Made by a program: the position numbers and the translations under genes. A DNA stretch of 64,000 nt from Salegentibacter salegens. GTDB lineage: Bacteria; Bacteroidota; Bacteroidia; Flavobacteriales; Flavobacteriaceae. Of the stretch, positions 1 through 64,000 are shown piece after piece. The notes under the pieces were generated by a model. The model had not been told where the DNA came from, ran no database searches, and saw only the letters and a program-made list of their open reading frames with translations. The stretch is taken from contig NZ_LT670848.1 in NCBI RefSeq assembly GCF_900142975.1, positions 2,418,001 through 2,482,000 on the forward strand, written 5' to 3'. The stretch's first letter is position 1, and the number at the start of each line of letters is the position of its first letter.

Positions 1-1
1 A

Positions 2-133
2 ACCTTTCATGAGAACCTGGATTCCCGTGGAATTGGACTTTTTATTACTAAAAATCAAGTGGAAACACTTGGAGGTTCAATTTCGGTAACCAGCACTGTA
101 GATGTAGGCACTACATTTAAAATTAAATTTTAA
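2..133 (+). CDS. C-terminal end of a sensor histidine kinase (partial)
   Basis: Only the last 43 residues are in the window; the start lies upstream. They contain the end of a HATPase_c (GHKL) ATP-binding domain: an SRGIGLFITK box followed by VETLGGSISV and a closing GTTFKIKF strand. This is the normal C-terminus of a histidine kinase that phosphorylates itself from ATP. There is no receiver domain after it, but a separate CheY-like gene begins 21 bases downstream on the same strand, which suggests a kinase/regulator pair. The sensory part cannot be seen, so the signal is unknown. Confidence 0.85.
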   Translation, partial: TFHENLDSRGIGLFITKNQVETLGGSISVTSTVDVGTTFKIKF

Positions 134-153
134 AAAACAAAACACTAATTCTC

Positions 154-576
154 ATGGGGCAAAAAGTAGAATTGGCGTGTATTATTGACGATGACAAAAT
201 ATACGTGAACCTGGTTAAGAAGATTATTGAAATTAAAAAACTTTCTAACAATCTTCTCATTTTTAAAAACGGTATGGAAGCCTTAGATCATTTTAAATTG
301 ATCCTGGAAAATGCTTCCGAAGAAAAACTTCCAGACATTATCTTTCTTGATATTAATATGCCGGTTATGGATGGCTGGGAATTTCTAAATGAATTTATTA
401 AGATAAAGAATAACTTCGAAAAGAAAATCACGCTTTACGTGGTGAGTTCCTCTATAGATCCACGAGATCTGGAACGCGCAAAATCTTTTAATTTGGTTAC
501 CGATTACCTAATTAAACCAATAGAATTGAAGAAATTTGAAAAGATTTTTGACCGGAACGGTCATGCAGCCGCTTAA
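154..576 (+). CDS. Single-domain response regulator (CheY-like receiver)
   Basis: A 140-residue protein made only of a receiver domain. The acidic pocket is seen as IIDDD at residues 11-14, the phosphoacceptor is Asp66 in FLDINMPVMDGW, and the conserved lysine is Lys121 in YLIKPIE. There is no DNA-binding output domain, so it probably works by protein contact or phosphorelay. It follows a histidine kinase end with a 20-base gap and is probably co-transcribed with it. Its last four bases overlap the stop of the convergent lspA gene. The partner kinase is inferred from position only. Confidence 0.93.
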   Translation: MGQKVELACIIDDDKIYVNLVKKIIEIKKLSNNLLIFKNGMEALDHFKLILENASEEKLPDIIFLDINMPVMDGWEFLNEFIKIKNNFEKKITLYVVSSSIDPRDLERAKSFNLVTDYLIKPIELKKFEKIFDRNGHAAA

Positions 577-1196
577 TTATTTTCTTTAGTGTTTTCCTCT
601 TCTTTGGGGAAAGCACGCTTATTAAAAAGCAGCAGTAAAATCACACCCGCGCTAATTGCGGTATCGGCTATATTGAAGACCGGTTCAAAGAATGTGAAAT
701 AATTACCACCCCAGAAAGGAATCCATTCGGGTAAATTGCCCTGCCATAGCGGGAAGTAAAGCATATCTACCACCTTACCGTGAAATAAGGTGCCGTAGCC
801 GCCGTGTGCCGGCATGAACTCAGCTATTTGACCATAACTATCGTTAAATACAATTCCGTAGAAAACAGAGTCTATAATATTTCCAAAAGCACCTGCGAAA
901 ATTAAGGCTATCGCGGTTATTAAAATCCTGGAACCATTTTTTCTAACCGAATCCCATAACCAGTAGCCAATACCAACTATTGCTACCAATCTAAAGAGCG
1001 TAAGAAAAAGTTTTCCATATTCGCCAGGGATCTTGGTTCCCCAGGCCATGCCTTCATTCTCTACAAATAAAATCCTGAACCAATCAAAAACCGGTACTTC
1101 CTCGCCAAGCGAAAAATTTGTTTTGATATAAAATTTTGAAATTTGGTCTATTAAAAGTACCAAAACGATTATAACACTCGCTTTTTTTAAGGACAT
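573..1196 (-). CDS. lspA: Lipoprotein signal peptidase (signal peptidase II)
   Basis: A 207-residue inner-membrane aspartyl protease that cleaves prolipoproteins before the lipid-modified Cys. Hydrophobic segments lie near residues 7-24, 65-83, 90-108 and 178-195. The two catalytic aspartates sit in the family boxes GNIIDSVFYG and FNIADTAISAG. The loop between them is longer than in proteobacterial LspA, as is common in Bacteroidota. It lies downstream of ileS and the dksA-like gene on the same strand, the usual order in this group, but a hairpin separates it from dksA. Several lipoproteins in the window are possible substrates. Confidence 0.97.
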   Translation of the reverse strand: MSLKKASVIIVLVLLIDQISKFYIKTNFSLGEEVPVFDWFRILFVENEGMAWGTKIPGEYGKLFLTLFRLVAIVGIGYWLWDSVRKNGSRILITAIALIFAGAFGNIIDSVFYGIVFNDSYGQIAEFMPAHGGYGTLFHGKVVDMLYFPLWQGNLPEWIPFWGGNYFTFFEPVFNIADTAISAGVILLLLFNKRAFPKEEENTKENN

Positions 1197-1295
1197 GAAC
1201 TCTGTGGAATTTAAGAACGCCGCTAAAATACTAATATTATTTAGTTTTTACGCGGCTAAAAATCAGCTTATCGTAAGCAAATTCATTAATTATTC

Positions 1296-1335
1296 AAATA
1301 AAAACGCCCCAAAGCATAAGCAAAGGGACGCTGTA
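1296..1335 (-). terminator. Hairpin after the dksA-like gene
   Basis: On the minus strand GCGTCCC (1331-1325) pairs with GGGGCGT (1310-1304), with two G-U pairs, followed by a T run (TTTTTATTTG). It fits an intrinsic terminator or attenuator between the ileS/dksA pair and lspA. Confidence 0.55.
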
Positions 1336-1356
1336 TACATAAAATCCAGAAAGCTA

Positions 1357-1740
1357 TTATTTCTGCATATTTTTAGCTTCAATACTTAAGGTAGCGTGCG
1401 GTACCAGTTTTAAACGCTCTTTAGCGATTAATTTCCCGGTTACACGGCATATTCCGTAGGTTTTATTCTCAATACGGTTTAATGCATTTTTGAGGTCACG
1501 AATAAATTTTTCCTGCCTAATAGCCAATTGAGAGTTCGCTTCCTTACTCATCGTTTCACTACCTTCTTCAAAAGCCTTAAATGTGGGTGCGGTATCGTCT
1601 GTACCGTTGTTTCCATCATTTTTATAAGCATTCTGGTAAATTTCCAATTGCTCCTGCGCCTTCGCGATTTTGCCTTTAATCAGGGCCTTAAACTCAGCTA
1701 ATTCGGCATCGCTATACCGTTCTTTTACTTCAGTTGCCAT
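1357..1740 (-). CDS. DksA/TraR-family protein, zinc-finger ligands degenerate
   Basis: A 127-residue protein with a long helical N-terminal half (residues 1-80) and a C-terminal TraR/DksA-type segment, YGICRVTGKLIAKERL. DksA proteins bind the RNA polymerase secondary channel and modulate initiation with ppGpp. Here only one Cys of the usual four-Cys zinc site remains (CRVT instead of CxxC), so a metal-free fold is expected; homologues in this phylum are generally like this. I start at the ATG at 1740, because the longer frame runs into the end of ileS and its extra residues are just that gene read in another frame. The gap to ileS is 4 bases, so the two are one transcript. Confidence 0.88.
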   Translation of the reverse strand: MATEVKERYSDAELAEFKALIKGKIAKAQEQLEIYQNAYKNDGNNGTDDTAPTFKAFEEGSETMSKEANSQLAIRQEKFIRDLKNALNRIENKTYGICRVTGKLIAKERLKLVPHATLSIEAKNMQK

Positions 1741-1744
1741 AATT

Positions 1745-4700
1745 CTAATGTTTTTTAATAAACATTTTGGTGGTAATATCGTCAAAAGCCACCTCGGCTC
1801 CTTCAGTAACCACCTCCGCAAATTCGAGACTTGCAGTTAATGTTTCATTCTTAATATAGGTTATATTTTGGTTAACGGCATCCTCGACAATACCGTCTCT
1901 TTGTAGGGTCACTTCAATAGTATCGGTAACTTCAAAGCCAGAATCTTTTCTCATATTCTGTATTCTGTTTACCAATTCCCTGGCAATTCCTTCTTTTTTC
2001 AATTCTTCAGAGATACTAACGTCTAAAGCTACGGTAATATTACCACTACTTGCCACTAACCAGCCTTCAATATCCTGGGAAGTAATTTCTACTTCTTCAG
2101 CAGCTAATTTAATCATTTCTCCGTTAAGGTTTATCGCAATATTGCCATCCTGCTCTATCATTTTAATATCTTCGGAAGTCAATTTATTTATCTCATTGAC
2201 TACCAGCTTCATATCCTTTCCAAATCTTGGGCCAAGAACCTTAAAATTTGGTTTTATTTGCTTAACCAGCAATCCTGAAGCATCATCTATAAGCTGAAGT
2301 TCTTTTACATTTACTTCAGACTTTATCAAGTCTTCAACCGCCTGAATTTCTTCACGTTGCTGTTCGTCAAGCACCGGAATCATTACTCTTTGCAGCGGTT
2401 GTCTTACCTTTATCATTTCTTTCTTTCTAAGCGATAATACCAATGAAGAAATGGTTTGAGCTTTCTCCATTTTTCGCTCTAAAGATTTATCAACAAACTT
2501 ATCATCATACTTTGAAAATTCAGCCAAATGTACCGATTCAAAGTTTTCTTTTTGTGTACTCTTGTTTAAGTCTTTGTAAAGCCTGTCCATAAAGAACGGC
2601 GCCACCGGCGCTCCCAGTTTAGCCACTTCAACTAAACAGGTATAAAGGGTTTGATATGCTGAAATTTTATCTTGCTGATAATCGCCTTTCCAGAATCTTC
2701 TTCGGCTTAAACGCACAAACCAGTTACTAAGATTTTCCTGAACAAATTCTGAAATAGCCCGGGTTGCACGGGTTGGTTCATAATCGGCATAGAATTTATC
2801 TACTTTCTCGATTAAAGTATGTAATTCTGAAAGGATCCAGCGATCTATCTCTGGTCTTTCTTCCAACGGAACATCCTCTTCTTTATAGGTGAAATTATCA
2901 ATATTCGCATATAAAGTGAAGAAAGAATACGTGTTGTAAAGTGTCCCGAAAAATTTACGGCGCACCTCAGCTATTCCTTCAATATCAAATTTTAAGTTAT
3001 CCCAGGGATTGGCATTAGAGATCATATACCAACGTGTCGCATCGGGACCAAAAGCAGCCAATGTTTCAAAAGGATCTACCGCGTTCCCAAGACGTTTGGA
3101 CATTTTTTGTCCGTTTTTGTCTAAAACGAGTCCGTTAGATACAACGTTTTTATAGGCTACGTCATCAAAAATCATCGTAGCAATAGCATGTAGGGTATAA
3201 AACCATCCGCGGGTTTGGTCAACGCCTTCGGCTATGAAATCGGCCTGGCGTTCTCCTTCTTCTACTTTTTCCTTATTTTCAAATGGATAATGCCATTGCG
3301 CATAAGGCATAGAACCAGAATCGAACCAAACATCTATAAGATCGGCTTCGCGTTTCATTGGTTTTCCGGAATCTGAAACAAGCGTAATTTCATCAACCAC
3401 ATTTTTATGAAGATCTACCAGATCGTAGTTTTCTTCACTCATATTTCCGGGCTCAAAACCTTCAAAAATATCTTTATCCATAAAGCCGGCTTTAACCGAC
3501 TTCGCCATTTCTTCTTTCAATTCTGCAATAGAACCAATTAGCTTTTCTTCTTTCCCTTCTTCGGTTCTCCAAATTGGCAACGGAATTCCCCAATAACGAC
3601 TTCTGGATAAATTCCAGTCGTTCGCATTGGCAAGCCAATTTCCAAAACGGCCTTCACCGGTAGATTTTGGTTTCCAGTTAATGCCTTTATTCAATTCGTG
3701 CATGCGCTCTTTGAATTCGGTCACTTTTATGAACCACGAATCCAACGGATAATACAAAATAGGTTTATCGGTTCTCCAGCAATTTGGATAGCTGTGAACA
3801 TATTTTTCTACTTTAAAAGCACGATTTTCTTCTTTCAGTTTAATAGCCAATTCAACGTCTACAGATTTCTCTGGCGCCTGCCCTTCGTCATAATATTCGT
3901 TCTTCACATACTTCCCGGCAAATTCGCCCATTTCTGGTCTAAATTTACCCTGAAGATCTACCAACGGAACAAGGTTTCCATTTTCATCTTTCACCAATAA
4001 TGGCGGAACTTGAGGTGTAGCTTGTTTAGCCACCATCGCATCGTCTGCACCAAAAGTTGGTGAAGTATGCACAATCCCGGTACCGTCTTCTGTAGTCACA
4101 AAATCTCCTGAAATAACGCGGAAAGCATTTTCAGGATTTTCTGCAGGTAATGCATAAGGCAACAACTGTTCAAATTTTATCCCAACAAGATCCTTTCCTG
4201 TGAAAGTTTCCCCGATTAAAAATGGGATCTTTTTATCGCCTTCATTATAAGCTTTAAGTTCCTCTTCGGTTTCAACTTCTGTAAATTTTTTATCGAATTG
4301 AGCCTTAGCCAGTGCCTTCGCAACCAAAATAGTGATTGGCTTAAAAGTGTACTGATTATAAGTTTTTACTGAAACATATTCAATTTTTGGCCCTACAGTT
4401 AATGCGGTGTTAGAAGGTAAGGTCCATGGCGTGGTGGTCCAGGCGATTAAAAAGGCCCCTTCCAGGCCCTTTTCAACCGAAGCCGCTGAAGCATCAGTAA
4501 TTTTAAACATGGCCGTAACTGTGGTATCGGTAACATCCTGGTAAGTTCCAGGTTGGTTAAGTTCGTGAGAACTTAGTCCCGTCCCTGCTTTTGGCGAATA
4601 CGGCTGGATGGTGTAGCCCTTATAAATAAGGCCTTTTTTATAAATTTCAGAAAGCAGCCACCAAACTGTTTCCATATATTTTGATTTATAGGTAACGTAT

Positions 4701-5146
4701 GGATCTTCCATATCTACCCAATAGCCTATTTTTTCGGTAAGGTCGTTCCACACATCGGTGTAACGCATTACCGCATTTTTACAGGCTTCGTTATATTTTT
4801 CTACGGAAATTTTGGTCCCAATATCTTCTTTGGTAATCCCCAGCTCTTTTTCAACTCCAAGTTCTACCGGCAGCCCGTGTGTATCCCAACCGGCCTTACG
4901 TTTTACCTGGTATCCTTTCTGGGTTTTATAACGACAAAAAATATCTTTAATGGCTCGCGCCATCACGTGGTGAATTCCTGGAAGCCCGTTCGCAGAAGGT
5001 GGCCCTTCAAAAAACACAAACGGTTCTTTGCCTTCCCGTGTAGAAACGCTTTTTTCAAAAATATCGTTCTCCTTCCAGTAACTTAAGATTTCTTCAGCTA
5101 CTTTTGGTAAGTCAAGTCCTTTATATTCAGGGAACTTATTGCTCAT
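1745..5146 (-). CDS. ileS: Isoleucyl-tRNA synthetase
   Basis: A 1133-residue class Ia aminoacyl-tRNA synthetase that charges tRNA-Ile. The N-terminus has the HIGH-type signature region GPPSANGLPGIHH (near residue 50). The CP1 editing domain is marked by WTTTPWTLPSNTAL and by GTGIVHTSPTFGADD. The activation loop KMSKR occurs as GQKMSKRLGN. An anticodon-binding domain follows, and the extended C-terminus is like the eukaryotic-type IleRS found in many Bacteroidota. It is first in a run with the dksA-like gene. Full length and no defect seen. Confidence 0.98.
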   Translation of the reverse strand: MSNKFPEYKGLDLPKVAEEILSYWKENDIFEKSVSTREGKEPFVFFEGPPSANGLPGIHHVMARAIKDIFCRYKTQKGYQVKRKAGWDTHGLPVELGVEKELGITKEDIGTKISVEKYNEACKNAVMRYTDVWNDLTEKIGYWVDMEDPYVTYKSKYMETVWWLLSEIYKKGLIYKGYTIQPYSPKAGTGLSSHELNQPGTYQDVTDTTVTAMFKITDASAASVEKGLEGAFLIAWTTTPWTLPSNTALTVGPKIEYVSVKTYNQYTFKPITILVAKALAKAQFDKKFTEVETEEELKAYNEGDKKIPFLIGETFTGKDLVGIKFEQLLPYALPAENPENAFRVISGDFVTTEDGTGIVHTSPTFGADDAMVAKQATPQVPPLLVKDENGNLVPLVDLQGKFRPEMGEFAGKYVKNEYYDEGQAPEKSVDVELAIKLKEENRAFKVEKYVHSYPNCWRTDKPILYYPLDSWFIKVTEFKERMHELNKGINWKPKSTGEGRFGNWLANANDWNLSRSRYWGIPLPIWRTEEGKEEKLIGSIAELKEEMAKSVKAGFMDKDIFEGFEPGNMSEENYDLVDLHKNVVDEITLVSDSGKPMKREADLIDVWFDSGSMPYAQWHYPFENKEKVEEGERQADFIAEGVDQTRGWFYTLHAIATMIFDDVAYKNVVSNGLVLDKNGQKMSKRLGNAVDPFETLAAFGPDATRWYMISNANPWDNLKFDIEGIAEVRRKFFGTLYNTYSFFTLYANIDNFTYKEEDVPLEERPEIDRWILSELHTLIEKVDKFYADYEPTRATRAISEFVQENLSNWFVRLSRRRFWKGDYQQDKISAYQTLYTCLVEVAKLGAPVAPFFMDRLYKDLNKSTQKENFESVHLAEFSKYDDKFVDKSLERKMEKAQTISSLVLSLRKKEMIKVRQPLQRVMIPVLDEQQREEIQAVEDLIKSEVNVKELQLIDDASGLLVKQIKPNFKVLGPRFGKDMKLVVNEINKLTSEDIKMIEQDGNIAINLNGEMIKLAAEEVEITSQDIEGWLVASSGNITVALDVSISEELKKEGIARELVNRIQNMRKDSGFEVTDTIEVTLQRDGIVEDAVNQNITYIKNETLTASLEFAEVVTEGAEVAFDDITTKMFIKKH

Positions 5147-5248
5147 TTTTTCAAAATTTCCAATGAGTCGCGAAAATAATCAATTTTAAGAAAAGAGCGG
5201 GTTAGAAAAACGGAAAAAGCTAACCCAAAAGAAAACTAATCAGTATAA

Positions 5249-5281
5249 AAACCTCACAGGTTTTGAAAACCTGTGAGGTTT
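5249..5281. repeat. 33-bp near-perfect palindrome
   Basis: AAACCTCACAGGTTTT (5249-5264) is followed by one G and its exact reverse complement (5266-5281). It lies between the start of ileS and the end of the TonB receptor gene, 10 bases past the receptor stop. It can act as a hairpin terminator for the receptor gene, but its symmetry without a clear T tract also fits a dispersed palindromic repeat. Confidence 0.85.
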
Positions 5282-5291
5282 AGAGTTCTTT

Positions 5292-7697
5292 TTAAAAACT
5301 ATACCTCAGTGCTAAAATTAAATTTCTACCTGCAGCAGCAATTCCAGAAGAATAAGTTCGGTAACGCTGGTCGGTAATATTTTCTAAGGAAGCGGTTGCC
5401 AGCAAGTTTTTACTAAACTCGTATTGGCCGGTTAAATTTAGGCTATACCAGGAAGGCGAATAAGGATTCCCGTTGTCATCTATGGCGTATAAATAGGCTT
5501 TGCCCTGTTCTGAGGGAGCTAGATCTTCATAATCGAATTGCCCATTATATTCAGCAAAAAGGTCGAATTTCAATCTTTTTTTGTGCCATATTAAATGTGT
5601 ATTTCCAAATATGGGAGCTGCGTGGCGTAATGCCGCGGTAGAACCATCTTCCTGCTCTTCTTTTCCTTCAGTAATACTTATTTGGGAACTGAATCTTAGC
5701 GCGACCGATAAATCAATTTCTATCCCACTCTCAAAACCATAAACGTGCGCTTTCGCTGTGTTCTGAATCGCCTGCACCCGGCTTGGTTCTCCCTGGTAAT
5801 CTATTTCGGTTTCTCCATTTAAGTTGAAATCCCTGCGCACCATAGCATCATTTAAATAAGTATAAAATGCGGTCGCGATAAAACTAATATTTTCGGCAGG
5901 CTTCCAGTCAAAACCAAGTTCACTACTGTAGGCATATTCAGGTTTTAAGTCTGGATTTGGGACAACAACGGCACCAGGTTCAGAATCGAAAATTTTTCCC
6001 ACATCATCTATATTTGGCGCCCTAAAAGCTGTAGAAAGATTTAATCGCCAACCAATAAACCTATTTTGCTGCCAGTTAATTCCCGCGCTCCCCGTTAAAG
6101 CTCCGGTATTAATATTGGCTTTCTGAAATGGAAAATCATATAAATTCTCATCAAAATCAGCATCTACCAAAATATGATTATACCGAAGTCCAGATTGAAA
6201 AGAAAGATCTTCCTGAATTTTCCATTGATAAGTTGTATACGCCGCAATTGATTGCCAGGTAGAACCATCTGGATATCGTGAAGCAGTGATGTTCTCTTCT
6301 TCGGTTAAAATATTTTCTGTAAATCCTGTAGAATTCACCTTATTAAAAACATATTCGGCTCCATAAAATAAACGGCTCTTCTCAAAAGTCTTTTCAAAAT
6401 CAAAATTAACCGAATACGCATCTACATTTTCTTTGGTGTTGTATAACCAATCCTCGCCAAAATCACGATTATGACGGCTTTCTTCAAAAAATTGATAAGC
6501 AGCTGTCATTTGGGCTTTATCATACAATGCTCCGTCTCCCTTTTTATTGATCTTAAAATTCCCCATAAACCATTCTTGAGGACCATAATACCATTCTGCC
6601 GAACGCAAATTACCATCACGCTTTCGGTAAAGACGGTCAAATCTTGGAAAATCTGATGTTGTAGAATAGATAAGACCTAAATTTAGATCCCAATCTTTGT
6701 GAGGCATAAATTTTACTTTCTGCAGTAAATTAACCTGTTGATATCCAGTTGGTTTTTGCATCTGTGGGTTATCATTTGGAACTATTACATCTTCCCCATT
6801 TCTTCGCACGGCATATTCGTTTCGCAAATATTCATCGGGGCCATGAGATCCCATTCTCAAATCATCGAAATCTGAAAAGCTAACACTGCTTAAAAACGCC
6901 CAATTTTCCAATCCAATGTTCACATCGGCATGAACAGTTTTTTCGTTATTGGCAGAAGCGTAACGAGAATATGCGCTCCCTGAAACCGCGGCTTTTTCAC
7001 CAAAAGAAAACTTCGGTTTTAAAGAATAAAAGTTCATCACACCGCCAATGGCATCACTTCCATAAACTACCGAGCCCGGCCCCAGGATTACTTCGGTCTT
7101 TTCTACCGCAAGTGGATCTATAGAAATTATATTTTGAAGATTTCCGCTTCTAAAAATGGCAGTATTCATTCGTACTCCATCCACGGTAATTAAAAGCCTG
7201 TTGGTTGAAAAACCACGAATCATAGGACTCCCGCCGCCTAGTTGACTTTTCTGAATAAAAACCTGTCCGCTGCTTTCTAAAAGATCGGCTGAAGTTTGCG
7301 GACTGGCCATAATAATATCATTTGCTGAAAAACTGACTATCTTCTGCGGAATTTCATCTTTATTCATTTCAAATTTCGCCACCGAAAGTACTACCTGCTC
7401 CAACTCATTATCATTGCTTTTTAGATAGACCTTATTTTGGTTTTGAATAACCTGGGATTTCTTGAGACTTCTATTAGAATAATTTACGTGCGAAAAATGT
7501 ATAATTTCATCGCGGTTAAATGCTGAAATATCGGCTTTACCACTAAAATTAGTAAGTGCACTTTTGGTCTTTGATTCATTGTAAATGGCCACGCTGGCAA
7601 GAGGTTCCTGGTTATCTTCATCCAAAACCTGTATCTGCTGGGCGTAGATACTATTAACCATAAAAAAAAGGAGAATTACTCCTGTTAGACTTCGCAT
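5292..7697 (-). CDS. TonB-dependent outer-membrane receptor
   Basis: An 801-residue outer-membrane active transporter. Residues 1-19 are a signal peptide ending in YAQ. Residues 20-105 form a carboxypeptidase-regulatory-like (CarboxypepD_reg) domain, next comes a plug with the typical GGGSPMIRGFSTNRLLITVDG and GPGSVVYGSDAIGGV segments, and the rest is a beta-barrel with NPDLKPEYA and a C-terminal Phe (ALRYSF). The pattern resembles haem/haemoglobin-type receptors more than SusC, but the substrate cannot be decided from sequence. There is no SusD partner. Its ATG directly abuts the recO stop codon with no spacer, so the two are probably co-transcribed, recO first. Confidence 0.93.
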   Translation of the reverse strand: MRSLTGVILLFFMVNSIYAQQIQVLDEDNQEPLASVAIYNESKTKSALTNFSGKADISAFNRDEIIHFSHVNYSNRSLKKSQVIQNQNKVYLKSNDNELEQVVLSVAKFEMNKDEIPQKIVSFSANDIIMASPQTSADLLESSGQVFIQKSQLGGGSPMIRGFSTNRLLITVDGVRMNTAIFRSGNLQNIISIDPLAVEKTEVILGPGSVVYGSDAIGGVMNFYSLKPKFSFGEKAAVSGSAYSRYASANNEKTVHADVNIGLENWAFLSSVSFSDFDDLRMGSHGPDEYLRNEYAVRRNGEDVIVPNDNPQMQKPTGYQQVNLLQKVKFMPHKDWDLNLGLIYSTTSDFPRFDRLYRKRDGNLRSAEWYYGPQEWFMGNFKINKKGDGALYDKAQMTAAYQFFEESRHNRDFGEDWLYNTKENVDAYSVNFDFEKTFEKSRLFYGAEYVFNKVNSTGFTENILTEEENITASRYPDGSTWQSIAAYTTYQWKIQEDLSFQSGLRYNHILVDADFDENLYDFPFQKANINTGALTGSAGINWQQNRFIGWRLNLSTAFRAPNIDDVGKIFDSEPGAVVVPNPDLKPEYAYSSELGFDWKPAENISFIATAFYTYLNDAMVRRDFNLNGETEIDYQGEPSRVQAIQNTAKAHVYGFESGIEIDLSVALRFSSQISITEGKEEQEDGSTAALRHAAPIFGNTHLIWHKKRLKFDLFAEYNGQFDYEDLAPSEQGKAYLYAIDDNGNPYSPSWYSLNLTGQYEFSKNLLATASLENITDQRYRTYSSGIAAAGRNLILALRYSF

Positions 7698-8417
7698 TTA
7701 GCTAAAGATTTCGTTAAGCACAGCAAGCGATTTTGGTTTCTTAAAACCTTCAATATGCAGCTCATAATATAAAAGTAGCATACTTAGAAAATTCGACCGA
7801 CTTTGCTGATTTAGTTTTACCATATTCAGGGCATCAAAATTTATGCCTAATAACTGGCGTAAAACCGCAACATTTTGGCCTTCTATACAGTAATTATTGA
7901 TGCTATTTATTTCAAAAACCCCATCTAAAAGGTTAAAGTAAGTGAGTTCTTTAGAAGAAGCATCGGGGTAAAAACCAAGATAACGGGTTAAATTTAGCAG
8001 AAATAAAAGATGAAAATTAGCGATTTTATCGTGCAGATCCAGCCACATCAGTGAATTTTCAAGATAATTAAACAACTGCGGATTAGTTTCTTCTTCCCGA
8101 ATGGCATTTTTTAAAACTTCAGCCAAAAACATAAGCATCGCGCCTTTCACCATATTGGTATGTAGGCTGGTATAAGTATGCAGCACCTTAGCATCTTTAA
8201 GATACTCCATTTTCCCCTGGTTGCGATGATTCGCCACGATCTCTAACTGGGTAAGCAACTGGAACTGCGAAGCTTTAAATTTTCCTTTTTTAGATTTCAG
8301 CACTCCTTTAAGCATATAGGTTTTTAAGCCATCGCTATAGGTATAGGCTTTCACGATCAAATCGGCCTCGCCGTATTTTAAAGCACTAATTACAATGGCC
8401 GGAGTGGTAACAAGCAT
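7698..8417 (-). CDS. recO: DNA repair protein RecO
   Basis: A 239-residue mediator of RecA loading in the RecFOR pathway. The N-terminal OB-fold begins TTPAIVISALKYGEADLIVKAY (split by a typical KTYMLKGV turn), followed by the all-helical C-terminal domain with NLTRYLGFYPD. The zinc-binding cysteines found in some RecO proteins are absent. The start codon at 8417 gives the usual family N-terminus. It is upstream of, and immediately adjacent to, the TonB receptor gene, a link seen by position only. Confidence 0.93.
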   Translation of the reverse strand: MLVTTPAIVISALKYGEADLIVKAYTYSDGLKTYMLKGVLKSKKGKFKASQFQLLTQLEIVANHRNQGKMEYLKDAKVLHTYTSLHTNMVKGAMLMFLAEVLKNAIREEETNPQLFNYLENSLMWLDLHDKIANFHLLFLLNLTRYLGFYPDASSKELTYFNLLDGVFEINSINNYCIEGQNVAVLRQLLGINFDALNMVKLNQQSRSNFLSMLLLYYELHIEGFKKPKSLAVLNEIFS

Positions 8418-8445
8418 TTTTTAGAAAATTATTTCTTCCGAAGAT

Positions 8446-8478
8446 AATTAAAAAAGGCCGCTAAAAAAGCGACCTTAA
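8446..8478 (-). terminator. Intrinsic terminator of gdhA
   Basis: On the minus strand AAGGTCGCT and AGCGGCCTT (8476-8454) form a 9-bp stem with one G-U pair around a T-rich loop, followed by a run of T and TTAATT. It lies 23 bases beyond the gdhA stop. Confidence 0.85.
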
Positions 8479-8500
8479 TTTTATCAATAAATAGCATAAA

Positions 8501-9844
8501 TTAAACTACTCCCTGGGCAAGCATGGCATCGGCAACTTTTACGAAACCGGCAATATTTGCTCCTTTCACGTAGTCTATATAACCATCTTCTTCGGTTCCA
8601 AACTCAACACAACGATCGTGAATATCGTTCATAATCGCGTGAAGTTTGCTATCTACTTCTTGCGAAGTCCAGTTATATCTCATAGAATTCTGACTCATTT
8701 CTAAACCAGAGGTTGCCACACCACCAGCGTTAGAAGCTTTACCAGGAGAGAAAAGAATTTTTGCTTCTTTAAATACCTCTACGGCATCTGGAGTACAGGG
8801 CATATTAGCGCCTTCGCCAACACACATACAGCCATTCTCAACTAATTTCTTAGCATCAGCTTCTTTTAGTTCATTTTGCGTTGCACAAGGAAGCGCTACA
8901 TCACATTTCACGCCCCATGGGGTTTCTCCTTCAAAATATTTAGCTGAAGGATATTGATCTACATATTCACTAATTCTACCACGTCTTACATTTTTAAGAT
9001 CCATGATAAACTGAAGTTTTTCTGCATCAATTCCGGCTTCATCATAGATATAACCTCCAGAATCACTCATTGTTAAAATCTTCGCTTTAAATTCCAGGGC
9101 TTTCTCGGCAGCATATTGCGCTACATTTCCAGATCCTGAAACCACTACTGTTTTCCCTTCAAAAGATTCGCCTCTTGTTTTTAGCATATTTTGTGCAAAA
9201 TATACATTCCCATAGCCTGTAGCTTCAGGACGAATAAGAGAACCTCCGTAAGAAAGTCCTTTTCCGGTTAAAATTCCTGTGAATTCATTTTGCAATCTTT
9301 TATACTGGCCAAACATATAACCAACCTCACGTGCACCAACACCAATATCTCCCGCAGGAACATCGGTATCTGCTCCAATATGGCGATAAAGTTCTGTCAT
9401 AAAACTCTGGCAGAAACGCATTACCTCATTGTCTGATTTTCCTTTGGGATCAAAATCAGACCCTCCTTTTCCACCACCCATTGGCAAAGTAGTAAGGCTG
9501 TTTTTAAACACCTGCTCAAAAGCAAGGAATTTAAGGATACTAAGGTTTACGGAAGGGTGAAAACGCAAGCCACCTTTATAAGGCCCGATTGCTGAATTCA
9601 TTTGAATTCTAAAGCCACGATTCACCTGAATATTACCTTCATCATCTAACCAGGAAACCCTGAACATAATTACACGTTCTGGCTCTACCATACGCTCTAA
9701 AAGCTGCATGTTCTGATACTTTTTATTCTCTTCTATAAAAGGAATAATTGTTTCAGCAACTTCGTGCACGGCCTGCATGAATTCGGGTTCATTTTGATTC
9801 CTTTTTGATACTTTATCTAGGAAATCTTGAATATTTTGTTCCAT
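8501..9844 (-). CDS. gdhA: Glutamate dehydrogenase, NADP-type hexameric
   Basis: A 447-residue enzyme catalysing reversible amination of 2-oxoglutarate to glutamate. Visible family blocks are GGLRFHPSVN, the catalytic-lysine motif PMGGGKGGSDFDPKGKS, and the Rossmann nucleotide-binding segment VVVSGSGNVAQYAAEKA. The length and the SGSGNVA motif match the bacterial 450-residue class usually specific for NADPH; cofactor choice is inferred. It stands alone with its own promoter (9894-9927) and terminator, and is the main ammonia-assimilation gene visible here. Confidence 0.97.
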   Translation of the reverse strand: MEQNIQDFLDKVSKRNQNEPEFMQAVHEVAETIIPFIEENKKYQNMQLLERMVEPERVIMFRVSWLDDEGNIQVNRGFRIQMNSAIGPYKGGLRFHPSVNLSILKFLAFEQVFKNSLTTLPMGGGKGGSDFDPKGKSDNEVMRFCQSFMTELYRHIGADTDVPAGDIGVGAREVGYMFGQYKRLQNEFTGILTGKGLSYGGSLIRPEATGYGNVYFAQNMLKTRGESFEGKTVVVSGSGNVAQYAAEKALEFKAKILTMSDSGGYIYDEAGIDAEKLQFIMDLKNVRRGRISEYVDQYPSAKYFEGETPWGVKCDVALPCATQNELKEADAKKLVENGCMCVGEGANMPCTPDAVEVFKEAKILFSPGKASNAGGVATSGLEMSQNSMRYNWTSQEVDSKLHAIMNDIHDRCVEFGTEEDGYIDYVKGANIAGFVKVADAMLAQGVV

Positions 9845-9893
9845 ATTATGTGATACTTCAAATAGTTTATAAAAAAAGCTGTGTTTTGTACTG

Positions 9894-9927
9894 CAAATAT
9901 ATGAGTTCTATAAAAAACGACCTCAAA
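9894..9927 (-). promoter_or_regulatory. Flavobacterial promoter of gdhA
   Basis: On the minus strand the -7 element TATATTTG (9901-9894) is preceded, 22 bases upstream, by TTTG (9927-9924). This fits the Bacteroidota consensus TTG-N17..23-TAnnTTTG. The predicted start gives a leader of about 45 bases before gdhA. Confidence 0.6.
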
Positions 9928-10016
9928 TTTTTATGTTTTCATATAAAATTAACGTCTTACTTTCAACGATTTATAAATCAAATATTTTATCTAATTTTTT
10001 GTTAAAGTAGTTTTTA

Positions 10017-10024
10017 TATATTTG
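10017..10024 (+). promoter_or_regulatory. -7 element TATATTTG before the beta-barrel gene
   Basis: An exact TAnnTTTG match 23 bases before the ATG at 10048. The nearest TTG is only 15 bases upstream (9999-10001), shorter than consensus, so only the -7 box is well supported. Confidence 0.45.
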
Positions 10025-10047
10025 TTGCACCCTCCAAGCCTGAACTA

Positions 10048-10827
10048 ATGCATAATTGCAAGATATTAATAGCTTTTATAGTTTTTACATACCTCTTTCA
10101 GGGAAAGGGTTATGCCCAGTTTGGTATTGCGCATGAAATTGGCGTAAAAGCCGGGCCTGCTTCATTTTTTACTGATTACGGGGAACGCTGGAATGTAAGA
10201 AATAACCTTAACAATGCGGGCTACGGAATTGGAATTTCACATTATATGAATTTCGCATATAAAACCGATTGCCATTATTCGCAAGCCACTTCTTTTTTTA
10301 CCAATCACTTTAGAATTAGGAACGAACTGGATTATTTCTACTCCAAATTAGAGCATTATGGTCCTGTTGCCAGTAAACCCACCCTTGGCGGCCAATTACT
10401 AAGAGCAATGCACGGGGAAAGTGAAATTATTGAAGGCGGAATACATTTGGAATATCACCCTTTTCGAATTCGCGATTTTACGCATTCGGGTTATATGTTT
10501 TCTCCTTATATAAGCCTGGGCGGCCATTTTGTTTCTTATAAAGCTGACGCCTATTCTGATTTAGGATCATTAGAAAACGAAAAAAATGTATTTCCTACTT
10601 TTGTAGACGGGATGAACTTTGACCGTGGCAGCACTTATTCTATAATTGGCGGACTGGGTGTACGGTACCGCCTGGGATTTAGGCATGATCTTTTAATTGA
10701 AGCCCGTGGGCAATATTATGGAAGCGACTGGCTTGACGGATTAAATATTGCCGCACCACAAAATAAATTCAATGATTATATTTTTTGGGTTAATGTAGGC
10801 TATGTGTATTATATTAATTTTCAATAG
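10048..10827 (+). CDS. Outer-membrane beta-barrel protein, unknown role
   Basis: A 259-residue protein with a signal peptide ending near GYAQ (residue 24) and repeated amphipathic strands rich in Gly, Tyr and Phe through to a terminal YYINFQ. It resembles small conserved Flavobacteriaceae outer-membrane proteins of unknown function (I recall the THC0290_0291 type but cannot verify this). It is transcribed divergently from gdhA and overlaps the convergent pncA stop by 14 bases. No enzymatic motif is visible. Confidence 0.75.
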   Translation: MHNCKILIAFIVFTYLFQGKGYAQFGIAHEIGVKAGPASFFTDYGERWNVRNNLNNAGYGIGISHYMNFAYKTDCHYSQATSFFTNHFRIRNELDYFYSKLEHYGPVASKPTLGGQLLRAMHGESEIIEGGIHLEYHPFRIRDFTHSGYMFSPYISLGGHFVSYKADAYSDLGSLENEKNVFPTFVDGMNFDRGSTYSIIGGLGVRYRLGFRHDLLIEARGQYYGSDWLDGLNIAAPQNKFNDYIFWVNVGYVYYINFQ

Positions 10828-11425
10828 CTCCTGAAGCAATAATTTTTCCTCCCAATTCCTTTAATTCAGCTTTTGCTTTTTCGAAATCTTCTTTATTTAG
10901 AGCCCTCGTAGCATCTTCTATTATTGTAGCTTTAAAACCTTCTTTTATAGCATCTTTAGCGGTAAAATGAACACAAATTTCAGCCGCTAGCCCGCAGAAA
11001 TAGAGATCTTCTGCTTTTTTTTCCTTTAAATAGCCCGAAAGTCCCGTAGATTTTAGATGTTGATTATCGTAAAAAGCGCTGTAGCTGTCTATTTCAGGAT
11101 TGGTTCCTTTTCTAAAGATGGCTTCAATTTTTGAGGTTTTCAAATCCTTATGAAACTCAGCGCCTTCGGTATTTTGAACACAATGCTCGGGCCACATTAC
11201 TTGTTCAATTCCATTTAGGTCTATAGTTTCAAACTCCTTTTCTCCTTTATGGCTGCTGGCAAAACTGGCGTGGCCGGTTGGATGCCAATCCTGGGAAGCA
11301 ATTACCAAATCAAATTTCTCCTGTAGCTTATTAATTACAGGGATAATCTCATCTCCATTAGGAACGGCAAGTGAGCCACCGGGCATAAAATCGTTTTGAG
11401 GATCTATAATAATCAAGGTTTTCAT
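10814..11425 (-). CDS. pncA: Nicotinamidase
   Basis: A 203-residue cysteine amidohydrolase of the isochorismatase-like fold that converts nicotinamide to nicotinate. The triad is visible: Asp in IIDPQNDF (near residue 10), a central lysine in the KGTNPEIDSYSAF region and the nucleophile Cys in CGLAAEICV. Metal-binding residues lie in the ASQDWHPTGHASF segment. It follows pncB with a 2-base gap, so nicotinate made here can be used directly by the neighbouring enzyme. The name is well supported by the whole sequence. Confidence 0.96.
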   Translation of the reverse strand: MKTLIIIDPQNDFMPGGSLAVPNGDEIIPVINKLQEKFDLVIASQDWHPTGHASFASSHKGEKEFETIDLNGIEQVMWPEHCVQNTEGAEFHKDLKTSKIEAIFRKGTNPEIDSYSAFYDNQHLKSTGLSGYLKEKKAEDLYFCGLAAEICVHFTAKDAIKEGFKATIIEDATRALNKEDFEKAKAELKELGGKIIASGAIEN

Positions 11426-11427
11426 AA

Positions 11428-12831
11428 CTAATTTTTAAAAGATGCAATTAATTTATCGCGTTCGGCTTTTAAGGCCTCACTAATTCCCACTTTGTAAATA
11501 TGCGGATTATTAAAGCGTTTATATTCTATAGAAAGCTCTGCAAGCCTGTTTTTGCTATATTCGGCGATTTCCTGAAGCGATTTATGTTTCAATAGGTCTT
11601 GTCCGTTTTTCATCACCGGCTGGAGTAGCGGTTCCTTTTCTACACCATCAACTTTCATTTGTTTATAAGGCTCAAAAGGATGAATCATATTTTCAACATT
11701 TTCTTCTTCAAAAAGAGTAACCAGATCCCCACCAACGCAATTACCTTCTGTATCTCTTAACCGATACACCTGTTTTTTATGCGGAAGGGTAACCTTTACA
11801 ATACTTTCTGAAATTTTAATTCTTGGTTTTCCGTTAGAATAGGCCAGTTTATAAACTCCGTCTAAAGCAGCATCGGGACTACCGATTACCAGGTTAGTAC
11901 CCACACCAAAAACATCTATTCTGGCGCCCTGCTCCAGCAGACTTTTAATTACATTTTCTTCTAACTGATTGGAAGCAGCTATTTTCACATAATCGAGCCC
12001 AGCGGCATCAAGCATTTTCCTGCTTTGTTTTGAGAGATAAGCTAAATCACCACTATCAAGTCTTATTGCCATTAATTTCTGGCCGCGTTCTTCCATCTCT
12101 TTCGCTACTTTAATCGCGTTAGGAACACCACTTTTGAGCGTATCGTAAGTATCTACCAGCAAGACGCAATCTTTTGGCCTGCCTTCGGCAAAATCCCTAA
12201 ATGCCGTGATTTCATCATCATAACTTTGAATAAAGGAATGCGCCATTGTTCCTGAAACAGGAATATTAAAATCTCTCCCGGCAATCACATTACTTGTCCC
12301 GTTAAAACCACCAATAATTGCGGCACGAGTTGCATAATAACCTCCGGGGCCCTGCGCCCTTCTTAGACCGAAATCCAGTAAAGTTCTTTCCCCCGAAACC
12401 AGTTTAATTCGGCTGGCTTTTGTAGCTATTAAGGTTTGGAAATTGAGTAAATTAAGGAGAATTGTTTCTATAATTTGCGCTTCAATAATATTAGCTTCTA
12501 CATGCAAAATAGGGCGGGTAGGAAAAACCACATCGCCCTCTTGTACTGAATAAATATTTCCACGGAATTTAAATTCTTTTAGATACTCCAGGAAATCATC
12601 ATCAAAATCCTGTTTTTTAAGGTATTCCAGATCTTTATCATTAAATCTTAGGTTTTCAATGATCTTCAGTAAATCCTGAAGTCCGGCAAAAATCGCGTAC
12701 CCACCGTTATAAGGAAGTTTTCTGAAATAATAATCAAAAATTGCGGTATGGCCTTTTTGGCCTTTTTTAAAATACACCTGCGACATCGCCAGTTGATACT
12801 GATCGGTATAAGTAGCGGAGAAATCTAGCAT
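11428..12831 (-). CDS. pncB: Nicotinate phosphoribosyltransferase
   Basis: A 467-residue enzyme that makes nicotinate mononucleotide from nicotinate and PRPP, the second step of NAD salvage. Family motifs include the N-terminal DFSATYTDQYQLAM, the LLDFGLRRAQGPGGYYATRAA block and SGTMAHSFIQSYDDE, which carries the phosphorylated histidine region. It is the middle gene of a three-gene run (macro domain, pncB, pncA) with gaps of 12 and 2 bases. Confidence 0.96.
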   Translation of the reverse strand: MLDFSATYTDQYQLAMSQVYFKKGQKGHTAIFDYYFRKLPYNGGYAIFAGLQDLLKIIENLRFNDKDLEYLKKQDFDDDFLEYLKEFKFRGNIYSVQEGDVVFPTRPILHVEANIIEAQIIETILLNLLNFQTLIATKASRIKLVSGERTLLDFGLRRAQGPGGYYATRAAIIGGFNGTSNVIAGRDFNIPVSGTMAHSFIQSYDDEITAFRDFAEGRPKDCVLLVDTYDTLKSGVPNAIKVAKEMEERGQKLMAIRLDSGDLAYLSKQSRKMLDAAGLDYVKIAASNQLEENVIKSLLEQGARIDVFGVGTNLVIGSPDAALDGVYKLAYSNGKPRIKISESIVKVTLPHKKQVYRLRDTEGNCVGGDLVTLFEEENVENMIHPFEPYKQMKVDGVEKEPLLQPVMKNGQDLLKHKSLQEIAEYSKNRLAELSIEYKRFNNPHIYKVGISEALKAERDKLIASFKN

Positions 12832-12843
12832 AGCTTGGTTGGT

Positions 12844-13371
12844 TTACATTTCAGCAAGCATAGTTTCGTAAATCTCGAGATCTGCTTCACTGAATAGCAC
12901 AAATTTAAGCTTTTGCAAGTGTTTAAGCTTTGGGATTTCGGCTAAAATTGTATTAAAACTAATCTTTGTCGCCTCTTTTATTGGGTAACCAAAAGCGCCG
13001 GTAGAAATTGAAGGAAAAGCAACCGACTTCAGATTTTTCTCCTCGGCACGTTTTAAAGCATTCTTATAGCAATTTTCCAGCAGCTTATCTTCGGGCTTGT
13101 CACGACCATAAACCGGCCCTAAACAATGAATCACAAATTTATTGGGTAAATTATGAGCACCGGTTATCACTGCTTCGCCGGGAGCAATGGGAGCAAGAGA
13201 TTTACATTCTTCATAAAGTTGCGGCCCGGCAGCCCTATGAATTGCCCCTGCCACTCCTCCGCCAGTGGCAAGTTGAGCATTGGCAGCATTTATCACCGCT
13301 TCGATCCCGGGCTGATTGGCTATGTCTCCCCGGGAAACTTCGATTTCAATATTCTGGATGGTTTTTTTCAT
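12844..13371 (-). CDS. Macro-domain protein, probable ADP-ribose deacylase/hydrolase
   Basis: A 175-residue single macro domain. The ADP-ribose site is marked by VINAANAQLATGGGVAGAIH (near residues 26-45) and by the second loop SISTGAFGYPIKEA. The NAAN plus GGGVAGAIHRAAG pattern belongs to the MacroD/YmdB type that removes O-acetyl groups from ADP-ribose or ADP-ribose from acidic residues. It heads an operon with pncB and pncA, a sensible link because NAD-dependent sirtuins and ADP-ribosyltransferases release nicotinamide and ADP-ribose derivatives. Exact substrate not decidable here. Confidence 0.93.
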   Translation of the reverse strand: MKKTIQNIEIEVSRGDIANQPGIEAVINAANAQLATGGGVAGAIHRAAGPQLYEECKSLAPIAPGEAVITGAHNLPNKFVIHCLGPVYGRDKPEDKLLENCYKNALKRAEEKNLKSVAFPSISTGAFGYPIKEATKISFNTILAEIPKLKHLQKLKFVLFSEADLEIYETMLAEM

Positions 13372-13423
13372 AATTCTGATTTATCATCAGAAATTACAAA
13401 AAATCAAGGAAAGTCGAAAGATT

Positions 13424-13987
13424 TTATGCCTGCCGCTCCAGGGCTAAATAATGGGTGGTTCTGTCATTTATCAAGGGAATGACGCTAATCTCGCACTTAT
13501 AAGGTGTTTGATCTTTTTTATAGTTTACTAAAACTTCAGTAAAAGGCTCATCTCGTGATAATTTGCGTTTAATTCGGTTTAAAACAGCCCTGTCGGTTTC
13601 CTTTCCCTGTAAAAAATGAGGTGTTTTATTTATCGCAAATCTGCTGCTATAGCCGGTCATATCAGTAAAACCTTCACTCACCCATTGGATTTTAGCTTCC
13701 TGATTGGTTAAAACCAGAGCATCAAAAGTTTTGTCTTCAAATATCTCTTTCCAATTGTTTTTCCACTCGAATTTCTTCGCCAATTCTTTAAATGAATTAA
13801 TTGCTTTTTGTTGCTTTAAACTCAATAATTGATTCGCATAATGCTCATTATAAATATCCCAGCTACGAAGAGGCATCGCCTTAATATCAGAAACAGTAAT
13901 TTCGTCTTCAATTTTCTCATATTCTTCCTTGCTTAAAGAGGAAAGATAGATATCAAGACACTGCATATTCATTAGATTCTTCTTCAT
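13424..13987 (-). CDS. PAS-domain protein with LOV-like core lacking the photoactive Cys
   Basis: A 187-residue protein. Residues 1-80 are helical and unassigned; residues 85-187 are a PAS domain (DALVLTNQEAKIQWVSEGF, then INKTPHFLQGKETD and the strand EVLVNYKKDQTPYKCEIS). The FLQG-x-x-TD box is that of LOV/flavin PAS domains, but the Cys of the GxNCRFLQ motif is Pro123, so no cysteinyl-flavin adduct can form there. No output domain is present. A consensus promoter lies about 100 bases upstream. Ligand (flavin, other, none) unknown. Confidence 0.85.
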   Translation of the reverse strand: MKKNLMNMQCLDIYLSSLSKEEYEKIEDEITVSDIKAMPLRSWDIYNEHYANQLLSLKQQKAINSFKELAKKFEWKNNWKEIFEDKTFDALVLTNQEAKIQWVSEGFTDMTGYSSRFAINKTPHFLQGKETDRAVLNRIKRKLSRDEPFTEVLVNYKKDQTPYKCEISVIPLINDRTTHYLALERQA

Positions 13988-14092
13988 AATTATTTTTTTA
14001 GTGGTGAAACAAATCGGGTTCTAATTATGGAAAGCTCCTTTTAAACTTTCAAAACCAATATTTTCATAATCTACTTAACAAGCAAAACTACC

Positions 14093-14122
14093 TAAAATCT
14101 TATTCAACACTCTTTAAACCAA
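14093..14122 (-). promoter_or_regulatory. Consensus promoter of the PAS gene
   Basis: On the minus strand TTG (14122-14120), exactly 19 bases, then TAGTTTTG (14100-14093). It matches the flavobacterial TTG-N19-TAnnTTTG consensus and predicts a leader of about 100 bases. Confidence 0.65.
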
Positions 14123-14356
14123 CGTTAATATTGGGATTTCACCGAAATACCTAAACAATAAATCGTATTCTATTTCTTTCATTTAAATTTTAAAAATGAG
14201 AAATTATAGGGGCTTATAATTTTTAAAAAAAATTTAGTAAAAAATTACAAAAACCGGCAATACCTAAGACTTAAAAACCGCTCCCAGAATACCATTTTAT
14301 GCATATTTACCCCTAAAACTAAGAGCCGTAAAAGCTTTTGCAATATTCTGAATAAG

Positions 14357-14386
14357 TTGTACTTTCGGGTTTTTCTAATATTTTTG
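14357..14386 (+). promoter_or_regulatory. Consensus promoter of the HupE-like gene (leaderless)
   Basis: TTG (14357-14359), exactly 19 bases, then TATTTTTG (14379-14386). With the usual +1 about four bases after the G, transcription would begin at or within the ATG at 14389, predicting a leaderless mRNA. Confidence 0.65.
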
Positions 14387-14388
14387 AT

Positions 14389-14976
14389 ATGTCCCAATTC
14401 TGGCTGTACTTTAGATTAGGTCTGGAACACGTTCTAGACTGGCAGGCTTACGACCATATTTTATTTCTAATTGTACTGGTTGCAGCCTATACTTTTAGCA
14501 GCTGGAAACGTATTCTATGGCTGGTTACTTTATTTACTATTGGCCACACCTTAGCTTTATTTCTCTCGGTTTATGAAATTGTAAAAGTAGATGCAGCCTG
14601 GGTAGAATTGCTTATTCCTGTTACTATAATTATTGCAGCTTTATATAATATAGTCACTGCAAGTAAAAAAGAACGCAACAAAAATCATAATCCGTTGTAT
14701 TTTACCACCGTTTTTTTCGGCTTAATTCACGGGCTTGGTTTTTCTTCCTATTTTAAAATGGTGGCTTCAAATACAGAAAGCAAATTTCTACCACTTTTAG
14801 AATTCGCCCTCGGTATAGAAACCGCGCAGGTTATTGTAGTAATTGCTGTAATAATTTTTGGTTTTATTGCCCAAAATATCTTCTCGGTTTCCAAAAGGGA
14901 CTGGATATTAGTAACTTCAGCCTTAGTAATCGGTATTATTTTACCAATTCTTCAGGAAAATTTTCAGGCTATTTAA
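14389..14976 (+). CDS. HupE/UreJ-family membrane protein
   Basis: A 195-residue polytopic protein with about six hydrophobic helices. The N-terminal FRLGLEHVLDWQAYDHILF and the central FFGLIHGLGFSSYFKM with conserved His/Asp residues match HupE/UreJ-2 proteins, some of which move nickel or cobalt. No urease or hydrogenase gene is nearby, so a metal-transport role is not supported by context; this short version is widespread in Flavobacteriaceae. The ATG chosen gives the conserved N-terminus even though the promoter ends only two bases before it. Confidence 0.85.
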   Translation: MSQFWLYFRLGLEHVLDWQAYDHILFLIVLVAAYTFSSWKRILWLVTLFTIGHTLALFLSVYEIVKVDAAWVELLIPVTIIIAALYNIVTASKKERNKNHNPLYFTTVFFGLIHGLGFSSYFKMVASNTESKFLPLLEFALGIETAQVIVVIAVIIFGFIAQNIFSVSKRDWILVTSALVIGIILPILQENFQAI

Positions 14977-15039
14977 TAACTTAGTGAATTAAAAATAAAG
15001 CGAAAACCACGCCTAAAAAAGCCGGATTATACCGATAAT

Positions 15040-15471
15040 ATGGATAAGAAAAAACAATTAAAGTACGATAAAGCTTATTTAAGAATTGCCCGTGAATGGA
15101 GTAAATTATCGCAGTGCAAAAGAAAGCAGGTTGGCGCAGTTATTGTAAAAGATAGAATGATAATTTCTGATGGTTTTAATGGCACTCCTACAGGTTTTGA
15201 AAATTATTGTGAAGATGATGAGGGCTACACCAAATGGTATGTGCTACACGCTGAAGCAAATGCTATTTTAAAAGTTGCAGGATCTACGCAATCCTGTACT
15301 GGTGCTACACTTTACATTACCATGTCTCCCTGTAAAGAATGCAGCAAGTTAATTCACCAGGCAGGAATTACCAGGTTGGTGTATCATATAGATTATAAAG
15401 ATAATTCCGGACTGGATTTTCTTGAAAAAGCAGGGGTAACCCTCGAACAAATAAACGATTTAGAAGATTGA
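15040..15471 (+). CDS. Deoxycytidylate (dCMP) deaminase, ComEB-type
   Basis: A 143-residue zinc deaminase converting dCMP to dUMP for dTMP synthesis. Zinc ligands and catalytic Glu are seen in HAEANAILK and SPCKECSKL (PCxxC), and the N-terminal AREWSKLSQCKRKQVGAVI matches dCMP deaminases rather than cytidine or tRNA deaminases. Its TGA stop overlaps the TTG start of the downstream S41 protease gene, so the two are translationally coupled despite unrelated roles, a pairing I believe is conserved in Flavobacteriia. Confidence 0.92.
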   Translation: MDKKKQLKYDKAYLRIAREWSKLSQCKRKQVGAVIVKDRMIISDGFNGTPTGFENYCEDDEGYTKWYVLHAEANAILKVAGSTQSCTGATLYITMSPCKECSKLIHQAGITRLVYHIDYKDNSGLDFLEKAGVTLEQINDLED

Positions 15472-17054
15472 ATACCAGGCAAAAAATATTAATCCCTATT
15501 CTTCTCGCTACAGCTTGCGCCGCAGGTGTTTTGCTCGGCGGAAAACTGGATTTTTCTTCTTCTGATGCCTTATTTTCTTCCAATCCGAAAAAACAAAAAC
15601 TCAACCGACTTATAGACTACATAGATTATGAATATGTAGACGACGTAAATACCGATAGTATTGTTGATATTACGGTAAATAGAATCCTTGAAAATCTGGA
15701 TCCTCATTCTGTATATATTCCAAAGGAAGAATATGCGGGAGTAATAGAAAATATGCAGGGCGATTTTGTGGGTATTGGTGTTAGTTTTTATAATGTAAAC
15801 GATACCGTAGTTGTAATACAGGCCCTGGAAGGCGGTCCCAGCGAAAAAATAGGAATTCGGGGCGGCGACCGCATTTTGTATGCAGATGGCACTCCACTTT
15901 TTAATAAAGACATCACCAACGATTCGCTCACCAAACATCTAAAAGGAGAAGAAGATTCTCGCGTAACGCTTAAAGTAAAACGAAAAGGAATCAAGGACCT
16001 GCTCACCTTTAAAGTGAAACGTGGCCGTGTACCTTTAAAAAGTGTAGATGCAGCTTATATGTTATCTCCAGATTTGGGCTATATTAAAGTGAATAGATTT
16101 TCTGAAACTACCTATAAAGAATTTCAAGCTGCTTTAAAAAAACTTAAGAAAGAAGGAGCCAATCAAATAGCTTTAGATCTTAGAGAAAATCCCGGCGGTT
16201 ATCTTTCTGAAGCGATTAAGATTGTAGATGAATTTCTAGAAGATGATAAATTAATTCTTTATACCAAAAATAAAAGCGGCTCGGTTGAAGAAACTTTTTC
16301 CCGTAGAAAAGGTCTTTTAGAAAAAGGCGATCTTTTTGTGCTAATAAACGAAAATTCGGCTTCTGCCAGCGAAGTGGTGGCCGGCGCACTACAGGATAAT
16401 GATCGCGGCACCATAGTGGGAAGAAGGTCTTACGGAAAAGGTCTAGTACAACGAGAAATGGATCTGGGAGACGGCAGCGCGGTTAGATTAACCATAGCGC
16501 GTTATTATACCCCAACAGGCCGATCTATTCAAAAACCCTATGACAACGGAAACGAGAGCTATTTTAAAGATTATATGCGCCGTTATAAAAATGGGGAACT
16601 CAATAGCGCCGACAGTATAAATGTAGATGATTCACTTAGGTACGAAACTCCTAAAGGCAAAGTAGTTTACGGTGGCGGCGGGATAATTCCAGATATCTTT
16701 ATTCCACTTGATAGCGATAACGAGAGAAACAACATTAAACTCCTATTACACGGCGGTTATATGAGTCGGTTCATCTTTAACGTACTCGAAGAAAACCGTG
16801 CTTTTTACAACAATGTAAAACGCGAGGATTTTGATGAAAAAGTTAGCATCTCAAACAAAATGGTGCAGGATTTTGTTCGGTTTATTGGGAACGGAAATAT
16901 TCGGCTTAATGTTAATAGTCATACCGCATTACTAAAGCAATATCTAAAAGCAGTGATCGCCCAACAACTCTACGGCACCACGGCTTTCGAGAAATTAATT
17001 AATGAAAATGATCCTGCAATAGAGAAAGTTCTTGAATTATCCCAGAAAAATTAA
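15468..17054 (+). CDS. S41 carboxyl-terminal processing protease (CtpA-like)
   Basis: A 528-residue envelope serine protease. A membrane anchor or signal segment covers residues 7-25, a PDZ domain about 95-185 (GDFVGIGVSF to VKRGRVPL) and the S41 catalytic domain about 200-380. Ser297 in NENSASASEVV and Lys324 in RRSYGKGLVQ form the Ser-Lys dyad. The C-terminal 130 residues are an extension typical of Bacteroidota members. The start is TTG at 15468, overlapping the dCMP deaminase stop; no better in-frame ATG precedes the signal segment. Likely role: processing of periplasmic or tail-tagged proteins. Confidence 0.93.
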   Translation: MNTRQKILIPILLATACAAGVLLGGKLDFSSSDALFSSNPKKQKLNRLIDYIDYEYVDDVNTDSIVDITVNRILENLDPHSVYIPKEEYAGVIENMQGDFVGIGVSFYNVNDTVVVIQALEGGPSEKIGIRGGDRILYADGTPLFNKDITNDSLTKHLKGEEDSRVTLKVKRKGIKDLLTFKVKRGRVPLKSVDAAYMLSPDLGYIKVNRFSETTYKEFQAALKKLKKEGANQIALDLRENPGGYLSEAIKIVDEFLEDDKLILYTKNKSGSVEETFSRRKGLLEKGDLFVLINENSASASEVVAGALQDNDRGTIVGRRSYGKGLVQREMDLGDGSAVRLTIARYYTPTGRSIQKPYDNGNESYFKDYMRRYKNGELNSADSINVDDSLRYETPKGKVVYGGGGIIPDIFIPLDSDNERNNIKLLLHGGYMSRFIFNVLEENRAFYNNVKREDFDEKVSISNKMVQDFVRFIGNGNIRLNVNSHTALLKQYLKAVIAQQLYGTTAFEKLINENDPAIEKVLELSQKN

Positions 17055-17066
17055 TAGCTTGCATTC

Positions 17067-17369
17067 GTGAGTGCGTATCATGAAAATCTTATCATTTTCT
17101 TAACCGTTTCCCCGCTTTTCTTCTTTATAATAGCGGTGAGCTTTAGGCTATTAGACAACAGCGCACTACTCTTTTTACAAAAAGATATTCTTGTTACTTC
17201 TGCAAATGTTTCGGTTACCTCTATTAAAAATCAGATTAATAAAACCGATGATAAAGAATTTAAAGAGAAGTTAAGACTTGCCCTGCTTTACAGAAGATTG
17301 CACCGCACCTGCCTCATTTTAATGTTACTTTCAATCCCATTAATGTTCACCGGTTATTTTATGTTATAG
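17067..17369 (+). CDS. Small membrane protein, DUF2721-like
   Basis: A 100-residue protein with two hydrophobic segments (residues 8-28 and 82-99) separated by a charged, helical stretch (KNQINKTDDKEFKEKLR). The layout recalls DUF2721 proteins, but the assignment is weak. The only in-frame start before the first helix is GTG at 17067, 12 bases after the protease stop, so it belongs to the dCMP deaminase/protease run. Its end overlaps the convergent flavoprotein gene by six bases. Function unknown. Confidence 0.6.
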   Translation: MSAYHENLIIFLTVSPLFFFIIAVSFRLLDNSALLFLQKDILVTSANVSVTSIKNQINKTDDKEFKEKLRLALLYRRLHRTCLILMLLSIPLMFTGYFML

Positions 17370-17969
17370 CAGCTTGTCGTGCACCTTAGTGTGCTCTCCT
17401 TTCCACCAACTTAAAATATCTGTAGCTACACTTGCGCCACTCCCACAGGCTATAGAAAATTGACTGCGCCATCCAGCAAGACTACCGGCTACGTACAATC
17501 CCGGTTTTACTAAATGATCTTCATTTTTTAACTGAATACGCTCCTTGGAAACTTTCGCTTTTTTATGCGGAATTACTTCATCTTCCAAACCTTTTATCCT
17601 GAAGGGACTTGCATATCCAGTTGCCATTACTACATTTTCAGCTTCGTAAGTGTTTTTATTGGTAACTACGCTGAAACCTTCTTGTAACTGAATAATCTCT
17701 TTTACCTTTTCCGCGGCTATTTGTTCAATTTCAGGATATTGTTCCTCTAAATGCAAAATTCCTTCTTTTAGAATTTGTTGCCCTGAAGTTCCTGGTACAA
17801 CACCCAAAACATTATTTAAAAGCGCCGAGTTTAAATGTGAAGCTTTTTGATGAATAAGTATTCCCACCTTTTTATTAGAGACAATATTATTATGAAGTGC
17901 CGATCCCAAAATAAGTGCACAAGACATTCCAGCAGCGCCCCCGCCAAGAATGAGTACGTCAAATTTCAT
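17364..17969 (-). CDS. Small FAD-dependent oxidoreductase (thioredoxin-reductase-like fold)
   Basis: A 201-residue flavoprotein with an N-terminal FAD-binding motif DVLILGGGAAGMSCALILG, a middle segment ENVVMATGYASPF and a C-terminal LYVAGSLAGWRSQFSIACGSG block. It has no CxxC redox centre and no full NADPH domain, so it is not thioredoxin reductase itself. I use the ATG at 17969, directly before KFDVLILGGG, rather than a start 24 bases upstream. The upstream small membrane gene ends one base before it, suggesting one transcript with marC. Substrate unknown. Confidence 0.8.
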   Translation of the reverse strand: MKFDVLILGGGAAGMSCALILGSALHNNIVSNKKVGILIHQKASHLNSALLNNVLGVVPGTSGQQILKEGILHLEEQYPEIEQIAAEKVKEIIQLQEGFSVVTNKNTYEAENVVMATGYASPFRIKGLEDEVIPHKKAKVSKERIQLKNEDHLVKPGLYVAGSLAGWRSQFSIACGSGASVATDILSWWKGEHTKVHDKLL

Positions 17970-17970
17970 A

Positions 17971-18168
17971 TTAAGAATTATGTTTTTTCGCAATACTTCT
18001 TGAGGTTAATAAAATCCCCATTAGAATAATAATGCAAAGACTTCCTACAATAACAAGCACTCCGATCCCGCTATCTCCTTTTAAAAGATCATCAAAATTC
18101 AATACAGTTGTGCTATAGCCAATAACGACCACAGCTAAAAAAATTACGGTATAAATAAATAACTTCAT
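17971..18168 (-). CDS. Small two-helix membrane protein, unknown
   Basis: A 65-residue protein with hydrophobic helices at about residues 3-22 and 35-54 and a basic C-terminal tail (SRSIAKKHNS). It sits between marC (4-base overlap with its stop) and the flavoprotein gene (1-base gap), so it is translated as part of that operon. I recognise no family. The tight spacing and absence of any competing frame support it as a real gene. Confidence 0.65.
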   Translation of the reverse strand: MKLFIYTVIFLAVVVIGYSTTVLNFDDLLKGDSGIGVLVIVGSLCIIILMGILLTSRSIAKKHNS

Positions 18169-18746
18169 GAAAATAAACTCTGAATGTTAGTGGCGAACAA
18201 TTTTACGGCAATAGCCAATAAAATTACACCGAATACTTTTCTAATTACACTAATTCCCTGGCTGCCTAAAACTCTTTCCATTTTGGTAGAAGATTTTAGT
18301 ACAATGTATACAAAGATAATATTGATAAGTATAGCTACAATGATATTTACCGCTTCATATTCTGCCTGAAGCGAAACAAGGGTGGTAAGTGTACCTGCCC
18401 CGGCAATTAAAGGAAATGCCAAAGGCACCACAGAGGCGGTTTCTGGTTCATCATCCTTATAAAGTGTAATCCCCAATATCATTTCCAGGGCAAGGAAAAA
18501 CAAGATAAACGCTCCTGCCACGGCAAAAGAGTTTACATCTATTCCAATTAGATTCAAAATCTCTTTTCCAACAAAAAGGAAAACAATCATAATCACTCCC
18601 GCGACCACTGAAGCCTTTTCACTTTGAATATGACCTACTTTTTTACGCAGGTCTATAATAATAGGGATACTTCCAATAATATCAATTACCGCGAAAAGAA
18701 TCATTCCGGCGGTAAAAATCTGTTTTGCGTCGAGCAATTTCCACAT
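18165..18746 (-). CDS. MarC-family integral membrane protein
   Basis: A 193-residue six-helix inner-membrane protein. The segment FAVIDIIGSIPIIIDL and the mid-protein PLAFPLIAGAGTLTTL are the two family signature repeats. MarC/YhgN proteins have unknown transport function; the earlier link to multiple antibiotic resistance was withdrawn for E. coli MarC. It is the first gene of a three-gene minus-strand operon and has a consensus promoter 25 bases upstream. Confidence 0.9.
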   Translation of the reverse strand: MWKLLDAKQIFTAGMILFAVIDIIGSIPIIIDLRKKVGHIQSEKASVVAGVIMIVFLFVGKEILNLIGIDVNSFAVAGAFILFFLALEMILGITLYKDDEPETASVVPLAFPLIAGAGTLTTLVSLQAEYEAVNIIVAILINIIFVYIVLKSSTKMERVLGSQGISVIRKVFGVILLAIAVKLFATNIQSLFS

Positions 18747-18770
18747 AACTCACTTTTTGAAAATTTTGCG

Positions 18771-18800
18771 CAAAATTAAATTTTAAAAACACAGCATCAA
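18771..18800 (-). promoter_or_regulatory. Consensus promoter of the marC operon
   Basis: On the minus strand TTG (18800-18798), exactly 19 bases, then TAATTTTG (18778-18771), predicting a leader of about 20 bases. The remaining spacer up to 19050 is AT-rich and holds no other gene that I can see. Confidence 0.65.
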
Positions 18801-19050
18801 GGAATTAACAAGTAAAATTTTTATTAAAATTGAGCTAATTTTTTTAAGCCTCTCAACACTAATTGCTATTAAATAAAACCGCTGAAATTTTTGCATAAGA
18901 TTTGTCAAAAAATACTCATTATCAGGTATTGTAACAATTTACAGATCAGCATATTTTTAAATATCCCCACACCAAATCCCCTGATTCGAGTACTTTTTTT
19001 CTGATTAATATGGAAGACATTCTTTTAATTATATCTGTAAATTTTTAAAG

Positions 19051-19699
19051 ATGAAAACAAGTTTAAACATTCTAATTATTTGCGCAATTATGCTCGGTAG
19101 TGGAAATATCAACGCGCAGGAATCTATCTATAAATGAAGATTCATCAAAGGAAAGAAAGCTGAGACCGTTTAGGATTGGAGCAAAAGTTGGATTTCCAAA
19201 TATTATAGGCGGAAATCTCGAATATGTCACGCCCCTTCTTAACGAAAAACTGGCGGTTAGTATAGATTATTCTACTATAAAATCTGATTGGCTAATTGAA
19301 GAAGAAAACGCCTCTGAAAACAATGAACTTGATTATACTTATATTGAAGGTGGACTTAATTACTACTTATTTAAACCAGGCAGAGGTTTATACGGCGGTT
19401 TGAGCTATGGAAATATCAATATTAAAGGAACAGTTCATTATGAAGATTCCAGGGACATTATAGATAGCTCACATGGATCAATAAATATTAAGCTAGGCGC
19501 GAAACTCGGTGGGTTATTCTACTTTAGACCAGAAGTGGGTTACTCCTTCTCCTCTTTACCCGAGAATGTAGAAGCTACAAAAGTTTATAATGATGGCAGT
19601 CGGGAAACCATAAAATTCGAATTTGATTCTGAAGTAACACCTTACAATTTACTATTCTCTGGTCTTATGGCAAACATAGGGATCGGATTTGCTTTTTAA
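19051..19699 (+). pseudogene. Beta-barrel outer-membrane protein, frameshifted after the signal peptide
   Basis: An ATG at 19051 opens a clean signal peptide (MKTSLNILIICAIMLG then INAQ) but stops at 19135-19137. The mature part, about 185 residues beginning near NEDSSKERKLRPF and ending IGIGFAF, is in the +1 frame. The junction carries a tandem TCTATCTA (19123-19130); removing one TCTA unit restores one frame of about 214 codons with a signal peptide directly joined to the barrel. The mature part resembles small outer-membrane beta-barrel proteins. An ATG at 19100 in the second frame would give a protein with no signal peptide. It may be a true null, a phase-variable locus or an assembly error. 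Confidence 0.8.
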
Positions 19700-19845
19700 A
19701 AACCTCAGCTTTTTCATTAGTAATACCGGGATTTATAATTTCGGTTATTCATTTCTGCAATTATCTCTGGATAAAATAAATTTCAATTTAAAAAATTCAT
19801 AATAGAATTATTGCGTAAAACTTTCCCTATCAAGCAAGTTAAATT

Positions 19846-19853
19846 TATATTTG
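19846..19853 (+). promoter_or_regulatory. -7 element TATATTTG at the DUF3109 gene
   Basis: An exact TAnnTTTG match ending 4 bases before the ATG at 19858, which would put the transcript start at about the start codon. There is no good TTG at the usual distance. Confidence 0.45.
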
Positions 19854-19857
19854 CGGC

Positions 19858-20421
19858 ATGTTTCAAATAGGAAAAACCATAGTTTCAGAAGAGATCTTAA
19901 CCAAAGATTTTGTGTGTAACCTCTCGGCCTGCAAAGGTGCCTGCTGTGTAGATGGCGATGCCGGTGCGCCGGTAACTCCAGAGGAACGTCAAATTCTAGA
20001 CGAAATCTACCCAAAAGTAAAACCTTATTTGAGGCAAAAAGGAATAGATGCCATAGAAAAACAAGGCACTTACATCACCACTGATCTTGATGAAATTGAA
20101 ACCCCGTTAATAGATGGCGCCGATTGTGCCTACGTCACTTTTGATGATAATGGCATTGCCCTATGCGGAATTGAAGAAGCTTACAACCAGGGCGATATTG
20201 ATTTTAAAAAACCTATTTCCTGCCACTTATACCCCATAAGAATCCAGGAATACACAGAATTCTCTGCAGTAAACTATCATAAATGGCAAATTTGTGATGA
20301 TGCCTGTAGCCTGGGAGCCGAACTTCAGGTGCCAGTTTATAAATTCACTAAAGACGCTCTTATAAGAAAATTTGGCGAAGATTGGTACAATCAATTAGAA
20401 GCAGCTGCAAAAGACCTTTAA
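19858..20421 (+). CDS. DUF3109 family Cys-rich protein
   Basis: A 187-residue protein conserved in Bacteroidota. Cysteines cluster in CNLSACKGACC (residues 20-30), with later ones in DCAYV, LCGIEE, SCHLYPIR and ICDDAC. The CxxxCxxxCC pattern resembles YkgJ/UPF0153-type proteins thought to bind iron-sulphur or zinc; no activity is established for the family. The ATG at 19858 is just after a -7 box. It stands alone on its transcript as far as can be seen. Confidence 0.85.
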   Translation: MFQIGKTIVSEEILTKDFVCNLSACKGACCVDGDAGAPVTPEERQILDEIYPKVKPYLRQKGIDAIEKQGTYITTDLDEIETPLIDGADCAYVTFDDNGIALCGIEEAYNQGDIDFKKPISCHLYPIRIQEYTEFSAVNYHKWQICDDACSLGAELQVPVYKFTKDALIRKFGEDWYNQLEAAAKDL

Positions 20422-20585
20422 ACACTGGGATTCCCACCCACACAATTGATTTTCAGGATATTATTTTAAATATTCTAAAAGATTTTGTAACTTCAATTTT
20501 GAATTTCGCCCCGAAATAAATCGGTATTATCCCTAAAACCGGTAGTTAATTATTCCCTACATTATTTTCAATTTCGCCCCTACCC

Positions 20586-20613
20586 GTAAGCTTTCGCTTA
20601 CAGTTTATTTTAT
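20586..20613 (+). terminator. Weak hairpin with T-rich tail
   Basis: GTAAGC (20586-20591) and GCTTAC (20596-20601) flank a TTTC tetraloop, followed by AGTTTATTTTATA. It may end the DUF3109 transcript, or it may sit in the leader of the next gene. Confidence 0.35.
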
Positions 20614-20630
20614 AACCTAAAATTTATATT

Positions 20631-21446
20631 ATGAAAAAACTCATCTTATTAGGGTGCTCTCTTTTACTTTGTATTTCTACTACAGAGGCCCAGTTTCTAA
20701 AGAAATTAAAAGAAAAAGTAGAAAAAAAAGTTGAACACGCAGTAACCGAAAATATTTCAGATAAAGCTGCTAATGAAGCCAACAAGTCCCTCAACAAAAT
20801 GTGGGAAACCAATCTCAAAAACAGCCCTATCCCAATGGGCGCAAACCGTGTAGATATTAGTGAGGTTCCACAATCTTACGATTTTAACTGGGAATACCAG
20901 TTGAATATGGAAACTAAAGATGGAAAGGTAGATATGACTTACCTTCTTAAGGAGGATGCTCCCTATTTCGGAATGCGGGTGCCGCAAGCTGAAGGTATGT
21001 TTATGGTGCTGGATATGGATAGGAAACTCACAGTTATGTATCTATCTTCTGATGACACGAATTTTATTACCGCCAGTAAAACCAATACAGAAGAAGAAGC
21101 AACGAATCCTTATGAAAATTCAGAATTAAAGAAAATAGGGACAAAAAATATCCTGGGTTACGAATGCCAGGGTTATGAAACCGAAACAGAAGAACACAAA
21201 TTCACCTTTTATCTTACCAGGGAAGCTCCCATTAGCTTCGCAAATATGTATAGTGATAAGAAAAGCAATATTCCAAAAGGTTGGAATGCAGACTGGCTGG
21301 AGGATGGCGATGCTTTAATGATGGAAATGCTAATGGTAGATAAAAATAATCCCGATCATAACACCAATATGCGATGTACCGGACTGGAGAAAAAATCTTT
21401 TACAATAAACAAGGAAAACTATAATGCCCTTGGCACATCGAAATAA
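20631..21446 (+). CDS. Secreted DUF4412-type protein
   Basis: A 271-residue exported protein. The signal peptide ends about residue 20 (TTEAQ) and is followed by a charged helical stretch (KKLKEKVEKKVEHAV) before a beta-rich domain of the DUF4412 type (KKIGTKNILGYECQGYETE). The family is unknown in function and often near other envelope genes in Bacteroidota. It is first of three same-strand genes with gaps of 11 and 3 bases. Confidence 0.8.
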   Translation: MKKLILLGCSLLLCISTTEAQFLKKLKEKVEKKVEHAVTENISDKAANEANKSLNKMWETNLKNSPIPMGANRVDISEVPQSYDFNWEYQLNMETKDGKVDMTYLLKEDAPYFGMRVPQAEGMFMVLDMDRKLTVMYLSSDDTNFITASKTNTEEEATNPYENSELKKIGTKNILGYECQGYETETEEHKFTFYLTREAPISFANMYSDKKSNIPKGWNADWLEDGDALMMEMLMVDKNNPDHNTNMRCTGLEKKSFTINKENYNALGTSK

Positions 21447-21457
21447 AAAATAGAATT

Positions 21458-21814
21458 ATGGAAAATTCAGAGACACACCACAGCCACGAAGCGAACAGCA
21501 CTTTTGATCCTAAAACGATAGCTATTATTGCTTATTTAACCATTATCGGCCTGGTGGTAGCTTTTGTTTTAAACAATGATAAAAAAGACGAATTTGCAGC
21601 ATTTCATATTAAACAATCCCTGGGATTGGTAATAATTAGTTTAGGACTTTTTATAATTGGAATGATCCCAATTCTTGGATGGATTCTAAGTTTTCTCGGT
21701 TCAATTTTCTTGCTGTATTTATGGATTATGGGGCTTATTAATGCCGTTAATCATAAAACAAAAACGGTTCCCATTTTAGGGCACCAGTTTGAGAAATGGT
21801 TTGCCAATATCTAA
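21458..21814 (+). CDS. DUF4870/Tic20-like membrane protein
   Basis: A 118-residue protein with a His-rich N-terminus (ETHHSHEANS) and three hydrophobic helices between residues 22 and 102. The motif DEFAAFHIKQSLGLVI before the second helix is typical of DUF4870 proteins related to the Tic20-like group. Function is unknown. It is the middle gene of a three-gene run, starting 11 bases after the DUF4412 gene. Confidence 0.82.
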   Translation: MENSETHHSHEANSTFDPKTIAIIAYLTIIGLVVAFVLNNDKKDEFAAFHIKQSLGLVIISLGLFIIGMIPILGWILSFLGSIFLLYLWIMGLINAVNHKTKTVPILGHQFEKWFANI

Positions 21815-21817
21815 AAA

Positions 21818-22555
21818 ATGAAAGCATTAACCATAAGCTTATTTACCTGTTTTCTATTTAGCTTCAATGCTATTTCTCAAAATACCATTGAAGCTAATGT
21901 TGAAAACTGGGAATATGGCACTGCCAAAATTGGAGTGCTGGATTTTATATCCGGAAGCACCCAAAAATTTGGCAGCATAGATAAAAACGGAAATCTAAGC
22001 ATTGAACTGCAGCCTAATTTTCTTCAAAAAATGAAAGAACAAATGGAGAAAGAACAGGAAAAATCCCCTGAAGGTTGGAAGGCTTCCTTAAAAACCGTTT
22101 CCAAAACTTTCTCCTGCTTTTCTGGCGATTTAACCTATAAAAATGGGGACACCAATCTTAGCAGTTTACCCAAACAGCTTGTGGTGTTTAAAAATGAGAA
22201 AGAAATTTTGGGCATACTTATGCCCGCTTCCAATAAAGCTATTGCAGATTTTTTCTTTTCAAATAGCGAAGAAAATAGCACCACCGGCAAATATTTGGAG
22301 TGGACATATCTCGATGAACCTGCAACGGTAAAAGGTACTTGTAACACCACTACTTTCACACAAGCCGAAAATGAAAGTTTTAAAGCTGCAAAAACTTACT
22401 CTTTAGATTTGAAAAAAGGCTGGAATCTTATTGAATATCACATTACTGAAGTTTTTGAAGATTCTACCGGACAAATCTATCCTAAAACAACCGAGATTCA
22501 ACTCATTAAAAATATCCCATCAGAAATAAACTGGTATTTTTCAGCCGAAAAATAA
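21818..22555 (+). CDS. Secreted protein of unknown function
   Basis: A 245-residue exported protein. The signal peptide is residues 1-20, ending FNAISQ. The mature protein begins with a short beta domain (TIEANVENWEYGTAKIGVLD) and ends with KKGWNLIEYHITEVF and INWYFSAEK. No family recognised. It begins 3 bases after the DUF4870 gene, so all three are one operon and may act together at the envelope; that is inference from spacing only. Confidence 0.72.
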   Translation: MKALTISLFTCFLFSFNAISQNTIEANVENWEYGTAKIGVLDFISGSTQKFGSIDKNGNLSIELQPNFLQKMKEQMEKEQEKSPEGWKASLKTVSKTFSCFSGDLTYKNGDTNLSSLPKQLVVFKNEKEILGILMPASNKAIADFFFSNSEENSTTGKYLEWTYLDEPATVKGTCNTTTFTQAENESFKAAKTYSLDLKKGWNLIEYHITEVFEDSTGQIYPKTTEIQLIKNIPSEINWYFSAEK

Positions 22556-22803
22556 TATTCTAATTTATACCACGGGAAGTCTTTCGCTTGTAAAATTTAA
22601 CATTTGTTTTATCACCTACTTTTCAACATTCATAATTTATAAATTTCGCGGCACTAGTAGTATCAGGCTACACAAACTGCTTGTAATTAGTTTTTTGTGT
22701 TGAAAACTTTAGAAAAAAATTAAACAAAGCATATTAGCAGAACGATAAATTTTTCTAATATTTGTTACTGAATTAATAAAATAAACAGTAACCCCCCACA
22801 TAA

Positions 22804-23736
22804 ATGAGTAAACAGGAACCCTTGCTACGGGACAACAAAGACAGATTTGTAATATTTCCTGTGAAACACAACGATATCTGGGATGCCTATAAAGCTATTG
22901 AAGCTAACTTCTGGACTTCGGGACAAATAGATATTCAAAAAGATTTATTAGCCTGGCAGGAATTAAATGATGAAAAACGCCTGTTTCTAAATAAAATACT
23001 CTGTTTAATACTTTCTTCAGAAAAAAACCTAAGTGGGTTAACCAGAAAAGTTAGCAAAAAAATTAATTTTCCTGAAGCCCGATCCTTTCTCGATCTGCAA
23101 CTCGTCATGGAAAATACACATACAGAAGCTTATAGTATGTGTTTAAATTCCCTTTTTAATACAACCCAACAAGAAGAAATTTTTAAAGAAATTGAAGAAA
23201 TCCCTGCTACTGCTGCCAGGGAAGAATGGATACAAAAATGGTCAAACAGTACTTCTTTTGCTGAAAAATTAGTAGCTCTTGCCACAGCAAAAAGTATCTT
23301 TTCCTACAGTAGTTTTGCTACTATTTTCTGGATAAAAAATTGCGGTTTAATACCGGGGCTTTGTTACACCTACGAAACGATTTACCGGGATAAAGCCCTG
23401 CATCGCGATTTCACAACGCAATTATTTAGAGATCATCTTTTAGAGGAAATTTCAGATAAAAAAATACAGCAAATTATTGGTGAAGCCGTAGCTATAGAAA
23501 AAGAATTCATTGCTAAATATCTTCCTTTAGATTTAATTGGGCTAAAAACGAAATCTCTAACCGAATACCTGGAGTATGAAGGCCGAAGGTTGTTTACCGA
23601 TTTAATGCTAAACCGAAGCTTAAAAGAAGAACATTTAGCGAAAGAAAACTTAGTAAATAAGCGAGCAAAAGATTTTTCTCAAACTAATAAAACAGATAAA
23701 GATTTTAATAAAATCAGTAAAAAAACTGATTTGTAG
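22804..23736 (+). CDS. Ribonucleotide-reductase R2-like protein with altered metal site
   Basis: A 310-residue ferritin-like protein alignable over most of its length with class I RNR small subunits (NrdB). Kept: Trp37 (FWT), Glu103 and His106 (MENTH), Tyr110 at the radical-tyrosine position, Asp196 and His200 (YRDKALH). Changed: the first Asp ligand is Glu73 (LSSEK where R2 has AASDG), and two Glu ligands are Lys163 (ATAKSIF for AxxEGIF) and Lys197 (RDK for RDE). The C-terminal tail lacks the radical-transfer Tyr and R1-binding tail and ends in Lys/Asp/Asn-rich sequence. Known class Ie R2 proteins also replace ligands (QSK or VPK) and are metal-free; this E-E-H-K-K-H set differs. It is followed by its own terminator and then dgt. 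Either a novel R2 variant or a repurposed, catalytically changed paralogue. Confidence 0.88.
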   Translation: MSKQEPLLRDNKDRFVIFPVKHNDIWDAYKAIEANFWTSGQIDIQKDLLAWQELNDEKRLFLNKILCLILSSEKNLSGLTRKVSKKINFPEARSFLDLQLVMENTHTEAYSMCLNSLFNTTQQEEIFKEIEEIPATAAREEWIQKWSNSTSFAEKLVALATAKSIFSYSSFATIFWIKNCGLIPGLCYTYETIYRDKALHRDFTTQLFRDHLLEEISDKKIQQIIGEAVAIEKEFIAKYLPLDLIGLKTKSLTEYLEYEGRRLFTDLMLNRSLKEEHLAKENLVNKRAKDFSQTNKTDKDFNKISKKTDL

Positions 23737-23739
23737 AAA

Positions 23740-23787
23740 CTGGAACCGGCGTCATGCTCCCCAATGTGACGCTGTTTCAGTTTTTTA
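23740..23787 (+). terminator. Intrinsic terminator of the R2-like gene
   Basis: GCGTCA (23749-23754) pairs with TGACGC (23767-23772), extended by CTGGAAC with GTTTCAG, followed by TTTTTTATT. It lies directly after the stop codon, so dgt probably has its own promoter. Confidence 0.85.
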
Positions 23788-23955
23788 TTAACCGGCGTCT
23801 TTATTACCCTTATACAATTTTTAAATCTTCCCCAGCCTGAAATAAACTCTTCAGGAAAGTACTTCCAGCAAAGTTTCCTCAACCGGCCAATATTCTTAAG
23901 GCTTTTTCTATTTTTGAAGAGGAATTACAAATTCGATTTTAAACAACACTAAATT

Positions 23956-25308
23956 ATGATGAACTGGGAGCAACTTCTTTCCTTAAAACGTTTTGGAGAC
24001 ACTCATAAACGTTTACGAAAAGAGCAAAACGAAACCCGATTAGGTTTTGAGGTAGATTACGACCGTATTATTTTCTCATCGGCTTTTAGAAGTTTGCAGG
24101 ATAAAACTCAGGTAATTCCGCTTTCTAAAACCGACTTTGTGCATACCCGCTTAACGCATAGCCTGGAAGTTTCAGTAGTTGGCCGATCTTTAGGTAGACT
24201 GGCAGGACAAAAAATTCTGGAAAAACATCCGCAACTTGAAAAAAGCCACGCTTATAGAATGAATGATTTTGGAGCTATTGTTGCCGCTGCGGCATTGGCT
24301 CACGATATTGGGAATCCGCCTTTTGGCCATTCAGGAGAAAAAGCTATCGGGGAATATTTTAGTCACGGTAATGGAAAACGCTTCAAAGATGAACTTTCCC
24401 CAAAAGAATATCAGGATCTTGTAAAATTTGAAGGGAACGCCAACGGTTTTAAAATCCTTACCCAAAACAAACCGGGCATCGCCGGGGGGCTTCGGCTTTC
24501 TTATGCTACTTTGGGAGCTTTTATAAAGTATCCTAAAGAATCTTTACCACATAAACCCACGCAAAATATAGCCGATAAAAAATTTGGGTTTTTCCAGACC
24601 GAAAAAGAAATTTTTGAAGAGGTTGCTACCGAACTCGGCTTACTAAAAACCGGAAAAGACGGCGATGTGAGTTATTACCGGCATCCGCTGGCATTCCTGG
24701 TAGAAGCAGCCGATGATATTTGTTATACCATAATAGATTTTGAAGACGGTATTAACCTGGGACTTATAGATGAAGATTATGCGCTGGAATATCTTATAAA
24801 ACTGGTAAAAGACAATATAAACACCGGCAAATATAATAGCCTCACCAATACAGCAGATAGGTTAAGTTACCTAAGAGCCCTGGCCATAAATACATTAATT
24901 ACCGAAGCGGTAGAAACTTTTTTAAAGAATGAAGATGCAATTCTTGCGGGAAATTTTCATCAGGGATTATTAGATAAGAGCAAATACGAAGCTCAAATAG
25001 ACGATATTATTAAAATTAGTATTGAAAAAATCTACCAGAGTGAAGAGGTAATTAGCAAAGAAATTGCCGGCTATAAAATGCTTTCGCACCTTTTAGATAC
25101 TTATACCGAAGCTTTACTTTCGCACAAAGCAGAAGAAAATTCTAATTTTAATAAACTGGTATTAAAATCGGTTCCAAATTTAGCTTATCTACAGGATGAG
25201 AATTCGGTTTACCGGCGCTTATTGGAAATTTGCTCGCACACCGCTTCGTTGACTGATGGTTTTACCGTTGCTTCTTTTGAAAAATATAAAGGAGGAATTA
25301 AATTATAA
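23956..25308 (+). CDS. dgt: dGTP triphosphohydrolase (dGTPase)
   Basis: A 450-residue HD-domain enzyme that splits dGTP (or other dNTPs) into deoxynucleoside and triphosphate. The metal site is visible as RLTHSLEV and AALAHDIGNPPFGHSGE, with a later AADDICYTIIDFEDG. The N-terminal FSSAFRSLQDKTQVIPLS segment is typical of the Dgt subfamily. The start is one of two adjacent ATG codons (23956 or 23959). It follows an R2-like gene, so both neighbours relate to dNTP pools. Confidence 0.94.
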   Translation: MMNWEQLLSLKRFGDTHKRLRKEQNETRLGFEVDYDRIIFSSAFRSLQDKTQVIPLSKTDFVHTRLTHSLEVSVVGRSLGRLAGQKILEKHPQLEKSHAYRMNDFGAIVAAAALAHDIGNPPFGHSGEKAIGEYFSHGNGKRFKDELSPKEYQDLVKFEGNANGFKILTQNKPGIAGGLRLSYATLGAFIKYPKESLPHKPTQNIADKKFGFFQTEKEIFEEVATELGLLKTGKDGDVSYYRHPLAFLVEAADDICYTIIDFEDGINLGLIDEDYALEYLIKLVKDNINTGKYNSLTNTADRLSYLRALAINTLITEAVETFLKNEDAILAGNFHQGLLDKSKYEAQIDDIIKISIEKIYQSEEVISKEIAGYKMLSHLLDTYTEALLSHKAEENSNFNKLVLKSVPNLAYLQDENSVYRRLLEICSHTASLTDGFTVASFEKYKGGIKL

Positions 25309-25310
25309 GA

Positions 25311-25340
25311 AAATGCCGGCTTAAACAGCCGGCCTCTTTA
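25311..25340. terminator. Bidirectional terminator between dgt and the DUF3078 gene
   Basis: GCCGGCT (25315-25321) and AGCCGGC (25327-25333) form a 7-bp GC stem around TAAAC, with A-rich and T-rich flanks. The two genes converge here. Confidence 0.8.
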
Positions 25341-26360
25341 AAACTCATAGACGAGTCCCACCCCCAGCATTTGCTTAAACTGCACGCGGGGTCCTGTGGT
25401 TTCCAATTCTCCATCGCCATTGGTGTCTTCCTTAAATTTCACATCGTCGTCATAACGCAAATGAGAACCAACATTAGCTTTTATAAAATCGTTTACTTTT
25501 AGATTCACGTTTAACTGCCATTCCACATCAATATTCCCAAATTTATTGAGATAGTCTGAATACAGGCTTAATTGATTGTCTAGCTCAACATTTTCAAAAA
25601 CTTCTTTTGAAAAATCACTGGTTACCAGAAAACCAAATTCAGTTCTCACATTTTCCCCTTCTTCTATAATATTTCCTAGTGTATCCCTTACGGCACCAGT
25701 AACACCAAACATACCTTCATTAGCCAATCTTTGATCGAGTACAAAAGTTGATTTTTGCGTTACGGGTGAAATATATACCATAAAATCTTCTACGGGATCT
25801 GAATATTCAGTACCAATACCAAGAAATAAATAACCAGGAGCCATAAATTTAGAGATAGGACTATCGGTGTCAGGATATTTATAACCGTTTGTAAATTGCG
25901 TGTTAAAGTTGAATTTTGCTGAATAGAACCAATTGGAAACCGAATCTTTTCTATATCCAAAAGATGAATTTAAACGCAACTCATCTTCGGTTTTTCTAAG
26001 CTTCTGTCCCTCCTGGGAATTTATACCATACCGCACTGTGCCTCGGTTACGCCAATAAAGATCATCTTTTTTATAATTGCGCTCTACATTACCGTGTACC
26101 AATGCCGAAATTGAATTATTCCCACCGGCGTTCCAGTTAATAAAAGCAACCTCGCTTAAGTTCACTCCAACTTCATTCTTTTCTGTCCAAAACGTCACTA
26201 CAATAGAATCTACCTCGGTAGTATCCTGTACCACTTTAATAGAATCTGAAGGTTTTATAGTATCGCTATAAATGTCAAAATAGTAATCGGAAATGGAATT
26301 GTTGGCGGTTGTTGTTAAGTAAATTAAACAGGCTAAAAGACATAAGACTTTGGTTTTCAT
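25338..26360 (-). CDS. DUF3078 outer-membrane protein
   Basis: A 340-residue protein with a signal peptide (residues 1-19) and a beta-barrel pattern ending in LGVGLVYEF. The DUF3078 core is seen as VAFINWNAGGNNSISALV, YYWRNR-type segment DDLYWRNRGTVRYG and a later NFNTQFTNGYKYP. Members are presumed outer-membrane barrels of unknown substrate in Bacteroidota. It lies 31 bases after dxs on the same strand and may be read through from it. Confidence 0.85.
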   Translation of the reverse strand: MKTKVLCLLACLIYLTTTANNSISDYYFDIYSDTIKPSDSIKVVQDTTEVDSIVVTFWTEKNEVGVNLSEVAFINWNAGGNNSISALVHGNVERNYKKDDLYWRNRGTVRYGINSQEGQKLRKTEDELRLNSSFGYRKDSVSNWFYSAKFNFNTQFTNGYKYPDTDSPISKFMAPGYLFLGIGTEYSDPVEDFMVYISPVTQKSTFVLDQRLANEGMFGVTGAVRDTLGNIIEEGENVRTEFGFLVTSDFSKEVFENVELDNQLSLYSDYLNKFGNIDVEWQLNVNLKVNDFIKANVGSHLRYDDDVKFKEDTNGDGELETTGPRVQFKQMLGVGLVYEF

Positions 26361-26391
26361 TAGTTAATTTAGATTTTTCGGAATGGTAAAA

Positions 26392-28170
26392 TTAAAGATT
26401 TTGAAGAAGAGACACTATTTCTTCCTCAATATATTCAACGCTAATTTTCGCAATTTCTTGTAATTCATTAATATTTCCCTGTTCAATAAATTCATCTGGC
26501 AAACCTAAATTCTTAATTTTAGCTTTATAATCGTGTTTTGCAGCAAATTCTAAAATCGCACTCCCAAAGCCGCCAGTTACCGTCCCATCTTCAATAGTGA
26601 TAAAGGCTTTGTGTTTTTTAAAGATTATATGCAGTAGCTCTTCATCCAGTGGTTTTACAAAACGCATATCAAAATGCCCAATTTTTTCTGTTTTTATATT
26701 CTTTATGGCTTCAGCTGCATTCTGCGCCATATTTCCAATACTTAAAACTGCTATTTCATCGCCTTCTTTCAGGCACCTGGCTTTTCCTATTTCTATTTCT
26801 TCAAAAGGTGTTTCCCAGTCTATTTTAACGCCTCTCCCTCGTGGATATCTTATCGCCATTGGGAGTTTTAGATCAAGCTGGGCGGTATAAAGCAGGTTTC
26901 TAAGTTCGGTTTCATCGCTGGGCGCGGCAATTATAATATTTGGAATACATCTTAAATAAGCAATATCAAATACTCCGTGGTGTGTCGCGCCATCTTCCCC
27001 TACCAGCCCGGCCCTATCCAGGCAAAAAACTACCGGCAATTTCTGGATGGCCACATCGTGAATCACCTGGTCGTAAGCACGCTGTAAAAAAGTTGAATAA
27101 ATTGCGCAAAAAACTTTAAAACCCTGGGTAGCCATTCCTGCAGAAAGTGTTACTGCATGCTGCTCGGCGATACCAACATCAAACGCCCTCTCTGGAAAAG
27201 CCTGCATCATAAATTTTAAAGAACTCCCGGTTGGCATTGCAGGCGTGATTCCTATAATTTTTTCATTGTTTTTGGCTAATTCTACCAAAGTAAGTCCAAA
27301 AACATCCTGGTATTTTAAAGGGAGCCCGGCAGTATCATAAGGTAAAAGTTCACCGGTATCGGGTTTAAATTTTCCCGGCGCGTGATACTTTACCTGGTCT
27401 TCTTCAGCCTTTTTTAAACCTTTCCCCTTAATGGTAATTACGTGAAGGAATTTTGGACCTTCAATTTGTTTCATTTGTTCAAAAACTTCAAGCAATCCCG
27501 CAATATCGTGTCCATCTACCGGCCCAAAATATTTAAAATTAAGCGCTTCAATAATATTGCTTTGTTTGGGCTTAAAACCAACTCGCGCTTTAGTTAAATA
27601 CTGTTTTAAAGCGCCAACGCTGGGATCTATCCCAATAGCATTATCGTTGAGCACCACCAATAAATTGGCTTTTGTTACTCCCGCGTGGTTTAATCCTTCA
27701 AAAGCCATCCCACTGGCAATAGATGCATCTCCCACCACCGCAATATGGTGTTTTTTAAATTCACCTTTCAGGTTTGAAGCTATAGCCATTCCCAGGGCTG
27801 CTGAGATCGCGGTAGAAGAATGCCCTACCCCAAAAGTATCGTATTCACTTTCTTCCCTTTTTGGGAATCCGCTAATTCCGTTTAGCCTTCTGTTAGTATG
27901 AAAATTTTCCCGCCTTCCCGTTAAAATTTTATGGCCGTAAGCCTGGTGACCTACATCCCATACCAAAAGATCCTGAGGAGTATTAAAAACATAATGCAGG
28001 GCAATTGTTAATTCGACCACGCCAAGGCTGGCGCCAAGGTGGCCTTCTTTAGTAGCTACTATATCTATAATAAATTTCCTGAGCGCTGCTGAAATTTCCT
28101 GTAACTTTTCAGCCGGAAGTTTCCGCAGGTCTTCAGGTGAATTAATATCTTCTAAAATCTTGAGGTTCAT
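26392..28170 (-). CDS. dxs: 1-deoxy-D-xylulose-5-phosphate synthase
   Basis: A 592-residue thiamine-diphosphate enzyme that joins pyruvate and glyceraldehyde 3-phosphate, the first step of the MEP isoprenoid pathway. The ThDP motif runs from VGDASIASGMAFEGLNHAG to NDN, the N-terminal GHLGASLGVVELT block and the pyrimidine-domain EQHAVTLSAGMA are present. I use the ATG at 28170 (MNLKIL) rather than one 9 bases upstream, because a promoter -7 box at 28184-28177 places the transcript start just before it. That implies an almost leaderless mRNA. Confidence 0.97.
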   Translation of the reverse strand: MNLKILEDINSPEDLRKLPAEKLQEISAALRKFIIDIVATKEGHLGASLGVVELTIALHYVFNTPQDLLVWDVGHQAYGHKILTGRRENFHTNRRLNGISGFPKREESEYDTFGVGHSSTAISAALGMAIASNLKGEFKKHHIAVVGDASIASGMAFEGLNHAGVTKANLLVVLNDNAIGIDPSVGALKQYLTKARVGFKPKQSNIIEALNFKYFGPVDGHDIAGLLEVFEQMKQIEGPKFLHVITIKGKGLKKAEEDQVKYHAPGKFKPDTGELLPYDTAGLPLKYQDVFGLTLVELAKNNEKIIGITPAMPTGSSLKFMMQAFPERAFDVGIAEQHAVTLSAGMATQGFKVFCAIYSTFLQRAYDQVIHDVAIQKLPVVFCLDRAGLVGEDGATHHGVFDIAYLRCIPNIIIAAPSDETELRNLLYTAQLDLKLPMAIRYPRGRGVKIDWETPFEEIEIGKARCLKEGDEIAVLSIGNMAQNAAEAIKNIKTEKIGHFDMRFVKPLDEELLHIIFKKHKAFITIEDGTVTGGFGSAILEFAAKHDYKAKIKNLGLPDEFIEQGNINELQEIAKISVEYIEEEIVSLLQNL

Positions 28171-28176
28171 AGTGCA

Positions 28177-28209
28177 CAAAGTTAAGCTTTGAAAAGTTAT
28201 TTCTTACAA
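28177..28209 (-). promoter_or_regulatory. Promoter of dxs
   Basis: On the minus strand TTG (28209-28207), 22 bases, then TAACTTTG (28184-28177). The predicted start is only about 3 bases before the ATG at 28170. Confidence 0.5.
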
Positions 28210-28265
28210 GGATTTATTCAGAACCTAATTTTATAATTTTTATCTTTCCGCAGAAAAGATATTTA

Positions 28266-28715
28266 ATGCTACAGCCATACAACGACAAATATTTTATGCG
28301 AAAAGCCCTGGAGGAAGCCGAAAAAGCTTTTGAAAGAGGCGAAATTCCGGTTGGGGTTGTAGTAGTAATCAATAATCAAATAATCGCTCGCGGACATAAT
28401 TTAACCGAAACCCTTAACGATGTTACCGCTCATGCCGAAATGCAGGCCATAACCGCAGCTGCCAGTTACCTTGGCGGCAAATATCTTAAAGATTGCACCA
28501 TGTACGTTAGCCTGGAGCCCTGCCAGATGTGCGCGGGTGCTTTATATTGGAGTCAGATTTCAAAACTTATTTTCGCGGCGGAAGATGAGCAACGCGGTTA
28601 CCGAAAAACCGGCGTAAAACTGCATCCCAAAACCGAAGTAAAAACTGGGATACTAGCAAAAGAAGCTTCAGCATTACTAAAGCGCTTTTTTATAGAGAAG
28701 CGAAATTTAAATTAG
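28266..28715 (+). CDS. tadA: tRNA-specific adenosine deaminase
   Basis: A 149-residue zinc deaminase that converts A34 to inosine in tRNA-Arg(ACG). Zinc and catalytic residues are in AHAEMQAI and SLEPCQMCAGAL (PCxxC), followed by the typical LLKRFF C-terminal helix. The FMRKALEEAEKAFERGEIP N-terminus is that of TadA rather than of guanine or cytosine deaminase. It is transcribed divergently from dxs. Confidence 0.93.
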   Translation: MLQPYNDKYFMRKALEEAEKAFERGEIPVGVVVVINNQIIARGHNLTETLNDVTAHAEMQAITAAASYLGGKYLKDCTMYVSLEPCQMCAGALYWSQISKLIFAAEDEQRGYRKTGVKLHPKTEVKTGILAKEASALLKRFFIEKRNLN

Positions 28716-28842
28716 TTCCCGGGTTAACCAACGTTAAAGACTTACTAAAGACAATTGTTATAATGCGTTAAAAGCTATTGCTAAATGGCTTTTTTTCCAA
28801 AAATTTGATGTTTGGTCAAACTAAAATTTGTTTTACGCATTT

Positions 28843-31800
28843 ATGGGAAATATTCCAAGTGTTTTTAAATTCGTCTTTTTTTTTATAATTCCGGTTTTAT
28901 CGGCTACTGCCCAGGTTACTCCGGGCGCCGCAGAGCCTAAAACCCTGGAGCATACTTTTTACCTGGCGGGTAATATTGGTAACGATCTTACCGGTGAAGG
29001 TCAAAAAATTATAAGTGCTCTTGTAAAGGCTTCGCAAAAAGACGAAAACGCCACCTTATTAATTCCGGGAAATTTTCTTCCCCCAAAGGGTTATGAGGAA
29101 GAAGGAGAAAGGGAAGCACAACAACAATTTTTAAAAAAGAATCTTTTAGATGCGGTTCGTGAATTTAATGGTAAAGTAGTACTTACTCCCGGACGTAACG
29201 AATGGACAAAAGGTGGCCAAAACCGAATAGACGACCTCGAGTCCTTTCTTCAGGACAACCAATCTAACATAGAAGTTTGGCCCGATGATGGTTGCCCTAT
29301 CGAGCAGGAAGATATTACCGATGATCTTATTCTTATTACCGTAGATACCCACTGGTATTTAGAAGACTGGGACGATCACCCAAATATGAATTCTAAATGC
29401 GATATAAAAACAAGAGAACGTTTTTTCGCTGAGTTTAAAGACGATATAAAAGATGCCCACGGAAAAACTATTATAGTATCCCTGCAGCACCCGGTAATGA
29501 GCAATTCTAAAAGATCTTTCTTCGAAAAAATTGGCGGTTTTTCTTCGCAAGACTATCAAAGTAAAGAACAGAGTTATCTAAGAGGCCGACTGGAAACCCT
29601 CGCAAGCCAGTTCGATAATGTAATATTTCTTTCGGGGCTGGATAAAAATCTTCAATATTTAGAAGACGACGGCATTCCCCAAATTATAAGCGGAACCACC
29701 GGAAAAGCCAAAAAACTAAGTATTAGAAAAGAAAATGAACATTTTGGAAGTACCCAAAGCGGCTATGCTAAAATAAAAGCCTATAAAAAGAATGAAACGC
29801 TTATTGAATTTTTCAGTGTTGAAGATTCAGACCATCCAATTTTTAGTAAAACTCTTAAAAGCGACGAACCAAACTGGAGTGAAATTGATTTTAAAACCAA
29901 AGAGGAAATTGGCGACACCATAAGCGCTTCCATTTATACTGAGGAAGAAACCGATAAATCTGGCATTTACAAAGCTCTTATAGGCGATTTCTACAGAGAC
30001 GTTTATAGTACAAAAATAAAAGCTCCCGTGCTATTTCTGGATAGCCTGGAGGGAAACCTCGAACCTTTAAAAGAAGGTGGCGGGATGCAATCTCGCTCTC
30101 TGCGTTTTATTGCTGATGATGAAAATGAATTTACCATTCGCGCTTTACGAAAAAGCGCTACCCGGTTTTTACAAGCCAATACAATAAAAGATCATTATAT
30201 AAAAGATTATATAGAGAATACCGTAGCACAACGTTATGCGATGGATCTCTTTACCAGTGCGCACCCCTATGCACGATACTCTTTAAAACACATCAACGAT
30301 TTACTGGATATTTATGCGGGAAAACCGCAAATATTCTATATTCCAAAACAAAAAGCCCTGGGACTTAATAATGATGAATACGGGGATGAACTCTATATGT
30401 TTGAAGCCCACGTAGGCGATGAAAATAAAGAGTTTGAAAGATTTGGCTCTCCCGAAGATATTATTAGCACCCGGGACCTTCTGGAAGAAATGAAAGAATC
30501 TAAGAATATCCAGGCCGATGAATCGCAATTTATAAAAAACAGGTTAGTAGACATGTTAATTGGCGACTGGGATAGGCATTACGACCAATGGCGATGGGCC
30601 TTACATACCCAGAATGACGGAACCGAACTTTACAAACCAATACCCCGCGACCGCGATTTTGCATTCCCCAATTACGATGGTTTCCTGCCAGATTTAGTAA
30701 AATTAGGCTTACCATTAGTGAGAAAGATGGAAACCTACGATGATAACGTAGATAATGTAAAATGGTTTAATCTTTCAGGATATCCGTTAGACCAAAGATT
30801 GCTAAAAAATTCAAATTGGGAAGACTGGCAGGAACAGTTAAACTTTATTCAAACTCAACTTACCAACGAAGAAATAGAAACTGCTTTTGAAGCTTTGCCC
30901 GAAGAAGCCCAGGATAAAACCATCGAAAATATTAAAGCAAATCTAAAAGCGAGAAGAGATAATTTAGAAGATATCGCCAGGCGCTATTACAATTATCTTT
31001 TGGAATTCCAGGTATTAACCGGAACAGAAGAAGATGATATTTTCAATATTGAAAGAAAAGAGAATGGGATTACCGAGATTATATTAATCAATGAAGATGG
31101 AAAAGAAGACTTCAGAAATACATATAATTCTGAAGCTACCGAAGAAATTTGGATCTACGGATTTGATGGCGATGATACCTTCAAAGTAACTGGTGAAGGA
31201 AATAGACCGATTAAAATAAATGTAATTGGCGGGGAGGAAAACGATATCTACGATTTTGAAAATACGAGAAAGATCAAATTATTTGATCATAAAAGCAAGG
31301 AAAATACGATTACAAACTCCGCTTCCAAAAAGTGGTTGGTAGATGATTATGAAATAAACACTTTTAATCCCGATAAACGTAAAAAAAGTGAGAATAAAAT
31401 TATGCCGCAGGTAGATTATAATGGAGATGAAGGTCTATCTCTGGGGCTTAAGGATACTTTTACAACTTATGGCCTCACCAATAATCCTTTTAATACGCAA
31501 CATACTTTTGATGCCGCATATTATTTTGCCACAAATGGATTTGAAGTAGGATACCGTGGGGAATTTGCCCATATTTTTTATAACTGGAACCTGGGAATTT
31601 CGGCTCGCTATACCAGTCCTAATTTTGCAGTTAATTATTTTGGGGAAGGAATAAATTCTAAATACGATCGCGATGAAAATGGCCGGGATTATAACCGGGT
31701 TAGAATAGAACAATGGGAAATTGCCCCTTCCCTAATTTGGCGCGGAAATTCAGGTGGAAGTTTTTATGCAAAGCCAATGCTACAGTCTAGAGAAGTATCT

Positions 31801-32430
31801 TATGATGAAGAACGATTTATAGCGAATACTTTTTCTGAAGAAAACGATCTTTTTGATCGGCAACTTTATGCCGGCGGGGAAGTAAATTATCACTACGAGA
31901 ACCGGGATAATCCTGCCTATCCTTCTCGCGGATTTGAAGCTGATATAACTACTGGGTATAAAACCAATATTGACGGGCACAATAATGAATTTGCCTATGT
32001 AAGTCCAACTTTGGCTATAGATTATCCGTTACACGAAAGTGGCATTGCCGTTTTAGCTACTAAAGTTGGCGGTAAAGCTATTTTTGGGGATAATTATGAA
32101 TACTATGATGGTGCTATCCTTGGTGGCAATGAAAACCTGAGAGCCTACCGTTGGGAACGTTTCAACGGGAAACAATCTTTCTACCACTCTACCGATCTTA
32201 GAGTTGGAATAAGCCGATTTAAAACTAATTTTATTCCACTGCAAATTGGAGTAAGCGCCGGGTTTGACTACGGCCGGGTTTGGGCTGAAGATTCTACTTC
32301 AGATAAATGGCGAAACAACTATGGCGGATCTATCTGGATCAATGGTTTTAGTGCATTTACCGCCAATACAGGCTATTATTACGGCGACGATGGCGGAAGG
32401 TTAACCTTTACGTTTGGGTTTAAATTCTAA
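28843..32430 (+). CDS. Fusion: degenerate metallophosphoesterase, kinase-like motif region and D15-type barrel
   Basis: A 1195-residue exported protein; the ATG at 28843 opens a signal peptide ending SATAQ. Residues about 37-330 follow the calcineurin-like phosphoesterase pattern, but each metal motif is altered: LAGNIGN where GDxG is expected, IPGNF for GDN, TPGRNEW for GNHDW, SLQHPV for HHP and LSGLDKNLQ for GHDHxLQ. Residues about 380-740 include LIGDWDRHYDQWRW (from residue 572) and PIPRDRDFAF (near 600), which resemble a kinase catalytic loop and DFD/DFG-type motif. Residues about 870-1195 are a D15/Omp85-like barrel (NPAYPSRGFEAD, LGGNENLRAYRW, terminal FTFGFKF). The N-terminal domain is probably not a phosphoesterase. 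Role unknown; may be an outer-membrane protein with periplasmic or surface domains. Confidence 0.82.
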   Translation: MGNIPSVFKFVFFFIIPVLSATAQVTPGAAEPKTLEHTFYLAGNIGNDLTGEGQKIISALVKASQKDENATLLIPGNFLPPKGYEEEGEREAQQQFLKKNLLDAVREFNGKVVLTPGRNEWTKGGQNRIDDLESFLQDNQSNIEVWPDDGCPIEQEDITDDLILITVDTHWYLEDWDDHPNMNSKCDIKTRERFFAEFKDDIKDAHGKTIIVSLQHPVMSNSKRSFFEKIGGFSSQDYQSKEQSYLRGRLETLASQFDNVIFLSGLDKNLQYLEDDGIPQIISGTTGKAKKLSIRKENEHFGSTQSGYAKIKAYKKNETLIEFFSVEDSDHPIFSKTLKSDEPNWSEIDFKTKEEIGDTISASIYTEEETDKSGIYKALIGDFYRDVYSTKIKAPVLFLDSLEGNLEPLKEGGGMQSRSLRFIADDENEFTIRALRKSATRFLQANTIKDHYIKDYIENTVAQRYAMDLFTSAHPYARYSLKHINDLLDIYAGKPQIFYIPKQKALGLNNDEYGDELYMFEAHVGDENKEFERFGSPEDIISTRDLLEEMKESKNIQADESQFIKNRLVDMLIGDWDRHYDQWRWALHTQNDGTELYKPIPRDRDFAFPNYDGFLPDLVKLGLPLVRKMETYDDNVDNVKWFNLSGYPLDQRLLKNSNWEDWQEQLNFIQTQLTNEEIETAFEALPEEAQDKTIENIKANLKARRDNLEDIARRYYNYLLEFQVLTGTEEDDIFNIERKENGITEIILINEDGKEDFRNTYNSEATEEIWIYGFDGDDTFKVTGEGNRPIKINVIGGEENDIYDFENTRKIKLFDHKSKENTITNSASKKWLVDDYEINTFNPDKRKKSENKIMPQVDYNGDEGLSLGLKDTFTTYGLTNNPFNTQHTFDAAYYFATNGFEVGYRGEFAHIFYNWNLGISARYTSPNFAVNYFGEGINSKYDRDENGRDYNRVRIEQWEIAPSLIWRGNSGGSFYAKPMLQSREVSYDEERFIANTFSEENDLFDRQLYAGGEVNYHYENRDNPAYPSRGFEADITTGYKTNIDGHNNEFAYVSPTLAIDYPLHESGIAVLATKVGGKAIFGDNYEYYDGAILGGNENLRAYRWERFNGKQSFYHSTDLRVGISRFKTNFIPLQIGVSAGFDYGRVWAEDSTSDKWRNNYGGSIWINGFSAFTANTGYYYGDDGGRLTFTFGFKF

Positions 32431-32632
32431 ATTCTAGTGTTGAAATCCACAGACCTGTGGAAACACTACTGTAGAATATCACAGTATTTAATTTTGAAAA
32501 TATTGTTAACTTAAAAATATAGTGCCACAAAAGGTTTAAATTCAGTTAATTATTAGCATAAAACTTAAAGCTATCATAATTAAATATTTTAGGTAAGAAA
32601 ATTGGTTTTAAGGGGATAAATAGATTTTAAAA

Positions 32633-33862
32633 ATGACCCCAGATTTAAACCTAATTCATAACCTACTGCAGGCGGTAATGCTTATTCCGTTTCTTCATTT
32701 GGTAAATCAGTATATTTTTAAAAAGATTAGTAAAAAACACTCTTTTTTCTCAGCAACCCTGATGAATAAACTGTTCTACTATCATTTAATCTTTGCCGGA
32801 ATTTATTATACCTATGCCTTTTTTAACCCTTCAGATTCGAAGCGCTATTTCAGCGTACCGGGAAAGGAAGGTAAAACCTGGAGTGGCTTTTTAGAAACCG
32901 GAACCTCTTTTATAGATTTTCTATCCTATCCTTTTATTAATTTTCTTGGTTTCAGTTACGAAATGATGATGTTGCTGTTCAGCTGGATTGGTTTTATGGG
33001 CTTTGTATATGCTTACCTCTTTTTCAAAGAAAATATTGCTATAAATATCAAGATCTTTAAGAAAATAGATCTCCTGATTTTGATTCTTTTTTTACCAAAT
33101 ATGCACTTCTGGACGGCATCTCTGGGCAAAGGAGCACCTATCTTTTTAGGCTTAATGTTATTCGCTTATGCACTTAGAAAACCTCAAACCAGAATATACA
33201 GTCTAACTTTAGGATCATTACTGGTTTTTGCTATAAGACCACATATGTTTTTATTACTGGCAGGCGCCGGAATGCTGAGTATATTTATTAATAAAAATCA
33301 GATTAGTTTAAAACAAAAAGCCATTTTTGTAGGTGCTATTACCGGTATTTTATTGCTTTTTCATAAACAAATTCTAGAAGTGGTAAACCTCGGGAATTCT
33401 CAAAACCTAATTGCCGATTTTCTTTCTTTTACCGAAACCCGCTCTAATAGCCTCGATAATGCCACCTCTGGCGTACCAATGACAGATTACTCGTTATTAG
33501 AGAAATTCTTTACTTTTTGGTTTAGACCACTGTTTTTTGATGCCCCGGGAATTCTTGGCGTAATCGTTTCTATAGAAAATCTAATCTATTTATTGCTATT
33601 CGGGAAATTGTTTAAAAAGAGTTTCTTCGGCTTCTTAAAAACCGCACCTGGTCACGTAAAACTTAGTCTAATCTTATTTTTTACCACTTCTTTTGCAATG
33701 ACTTTTGTAATGTCTAATCTTGGGATAATACTTAGACAAAAATCAATGATCATGTATTTCTTGTTTTTTGTGATCTATTATTTTATGGCATACGAAAAAG
33801 ATACAGTTTTTAGGCTTAAACAGGAAGTAACAGGTAGCCAATCTTTGCAAAAAGCTGCATAA
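32633..33862 (+). CDS. Polytopic membrane protein, possibly Wzy/EpsG-like
   Basis: A 409-residue protein with about ten hydrophobic helices, a periplasmic-type loop around residues 65-105 (RYFSVPGKEGKTWSG) and a basic ILRQKSMIMYF near the end. The spread of helices and conserved-looking LPNMHFWTASLGKGAPIF recall polysaccharide polymerase/EpsG-type proteins, but I see no decisive motif and no glycosyltransferase neighbours. It stands alone between the D15 fusion gene and the convergent hemerythrin gene. Function unknown. Confidence 0.7.
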   Translation: MTPDLNLIHNLLQAVMLIPFLHLVNQYIFKKISKKHSFFSATLMNKLFYYHLIFAGIYYTYAFFNPSDSKRYFSVPGKEGKTWSGFLETGTSFIDFLSYPFINFLGFSYEMMMLLFSWIGFMGFVYAYLFFKENIAINIKIFKKIDLLILILFLPNMHFWTASLGKGAPIFLGLMLFAYALRKPQTRIYSLTLGSLLVFAIRPHMFLLLAGAGMLSIFINKNQISLKQKAIFVGAITGILLLFHKQILEVVNLGNSQNLIADFLSFTETRSNSLDNATSGVPMTDYSLLEKFFTFWFRPLFFDAPGILGVIVSIENLIYLLLFGKLFKKSFFGFLKTAPGHVKLSLILFFTTSFAMTFVMSNLGIILRQKSMIMYFLFFVIYYFMAYEKDTVFRLKQEVTGSQSLQKAA

Positions 33863-33884
33863 CTTTTCGGCAATTTAGATTAAT

Positions 33885-34355
33885 TTAATTCCAGAATTCA
33901 TCTTCCCACACTCCGCAAGAGATCTCTTTGTCGTGGTGTTGCTGAATATGCTGAAGTTCTTCTGCTGAAGCTTTTTCCTGGATTTTATTAAAAAGCACCC
34001 GCTCTTCAAACCTAATATGGCCTTCCAGATCGTTTTTAATCATCTCAAGAGCAAACGATATCTCGGTATCCTGAGAGAATAACGCGGCAAGATGTTCATG
34101 TTCTTCCAGCGCCTGTTTTACCAATACATCTTGAGCACCCAAAACCGGAAAAACATATTTTTCTTCAATTTTAAAATGTTCCTGTAGCTGGTTTTCCCAG
34201 AACCAATCGGTATAATTCTTTATACGTTGAAGTTCCACGCCGGTTTCGAAACCTTTTCTGATCTTCCAGCAAAGCAAAAGCCCCTGGTGATGTTCACGAC
34301 TTAAAGGCTGCATGGCCTTATGTCTTTTTATCGGATTTTTCTGTGGTGGTACCAT
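33885..34355 (-). CDS. Hemerythrin-like domain protein
   Basis: A 156-residue four-helix protein. Di-iron-type ligands appear as SREHHQGLL (near residue 20), QEHFKIEEKYVFPVL, LEEHEHLAAL and LEGHIRFEERVLF, the HxxxE spacing expected of hemerythrin-like domains. Such proteins bind O2 or NO or protect iron centres. A start further in (MQPLSREHH) is also possible. No partner gene is obvious; the next gene on this strand is a fatty-acid transporter. Confidence 0.85.
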   Translation of the reverse strand: MVPPQKNPIKRHKAMQPLSREHHQGLLLCWKIRKGFETGVELQRIKNYTDWFWENQLQEHFKIEEKYVFPVLGAQDVLVKQALEEHEHLAALFSQDTEISFALEMIKNDLEGHIRFEERVLFNKIQEKASAEELQHIQQHHDKEISCGVWEDEFWN

Positions 34356-34443
34356 AATGAGAAAATTTAATACTTATATAAAATAAGAAATCTTAAGCTG
34401 ATTTTATCGGTTTTTTCAAGTTATTCTCAATTTGTTCAATTAC

Positions 34444-35811
34444 TCAAACCAATAATAACCCTGTAATATAAACCAGCGTTCCCACCACCATCATCACCAA
34501 TGTATAGGGAAGGATTTCCCGGGCTTTTAGTTTTGTAATAGCAAGTAATGGTAAAGCCCAGAAAGGCTGCAACATATTGGTGATCTGGTCTCCATAAGAC
34601 AGCGCCATAACGGCTTTATTAAGTGGCACTCCCAGTTTTAAAGCACTTTCTAAAATTATTGGCCCCTGCACCGCCCACTGACCGCCACCGCTGGGAACAG
34701 AAATATTCACCAAACCTGCGCTAAAGCAACTGTAAACAGGTAAACTAACATCTGTTGCTATACTTACAAAAAACCCTGAAATATCACTCACCAAACCCGT
34801 TTCACGCATCACGCCCATAATCCCAAAATACAACGGAAACTGGATCAAAATTGCCGCCGCTCCCCCAATGGCTTCCTCTAAAGCTTTTAAAAATGAGGCG
34901 AAAGACTCGTGCAGCAAAATACATAAGCAAAGCATTAGGAAATTCAGCATATTTGGAGTTAGATTTCCTATTAAAAGTTCTTCGGAATAACTGGCAAAAA
35001 AGGCGGCTAGTAGTAAAAATCCGAATACTAATCTTAGCCATTTTGAATGGTCTAATTTTTCGGCCCCGGTGATTTTTGCAAAGTTTGTAGTTTTTGTTTC
35101 AGCTTCTATTTTCACAGTTTTCGTTCCACTTACTCTGGAAAGTAAATAGAGCGTTAGTGGAATCAACATTAACAAAGCGGCGAAAATCAATAAATTCCAT
35201 TGAGAAAAAATTGTGCTTGCTGTAGGAAGATTGTTCGGTAATTGGGAAAGAAACGCAGCATCTGCACCCGGGAAAAGACTGGCCAAATGGCCGTCTTCAG
35301 CGGCTTTTAGTGGTGCGCTTCCGCTCATTCCACCGTGCCAAACCATCAAACCAACATAGCCTGCGGCACCTATTAACGGATAATTAATTTTGAAACCTCG
35401 CTCAGAAGCTGCTTCGGCTACTTTCCTGGCCATAATTGCTCCAAAGATCAATCCCAGTCCCCAATTAAAAAATGCCACCAGCATTGTAGAAACCGATACG
35501 ATAATTACTGCAGTTGCATTGTTCGTCACAATTTTGGTTAGTTGGCTTGTAAGCCAGGAAACTGGTTTGCTAAGTACTAAAATGTGTCCCAAAACCAAAA
35601 TGAGCATCATTTGCACCATAAAGACAATAAGGGCGGGATCCCACATCCCGGTTTGCCAGAAATCAAGGATTTGAATTGCAGAATTAGTATTGGTTTCTCT
35701 CGTAAAGAAGAACGCGACAAAAAGCGTAATTAAAGTAAGTAGCACCGCCAAAGTAAATGGCGCCGGGATAAGTTTTTTTAAAGTATTTTCTATGAAATTA
35801 CTAAGGTTCAA
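34444..35811 (-). CDS. atoE: Short-chain fatty acid transporter, AtoE family
   Basis: A 455-residue inner-membrane protein with about twelve hydrophobic segments. The sequences FNWGLGLIFGAIMARKVAE and VSVPSGGGQWAVQGPI are signature blocks of the AtoE group (TIGR00366-type), proposed to take up short-chain fatty acids such as butyrate. It has no ato enzymes next to it, so the name rests on family only. Gaps of 88 bases to the hemerythrin gene and 34 to the broken GIY-YIG gene leave the transcript unit unclear. Confidence 0.85.
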   Translation of the reverse strand: MNLSNFIENTLKKLIPAPFTLAVLLTLITLFVAFFFTRETNTNSAIQILDFWQTGMWDPALIVFMVQMMLILVLGHILVLSKPVSWLTSQLTKIVTNNATAVIIVSVSTMLVAFFNWGLGLIFGAIMARKVAEAASERGFKINYPLIGAAGYVGLMVWHGGMSGSAPLKAAEDGHLASLFPGADAAFLSQLPNNLPTASTIFSQWNLLIFAALLMLIPLTLYLLSRVSGTKTVKIEAETKTTNFAKITGAEKLDHSKWLRLVFGFLLLAAFFASYSEELLIGNLTPNMLNFLMLCLCILLHESFASFLKALEEAIGGAAAILIQFPLYFGIMGVMRETGLVSDISGFFVSIATDVSLPVYSCFSAGLVNISVPSGGGQWAVQGPIILESALKLGVPLNKAVMALSYGDQITNMLQPFWALPLLAITKLKAREILPYTLVMMVVGTLVYITGLLLV

Positions 35812-35845
35812 ATTATAAGATATTTATTTATGCTAATTGAACAAA

Positions 35846-36280
35846 TTAATTATTCATCACTTCCTCCACGTCTTTATAAGTAATTCCATTTTTATTGATC
35901 CATTCTACAAGTCCGTTTGATTGCCTTCCCAGAATAATATTTGAAGCTGCACTGGTACTATTAAAAACCGTGTCTTCAGAGAAAATATAGTAATCTCCGT
36001 TTAATACTAGCAAACCTTTATCAATAAGTTTTTCTCTTAATTTTCTATAAGTTTCAGTTATTGAATTAGATAGATTTTTTTTCGCCTGGGAGCCTTTCCT
36101 TATAATATAGCCTTGATTATCTTCATACATTTCGGCATTAAAATTTCTGGATTTTATAAAAAACGAATCTTTAATTAATTTATCCGATTTCTCATTTGAT
36201 TCTGATCGATCTTCAGCAGTAGAAGAGATTAGAAAACGAAATCCCATTACCGGAAGTATAAGCTTTATTTGTTCAAGAAA
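35846..36280 (-). pseudogene. 3' part of IS-split GIY-YIG gene (DUF4357 domain)
   Basis: This piece encodes the C-terminal 140 or so residues of a protein whose start lies at 38095 on the other side of an IS256-family element. It reads through from the 8-bp duplication into FLEQIKLILPVMGFRFLIS and then a DUF4357-like domain (GYIIRKGSQAKKNLSNSI, NIILGRQSNGLVEWIN). Such domains sit at the C-terminus of GIY-YIG nuclease-family proteins. Joining it to the upstream piece with one copy of the duplication restores a continuous frame. An internal ATG at 36247 could start a 133-residue fragment. Confidence 0.9.
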
Positions 36281-36342
36281 GAGGGTGTAATCTCAAGTCT
36301 GTCTAGACTTTGAAAATTAAATTAAAATTTTTAGACTAGATT

Positions 36343-37581
36343 ATGACACAAGAAGAGATTAAGGAATTAAAGGAAAAAGCATTAAAACAATTTTTATCAG
36401 GAGAATCCCTAACCGGCAAAAACGGCGCTTTTGCTCCAATGCTTAGGGAGTTTATGGAAGAGGCCCTGGAAGCAGAAATGTCTTCGCACCTTTCCGATGA
36501 AGAAAAAGGCTCAAAAGCAGGTAATAAGCGTAATGGCAAAGGCAAAAAGACCCTAAAGAGCAGCCAAGGGGACGTCACCATTAACACGCCCCAGGATCGT
36601 AACAGTACCTTTGAGCCGGAGATCGTAGCGAAACGCCAGCGTATCCTGGCCGATAATTTAGAAAAGCAGATTATAGGCATGTACGGGATGGGCAATAGCC
36701 TGCGGGATATCTCAGCTCATATAGAGGAAATGTATGATTCCAAGATATCCACACACGTTCTAAGTGATATTACGGACCGGGTGATTCCCAAGGTTAAGGA
36801 ATGGCAGGATCGCCCCTTGGAGCCGGTATATTGCATCCTATGGCTCGACGCGATGCACTTCAAGGTACGCGAAGAAGGCAAAGTAAAGCACAAGGCCTTG
36901 TATAATATTTTAGGAATAAATAAAGCTGGAAGAAAGGAAGTGCTGGGTATGTATATCTCGGAAAGTGAAGGGGCCAATTTTTGGCTTCAGGTGCTGACCC
37001 AATTAAACAACCGTGGCTTAAAAGATATTCTGATTGCCTGTACGGATAATCTTACGGGCTTTAGTGAAGCCATTCATTCTGTTTATCCCAAGACTGATAT
37101 TCAGCTATGTATTGTCCACCAGATCCGCAATAGTATGAAGTATGTGGCCAGTAAGGATCAAAAAGATTTTATGAAAGACCTTAAACTGGTGTACAAGGCT
37201 GACACCAAAGACCAGGCTGAATCGGCTTTACTGGATCTGGAAGAAAAATGGGGCAAAAGATATCCCATAGTGATCCGTTCCTGGAATGATAACTGGGACC
37301 GATTGAGTGCTTATTTTGAATATACCGCACCCATTAGAAAACTCATATACACCACAAATGCCGTAGAGGCTTTTCACCGGCAGGTAAGAAAAGTAACCAA
37401 GACCAAAGGCGCTTTTACCAATGATATGGCACTATTGAAGCTGGTTTACCTAGCTACCAGAAGAATTGAAAAGAAATGGAACGCCCCACTGCAGAACTGG
37501 GGTTTGGTAGTTCAACAATTAGCTATTAAATTTGAAGGTCGGCTAGAGTTGGACTTAGCCACCAATGAAACGAAAAACTAA
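36343..37581 (+). CDS. IS256-family (mutator-type) transposase
   Basis: A 412-residue DDE transposase. The three acidic residues are visible in CILWLDAMHFKVREEG, IACTDNLTGFSEAI and TTNAVEAFHRQVRKVTK. The N-terminal half has the ISSHLSDEEKG-like and GMYGMGNSLRDISAHIEEMY DNA-binding region. It is intact and full length, so the element is probably still active. It begins 62 bases inside the left end of the element. Confidence 0.96.
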   Translation: MTQEEIKELKEKALKQFLSGESLTGKNGAFAPMLREFMEEALEAEMSSHLSDEEKGSKAGNKRNGKGKKTLKSSQGDVTINTPQDRNSTFEPEIVAKRQRILADNLEKQIIGMYGMGNSLRDISAHIEEMYDSKISTHVLSDITDRVIPKVKEWQDRPLEPVYCILWLDAMHFKVREEGKVKHKALYNILGINKAGRKEVLGMYISESEGANFWLQVLTQLNNRGLKDILIACTDNLTGFSEAIHSVYPKTDIQLCIVHQIRNSMKYVASKDQKDFMKDLKLVYKADTKDQAESALLDLEEKWGKRYPIVIRSWNDNWDRLSAYFEYTAPIRKLIYTTNAVEAFHRQVRKVTKTKGAFTNDMALLKLVYLATRRIEKKWNAPLQNWGLVVQQLAIKFEGRLELDLATNETKN

Positions 37582-37585
37582 AATT

Positions 37586-37617
37586 TTCTTCTCCCGGGGG
37601 TACCCCCGGGAGAAGAA
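37586..37617 (+). terminator. Perfect 32-bp palindrome after the transposase
   Basis: The left arm TTCTTCTCCCGGGGGT (37586-37601) is followed by its exact reverse complement with no spacer. It lies 4 bases after the transposase stop and inside the right end of the IS. It can form a very GC-rich hairpin and probably ends transposase transcription and blocks read-through from outside. Confidence 0.85.
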
Positions 37618-37643
37618 GCAGACAGAGTTGAGCTAACACTCCC

Positions 37644-38095
37644 TCAAGAAAATATTCCATATCGGAAATATCAGCTTCGTGAAGCCTTGGTAATGAAGGG
37701 GAATTACCATTTTCAATCTCAGCTGTTTTAGCTTTAATAGCCATTACAATCAATCGAGATTCCAGGTATTTTATTTGGGTTTTAGTAAGAAGTTCATCTT
37801 TACTGGTAAAGAATATTATCTCTTTAAAATCCTTTTTAGAATCAACTAAATGTTGCTTGATTCTATTCCCTACATTTTCGGCTTCTCCTATATAAATTTT
37901 TTCTTCATAGCTTTCAGAGGAAGGATCACCTTTTAAACAGTATATTCCAGGATTATTGAATTCCTCGCGATTAATTATCTTCGTGAGTGAAGCTCTTTGA
38001 GCATATAAGGCCTTCCCTACCCAATTCCCAATTTCGCCCAATCTAGGACCGTACTCTGTCCCATCAATCATGTAGATTGTAAGTTTCTTTCCCAT
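37644..38095 (-). pseudogene. 5' part of IS-split GIY-YIG gene
   Basis: The N-terminal 150 residues of the interrupted gene, starting at the ATG at 38095 (MGKKLTIYMIDG). The GIY-YIG nuclease-type core is visible as NPGIYCLKG and KIYIGEAENVGNRIKQH, followed by helices with KYLESRLIVMA. At DMEYFLE the frame runs into the IS right end and into its palindrome (residues LPGVPPGEENF), which is not native. Proteins of this GIY-YIG plus DUF4357 type are of unknown role, many near mobile DNA. An upstream in-frame start at 38161 seems less likely. Confidence 0.9.
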
Positions 38096-38224
38096 ATAAA
38101 AAGTGAATTCCAAAAAATCCCATCCCAAAGTAGGGCTTGAATGGGCATGATCTATTAACACTGCTTAAAACTATAAATTATTTATTAATTTCTTTTGAAA
38201 TAAGGTTTATAATTGAAAACCTTT

Positions 38225-38258
38225 AAAATAAAAACCCCCGCCAAATTGACGAGGGTTT
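38225..38258 (-). terminator. Intrinsic terminator of the GH97 gene
   Basis: On the minus strand AAACCCTCG (38258-38250) pairs with CGGGGGTTT (38240-38232), one G-U pair, followed by TTTATTTTA. It lies about 55 bases after the GH97 stop. Confidence 0.8.
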
Positions 38259-38313
38259 CGTTATCAAAACATTTACAGTATACAATCTACATTATACACT
38301 ATACATTTTTGAC

Positions 38314-40515
<2,202 letters not shown>

Positions 40516-40776
40516 TTAAGAAGCCAACATTCTAAAAAGCTCTTCGTCTATTTTGGCATTTTCATTTCGTTGATATTTATTGAGCAAACTAGCTATTAAT
40601 TCGCCTATTGCATCCTGGCGATCTTCAGATTTATTCATAAACTGGATTTTTCCCCAGCCGCGAATATCGCAAACCATCATCCCTTTAGCGTCCCAAATTG
40701 TTTGTTCCTTCGCATCGTAATGCACAGGAAATTTTAAAGTTTCCAGGGCTAAATTGTTGTTTTCACTTAAATTCAT
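40516..40776 (-). CDS. Small conserved protein, unknown
   Basis: An 86-residue soluble protein with no signal peptide. It has a central segment TIWDAKGMMVCDIRGWGKIQ and a helical end (IGELIASLLNKYQRNENAK). Similar short proteins occur singly in Flavobacteriaceae, from memory, but I recognise no named family or motif. It is upstream of GH97 on the same strand, with a 60-base gap, and is likely its own transcript. Confidence 0.65.
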   Translation of the reverse strand: MNLSENNNLALETLKFPVHYDAKEQTIWDAKGMMVCDIRGWGKIQFMNKSEDRQDAIGELIASLLNKYQRNENAKIDEELFRMLAS

Positions 40777-40988
40777 AACTAAGTTTTTACTATTATTTTA
40801 AGCAAAATTAGACGCAAACATCCTGGGATAGGTTATTTAAAAATTAAGCCTTAGCCCCTGGTTTTTAATTGAATGTTAAATTGAGAATTGTTATCCTTAC
40901 ATAATAAATTCTTAGTAGTTCCTTGACCTTCAATTAACTTAAATAGAATTGAACTGATCTATTTTTGAAATATAAAACGGGTTAAGAA

Positions 40989-41027
40989 GGGGGCAATTCT
41001 GAAATGAGCGTCAAACCCCCTTTTTTT
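40989..41027. terminator. GC hairpin after lpdA
   Basis: GGGGG (40989-40993) and CCCCC (41016-41020) flank a 22-base loop. On the plus strand it is followed by seven T. On the minus strand, where lpdA ends 19 bases earlier, the tail is only TTCTTAA, so it is an imperfect terminator for the pdh genes. Confidence 0.45.
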
Positions 41028-41045
41028 ATGCAGTTTTTTAAACAG

Positions 41046-42455
41046 CTACGACTTTTTATAATGTGTAGCGCCTCCGTAAAATAGCTCGGCGCTTTCCATT
41101 ATAGTTTCTGAAAGAGTAGGATGTGGATGAATAGTTAGCGATAAATCACTGGCTGTACTGCCCATTTCAATAGCCAAAGCGATCTCCGGAATCAAACTCC
41201 CGGCATTTTTCCCGGCTACGGCACCACCTAAAATCACTTCGGTTTCCTTATCTATTAAAAGTTTAGTCAAGCCCGTATTTTCCCCAATAGCAACAGCTCT
41301 TCCCGAAGCTGACCAGGGAAATTTTACAACTTTTACATTTTTCTCTTTTTCCTTTGCCTCTTCTTCAGTGAGGCCGCACCAAGCCAACTCAGGATTAGTA
41401 AATACAATTGCGGGAATAACTTTAGGATCATAGGCGGCTCCTTTTTTCCCTGCGATCACTTCTGCAGCAATTCGGCCTTCATGACTTGCTTTATGTGCCA
41501 ACATAGGTTCACCGGTAATATCGCCAATCGCAAAAACATGCTCCAATTTTGTTCGGCGTTTATCATCTACTTCCAGGAATCCTTTTTCATTGGCCGAAAC
41601 TCCAAGTTCTTTCAAACCCAGATTTTGAGTATTTGGCTTTCTCCCAACAGCTACCAACACACAATCATATTTTTTGCTCTGTTCTTCTTTCTTTCCTTTT
41701 AAGGAAACCTTCACCCCTTTTTTGGTGATCTTCACTTTCTCTACTTTAGTTTCAAAAAAGACATTTTTAAAGGGTTCATTTTTCTCAAAAATTTTAACCA
41801 GGTCCCGATCTGTTCCGGGTAAAAATCCTGATGTCATTTCAGCTATGGAAACTTTTGTTCCCAAAGCAGCATAAACACTTCCAAGCTCCAAGCCAATATA
41901 ACCGCCACCAACGACTAACATTTTTTTGGGAATTTCCTTAAGCTCCAGGGCATCGGTAGCGTCCCAGATTTTTTCATGATCTATCTCGAGCTCAGGTAAA
42001 CCAACCGCAGAGGAACCGGTGGCAATTATCACTTTTTCAAAACTTAAACCTGAAGTTTTTCCTTTATTATCGGTTACTTCCAGTTCATTCTCACCGGTAA
42101 ATTTGGCCTTTCCCTGGATGTATTCAATATTCCTGGCTTTACTTAATTGCCCTAAGCCTTCTGTAAGTTTTTTAACCACCTTCTCTTTCCAGCTTGCAAC
42201 TTTTTTAATGTCTATTTTAGGCTCTTCAAATTTCATCCCCCATTTTGAGGCATGCATAGCCTCTTCTTTGGTTTTTGCCAGGTGCAAAAGTGCTTTGGAG
42301 GGAATACAACCGCGGTAGAGACAAACTCCGCCGGGATTAACTTCCGGATCAATAAGCGTTACTTTTATTCCAAGATCTGCTGCGTGAAAGGCTGCGGCAT
42401 AGCCTCCGGGACCGGCACCAATAATTACGAGTTCTTTTCTATCTTTTTTTGCCAT
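41046..42455 (-). CDS. lpdA: Dihydrolipoyl dehydrogenase (E3)
   Basis: A 469-residue flavoprotein that reoxidises dihydrolipoyl groups using NAD. The FAD motif VIIGAGPGGYAAAFHAADLG, the redox-active disulphide CLYRGCIPSK, the NAD-binding MLVVGGGYIGLELGSVYAAL and the C-terminal active-site pair in LTIHPHPTLSE are all present. It is the last gene of aceE-aceF-lpdA, 18 bases after aceF, so it serves the pyruvate dehydrogenase complex. Confidence 0.97.
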   Translation of the reverse strand: MAKKDRKELVIIGAGPGGYAAAFHAADLGIKVTLIDPEVNPGGVCLYRGCIPSKALLHLAKTKEEAMHASKWGMKFEEPKIDIKKVASWKEKVVKKLTEGLGQLSKARNIEYIQGKAKFTGENELEVTDNKGKTSGLSFEKVIIATGSSAVGLPELEIDHEKIWDATDALELKEIPKKMLVVGGGYIGLELGSVYAALGTKVSIAEMTSGFLPGTDRDLVKIFEKNEPFKNVFFETKVEKVKITKKGVKVSLKGKKEEQSKKYDCVLVAVGRKPNTQNLGLKELGVSANEKGFLEVDDKRRTKLEHVFAIGDITGEPMLAHKASHEGRIAAEVIAGKKGAAYDPKVIPAIVFTNPELAWCGLTEEEAKEKEKNVKVVKFPWSASGRAVAIGENTGLTKLLIDKETEVILGGAVAGKNAGSLIPEIALAIEMGSTASDLSLTIHPHPTLSETIMESAELFYGGATHYKKS

Positions 42456-42473
42456 TGTTTCTAAGATTTAAGA

Positions 42474-43853
42474 TTAACCCAAAAGCGCTTCGTATGGATC
42501 TTCCAGTGCTTTTACCAGCCAATTCATAAAACCAGCTCCATCTGCACCATCTATTAAGCGATGATCATAAGATAAACTTAGAGGAAGTATACTGCGAGGT
42601 TCAAACTTTCCATCTATATAAACCGGTTTGGTAGTTGCCCGTGAAATACCAAGAATCGCCACCTGCGGATGGTAGACTATTGGCGTAAAATTAGTGCCGC
42701 CAATACCGCCAAGGTTTGAGATAGAAAAATTGCCTCCTTCCATATCTTCTTTAGATAGTTTTTGTTCCCGTGCTTTCTCTGCTATTTCTGAAATTTCTAC
42801 CGATAGATCCTTGATACTTTTTTGATCTGCATTTTTAATCACAGGAACTAAAAGCCCATCTTCTGTAGCCACCGCAATATTGATATTCACATATTTTTTA
42901 AGGATCATTTCTTCCTTATCCATATCTATACTTGCATTGAATGTTGGAAATTTATGCAAGGCTGTGGCAACAATCTTGGTAAGTATCGCTGTTAGCGTGA
43001 GTTTACCACCGGCTTTTTCGACCTTCTCATTATGATCTTCTATATAAGTTTCAACTCCAGAGATATCGGCTTCTCCAAACTGAAACACATGCGGAATAGA
43101 TTGCCAGGAGGCCAATACATTTTTGGCCGTGGTTTTTTTAATACTATTTAGCGGTTTATTTTCTACCGCTCCCCACTTACTAAAATCGGGTAATTCAGCC
43201 TGGCCAGAACTGCTCTTTTTGCTACCGCCTTCCTTGTATTCTTTAACGTCTTTTTCAGTGATTCTTCCACTCTCGCCGCTACCACTTATTTCTTTTATAT
43301 TAACCTCGAGTTCACGAGCTAATCGCCTTACTCCCGGAGAAGCATAGACTTCTTTTGAAGATGCTTTATCGGTACCTTTATCTTTTTTAGACTTGGTGTC
43401 TTTACTTTTCTTTTCCTCATCATCTCCATCTTTTTCGTCATCATCTTCTTTATCTTCTTCCGGCTCATCGGTTTTCTCATCATCTTTCTGCTCTTTTTCT
43501 TTTTCATCAGAATCGGATTCCTCTTCGTCCTTTTCAGCTTCTTCTTTTTTATTTTCTGAAGCGTCTCCCTCTTTATCTGTAGTTTTCTCCTCCTCTTTTT
43601 CTTCTGAATCCTCATCATCATCTTCCAGGATAATAATCACATCGCCTACATTCACCTCATCACCTTCGCTAACTTTTATCTCCTTAATTGTTCCTCCTGA
43701 AGTAGCTGGAACTTCAGCTGTAGCTTTATCGGTTTCTACTGAAATTACTGACTGATCTTCTTCTATTTTATCTCCTTCAGAAACCAGGATTTCAGAAATA
43801 ACAGCGATATCTACGCCTTCAGATATTTGCGGAATTTTTATCTCTTTTGCCAT
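42474..43853 (-). CDS. aceF: Dihydrolipoamide acetyltransferase (pyruvate dehydrogenase E2)
   Basis: A 459-residue protein with one lipoyl domain (lipoyl-lysine Lys43 in VETDKATAEVP), a linker of about 90 residues (roughly 77-170) made almost only of Glu, Asp, Lys and Ser, a peripheral-subunit-binding domain (YASPGVRRLARELEVNIKEI) and a catalytic domain with the active-site motif SLSYDHRLIDGADG. Proteobacterial E2 proteins have Ala/Pro-rich linkers; the acidic one here is unusual. It lies 13 bases after aceE. It forms the core of the complex making acetyl-CoA. Confidence 0.96.
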   Translation of the reverse strand: MAKEIKIPQISEGVDIAVISEILVSEGDKIEEDQSVISVETDKATAEVPATSGGTIKEIKVSEGDEVNVGDVIIILEDDDEDSEEKEEEKTTDKEGDASENKKEEAEKDEEESDSDEKEKEQKDDEKTDEPEEDKEDDDEKDGDDEEKKSKDTKSKKDKGTDKASSKEVYASPGVRRLARELEVNIKEISGSGESGRITEKDVKEYKEGGSKKSSSGQAELPDFSKWGAVENKPLNSIKKTTAKNVLASWQSIPHVFQFGEADISGVETYIEDHNEKVEKAGGKLTLTAILTKIVATALHKFPTFNASIDMDKEEMILKKYVNINIAVATEDGLLVPVIKNADQKSIKDLSVEISEIAEKAREQKLSKEDMEGGNFSISNLGGIGGTNFTPIVYHPQVAILGISRATTKPVYIDGKFEPRSILPLSLSYDHRLIDGADGAGFMNWLVKALEDPYEALLG

Positions 43854-43866
43854 AATTCAATTTTTT

Positions 43867-46530
43867 TTAAGCCGTTCTTGGATTGGTCTTTTGTGGATCT
43901 ATCTTTAATTTTTTAGCTGCTTTTTTCAATTCTTCCATGCTAATTTGCTCCTGTTTAGCAAGGCCATACAAGGCAGCATAAGCAATATGCGGAGCATCTA
44001 TTTCAAAGAAACTACGCAAGGCTTCCCTATTATCACTTCTACCAAAACCATCGGCCCCTAAACTAATAAGCTCACCGGGGAAATAGGAGGCAAGACTTTC
44101 GGGAAGGGCTTTCACATAATCTGAAGCGGCTACGAAAGTGCCTTTTTCATCTTTCAATTGTCGTTCTATATAATTTTCTTCTTTATTTACCTGGCCTTTT
44201 AGGCGGTTGTCACGTTCGGTATCAATAGCATTATCATATAAAGTTTTATAGCTGGTAATGCTCCAAATATCGGCGCCCACATCAAATTTTTCTTCCAGGA
44301 TTTTTGCAGCTTTCAGCACCTCTTTCATAATAGCACCGCTCCCAAATAAATGCGCCTTCTTTTTCTTTTTACGTGATTTCGATTTCCTGAATTTATAAAG
44401 TCCGTTAATAATGGCTTCCCTATCCACATCTTCGGGCATTTTAGGCATAGGATAAGTATCGTTACCAATGGTGATATAATAAAACAGGTCTTTGTTCTCT
44501 ATATACATATTCTTAATTCCTTCTTCTACAATAACCGCCAGCTCATAAGCAAAAGCGGGATCGTAAGCTCTTAAATTAGGAAATGCCAGCGCATATAAAT
44601 GACTTTGCCCGTCCTGGTGTTGCAAACCTTCCCCGGGAATACTGGTTCTTCCAGAAATACCGCCCATAAGAAAACCTTTTGCACCTGCATCTGCCGCAGC
44701 CCACATTAGATCACCGGTTCTTTGAAAACCAAACATAGAATAGAAGAAGTAAAACGGAATGGTATTGATGCCGTGGGTCAAGTAAGTTGTTCCTGCCGCA
44801 ATAAACTCGGCCATACAACCAGATTCGGTAATACCTTCTTCCATTATAGCGCCATTTTTGGCTTCTTTATAATAGAGCAAACTATCTTCATCTACCGGGT
44901 CATATTTTTGCCCGTGTGGAGCGTATATTCCGGCTTGTCTAAAAAGGGATTCCATTCCAAAAGTTCGGGATTCATCAGGAATAATTGGCACGATCAATTT
45001 TCCTAAATTTTTATCCTTCATCAACTTGCTTAGAATTTGAACCATAGCCATAGTGGTTGCCGCATCATCTTCGCCCGATCCTTCTAAAAAACTTTCAAAG
45101 ATTTTTACATCTGGAGCCTTTAATTTTGAGCTTCTGTCTTTTCGCTGCGGAATATAACCACCAAGATTTTTTCTCCTTTCCTCAAGGTATTTTAACTCTT
45201 CACTATCTTTCTTTGGTTTGATAAATGGAATTTTTTCTATATCCTTATCTGAAACCGGCACCTTAAAAAAGTCTCTAAATTCTTCCAGCTGCTTTTTGTT
45301 GAATTTTTTAGTTTTATGCGAAATATTACTAGCCTCGCCGGCACTGCCCTGGCCATAACCTTTAACGGTTTGTGCCAAAACGATACTGGGTTTTTCTTTT
45401 GTTTCTAACGCAACTTTATAAGCATTATATATTTTTTCTGAATCGTGACCGCCGCGTTTCAGGTTTTCCAATTCTTCATCGGAATAATCTTCAACTAACT
45501 TCTTTAGATCCTTATCACTTTCAAATAAATCCTTCCGCAGAAATTCTCCGTCGCTATAAGCGTATTTTTGAAGCTGACCATCTGTAAGTTCGCCTAGTTT
45601 CTTTAGGAGTTTTCCGGTTTTATCCTTTTTAATGAGTTTGTCCCATTCTTTACCCCAAAGCAATTTAATTACATTCCATCCGGCACCTTTAAAAAGTCCC
45701 TCCAATTCCTGAATAAGCTTGGCATTACCACGAACAGGACCATCTAAACGTTGTAAATTACAATCTATCACAAAAATGAGGTTGTCCAGTTTATCCCTGG
45801 ATGCGATATTAATAGCTCCACGGGCTTCTACCTCGTCCATCTCCCCATCACCAATAAACGCCCAGACTTTACTCTTGTCTTCGTCTATAAGTCCGCGGTT
45901 ATGTAAGTATTTATTAAAACGGGCACGGTAAATAGCCTGGATAGGACCTAAGCCCATCGAAACCGTTGGGTTGCTCCAAAAATTGGGCATTAAATGTGGG
46001 TGTGGATAAGAGGTAAGGCCTTTATCAGATTGTACTTCGTGGCGAAAATTTTCAAGGTTCTTTTTAGTTAAGCGCCCTTCCATATAAGCCCTCGCATAAA
46101 TACCTGGAGAAGCGTGACCCTGGAAATATATTTGATCTGGCACATCATTTTCAATTTTAAAGAAATGATGAAAACCTACTTCCCAAAGTTGCGCAATAGA
46201 GGCATATGTAGAAATATGGCCTCCAATTCCGGCATCAGCCTTATTGGCTTTTACAACCATAGCCATGGCATTCCACCTAATATAAGCCAGGATCTTTTCT
46301 TCCAGTTTTAAATCGCCGGGATAATCCTCCTCTTTGTCTTGTGAAATGGTATTGTGGTAGGTTGTAGTTAGTGTCTCAGGCAGCTCTACATTATGTTTTT
46401 TGGCTTCTTTCTGTAAGATGTTAAGTAGCTCCTCTGCCCTTTTAGTAGATTTATTCTCAATGATCCAGGTAAGTGAGTCTATCCATTCCTGATTTTCCTG
46501 TTGGGTACTGTCTTTCTTACTATTCGCCAT
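43867..46530 (-). CDS. aceE: Pyruvate dehydrogenase E1, homodimeric type
   Basis: An 887-residue single-chain E1 using thiamine diphosphate. The ThDP motif runs from FIGDGEMDEVEARGAIN to DCNLQRLDGPV; other blocks are GHASPGIYARAYMEGRL and GISGRTSIPGEGLQHQDGQS. This is the AceE form of E. coli type, not the two-subunit alpha/beta form common in Bacteroidota. It is first of the aceE-aceF-lpdA run. Because this gene set is typical of Gammaproteobacteria, an old transfer is possible, but the codon style looks native. Confidence 0.97.
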   Translation of the reverse strand: MANSKKDSTQQENQEWIDSLTWIIENKSTKRAEELLNILQKEAKKHNVELPETLTTTYHNTISQDKEEDYPGDLKLEEKILAYIRWNAMAMVVKANKADAGIGGHISTYASIAQLWEVGFHHFFKIENDVPDQIYFQGHASPGIYARAYMEGRLTKKNLENFRHEVQSDKGLTSYPHPHLMPNFWSNPTVSMGLGPIQAIYRARFNKYLHNRGLIDEDKSKVWAFIGDGEMDEVEARGAINIASRDKLDNLIFVIDCNLQRLDGPVRGNAKLIQELEGLFKGAGWNVIKLLWGKEWDKLIKKDKTGKLLKKLGELTDGQLQKYAYSDGEFLRKDLFESDKDLKKLVEDYSDEELENLKRGGHDSEKIYNAYKVALETKEKPSIVLAQTVKGYGQGSAGEASNISHKTKKFNKKQLEEFRDFFKVPVSDKDIEKIPFIKPKKDSEELKYLEERRKNLGGYIPQRKDRSSKLKAPDVKIFESFLEGSGEDDAATTMAMVQILSKLMKDKNLGKLIVPIIPDESRTFGMESLFRQAGIYAPHGQKYDPVDEDSLLYYKEAKNGAIMEEGITESGCMAEFIAAGTTYLTHGINTIPFYFFYSMFGFQRTGDLMWAAADAGAKGFLMGGISGRTSIPGEGLQHQDGQSHLYALAFPNLRAYDPAFAYELAVIVEEGIKNMYIENKDLFYYITIGNDTYPMPKMPEDVDREAIINGLYKFRKSKSRKKKKKAHLFGSGAIMKEVLKAAKILEEKFDVGADIWSITSYKTLYDNAIDTERDNRLKGQVNKEENYIERQLKDEKGTFVAASDYVKALPESLASYFPGELISLGADGFGRSDNREALRSFFEIDAPHIAYAALYGLAKQEQISMEELKKAAKKLKIDPQKTNPRTA

Positions 46531-46576
46531 AAGTTATATCATTAATTTAAAAGGTAGTTGAAGCCTTGATGGGTAA

Positions 46577-46616
46577 TTAAAAAAGGAAGATAAACTCAAG
46601 AAAAATTTATCTCCCT
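46577..46616 (-). terminator. Intrinsic terminator of dodecin
   Basis: On the minus strand AGGGAGATAAA (46616-46606) pairs with TTTATCTTCCT (46594-46584), one G-U pair, followed by TTTTTAATT. It lies 27 bases beyond the dodecin stop and before aceE. Confidence 0.85.
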
Positions 46617-46643
46617 CTTTCAATAATTTCTATTTAAACGAAA

Positions 46644-46847
46644 CTATTTATTCACGGTAAATGAGACTTTTGAGTTTACCGCATAGGTTGTTATTTGATT
46701 ATTACTTACATTGGCGTGCATCTCTTTCACATAAATAGATTGTATGTTACTCACCGATTTGCTTGCTTCTTTAAGTGCATTTTGAACTGCATCATCAAAA
46801 CTTTTTTCTGAAGTGGCTATTATCTCAATTACTTTTACAATGCTCAT
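46644..46847 (-). CDS. Dodecin-family small flavin/CoA-binding protein
   Basis: A 67-residue protein with one helix between three strands: SIVKVIEIIATSEKSFDDAV, a helix NALKEASKSVSNIQS, then IYVKEMHANVSNN and YAVNSKVSFTV. This is the dodecin fold, a dodecamer storing or buffering flavins (and sometimes CoA). The Trp that stacks flavin in archaeal and some bacterial dodecins is absent, so the ligand is uncertain. It has its own terminator before the pyruvate dehydrogenase genes. Confidence 0.87.
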   Translation of the reverse strand: MSIVKVIEIIATSEKSFDDAVQNALKEASKSVSNIQSIYVKEMHANVSNNQITTYAVNSKVSFTVNK

Positions 46848-47081
46848 AATTTTATTTTTGGTTAATGTTTACCCTCAATTTAAAAAATAACAGGTTTAAC
46901 TTCAATTGATTAACATAAGATTATCGCCAGATGTTAAAGAATTGAAAGAATAGAAGTCGTAAAGCACTAATCAGCGAAAAACTGATCTCAAAAACTGAAA
47001 AATAAAATTCCAGTCATTTATATTTTTGAATTATTCTTCCCCTGAAGAAATGGCGGAGAAATTTTACCGGATCAAATCAAA

Positions 47082-47118
47082 ATTCAAAAAAAAATGCTGC
47101 TCGTTAATGGCAGCATTT
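47082..47118 (-). terminator. Intrinsic terminator of the gene at 47145-47813
   Basis: AAATGCTGC (47092-47100) and GCAGCATTT (47110-47118) form a perfect 9-bp stem, followed on the minus strand by a long T run. The rest of the spacer 46848-47144 shows no gene. Confidence 0.88.
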
Positions 47119-47144
47119 GGTATTCTATATATTTTTCAATTCAG

Positions 47145-47813
47145 CTATTTATCTGAATCATCCTCGTCTTCTATTTCCTTCTCCCATTCTGAAGCTATCA
47201 CCTCTTCTTTTTTAATTAGGTTCCCGGAAGTAGTTATTTTGAAATGATTATTTTCTGAAGTTTCTAAATTCCAGATAATATATTCAGCCTCTGGGAATTC
47301 AGCATCGCCATTCATTTGCTCTTCAAACAATCTTTTAACGATATTCCTGTCTGAAAGGCCATCGTTTAATAATCTCAAAACCGTGGCTTTGTTTAAGTTG
47401 GAATCGGTGTTTGATGAGGTTATAGAACAATGAATAATTGTTGCGCTAGAACTCGGGAATTTCCCATTGTAGGCTTTAAAAAGCAATTGATTTACGTGGA
47501 ATAATCTGGATTGCAATTCCATTTCGGGATACTCTTCACAAACTGTATCAATCAACATATCATTAGATATTTGCTCAATTTGTCCCTCAGATAATTCCTC
47601 ACCCAACTTATAATCTAACACCAATTTCGCTGCTTCACCAGGTTCAAAATCTGTTATGGCCATAAATAATAGCTCTCTTAAACTTTCAGCGTCGGAATCT
47701 TCTGCATCTGGATAATCAAACCTTTTTAGCAATTGAATGTAATCCTCGTTCGTCCAATATGCCTTGACTTCATCAACAGTATTGACTTTCTCTATGTTTA
47801 TTTTATATTTCAT
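47145..47813 (-). CDS. Acidic protein of unknown function
   Basis: A 222-residue, strongly acidic, soluble protein with no signal peptide. It starts MKYKINIEKVNTVDEVKAYW and ends in a run of acidic residues (EKEIEDEDDSDK). The middle is helical (MAITDFEPGEAAKLVLDYKL). No family recognised. It has a good terminator and a 130-base upstream gap, so it is probably single. It could be a cytosolic regulator or part of a two-gene stress module, but nothing in the sequence shows this. Confidence 0.7.
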   Translation of the reverse strand: MKYKINIEKVNTVDEVKAYWTNEDYIQLLKRFDYPDAEDSDAESLRELLFMAITDFEPGEAAKLVLDYKLGEELSEGQIEQISNDMLIDTVCEEYPEMELQSRLFHVNQLLFKAYNGKFPSSSATIIHCSITSSNTDSNLNKATVLRLLNDGLSDRNIVKRLFEEQMNGDAEFPEAEYIIWNLETSENNHFKITTSGNLIKKEEVIASEWEKEIEDEDDSDK

Positions 47814-47942
47814 CTTAAGTATTTAGGCGGTTTTTAAATAATTTACCTATTTTTCATGATAATCATTTTCTACCACTAATTAGATGAATTAACTTTAAAT
47901 CTTAGCCTAATTTTACTCCCATTTACCAAACTTTAAAAAGCT

Positions 47943-48956
47943 TTACTTTGTAAAAATATGATGTTGCGTAGCTGTAAAATAATCGCAAAAAACCTGGTTT
48001 AAAGGATGGTCTTTCTGGCTGGCTTTTACACCTAAATAGGGATAGATTTCAATAATTTTTTCAGAGATTTTTTTTACTGAATTTGAAGCTGAAGTATGAA
48101 TTTCTTCGGTGTAAGAATCTAAAACTTTATTTTCAGCAGAAATTTTTTCTTCAATACTTTCTGAATACGTTGAAATTTGATCCTTAGAAATAGCGATACT
48201 TTTTTCTAAGTTTTTCAGAATATTTTTAGAAGTCACAAGCCGGGATTCGTCCAGGAAATGCTGGGCCATACCAACATAATTCACCCAAAGTGTTAGATCG
48301 GCAAAGACTGAAAATGGAATCTTAAAAATATCCTGCGGCTGGTAAAAATTGTTATAAATAAAACTGAAACGCTCGGGAACCAGAACATTTTCAACTTTAA
48401 ATGAATGTGTAACCGAGGCTTTTAACCCCATAGTATTCCAATCTTCAATAATTTGAACTTGATTTTTGGGTAATATAAACGAGCGTACTTTTGGCGAACC
48501 ATCTTTATTCAATAAAGGCTTGCCATTTTCAAAAATTTCAGCATTCAATGTAAAATGGGTTAAATAAGGTGCGCCGGTGGCATACCGCCAGGTCCCGGAA
48601 ATTTTATAATTATCGCCAATTTTTTCAGCAGTTCCAAAAACGCCACCGCTACCTCCCAAAATTGTAGCTTTTGGTTTTTCAAAAATCTCTTTCGCGGGTT
48701 CAGGTTCCAGGTTTCCTATAAAAAAGTTGGCGCCGCTGCACAAAGTAACCGTCCAGCCAAGGCTGCCATCAATCCTGGCTAGTTCCTGTAATTTTAAAAG
48801 TCCGTCCGATAGTTTTAATTCTAATCCGCCATAACTTTTGGGAACCCATATATTCCATAAATTTTGCCCTGTGATCCAGGTTAAAACTTCTTCAGGAAAT
48901 ATATCTGCACCTAAACAAAGCTCTCTAAGCGCTTGCTGCCTGTTGTCTTTTTTCAT
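47943..48956 (-). CDS. Acyl-CoA-dehydrogenase-like flavoprotein
   Basis: A 337-residue protein of the acyl-CoA dehydrogenase superfamily: an N-terminal helical part with WVPKSYGGLELKLSDGLLKL, a middle beta domain (ISGTWRYATGAPYLTHF, NTMGLKASVTHSFKVENV) and a C-terminal four-helix part. The usual catalytic Glu is not evident, so it may be a flavin monooxygenase-type member (HsaA/DszC-like). Its start overlaps the pnuT end by 32 bases, so it is probably in the TPP-controlled operon. The link of such an enzyme with thiamine is unexplained. Confidence 0.8.
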   Translation of the reverse strand: MKKDNRQQALRELCLGADIFPEEVLTWITGQNLWNIWVPKSYGGLELKLSDGLLKLQELARIDGSLGWTVTLCSGANFFIGNLEPEPAKEIFEKPKATILGGSGGVFGTAEKIGDNYKISGTWRYATGAPYLTHFTLNAEIFENGKPLLNKDGSPKVRSFILPKNQVQIIEDWNTMGLKASVTHSFKVENVLVPERFSFIYNNFYQPQDIFKIPFSVFADLTLWVNYVGMAQHFLDESRLVTSKNILKNLEKSIAISKDQISTYSESIEEKISAENKVLDSYTEEIHTSASNSVKKISEKIIEIYPYLGVKASQKDHPLNQVFCDYFTATQHHIFTK

Positions 48957-49530
48957 TTTTTATAATTTTTCGCCATTTAAAGTACCCCGAAGTTCCTACG
49001 ATAAAAAGGAAAACGGTTAAGCCGGCATATATGTATAATTCTTTATAAATAAGCAAAGGAATAGCGATGCTATTGCTGATATTAAGAAAAATCCAATTCT
49101 CCATTTTTCTTTTAGCCATAAGCCACATCCCCGCCCATGCGAATCCGCTTACCGCCGCATCCCAAAAAGGAACATCAGAATCGGTATGAAAGCGAAGCCA
49201 GTAACTCATTACTGTAAAACAGCTCAATACAATTCCCAGGGCTTTAAGGTGTTCAGATTTACTGGAATAAGAAATTGGGGTTTCTTCTTGCTTCTTGCCA
49301 TATCTCCAGTAAAACCAGCCATAAATACTCATGACAAGGTAATAAAGGTTTAAAATAATATCGGCATAAAGTTTTGACCGGTACATTACAAACAGACTTA
49401 TAAGAATGCAGACAATCCCGAATAAGTAATTATGAATGTTGTTTTTTCGTGCCAGCAAAACCTGCACTACGCCAAAAGTAGTCCCCAGGGCTTGCAGCCA
49501 GGTAAGTTGTGTAAAGAAATCCTCTATCAT
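48925..49530 (-). CDS. pnuT: PnuC-family transporter under a TPP riboswitch (probable thiamine transporter PnuT)
   Basis: A 201-residue membrane protein with seven hydrophobic segments. Family residues are seen in NLYYLVMSIYGWFYW, the WDAAVSGFAWAGMWLMAKRKMENWIFLNI block and IYKELYIYAGLTVF. PnuC proteins carry nicotinamide riboside, riboflavin or thiamine; the TPP riboswitch directly upstream makes thiamine the likely substrate, so I use the name pnuT. It is followed with a 32-base overlap by an acyl-CoA-dehydrogenase-like gene. Substrate is inferred from regulation. Confidence 0.87.
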   Translation of the reverse strand: MIEDFFTQLTWLQALGTTFGVVQVLLARKNNIHNYLFGIVCILISLFVMYRSKLYADIILNLYYLVMSIYGWFYWRYGKKQEETPISYSSKSEHLKALGIVLSCFTVMSYWLRFHTDSDVPFWDAAVSGFAWAGMWLMAKRKMENWIFLNISNSIAIPLLIYKELYIYAGLTVFLFIVGTSGYFKWRKIIKNEKRQQAASA

Positions 49531-49596
49531 TGTTCTAAATTATTCAATGAAATGAGGTGATGAAGTAGCTAAAGTTAGGAATGTAACTTAGCTTAG

Positions 49597-49780
49597 AAAA
49601 TCCCTACGCCGGCATTATCCGGATCAGGTTTGGAGTAAACAACCTCGGGGCAAGACCCAGAAGGCATTTTTGGAAAATATATCTTATTCGAGACAAAACA
49701 TTTTAAATATTTTAATCTCGATTATCGAGTAAAAACTCCCGGGTATCATCTCAGCCTGCCTTGTGGCAAGCACCCCATTT
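49597..49780 (-). promoter_or_regulatory. TPP riboswitch (THI element) with a 111-nt insertion
   Basis: Read on the minus strand, the 5' half is GGGGTGC (49776-49770), a short P3 hairpin TTGCCACAAGGCAG, then GCTGAGATGATACCC (ending 49741). The 3' half is ACCTGATCC (49629-49621) followed by GGATAATGCCGGCGTAGGGA. All conserved thiamine-pyrophosphate contacts are present. The two halves, normally joined by a few bases, are separated by 111 bases (49740-49630) whose ends GGAGT and ACTCC can pair. It precedes pnuT by about 65 bases and should switch it off when TPP is plentiful. Confidence 0.93.
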
Positions 49781-49788
49781 CAGTAAAG

Positions 49789-49860
49789 TGACCTCGCCAA
49801 GAATCGAACTTGGATCTAAAGTTTAGGAAACTTCTATTCTATCCGTTGAACTACGAGGCC
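49789..49860 (-). tRNA. tRNA-Arg (anticodon CCT)
   Basis: A complete cloverleaf on the minus strand: acceptor stem GGCCTCG/CGAGGTC (one G-U pair), D-arm GTTCAACGGATAGAA, anticodon stem GAAGT/ACTTT with loop TTCCTAA (anticodon CCT, decoding AGG), and a T-arm with GTTCGATTC. Discriminator A; CCA is not encoded, as is usual in this phylum. It ends 8 bases before the TPP riboswitch. Confidence 0.93.
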
Positions 49861-49872
49861 ATTTAAGCGAAA

Positions 49873-49880
49873 CAAAAATA
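49873..49880 (-). promoter_or_regulatory. -7 element TATTTTTG before tRNA-Arg
   Basis: An exact TAnnTTTG on the minus strand, 12 bases upstream of the mature tRNA end, giving a 5' leader of about 9 bases. No TTG is found at the normal distance. Confidence 0.45.
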
Positions 49881-49980
49881 ATAATGTTTTCAGAAATTCA
49901 TCATAATATAACCTAAAACTTCAGCGGGTTTCTTTCCTTTTATTAACTTTATTTCAGCACTTACTTTTAAATGAAATTTT

Positions 49981-50280
49981 ATGAAAGCTATTATTTTAAG
50001 CCTGGTTACAGGTCTTATTTTTTTGAGTACAAATTGTGACAGGGAAAATTCAGAAGAACAAATGCAGCTTACAGGAACCATAGAAAGCCAGGGAATAACT
50101 TCCTACCAATATGGCACGCATACCTTAAATACTGAAGATGAATTTTATGCTTTGAAAAGTGAAAAAGTAGAACTTGACCATTATGTTGGTATGGAAATCA
50201 CTATTTCAGGATCAAAAATAGAGGGTTACCCCGTAGACGGTGGTCCAGATTATATTCTTGTCACCGAAGTGAAAAAATAG
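49981..50280 (+). CDS. Small lipoprotein, unknown function
   Basis: A 99-residue protein with a lipoprotein signal (residues 1-19, lipobox LSTNC with Cys19) and a compact mature domain of about 80 residues with beta-pattern segments (MQLTGTIESQGITSYQYGTH and VGMEITISGSKIEGYPVDG). No family recognised. It is probably matured by LspA. It precedes the DUF2490 gene by 52 bases on the same strand, but that gene has its own -7 box. Confidence 0.75.
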   Translation: MKAIILSLVTGLIFLSTNCDRENSEEQMQLTGTIESQGITSYQYGTHTLNTEDEFYALKSEKVELDHYVGMEITISGSKIEGYPVDGGPDYILVTEVKK

Positions 50281-50309
50281 GAAATCAATACTTTTTTAAT
50301 GCGGAATGT

Positions 50310-50317
50310 TATATTTG
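50310..50317 (+). promoter_or_regulatory. -7 element TATATTTG before the DUF2490 gene
   Basis: An exact TAnnTTTG match 15 bases before the ATG at 50333, predicting a leader of about 12 bases and ruling out an upstream start at 50306. The -33 box is not clear. Confidence 0.45.
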
Positions 50318-50332
50318 CGAAAAAAAGCAAAA

Positions 50333-51028
50333 ATGAAAAAATCACTCCTTTCCGTAGTTCTATTTAGTCTGTTTATATCCTTTTCCGCCAATGCTCAAAT
50401 TGATGAAGATCAAACCGGAGCCTGGTATATGTATTTTTGGAACACCAATTTTGGTGAAAGTCAATGGGGCGTGCAGGGAGATATTCAATATAGAAACTGG
50501 GATCTTGGTGGAGATTTAGAGCAATTGCTTATTCGTGGCGGACTCACCTATTCACCCAAAAATGCCGATGTAAAATTCACGCTAGGATACGGAAATATTA
50601 CCTCCGGGGAATTTGGTGAAGGCAACAATACCTCGGGCGAAAGCAGGATTTACCAGGAAGCTTTACTTGCGCATAAATTGAGCGACAGATTTTACCTTAC
50701 CCACCGTTTTAGGTACGAACAACGCTGGGTAGAAGACCAGGATTTTAGAACTCGTTATCGCTATAATTTATTTCTAAATGTACCTTTAAATCAGAAAAAC
50801 CTCAACAAAAATGCTATTTATCTAGCGTTCTATAACGAGATTTTCATCAACGGCGAACGGGAAATTGGCGATGGCAGAAGTGTAGAATTATTTGATCGTA
50901 ACCGTTTCTATTCTGCGTTGGGTTATGCCCTAAAAGACAATTTAAAAGTCCAGGCCGGTTATATGACACAAACTACAAATGCGGTAAGCAAAGGACAAAT
51001 TCAGCTTAGTCTGCATCATACTTTTTAA
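50333..51028 (+). CDS. DUF2490 outer-membrane beta-barrel protein
   Basis: A 231-residue exported barrel. The signal peptide ends SANAQ (residue 22), and the mature part has the DUF2490 features GAWYMYFWNTNFGESQWGV, FYLTHRFRYEQRWV and a terminal LSLHHTF. It is probably an outer-membrane protein of unknown function, common in Flavobacteriaceae. I use the ATG at 50333 because it gives a normal signal peptide and follows a -7 box. Confidence 0.85.
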   Translation: MKKSLLSVVLFSLFISFSANAQIDEDQTGAWYMYFWNTNFGESQWGVQGDIQYRNWDLGGDLEQLLIRGGLTYSPKNADVKFTLGYGNITSGEFGEGNNTSGESRIYQEALLAHKLSDRFYLTHRFRYEQRWVEDQDFRTRYRYNLFLNVPLNQKNLNKNAIYLAFYNEIFINGEREIGDGRSVELFDRNRFYSALGYALKDNLKVQAGYMTQTTNAVSKGQIQLSLHHTF

Positions 51029-51079
51029 ATAATTCAGCCGAGTTTCGCTATCTTTAGCTTCTAATCAGAAATCTGGATT

Positions 51080-52069
51080 ATGAAGCAATCTTTACTTTTT
51101 TTCACTTTAATATTTATTTCAACTTTAAATAGCAAAGCCCAAACTTCTAAAATTAGCGGAGACGCGTTTGCACATACTTATTCTATTGTAGCTCGCGATG
51201 CCAAAACCGGAGAAATGGCTGTTGGAGTGCAAAGTCACTGGTTTTCGGTAGGACCATTGGTAGCCTGGGGAAAATCGGGAGTTGGCGTAGTTGCCACGCA
51301 GTCTTTTGTAAATCCCGCTTTTGGACCCGAAGGACTTAAACTTTTAAACAAAGGCTACACACCAGAAGAAGCTATAGAAACACTTATTAATAATGATGAA
51401 GGTCGTGATTTTAGGCAATTAGCCATCCTGGGGAAATCTGGAGAAAATGCAGCCTATACCGGTCAAAAATGTGTAGCAGAAGCTGACCACCTGAACGGAG
51501 ATAATTTTTCGGTTCAGGCCAATATGATGCTTAATGACGACGTTGTACCGGCGATGGCCCAGGCATTTACCGAAAATGTGAACCTACCTTTAGCCGAAAG
51601 AGTTGTAGCGGTTTTAAAAGCTGCACAGAACGCAGGGGGAGATATCCGCGGGAAGCAATCGGCGGCATTAATTGTGGTGGGACCAGATAAAGTTGAAGAA
51701 ATCTGGAAAGACAAAAAAATAGATCTTAGAGTAGATGATCACGAAAATCCCATACAAGAATTAGATCGTTTGTTAAAAACCGCCAGGGCTTACGAATTTA
51801 TGAACCGTGGTGATCTCGCTATGGAAGAAGGTAATGTAGAGAAAGCTTTGGAAGAATATGGAACTGCAGAAAGTATGTTTCCTGATAACCTGGAAATGCG
51901 TTTCTGGAAAGCGGTGGCACTAGCCAATAGCGATCGTTTACAAGAAGCTAAACAAATATTTGATAGAATCTTTGATGAAGACGAAAACTGGAGAACAATG
52001 CTGAAGCGTTTGCCAAAAGCCGGACTTATAGATGTCACCAAAGAGGAATTGGAGACGCTTACAAAGTAA
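51080..52069 (+). CDS. DUF1028 Ntn-hydrolase-like protein with C-terminal TPR
   Basis: A 329-residue exported protein (signal peptide to about residue 21). Residues 27-225 match DUF1028 (THTYSIVARDAKTGEMAVGV-type start, here AHTYSIVARDAKTGEMAVG, then VVATQSFVNPAFGPEG and ENAAYTGQKC), an Ntn-hydrolase-fold family of uncertain activity. Residues 235-310 form two tetratricopeptide-like helical pairs (MEEGNVEKALEEYGTAESMF). It is alone on its transcript, with a TATCTTTA sequence upstream that is one base from the -7 consensus. Confidence 0.88.
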   Translation: MKQSLLFFTLIFISTLNSKAQTSKISGDAFAHTYSIVARDAKTGEMAVGVQSHWFSVGPLVAWGKSGVGVVATQSFVNPAFGPEGLKLLNKGYTPEEAIETLINNDEGRDFRQLAILGKSGENAAYTGQKCVAEADHLNGDNFSVQANMMLNDDVVPAMAQAFTENVNLPLAERVVAVLKAAQNAGGDIRGKQSAALIVVGPDKVEEIWKDKKIDLRVDDHENPIQELDRLLKTARAYEFMNRGDLAMEEGNVEKALEEYGTAESMFPDNLEMRFWKAVALANSDRLQEAKQIFDRIFDEDENWRTMLKRLPKAGLIDVTKEELETLTK

Positions 52070-52112
52070 TCCTCACAGATTTAGTATCTTTAAACCTTAA
52101 AATAATGCTGTT

Positions 52113-52484
52113 ATGAAAATCACCTTTAATAAAGTTATTCTTGGAATTGCGGTTGTATCACTTACCGCTTTTACGTCCTGTAAAGACGCAGAAGAAAAAA
52201 CTTCTGAAGAAACCCAAACTACAACCAATACTCAAATGACTGGAAATACGTCTGGAAGTGCAGAAACCCCAGATGTGAATCCTCCACATGGAGAACCGGG
52301 TCATCGTTGCGATATGCCGGTTGGTGCTTCTTTAAGCGGAGCAAATACTACCAATGCAGGTTCAGACTCAGAAATGAATACTTCTCCTATTAGGTTGAAA
52401 GAATCAAAACCCTCTAAAAATCCTCCACACGGTGAGCCTTACCACGATTGCTCTATTCCTGTAGGAGGTGATTTGAAAGGATAG
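52113..52484 (+). CDS. Lipoprotein with two His/Cys repeats
   Basis: A 123-residue lipoprotein (lipobox FTSC, Cys23) with a Thr/Ser-rich linker and two copies of a 19-residue motif: NPPHGEPGHRCDMPVGASL at residues 56-74 and NPPHGEPYHDCSIPVGGDL at 103-121. Each has two His and one Cys spaced HxxxxHxC, plausible metal ligands. The motif is widespread at the ends of small Bacteroidota proteins, as far as I recall, but has no established function. It lies 43 bases after the DUF1028 gene on the same strand. Confidence 0.8.
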   Translation: MKITFNKVILGIAVVSLTAFTSCKDAEEKTSEETQTTTNTQMTGNTSGSAETPDVNPPHGEPGHRCDMPVGASLSGANTTNAGSDSEMNTSPIRLKESKPSKNPPHGEPYHDCSIPVGGDLKG

Positions 52485-52502
52485 GTTTTTTATAAAAAGA
52501 AT

Positions 52503-52633
52503 AAAGGTTGTTTGAAAAACTTCTGTTTCCGTCAAGCTGAACTTGTTTCAGCTTCTAACTTGTGTTTATTATCAACATCTTAGATCCTGAAACAAGTTCA
52601 GGATGACGCTTTAAAACTTTTCAAACAACCTTT
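52503..52633. repeat. 131-bp nested inverted-repeat element
   Basis: Outer arms AAAGGTTGTTTGAAAA (52503-52518) and its exact complement (52618-52633) enclose an inner pair, GTCAAGCTGAACTTGTTTCA (52531-52550) and TGAAACAAGTTCAGGATGAC (52587-52606), two mismatches. The inner arms belong to the same repeat family as a copy at about 59091. It lies between two convergent genes. Confidence 0.8.
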
Positions 52634-52648
52634 TTAATAGTTAGCAAC

Positions 52649-54089
52649 TTAATCCAACCCACCTTTTCTCTCGGCATCTCTTGGTTCTGGCCAGGTCATT
52701 TGCTCGCCAGATCTTCTGCTAATTGGTAGAACAGCTTTCTCTCTCGATGTAGTTTCAGGATCTTCGCTGGCCATATAGGTCATAATGGCGGTTAAGATCA
52801 CATTGCTTCTCACATCGTCAAAAACAATTTTATCGTACGTATCTAAATTAGTGTGCCAGGTATAATTCCAGTAAGACCAACTTAAAGAACTAAGCATAAA
52901 TGCAGGCGCACCAGCAGCTACAAAAGAAGCATGGTCAGTTCCACCGCTGGAAGGTGTTCCCGGAAAAGAAGTTTCAATTTCTCCTTTAATTTCCTGCGGA
53001 ACAGGTTCTAACCAACTTCCAATAAAATCGTAAGCGTGCAAAAATCCCTGTCCGCTAATATTTTTCACTCTCCCTGTTCCATTATCCTGATTAAATAGAG
53101 CCTGCACATTAGCCACAATTTCCGGATTATCTTTTACAAAAGCGCGAGAACCATTAAGCCCCTGCTCTTCACTTCCCCAATGGCCTGCGATAATAGTACG
53201 CTTTGGGTTTGGATAAAGTTTTTTAAGAATCCGCATAGTTTCCATCATTACGATAGTTCCGGTAGCGTTATCGGTAGCGCCGGTTCCACCATCCCAGGAA
53301 TCAAAATGCGCTGAAAGAATAATATATTCCTCAGGTTTTTCGCTGCCTTCAATTCTGGCAATAGTATTAAGCGTAGGTACTTCTCCAAGATCTTTAGATT
53401 GAGCAACCACTTTAATTTTAGGAGCATTATCATTTTCAGCTAAACGGTATAGCAAGCCGTAATCTTCCAAATTAAGATCTATAGTTGGAATTTCACTGGT
53501 ATACGCGCCAAAAACTTTATTAGCACCAAACCCGTGAGACCAGTTAGAAGTTACAATTCCGGCTGCACCTGCTTCTTCAAGTGCTTTTGGCAATTCCCGG
53601 TAACCATAACCGGTTTTTTCAATTCGGTTTCTCCACAAAGAATCGGCTTCTTTTATACTTTCCTGCATATTTTCCCAGGATTTTTCGGTTGCCCATTCTT
53701 CCCAGTTGTATGGAGGTCTTCCGGTAGGCTCGTTTACCGAGATCATCACAAATTTTCCTTTAACTGAAGAAAGCATATTGGCAAAAGCTGTAGAATCTGA
53801 AGCTTCCGGTAAAATAACCACCTCTGCGGTCACTCCTTTTTTTCCTGTGGAAGGGCTCCAGGCCAATTGTCGCCCCTGTAGTGTTCGCAATCTTGGTTCT
53901 ACAAGGTCAATATGAGTAATTCCCCGCTCCCAGCCACGCCAGGTGCCATATTCCTCATTTTCCGCTGAAATTCCCCAACTATCATATTTCTTTACCGCCC
54001 AATTGTGCGCGTTTTTCATTTGTGGTGTTCCCACTAATCTTGGGCCTACCACGTCTACAAGTTCGTGGGCAAGTTCTTCTAATTTTGAA
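52649..54089 (-). pseudogene. 3' part of IS-split M28 peptidase gene
   Basis: About 480 codons carrying nearly the whole catalytic part of an M28 (Zn aminopeptidase-type) metallopeptidase: LSAHFDSWDGGTGATDNATG, GHWGSEEQGLNGSRAF, LFNQDNGTG, SGGTDHASFVAAG and a late YTWHTNLDTYDK, all with expected metal or catalytic residues (His, Asp, Glu-Glu, Asp, His). An insertion element has cut it from its start and signal peptide, which lie at 55139-55256. A GTG at 54052 could start a cytoplasmic fragment but that would not be exported. Confidence 0.92.
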
Positions 54090-54092
54090 AGC

Positions 54093-54123
54093 TTTGTTCT
54101 AAGATGAATATGTCTTATATTTG
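54093..54123 (+). promoter_or_regulatory. Transposase promoter embedded in the left end of IS1595
   Basis: TTTG (54093-54096) inside the terminal inverted repeat, exactly 19 bases, then TATATTTG (54116-54123). It is a full consensus flavobacterial promoter. The same arrangement recurs in copy 2 at 63107-63137. Confidence 0.7.
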
Positions 54124-54140
54124 TGTAAAACTATATAGAT

Positions 54141-55136
54141 ATGATACCTTCAGATTTCAGGGATTTTTTCGTTAATAGTCCAGCGACTGTTCAACAAGAG
54201 ATAGTGGCTTCGTTGCTATCATTGTCTTTGCAAGAAAGTGAAGTAAAGGACAGCAACGAGGCAAAAGCAGTTACCTGTCCTCATTGCTCAGAAAAGCGTG
54301 TTCGTGCCAATGGCAAGCTCAAAGGCGTTCAACGCTATGTTTGCAATGGCTGTAAGAAGAATTTCAGTGAGACCACAGGTAAGTTTTGGTATAATATAAA
54401 AAAGAAAGAGAAGTTAAATCGGTATTTATACTGTTTGTTGTCGGGCTACAGTATCAGGAAAAGTGCAGAAGAGACGGAGATATCAATTCAAACGTCCTTT
54501 GATTGGAGACATAAATTGCTCACGTCATTTTCCAGTGTTTCGGTAGAAGAGTTTCAGGGCATAGTCGAAAGCGATGACCTGTTCTTTGCCTACTCAGAAA
54601 AAGGAGGACGTCATTTAGGTAGAAAACCGAAAATGCGAGGAGAAAAAGCAAGCAAAGCAGGCATAAGTGATGAAAAAGTAGCTGTAGTGGCAACTTGTGA
54701 TAGATCTGGAAACAAAGACTTTAAAGTGGCCACAAGAGGTCGTATCAGTAAAGAGGATCTGAATAGAATACTTAAAGGGAAACTTGATAAAGCTGACGTA
54801 CTCTGCAGCGACAGCCATAGAAGTTATGGTGCTTTTGCAAAAGCCAACACAATTGCCCATAAAAAGTTCAACACCTCAAAGGGACAGCGAACCGTAGATA
54901 AGGTGTACCATGTCCAGAATGTAAACAATATGGATATGAGATTGAGAAAGTTCATGGATTCTTTCAATGGGGTAGCTACAAAATACTTACAGAATTACTT
55001 GAATTGGTTCTTGGTACTTGAAAAAATCAAGAACTCAACCAGTAAAATGGCAACAGTTACAGCCATTGCCTTTGCTTCAAATAGCGCATGGTACGAGTAC
55101 AAACAACAACTATTCAATATGCTAATTAGAACTTAG
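54141..55136 (+). CDS. IS1595-family (ISXO2-like) transposase
   Basis: A 331-residue transposase. An N-terminal zinc ribbon (CPHCSEKRVRANG and VCNGCKKNF, residues about 46-73) is followed by a helix-turn-helix-like part and an ISXO2-like catalytic domain with acidic residues in GIVESDDLFFAYSEKG and LCSDSHRSYGAF, then KVYHVQNVNNMDMRLRKFM. The stop codon lies inside the right inverted repeat. It is intact, and an identical copy nearby points to recent activity. Confidence 0.94.
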   Translation: MIPSDFRDFFVNSPATVQQEIVASLLSLSLQESEVKDSNEAKAVTCPHCSEKRVRANGKLKGVQRYVCNGCKKNFSETTGKFWYNIKKKEKLNRYLYCLLSGYSIRKSAEETEISIQTSFDWRHKLLTSFSSVSVEEFQGIVESDDLFFAYSEKGGRHLGRKPKMRGEKASKAGISDEKVAVVATCDRSGNKDFKVATRGRISKEDLNRILKGKLDKADVLCSDSHRSYGAFAKANTIAHKKFNTSKGQRTVDKVYHVQNVNNMDMRLRKFMDSFNGVATKYLQNYLNWFLVLEKIKNSTSKMATVTAIAFASNSAWYEYKQQLFNMLIRT

Positions 55137-55138
55137 CC

Positions 55139-55256
55139 ATTTTGAATTATCATTGGCCTCATTAACAATTTTGTCGACCATTTCTTTCTGTGCCTGCACC
55201 TGCAATGCCCCGGCAACAAGGAATAAACTAAAAAGTGTGCGTAAATTTTTCTTCAT
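55139..55256 (-). pseudogene. 5' part of IS-split M28 peptidase gene (signal peptide)
   Basis: From the ATG at 55256 it encodes MKKNLRTLFSLFLVAGALQV then QAQ, a normal signal peptide, and KEMVDKIVNEANDNSK. At the 8-bp duplication it is cut by the IS1595 element. Joined with the 3' part it continues as LEELAHELVDVVGPRL without a frame change, giving an exported M28 peptidase of about 520 residues. Confidence 0.9.
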
Positions 55257-55398
55257 TCTATATTATTAATTTTAATATTTCAGCATAAAGATATTAATTA
55301 AATCTGTGTGGGGATTTTCCAGAGGCTCTTTACAGGTGTTATCTATTTAACTATATTGGCAGTGTTTTTAAAAAATAAACCCACAACTCCTTAAATCG

Positions 55399-57792
55399 AT
55401 GAAAAAACCGCTACAAAATCTCTTCAATTTTAAATTTCAGCTTTTCTTTTTACTATTTATCAGTTTCAGTTTTACCGGAATTTCGCAAACAAGTGAACTT
55501 TCCGTAGAAAAAATTATGCAGGATCCTAATTGGATGGGCACTTTCCCATCTAACGTGAAATGGAGCGCCGATAGCGAAACCATCTATTTTGATTATAATC
55601 CTGAAAAAAATGCCCAGGATTCGCTTTATAAAATTGAATTGAAAAATTCTTCAAAAATCAGTAAAGTGAGTTTGGAAGAAGAACGAGAAATAATTCCTTC
55701 ATACGGCGAATTCAATAAAAATCGAAGCAAAAAGATTTTTAGCAAAGATGGAAACCTGGTAATTTACGATGTAAAATCTGGTGAAACTACACAACTATTA
55801 GACCTTTCAGAAGCTATTGGTAATGCTGAATTTTTAGCAGACGAAAATAAAATCAGCTTTAACGCCAGTGATAATGCTTTTATATACGACAGTAAATCGG
55901 GAAGTATAAAACAACTCACCAATATCGCTGACGGCAAGGCTGAAGAAGAAAAAGAAGATAAAACCTCTGAAAAAGATACCTGGGTAAAAGATGAAAATCT
56001 GGAACTTCTGGAAGTTGTAAATCAACGTAAAACCGAAAAAGAAAGCAGGGAGGCCTACCGCGAAGCCACGGCTAAAAAAGAGGCTTATACTTTTTACCTG
56101 GAAGATCGGGATCTAAGTAATCTACAGGTTTCTCCCAATGGCAAATTCGCCACATTTAAGCTTATTACCCGCGAGCGAAATGGTAGTACCGATGTACCCA
56201 ATTATGTAGACGAGTCTGGCTATACCGCTAATCTGCCTGCCAGAAGTAAAGTTGGCGAAGATAAAACCAGTATCGAACTGGCTATCTACAATTTTGAAAA
56301 GGATACGGTTTATACTATAAAAACAGACGATTTACCAGGAATCACCGATTTACCCGATTACGTAAAAGATTATCCCGATAAAGAATGGGAAGAAACCGAA
56401 AGGGAGGTGGCTCCTACCACGGTTTACTTTTCAGACAATGGCGAACACGCGGTGGTAAACCTTCGTTCTAAAGACAATAAAGACCGCTGGATTGCTAAAA
56501 TTGATTTAGAAACCGGAGCGTTAAATACTTTAAATCGCCAGCGGGACGAAGCCTGGATTGCAGGACCGGGAATTGGTTACGCATATTATGGAGGTGAAGA
56601 AATGGGTTGGTTGCCCGATAATAAACATATTTATTTTCAGAGTGAAGAAACCGGGTATTCGCATTTGTATTTATTAGACGTAACTACGGGTAATAAAAAA
56701 GCGCTAACCGAAGGTGATTTTGAAGTTTTTGACCCCGAACTTTCCAATAATAAAAAGCATTGGTTCTTAACAACTTCTGAAGTTGGACCGGGCGAACGTC
56801 ATTTTTATAAAATGCCGGTTATGGGCGGAAAAATGGAAAAACTTACCCAAATGGAAGGAAATAACAATGTCTACCTTTCTCCCGATGAAAAAAATATGGC
56901 CATTTTACATTCCTACAGCAACAAGCCGTGGGAATTATATTTAAAGAAAACCAGGGCAAATGCTGAAGCCAAACAATTAACCGAAGGACAATCTGAAGCA
57001 TTTAGCAATTATGATTGGCGCGAACCAGAATTAATAGAATTTGAAGCCGAAGATGGCGCGATGGTACCGGCGAGGTTATACAAGCCAGAAGCAGATGTTA
57101 AAAATGATGCTGCGGTAGTTTTTGTGCACGGTGCGGGTTACCTGCAAAACGCTCACAAATGGTGGAGCAGCTATTTTAGAGAATATATGTTCCATAATTT
57201 ATTAACCGATCTTGGTTACACTGTAATCGATATTGATTACCGCGGAAGTGCAGGTTATGGCCGGGACTGGCGTACAGGAATTTACCGCCATATGGGTGGA
57301 AAAGACCTTTCTGACCAGGTTGACGGAGTAGAGTATTTAGTTGAAAATCACGGCATAAATCCTGAAAAAGTTGGAATATACGGAGGCAGTTACGGAGGTT
57401 TTATTACCCTTATGGGAATGTTTAACGAACCCGAAACTTTTCAAGCCGGCGCTGCTTTAAGATCGGTTACCGATTGGGCGCATTATAATCACGGCTATAC
57501 TTCTAACATTTTAAATGAACCTGCGGCAGATCCTATTGCTTATAGACGCTCTTCCCCAATTTATTTTGCTGAAGGGCTGGAAGGAGATTTATTGATCGCC
57601 CACGGAATGGTAGATGTAAATGTTCATTTTCAGGATGTGGTGAGGCTTTCCCAACGTTTAATTGAACTTGGCAAAGAAAATTGGGAAATGGCAATTTATC
57701 CCGTAGAAGATCACGGTTTTGTTGAACCCAGCAGTTGGACCGATGAGTACCGCAGAATCCTGGAATTGTTTAACGAAAGCCTTTTAGACTAA
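55399..57792 (+). CDS. S9 family prolyl-oligopeptidase/DPP-type serine peptidase
   Basis: A 797-residue exported peptidase; the signal segment covers residues 10-30 (FFLLFISFSFTGISQ). The N-terminal beta-propeller part runs to about residue 540, then the alpha/beta-hydrolase domain with nucleophile Ser in YGGSYGGFITLMG, Asp in HGMVDVNVHF and His in EDHGFVEP. It resembles dipeptidyl-peptidase or acylaminoacyl-peptidase-type S9 enzymes. Its stop overlaps the start of the next gene by one base (TAATG), so they are coupled. Confidence 0.93.
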   Translation: MKKPLQNLFNFKFQLFFLLFISFSFTGISQTSELSVEKIMQDPNWMGTFPSNVKWSADSETIYFDYNPEKNAQDSLYKIELKNSSKISKVSLEEEREIIPSYGEFNKNRSKKIFSKDGNLVIYDVKSGETTQLLDLSEAIGNAEFLADENKISFNASDNAFIYDSKSGSIKQLTNIADGKAEEEKEDKTSEKDTWVKDENLELLEVVNQRKTEKESREAYREATAKKEAYTFYLEDRDLSNLQVSPNGKFATFKLITRERNGSTDVPNYVDESGYTANLPARSKVGEDKTSIELAIYNFEKDTVYTIKTDDLPGITDLPDYVKDYPDKEWEETEREVAPTTVYFSDNGEHAVVNLRSKDNKDRWIAKIDLETGALNTLNRQRDEAWIAGPGIGYAYYGGEEMGWLPDNKHIYFQSEETGYSHLYLLDVTTGNKKALTEGDFEVFDPELSNNKKHWFLTTSEVGPGERHFYKMPVMGGKMEKLTQMEGNNNVYLSPDEKNMAILHSYSNKPWELYLKKTRANAEAKQLTEGQSEAFSNYDWREPELIEFEAEDGAMVPARLYKPEADVKNDAAVVFVHGAGYLQNAHKWWSSYFREYMFHNLLTDLGYTVIDIDYRGSAGYGRDWRTGIYRHMGGKDLSDQVDGVEYLVENHGINPEKVGIYGGSYGGFITLMGMFNEPETFQAGAALRSVTDWAHYNHGYTSNILNEPAADPIAYRRSSPIYFAEGLEGDLLIAHGMVDVNVHFQDVVRLSQRLIELGKENWEMAIYPVEDHGFVEPSSWTDEYRRILELFNESLLD

Positions 57793-59018
57793 TGGATATT
57801 GAATTTGTAAGAAGTCAGTTTCCCGCGCTTGAAAGGGAGTTTACTTTTATGGATAATGCAGGTGGCTCCCAAACACTAAAGAAGGTTGCCGAACGTATTA
57901 GCGGGTATTTATTGCACCATAATGTGCAATTGGGTGCTTCGTATAAAGTTTCCAGGGAAGCTGGAGAAAAACTTAATTACTCCACCAAACAGGTGAGCAG
58001 ATTTATAAATGCCGGGAAACCGGAAGAAGTGGTAATAGGCCCTTCTTCTTCTATGCTCTTGCGAATTTTAAGCATTTGCATAAGCAAGCAATGGCAGGAA
58101 GGAGATGAGGTAATTGTCACCAATACCGATCACGAAGCCAATGTTTCTCCCTGGACCGATTTAAAGGAAAAAGGGATTAATATAAAGGTTTGGAAAGCCA
58201 ATCCCGAAAGCCTTGAGCTGGAAATAAGCGACTTAAAAAAGCTTTTGGGGAATCGTACGAAACTGGTTGCGGTAACGCATGCATCAAATATTATTGGAAG
58301 CATAAACCCTATCAAAGAAATTGCGAAAACTGTGCATAAAGCTGGTGCGCTTATTTGTGTAGATGGGGTTGCCTATGCACCACACCGAAGGGTAGATGTT
58401 CGCAAACTCGATGTAGATTTTTATGTTTTTAGCTGGTATAAAACCTACGGACCGCATTTGGCTGTGATGTATGGCAAATACAATCAGTTGTACAAAATGG
58501 AAGGGTTTAACCACTACTTTTTTACTAAAAAGGATGTGCCTTATAAGTTTCAGCCAGGAAATTTCAATTTTGAACTGACTTATAGTTTACTGGGAATTAT
58601 CGAATATTTTGATCAGTTATTTAAACACGAATTTCCAAAGGAAAAGAAAGCCGATTTTCAGGTGAAAATGGATAAGATATTTGAGCTTATTGGCCGGCAC
58701 GAAGAGCGAATAAGCAAGCCTTTAATAAATTATTTAGCTGAACATCCTGACATTAAAATAATTGGCCGAAATACTGCAGAAAGAGAAAAAAGAGTCCCTA
58801 CAATTTCGTTTGTGCATAGTGAACTCTCTAGCGATCAAATAGTTGAAAAGGTTGATGATTATCGAATAGGAATAAGATTTGGTGATTTCTATGCCAAAAA
58901 ACTTATTGAAGATGCAGGTTTAAAAGAGAAAAACGGCGTTGTGAGAGTAAGTTTAGTGCATTACAACACCCTTGATGAAGTGCAACGATTAATTTGGATT
59001 TTAAAGAAGGTGATTTAG
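57792..59018 (+). CDS. Class V aminotransferase, cysteine-desulfurase-like
   Basis: A 408-residue PLP enzyme. It has the start typical of the cysteine-desulfurase-like group (FVRSQFPALEREFTFMDNAGG), a PLP-contact VDGVAYAPHRRVDV and the Schiff-base lysine in VFSWYKTYGPHLAVM. The usual catalytic Cys loop of IscS/SufS is not evident, so true desulfurase activity is uncertain; other substrates such as isopenicillin-like or kynurenine-type are possible. It is coupled to the S9 peptidase gene. Confidence 0.85.
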   Translation: MDIEFVRSQFPALEREFTFMDNAGGSQTLKKVAERISGYLLHHNVQLGASYKVSREAGEKLNYSTKQVSRFINAGKPEEVVIGPSSSMLLRILSICISKQWQEGDEVIVTNTDHEANVSPWTDLKEKGINIKVWKANPESLELEISDLKKLLGNRTKLVAVTHASNIIGSINPIKEIAKTVHKAGALICVDGVAYAPHRRVDVRKLDVDFYVFSWYKTYGPHLAVMYGKYNQLYKMEGFNHYFFTKKDVPYKFQPGNFNFELTYSLLGIIEYFDQLFKHEFPKEKKADFQVKMDKIFELIGRHEERISKPLINYLAEHPDIKIIGRNTAEREKRVPTISFVHSELSSDQIVEKVDDYRIGIRFGDFYAKKLIEDAGLKEKNGVVRVSLVHYNTLDEVQRLIWILKKVI

Positions 59019-59706
59019 CAAATTCGCGGTAAGCTTATTTCTAAGAGATTACAATTATAAATCTCTATTTAGGTATTTTCATCAAGCTGAACGTGTTTCA
59101 GACTTTATCCCGAATGAACTTCGGGATTCTAACATGTTTGATTCTGAAATAAATTACAATTGACGTATTTTTAAAATACTAGTATCTAGGCTTATTATCT
59201 ACTATAATTTAAATCGAAACTTGCCTAATTTGGAAGGTTCTTTTTTCATTTTTTGCGTGTATTCCTCTCACTGCGTTCGTCGGATACAATTAAAACGAAA
59301 CAAAAAAGGGCGTCCTATGTGGAGGTGATTTTTTGGCTACAAGGCCAAAAAATCGCAAATCAGCAGCTAAATTTTTTACAGGGCTTCAAAAATTATTCAC
59401 GCTGCTGATTTGCTACACTCACACACGGATTTTAAAACTCGCTAAGCTCGCCGAACGTCAATTTCCTACGCTATGATAATTTTTTTATCACGGGTCTCAG
59501 AATGACGGTTTCTTTTTTGGAATATTTGCCTGATAGGAACGACTAAAATAGTTTTCTTAAAATTAAAAGCGTCATTACGAACGGAGTGAAGCAATCTCTA
59601 TATCCATTACTACAAATCGGCAGATTGCTTCTCCCGCTAAAAACCGGGATCGCAATGACGATGCTAACAATTTTACGACTCTTGAGTTTATCTAAGAAAA
59701 ACTAAG
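59019..59706. other. 688-bp palindrome-rich spacer with no gene
   Basis: No convincing protein or RNA gene is present. It is a mosaic of inverted repeats: ATCCCGAA/TTCGGGAT (59107-59114, 59120-59127), GATTTTTTGGC/GCCAAAAAATC (59327-59337, 59344-59354), GCAAATCAGCAGC/GCTGCTGATTTGC (59355-59367, 59401-59413) and the element at 59570-59660. The segment at about 59091 (ATCAAGCTGAACGTGTTTCA) resembles the repeat at 52531. Confidence 0.75.
59570..59660. repeat. 91-bp inverted repeat, CGTCATT...GAAGCAATCT type
   Basis: The left part CGTCATTACG ... GAAGCAATCT and the right part AGATTGCTTC ... CGCAATGACG are complementary over about 20 bases in two blocks. This is a common dispersed palindromic repeat type in several phyla. 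It lies just before the end of the convergent PLP-enzyme gene. Confidence 0.78.
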
Positions 59707-60849
59707 CTATCCTAAAGCTTGCTTCAGGTCGTTTATCAGGTCTTCTTCATCTTCAATTCCAACACTTAATCTAATTAAGGAATCTACAACCCCGGTTTTA
59801 GCTCTTTCTTCTTTTGGGATAGAGGCGTGCGTCATACTGGCTGGATGCCCGGCCAGGGATTCTACGCCGCCAAGCGATTCGGCCAGAGTAAAAACTTTAA
59901 GTTTTTCAACAAGATTTGTCGCACTTTTTAAAGTGTCTTCCTTTGTGGTAAAAGAGATCATTCCGCCGAAATCTTTCATTTGTTTTTTTGCGATATCGTG
60001 GTTTGGGTGATCTTCAAATCCAGGCCAGTAAACCTTTCCTACTTTTGGATGTGATCTTAGGAATTTTGCAACTGCTTCCCCATTTTCACAATGTCGCTGA
60101 ATTCTAAGGTGCAGGGTTTTAATTCCGCGTAATACCAAAAAGCTATCCTGCGGCCCACAAATAGCACCGCTGGCTTTCTGAATAAAATATAGTTTTTTAG
60201 CTAATTTTTCATCTTTTACCACTAATCCACCTAATACTACATCACTATGGCCTCCCAGGTATTTTGTAGCGCTATGCATCACAATATCGGCTCCCAAATC
60301 AAGAGGTTGTTGTAAATAAGGTGTAGCAAAAGTATTATCTACCGCCAGTAGTAAATTATGTGATTTTGCAATTTTAGAAACTGCTTCAATATCAATAATA
60401 TTCATCATTGGATTGGTTGGTGTTTCAATCCAAAGCAATTTGGTGTTTTGGTTGATGTATTTTTCAATATTACCAACTTCATTCATTCCAATAAAATGAA
60501 ACTTAATCCCCATATTTTCAAAAATGGAAGTAAACAATCTATAAGAACCTCCATAGAGATCGTTAGTAGAAATTATTTCTTCTCCGGGTTTAAAAAGCTT
60601 CATCACTGCGTCTATTGCGGCAAGTCCGGAACCAAAAGCAAGTCCGAATTTTCCATTTTCAATACTGGCTAAAGATTTTTCCAAAGCAGAACGAGTTGGA
60701 TTTCCGCTTCGGGAATATTCAAAACCTTTATGGCCACCCGGCGTACTTTGTGAATATGTTGTAGTTTGGTAGATAGGCGGCATTACAGAACCGTATGCAG
60801 GATCTATATTTTCCTGTCCGCCGTGGATGGTTTTAGTATTAAATTTCAT
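59707..60849 (-). CDS. Cystathionine gamma-synthase/lyase-type PLP enzyme
   Basis: A 380-residue Cys/Met-metabolism PLP enzyme. Motifs: FEYSRSGNPTRSALEKSLA, FGSGLAAIDAV, WIETPTNPMMNIIDI, AVDNTFATPYLQQPL and the Schiff-base lysine in DIVMHSATKYLGGHSDV, then ESLGGVESLAGHPASMTHA. It could act as cystathionine gamma-synthase (MetB) or gamma-lyase (MetC/CGL); sequence alone does not decide. I use the ATG at 60849, since the longer frame adds 16 residues with no homologue-like sequence and overlaps the promoter region of the divergent lipoprotein gene. Confidence 0.93.
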   Translation of the reverse strand: MKFNTKTIHGGQENIDPAYGSVMPPIYQTTTYSQSTPGGHKGFEYSRSGNPTRSALEKSLASIENGKFGLAFGSGLAAIDAVMKLFKPGEEIISTNDLYGGSYRLFTSIFENMGIKFHFIGMNEVGNIEKYINQNTKLLWIETPTNPMMNIIDIEAVSKIAKSHNLLLAVDNTFATPYLQQPLDLGADIVMHSATKYLGGHSDVVLGGLVVKDEKLAKKLYFIQKASGAICGPQDSFLVLRGIKTLHLRIQRHCENGEAVAKFLRSHPKVGKVYWPGFEDHPNHDIAKKQMKDFGGMISFTTKEDTLKSATNLVEKLKVFTLAESLGGVESLAGHPASMTHASIPKEERAKTGVVDSLIRLSVGIEDEEDLINDLKQALG

Positions 60850-60937
60850 AATTATTGCATTTATAGCAAATGTAGCGTGCTCATTGTCTTTACGCAAAAT
60901 AGGTTTATCTTTATTCGCGTATTTAACAGCCTTTTAT

Positions 60938-61729
60938 ATGTCTCAAAAAATCTTCTCCCTCCTGGTTATTTTCTTAATATTCACTTCATGTCGTGATGAA
61001 AAATCTGATGCCGGCGTAAAACAAGTTAAGGGTGACACTGAAGCGTTGAGTTTTTACGAAGAGAGTTTTCTGCCTAAAGATTTTGAAGCCTGTAAAACCG
61101 AAAAATGTCCTAAAATTAGGGTGAATTATTTAAAATTCAGGGAAGACCGGGAGGCTGCGAAAGAAATGAATGGCTACAATGAGAAAAGACTTATTAAAAT
61201 CTTTAATAATACTGAAGTAGCTTCTGAAGCTGAAAATGTAAAGGCAGCGGTTAATGAATTTATCCAGGATTTTCAGAATTTTAAAAAAGATTTCCCTGAA
61301 TCTCAAGCTGAATACGAAGTTGAAATTTCCCAATCGGTTTTAAGCCAGACGAAAAAATTATTAGTCCTGGAAACCAATTTCTACCTGTTTACCGGGGGCG
61401 CCCACGGTTATGGTGCCACGCGCTATGCTAATTATGATATCACTTCAGGGGAATTACTATACAAAAACGATTTATTTTCAGACTTGAATGCATTTACGGA
61501 TTTTGCTGAAAAAGAATTCAGAAAGAAATATGAAATTCTGGAAGGAGAAAATATAAATTCCAAAGGATTTTTCTTTGAAAAGGATAAATTTGCGCTTCCG
61601 GAAAACATTGCCGTTACTAAAAACCGGGTGATTTTGGTTTATAATCGTTATGAAGCCGCCAGTTATGCCGAAGGGGAATTAAAATTATCTATTCCGAAGA
61701 ATAAAGTAAACGAATGGCTTAACTACTAA
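60938..61729 (+). CDS. DUF3298-type lipoprotein (RsiV-like fold)
   Basis: A 263-residue lipoprotein. The ATG at 60938 (MSQKIFSLLVIFLIF) gives a lipobox FTSC; upstream in-frame starts would overlap the divergent PLP-enzyme gene. The mature part has a DUF4163/DUF3298 arrangement: helical KAAVNEFIQDFQNFKKDF, then LETNFYLFTGGAHGYGATRY, DITSGELLYKNDLF and a closing beta region. These domains occur in RsiV-like anti-sigma factors and lysozyme-binding proteins, but most are unknown. It is followed 12 bases later by an ArsC-like gene. Confidence 0.85.
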   Translation: MSQKIFSLLVIFLIFTSCRDEKSDAGVKQVKGDTEALSFYEESFLPKDFEACKTEKCPKIRVNYLKFREDREAAKEMNGYNEKRLIKIFNNTEVASEAENVKAAVNEFIQDFQNFKKDFPESQAEYEVEISQSVLSQTKKLLVLETNFYLFTGGAHGYGATRYANYDITSGELLYKNDLFSDLNAFTDFAEKEFRKKYEILEGENINSKGFFFEKDKFALPENIAVTKNRVILVYNRYEAASYAEGELKLSIPKNKVNEWLNY

Positions 61730-61741
61730 TTAAAAATAGTT

Positions 61742-62095
61742 ATGAAAAAAGTATATCATCTCTCTACCTGCAACACCTGCCAAAAGATTTTAAAAGAATT
61801 GGAATTACCAGACTCCTTTAAACTTCAGGATATAAAAGAAGAAGAAATTACTGCAGATCAACTGAAAGAAATGAAAGCACTCGCCGGAAGTTATGAAGCT
61901 TTATTTAGCCGAAGGGCGCGTCTTTATCGCGAAAGAGATCTTAATAAAAAAGAGCTTTCTGAAAACGATTATAAAGCACTGATCCTAGATCACTATACGT
62001 TCCTTAAAAGACCGGTAATTATTAATAACGAAGAAATTTTTATAGGAAATTCTAAGAAAACCGTCGCGGCGGCCAAAGCAGCGGTACATGGATAA
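61742..62095 (+). CDS. ArsC/Spx-family thioredoxin-fold protein
   Basis: A 117-residue protein of the arsenate reductase (ArsC-like)/Spx superfamily. The redox site is CNTCQK (Cys10 and Cys13), and the later RRARLYRERDL and KRPVIINNEEIFIGNSK match the anion-binding and cis-Pro (RPV) parts of the fold. No ars genes are near, so arsenate reduction is not implied. It overlaps the next gene by 8 bases. Confidence 0.87.
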   Translation: MKKVYHLSTCNTCQKILKELELPDSFKLQDIKEEEITADQLKEMKALAGSYEALFSRRARLYRERDLNKKELSENDYKALILDHYTFLKRPVIINNEEIFIGNSKKTVAAAKAAVHG

Positions 62096-62987
62096 CAAAC
62101 GTATTCTGGCCATTTTAGCGGCCATTGGTGCAAGTGCGATCTACGGACTTAACCATACCATCGCCAAAGGGGTTATGCCCACTTATATTGAACCTTTCGG
62201 GTTTATTTTTTTACGCGTTTTTGGTGCGGCCGTTCTATTCTGGGGAATTAGCTGGTTAGGTCCTAAAGAAAAGATCGCTACTTCAGATTGGCCCCGGATT
62301 TTAGGTTGTGCCATTTTTGGAATGGTCATTAATATGCTGTTCTTCTTTAAAGGCTTAAGTCTCTCTACCCCAATAAATAGTTCGGTAATTGTCACGCTTT
62401 CGCCGGTTATGGTGCTAATTCTAGCTTCTATTCTCATTCGGGAAAGAATTACTTTGCTTAAAACCCTCGGAATTATTGTAGGCCTGGCGGGTGCCCTTGT
62501 TTTGGTGCTTTTTAGCGCCGCTAGCACCGGCAACGCACCCAATATTCCTATGGGAAATGTGCTTTTTATAGTAAACGCCTTTAGCTACGGCCTCTACCTT
62601 ATCCTGGTAAAACCACTAACCAAAAAGTATCACGCGCTTACCTTAATGAAGTGGTTATTTTTTATCGCTGTAATTATCAATTTCCCTATTACTATTGGCG
62701 AATTTACCGAAGTAAACTGGACGAGTTTACCTTTTGATGCTATTTGGAAAATGGCCTTTGTAGTGGCGGGAACTACCTTTTCTACTTATTTGCTGAATAT
62801 TTATGCGCTAAAACAACTTTCAGCTTCTACCATAAGCGTTTTTATTTATATGCAACCACTTATTGCAATTACCTATGCAATTTTAACCGGCGCAGATGAA
62901 CTGAATATGGTAAAAGTAGTAGCGGCAATCCTGGTATTTGTAGGAGTGTATATGGTAACTAAAAAGAAAACTGAAATAAGGGCTTAA
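62088..62987 (+). CDS. EamA/DMT-superfamily transporter
   Basis: A 299-residue inner-membrane protein with ten hydrophobic helices arranged as two EamA repeats (residues about 8-140 and 155-290). Signature residues such as GASAIYGLNHTIAKGV, PINSSVIVTLSPVMVLI and FVYMQPL-type FIYMQPLIAITYAIL are present. Substrate unknown; relatives export amino acids or other metabolites. It starts 8 bases before the end of the ArsC-like gene, so they are coupled. Confidence 0.9.
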   Translation: MDNKRILAILAAIGASAIYGLNHTIAKGVMPTYIEPFGFIFLRVFGAAVLFWGISWLGPKEKIATSDWPRILGCAIFGMVINMLFFFKGLSLSTPINSSVIVTLSPVMVLILASILIRERITLLKTLGIIVGLAGALVLVLFSAASTGNAPNIPMGNVLFIVNAFSYGLYLILVKPLTKKYHALTLMKWLFFIAVIINFPITIGEFTEVNWTSLPFDAIWKMAFVVAGTTFSTYLLNIYALKQLSASTISVFIYMQPLIAITYAILTGADELNMVKVVAAILVFVGVYMVTKKKTEIRA

Positions 62988-63103
62988 TTAATCTTCCAGT
63001 TTTTCAGCGAGTTTTTGTAGATAATTCTTATTCTTTTTAATTGCCGAAAGTGAAGCGGTATAAGTATTCACCATTCCCACAGCCGGAAAACTCAATTTTC
63101 CTT
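62988..63103 (-). pseudogene. C-terminal remnant of an IS-disrupted gene
   Basis: The minus strand reads a 38-residue in-frame tail: GKLSFPAVGMVNTYTASLSA then IKKNKNYLQKLAEKLED and a stop at 62988-62990, directly beside the EamA stop. The frame is cut by the second IS1595 copy at 63104, so the bulk of this gene lies beyond the window. I do not recognise the family. The last 8 bases (63096-63103, TTTTCCTT) should be the target duplication. Confidence 0.65.
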
Positions 63104-64000
63104 AGCTTTGTTCTAAGATGAATATGTCTTATATTTGTGTAAAACTATATAGATATGATACCTTCAGATTTCAGGGATTTTTTCGTTAATAGTCCAGCGA
63201 CTGTTCAACAAGAGATAGTGGCTTCGTTGCTATCATTGTCTTTGCAAGAAAGTGAAGTAAAGGACAGCAACGAGGCAAAAGCAGTTACCTGTCCTCATTG
63301 CTCAGAAAAGCGTGTTCGTGCCAATGGCAAGCTCAAAGGCGTTCAACGCTATGTTTGCAATGGCTGTAAGAAGAATTTCAGTGAGACCACAGGTAAGTTT
63401 TGGTATAATATAAAAAAGAAAGAGAAGTTAAATCGGTATTTATACTGTTTGTTGTCGGGCTACAGTATCAGGAAAAGTGCAGAAGAGACGGAGATATCAA
63501 TTCAAACGTCCTTTGATTGGAGACATAAATTGCTCACGTCATTTTCCAGTGTTTCGGTAGAAGAGTTTCAGGGCATAGTCGAAAGCGATGACCTGTTCTT
63601 TGCCTACTCAGAAAAAGGAGGACGTCATTTAGGTAGAAAACCGAAAATGCGAGGAGAAAAAGCAAGCAAAGCAGGCATAAGTGATGAAAAAGTAGCTGTA
63701 GTGGCAACTTGTGATAGATCTGGAAACAAAGACTTTAAAGTGGCCACAAGAGGTCGTATCAGTAAAGAGGATCTGAATAGAATACTTAAAGGGAAACTTG
63801 ATAAAGCTGACGTACTCTGCAGCGACAGCCATAGAAGTTATGGTGCTTTTGCAAAAGCCAACACAATTGCCCATAAAAAGTTCAACACCTCAAAGGGACA
63901 GCGAACCGTAGATAAGGTGTACCATGTCCAGAATGTAAACAATATGGATATGAGATTGAGAAAGTTCATGGATTCTTTCAATGGGGTAGCTACAAAATAC
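63104..64000 (+). mobile_element. IS1595-family insertion sequence, copy 2 (cut by the window end)
   Basis: The first 897 of 1049 bases of the same element as at 54090-55138, in the same orientation. I find no difference from copy 1 over the parts compared by eye. Its right end and target duplication are outside the window. Confidence 0.95.
63155..64000 (+). CDS. IS1595-family transposase, copy 2 (partial at window end)
   Basis: The first 282 codons of the same transposase as copy 1, from the ATG at 63155. The zinc ribbon (CPHCSEKRVR, VCNGCKKNF) and both visible acidic motifs (GIVESDDLFF, LCSDSHRSYG) are intact. It has the same promoter in the inverted repeat (63107-63137). It is probably full length beyond the window. 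Confidence 0.93.
   Translation, partial: MIPSDFRDFFVNSPATVQQEIVASLLSLSLQESEVKDSNEAKAVTCPHCSEKRVRANGKLKGVQRYVCNGCKKNFSETTGKFWYNIKKKEKLNRYLYCLLSGYSIRKSAEETEISIQTSFDWRHKLLTSFSSVSVEEFQGIVESDDLFFAYSEKGGRHLGRKPKMRGEKASKAGISDEKVAVVATCDRSGNKDFKVATRGRISKEDLNRILKGKLDKADVLCSDSHRSYGAFAKANTIAHKKFNTSKGQRTVDKVYHVQNVNNMDMRLRKFMDSFNGVATKY

Follow-up and report, generated by a model that had tools for sequence, protein, structure and literature searches.

An orphaned descendant of class Ia NrdB with lysines at its metal site, conserved in Salegentibacter after loss of nrdA

What keeps an R2-like ribonucleotide reductase (RNR) protein in a genome when lysines replace two of its metal ligands and no gene for an R1 partner lies beside it? 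The question is raised by an open reading frame in a 64,000-nucleotide stretch of the Salegentibacter salegens genome (NCBI RefSeq assembly GCF_900142975.1, contig NZ_LT670848.1, positions 2,418,001 to 2,482,000, forward strand), hereafter the window. The original prediction allowed three answers for its product, here termed pseudo-R2: a new metal-free R2 group, a decoy that regulates the true R1/R2 pair, or a repurposed ferritin-like protein.

Results

The pseudo-R2 reading frame is intact and sits where it was first placed (positions 22804 to 23736, plus strand). Residues 14 to 270 match the Pfam family PF00268 (Ribonuc_red_sm) with 226.1 bits against a cut-off of 33.6, and two other Pfam matches both fall under their cut-offs. 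In the PDB it is closest by sequence to RRM2 and RRM2B of mouse and human, followed by yeast Rnr2 and Rnr4, which marks the protein as being of the eukaryote-like class Ia type. None of the NCBIfam R2 or R2lox models that match it reaches its cut-off: the class Ib NrdF model TIGR04171 scores 59 bits versus 355 and the best R2lox model 29.9 versus 194, far below what would be expected of R2lox proteins, which resemble pseudo-R2 as a possible use of the R2 fold outside ribonucleotide reduction and carry a Mn/Fe site (PMC3824934, in the part available). Identity to canonical NrdB is 35 to 42%, versus 86 to 100% among the canonical proteins compared. A literature search, with subscription papers mostly outside its reach, returned no title describing such an R2; RNR appears together with Salegentibacter in one phage paper, judged by title, and the words lysine, inactive and orphan are absent from PMC9531940.

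We read the site positions from a phmmer alignment to mouse/human-type R2 and from a MAFFT alignment with 36 canonical Flavobacteriaceae NrdB proteins. Both confirm the residues first assigned to the site (E73, E103, H106, Y110, K163, K197, H200), and W37 and D196, which we take to be the E. coli positions W48 and D237, are likewise kept. The coding sequence and its diagnostic codons are as follows:

22804..23736, plus strand: pseudo-R2 coding sequence, 310 aa, class Ia nrdB descendant (ORF, Pfam, alignments, orthologues)
23020..23022, plus strand: Glu73 codon, first Asp-ligand position (phmmer and MAFFT alignments)
23110..23121, plus strand: Glu103 to His106 codons, ExxH ligands kept (phmmer and MAFFT alignments)
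23131..23133, plus strand: Tyr110 codon, radical-Tyr position, Phe in the three clade B orthologues (MAFFT alignment)
23290..23292, plus strand: Lys163 codon, Glu ligand position, Asn in clade B (MAFFT alignment)
23392..23394, plus strand: Lys197 codon, Glu ligand position, Lys in 13/13 orthologues and in G254 (alignment)
23401..23403, plus strand: His200 codon, ligand kept (MAFFT alignment)
23674..23676, plus strand: Phe291 codon, C-terminal radical-transfer Tyr position (MAFFT alignment)

The ligand set is therefore E-E-H-K-K-H versus the canonical D/E-E-H-E-E-H, and Arg195, Asp196 and Lys197 form an RDK motif whose Asp and Lys are present in 13/13 orthologues. The tail had been described as lacking both the radical-transfer Tyr and the R1-binding end, and this description holds: Phe291 occupies the Tyr position and the protein ends in KKTDL in place of the canonical xDxDF.

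Pseudo-R2 orthologues occur in 13 of the 15 Salegentibacter genomes and fall into two clades: clade A, with ten members at 64 to 100% identity (the window's protein included), and clade B, with three at 36 to 40% (S. flavus, a Salegentibacter metagenome-assembled genome, and G010). The gene is absent from G002, whose 22% match is its other R2, and from G012, and is hence dispensable; absences in draft genomes lean on reported completeness. The site string across W37, the first Asp position, Glu103, His106, Tyr110, Lys163, Asp196, Lys197 and His200 reads W-E-E-H-Y-K-D-K-H in 10/10 clade A proteins, W-Q-E-(Y,H,Y)-F-N-D-K-H in 3/3 clade B proteins, and W-D-E-H-Y-E-D-E-H, plus the transfer Tyr, in 36/36 canonical Flavobacteriaceae NrdB. 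In the transfer-Tyr column, where the alignment is loose, the clade A proteins (window included) have Phe in five, Leu in four and Tyr in one, and none of the three clade B proteins has Tyr. Canonical ligands are intact in all 77 canonical nrdB loci read (36 + 40 + 1), which represent 69 of the 219 family genomes having both nrdB and nrdA plus eight more from the genus of G254 (see below), 40 of them drawn from the lower end of the R2 matches listed. Because K197 is found in 13/13 and K163 in 10/13 genus orthologues (MAFFT alignment) and canonical relatives are normal in 77/77, the lysines are neither a sequencing error nor a local mutation. Orthologues with normal Asp/Glu ligands, which would have spoken for such an error, were not found in the genus. 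Nor is the gene without a conserved family; that family is confined to Salegentibacter as far as searched, and a scan of genome contigs with exact peptide patterns, on which its result depends, returned ten pseudo-R2 loci, all from Salegentibacter.

Relatives on mobile elements were also sought. Among the 15 matches listed of 31 plasmid records, none is more than 36% identical, and a viral-contig scan with only two exact peptide patterns, a weak probe, gave no pseudo-R2 relative. Four phage R2 proteins have canonical sites and DF ends, and we rejected a phage origin or a phage-type tail on these grounds. Two uncultured phage genomes (L180 and L183, 642 and 636 kb) encode canonical-site R2 proteins that share 67 to 72% identity with the two Flavobacteriaceae NrdB used for comparison.

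We then compared the gene neighborhood with that of canonical nrdB. In close genera the order is MarC / DUF3109 / (DUF4412) / nrdB / nrdA / dgt in all six loci mapped, which were picked for closeness or adjacency; in distant genera dgt may lie tens of kilobases from nrdB (e.g., G040). All 13 pseudo-R2 loci have DUF3109 upstream and dgt downstream, and no trace of nrdA was detected at any of them at E≤1e-4. Pseudo-R2 descends, without having moved, from the class Ia nrdB usual in the family, and nrdA has been lost. The neighboring dgt had been pointed out as also acting on dNTP pools; the nrdB-nrdA-dgt order of close canonical relatives explains the adjacency (13/13) more plainly.

23956..25308, plus strand: dgt-type HD protein, downstream neighbor, gene order inherited (profile search, locus comparison)

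Neither nrdB nor nrdA is present at this locus in the two Salegentibacter genomes without pseudo-R2 or in G113 from another genus. Across a sample of 299 Flavobacteriaceae genomes (R2 at E≤1e-30, NrdA at E≤1e-150), 219 encode both R2 and NrdA, three NrdA only, four R2 only and 73 neither, so that an R2 seldom occurs unaccompanied by its R1. R2 alone was seen in G254 and in the three Salegentibacter sampled, in which no class Ia NrdA was found at that threshold; all four have degenerate sites.

Most Salegentibacter loci also carry, ahead of pseudo-R2, genes for a DUF4870-like membrane protein (under the Pfam cut-off) and a protein of 245 aa with no Pfam match (21458 to 22555 in the window). The DUF4870-like gene occurs in nine of ten clade A loci (one partial), in 3/3 clade B loci and in G002, and was not found at G012, G113, G254 or the six mapped canonical loci.

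Noncoding elements around pseudo-R2 are also shared with canonical nrdB:

22698..22707, plus strand: upstream box TGTTGAAAAC, also upstream of canonical nrdB (motif comparison)
22619..22628, minus strand: inverted copy of TGTTGAAAAC with one mismatch (motif comparison)
22756..22767, plus strand: TAATATTTGTTA, a conserved element between box and start codon, which we take to be a possible -7 element (upstream comparison)
23735..23785, plus strand: hairpin (CCCCAA loop, T run) immediately 3' of the stop codon, likely terminator, resembling one that separates nrdB from nrdA at some canonical loci (folding)

The box lies about 95 to 130 bp upstream of canonical nrdB, with at most one mismatch, in 76 of 77 loci (36/36 within 400 bp, 39/40 within 220 bp, and 1/1); 28 of 36 loci have two copies in tandem at 12-bp spacing. 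Pseudo-R2 genes have an exact copy at -98 to -108 in 13/13 loci, tandem in clade B, and 12 of the 13 have an ATATTTG/ATCTTTG element closer to the start (by eye). The 3' hairpin (-23.9 kcal/mol, z -7.0) is present at six of ten clade A and 3/3 clade B loci; a CCCCAA motif lies within 110 bp past the nrdB stop, before nrdA, in 17 of 36 canonical loci and in L042, often between inverted repeats (by eye), and may mark a terminator or processing site. The feature after the nrdB stop was also noted in L142, L143 and L144, and the box upstream of nrdB in L142 to L147 and others across Flavobacteriaceae. As sequence features, box and hairpin support vertical descent, and their retention suggests that pseudo-R2 may still be expressed.

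The window's genome has 30 exact TGTTGAAAAC sites versus 13 for the pattern read backwards. Those within about 110 bp upstream of ORF starts include the sites at pseudo-R2, a dnaB-like gene (89 bp, by eye) and a LacI-like regulator (101 bp); no enrichment of the box was seen at those starts of NrdJ and the second nrdB that were inspected. The NrdR-type box consensus has no match in the window. A DnaA-box identity for TGTTGAAAAC was considered and dropped, with no dnaA or origin recognizable at the contig ends, and at title level the literature offered nothing usable on the motif.

Pseudo-R2 is clearly under purifying selection. For the 45 clade A pairs, in many of which dS is close to saturation, median dN/dS (Nei-Gojobori) is 0.116; the eight closest pairs printed give 0.09 to 0.16 at dS 0.44 to 0.97, and clade B gives 0.11 to 0.15 (three pairs, G010 in two of them). 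Values at the same loci are 0.028 for dgt (45 pairs), 0.029 for DUF3109 (44 pairs) and 0.045 for DUF4412 (31 pairs with finite dS), the pseudo-R2 ratio being about four times that of dgt. None of the 13 copies has a stop codon inside the frame. With six clade A pairs pooled, pN/pS is 0.05 over alignment codons 1 to 40, 0.10 over codons 161 to 200, which include Lys163 and Lys197, and 0.28 in the last block, the loosest. Clade A has 139 invariant columns out of 310, all nine site columns among them; since four of those nine are invariant also in clade B and the canonical proteins, site invariance alone is weak evidence.

We also surveyed the remaining RNR genes of the genus. The window's genome encodes a class II NrdJ (TIGR02504, 576 bits, cut-off 400), an NrdE-prime-type R1 (TIGR02510, 732 bits, cut-off 602) and a second R2, matched best in the PDB by 6cwo and 8dq4 and nearly as well by 6cwp, a class Id protein (PMC8463856, in the part available). 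The two R2 proteins of this genome are remote from each other (23% identity over 166 residues). A full-length PF02867 match of 313 to 323 bits, named NrdJ by TIGR02504 in the two genomes tested (G000 and G010), is present in 15/15 genus genomes, making NrdJ the only RNR found in every one. That score is also the best among the 15, and none reaches the 731 to 738 bits of class Ia NrdA. In G010, estimated to be 100% complete, the search for class I and class II genes gave pseudo-R2 as the only PF00268 match and NrdJ as the only PF02867 match. A second PF00268 protein occurs in 11 of the 13 pseudo-R2 genomes, the exceptions being G010 and G013 (61% complete). NrdI (PF07972) was found in none of the 15 genus genomes and in three of 14 control genomes. 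In G012, a single-contig genome, a second nrdB/nrdA region appears twice, near both ends (G012:C1:11430-13904 and 4702867-4705497); one of the nrdB copies has two stops, and the doubling probably stems from overlap in the assembly or from recent duplication.

A second case comes from another genus. R2 matches were found in ten of the 12 genomes of the genus of G254 (the two without a match are 74 to 75% complete), and nine are canonical. In G254, the tenth, R2 precedes dgt with nrdA gone, the site reads W-H-E-H-Y-E-D-K-Q, Phe replaces the transfer Tyr and the R1-binding end is lost. Its Glu-to-Lys change falls at the Lys197 position (GAA in G021, AAA in G254). At 59 to 65% identity the protein is closer to canonical NrdB than is Salegentibacter pseudo-R2, and it lacks the upstream TGTTGAAAAC box, both of which point to a younger event. 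Its dN to genus-mates is 0.24 versus a median of 0.018 among the mates, at dS near saturation, and it may be a decaying copy. In the R2 tree, where branches are very long, G254 groups with canonical NrdB (support 96) and not with clade A or B; this placement and the otherwise canonical genus indicate an independent case.

Within Salegentibacter, clades A and B agree in ten of 26 doubly derived columns, and both share the DUF4870-like gene with G002. A dgt plus DUF3109 tree keeps them apart: A joins G002 (support 100), and B joins G012 (85) and next the canonical G278 (65), with a deeper node at 39. Judged from these sequences, Salegentibacter pseudo-R2 would count as one or two origin events and G254 as one more.

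Discussion

Taken as a whole, pseudo-R2 is probably a retired NrdB kept after deletion of nrdA, a metal-free, noncatalytic, partner-binding scaffold or regulator. It shares the locus, upstream box and fold family of its direct ancestor, the eukaryote-type class Ia NrdB that has nrdA next to it in Flavobacteriaceae, and differs from it in two Glu-to-Lys changes and one Asp-to-Glu change, in the lost transfer Tyr and R1-binding end, in the missing nrdA and in its low identity. In the Salegentibacter line nrdA was deleted, and deoxyribonucleotides now come from NrdJ, joined in most species by another class I R1/R2 pair (of class Id type in the one genome tested). In the orphaned NrdB, Lys replaced two of the three Glu ligands, and the transfer Tyr and the R1-binding tail disappeared, while purifying selection continued and the ancestral upstream box was retained. 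The protein would still fold as an R2; its Lys ammonium groups may pair with Glu73 and Glu103 at the old two-metal site, Lys197 (and in clade A Lys163) supplying the positive charge that metals once gave the buried Glu residues, and so form a stable metal-free core. We infer this salt-bridged core from homology. Pseudo-R2 would no longer make or pass a radical and would bind a partner as scaffold or regulator, most likely in DNA-precursor metabolism. A radical-donor role appears very unlikely, given that two of six ligands are Lys, that there is no class Ia R1, that the transfer Tyr is mostly gone and that the R1-binding end is gone. Clade B has Phe at the radical Tyr under similar constraint, which implies that selection keeps a noncatalytic R2-fold protein. 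Counter-evidence comes from clade A, where Tyr110, Trp37 and Asp196 are kept and are not obviously needed by a wholly nonradical protein. As for the partner, NrdJ is the one RNR found genus-wide, yet two of 15 genomes manage without pseudo-R2. Among the three answers first proposed, the repurposed ferritin-like protein is the one now favored.

One alternative is an active, metal-free R2 resembling class Ie, with a Tyr110 radical (perhaps DOPA) and Lys197 as proton donor, serving some R1. Both have lost carboxylate ligands, and clade A keeps the radical Tyr together with Trp37, His106, Asp196 and His200 in 10/10 proteins. The Glu-to-Lys change at RD[E/K] matches Lys213 of the Mesoplasma R2, beside Arg211 and Asp212, and in calculations that lysine forms a salt bridge with Asp88 (both from the available part of PMC8902622). 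Class Ie R2 proteins (NrdF2) are of class Ib origin, have the VPK or QSK set and require NrdI, according to the parts of PMC11846895 and PMC8463856 available. They usually have nrdI/nrdE nearby, keep the Asp and have three Glu replaced by V/P/K or Q/S/K, whereas pseudo-R2 (E-E-H-Y-K-K-H) has two Glu replaced, both by Lys, as the original prediction held in setting it apart from VPK and QSK, and has Glu for the Asp, a class Ia origin and a genus without detected NrdI. On account of the NrdI result (0/15), the class Ia ancestry and the Asp-to-Glu change, we do not file it as class Ie. The first Asp is bonded to DOPA in class Ie (PMC7615503, in the part available), and it is Glu here; nrdA is absent from the locus and from the three genomes sampled (E≤1e-150), with no class Ia-like PF02867 score in the 15; nine of ten clade A proteins have Phe or Leu in place of the tail Tyr, with the xDxDF end gone; and the radical Tyr is Phe in all of clade B. 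An active enzyme of this kind is thus improbable, and the option of a new metal-free R2 group is weakened accordingly by the missing NrdI and class Ia NrdA, the lost tail and the clade B Phe. A new metalloenzyme is a still fainter prospect: site 1 (Glu73, Glu103, His106), whose side chains are carboxylate or His in 10/10 clade A proteins, would hold one metal while Lys163 and Lys197 replace the second, but two lysines beside the site disfavor a cation. In clade B the first position is Gln in 3/3 and the His position is Tyr in 2/3; these changes, under similar constraint, make a metal site unlikely as the shared function.

Yeast Rnr4, a ligand-poor R2 that pairs with its catalytic paralogue Rnr2 and serves R1, offers another model, since it too is an R2-fold protein with an incomplete metal site kept by selection. 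Most pseudo-R2 genomes do have a second PF00268 protein with which such a helper could pair or which it could regulate, but in G010 neither another R2 nor a class I R1 was found, hence no class I partner (G013 is alike at its lower completeness), and the two R2 proteins of the window's genome are remote relatives, unlike the paralogues Rnr2 and Rnr4. Eukaryotic beta-prime R2 subunits unable to assemble a cofactor do exist (PMC3824934, as far as available), and we nonetheless give this helper role a slim chance; G010 likewise weakens the original suggestion of a decoy regulating the true R1/R2. A decoy aimed at phage, a dead R2 that binds a phage class Ia R1 in a host that could afford it for want of nrdA, is speculation and highly improbable. 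Genes for both R2 and R1 are found in the Tenacibaculum phages pT24 and Larrie, and the four phage R2 proteins share 67 to 82% identity with the two canonical Flavobacteriaceae NrdB used for comparison; however, all four keep the DF end that the KKTDL terminus of pseudo-R2 does not resemble, and no defense gene is recognizable among the annotated neighbors (by annotation only). Lastly, pseudo-R2 might be a slowly dying relic, with selection relaxed after nrdA loss and the frame as yet unbroken. It evolves faster than its neighbor genes, has diverged far more from canonical NrdB than canonical proteins have from one another and is missing from two genus genomes, and G254, with its box and C-terminal end lost and its raised dN at near-saturated dS, might be a case of decay under way. 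Yet the low dN/dS of the closest clade A pairs, a pN/pS of just 0.05 over the first 40 codons, the exact box in 13/13 loci and 13 copies free of internal stops, where a frame drifting at such dS should hold some, make a relic unlikely.

A retired NrdB with a noncatalytic role raises a broader and more tentative idea. Flavobacteriaceae NrdB may have, or readily gain, a second job that needs neither NrdA nor a radical; after nrdA loss that job alone would keep the gene, and a Lys at the class Ie position would close the metal site, giving a metal-free R2 regulator or scaffold. This would have begun at least twice at one locus, in Salegentibacter and in G254. We consider it possible, though doubtful.

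RNR subunits would be expected to persist solely as functional pairs, and of the 226 sampled genomes with either half, 219 have both. In Salegentibacter, selection retains one half in the absence of the other, and in G010 no class I RNR was found. If a noncatalytic job for pseudo-R2 is true, the same job may hide in ordinary NrdB. The recurrence of a Glu-to-Lys change at the position of the class Ie Lys, in proteins very probably devoid of radical chemistry, suggests that such a change may first stabilize an empty metal site, and this would offer a testable route to the origin of metal-free class Ie.
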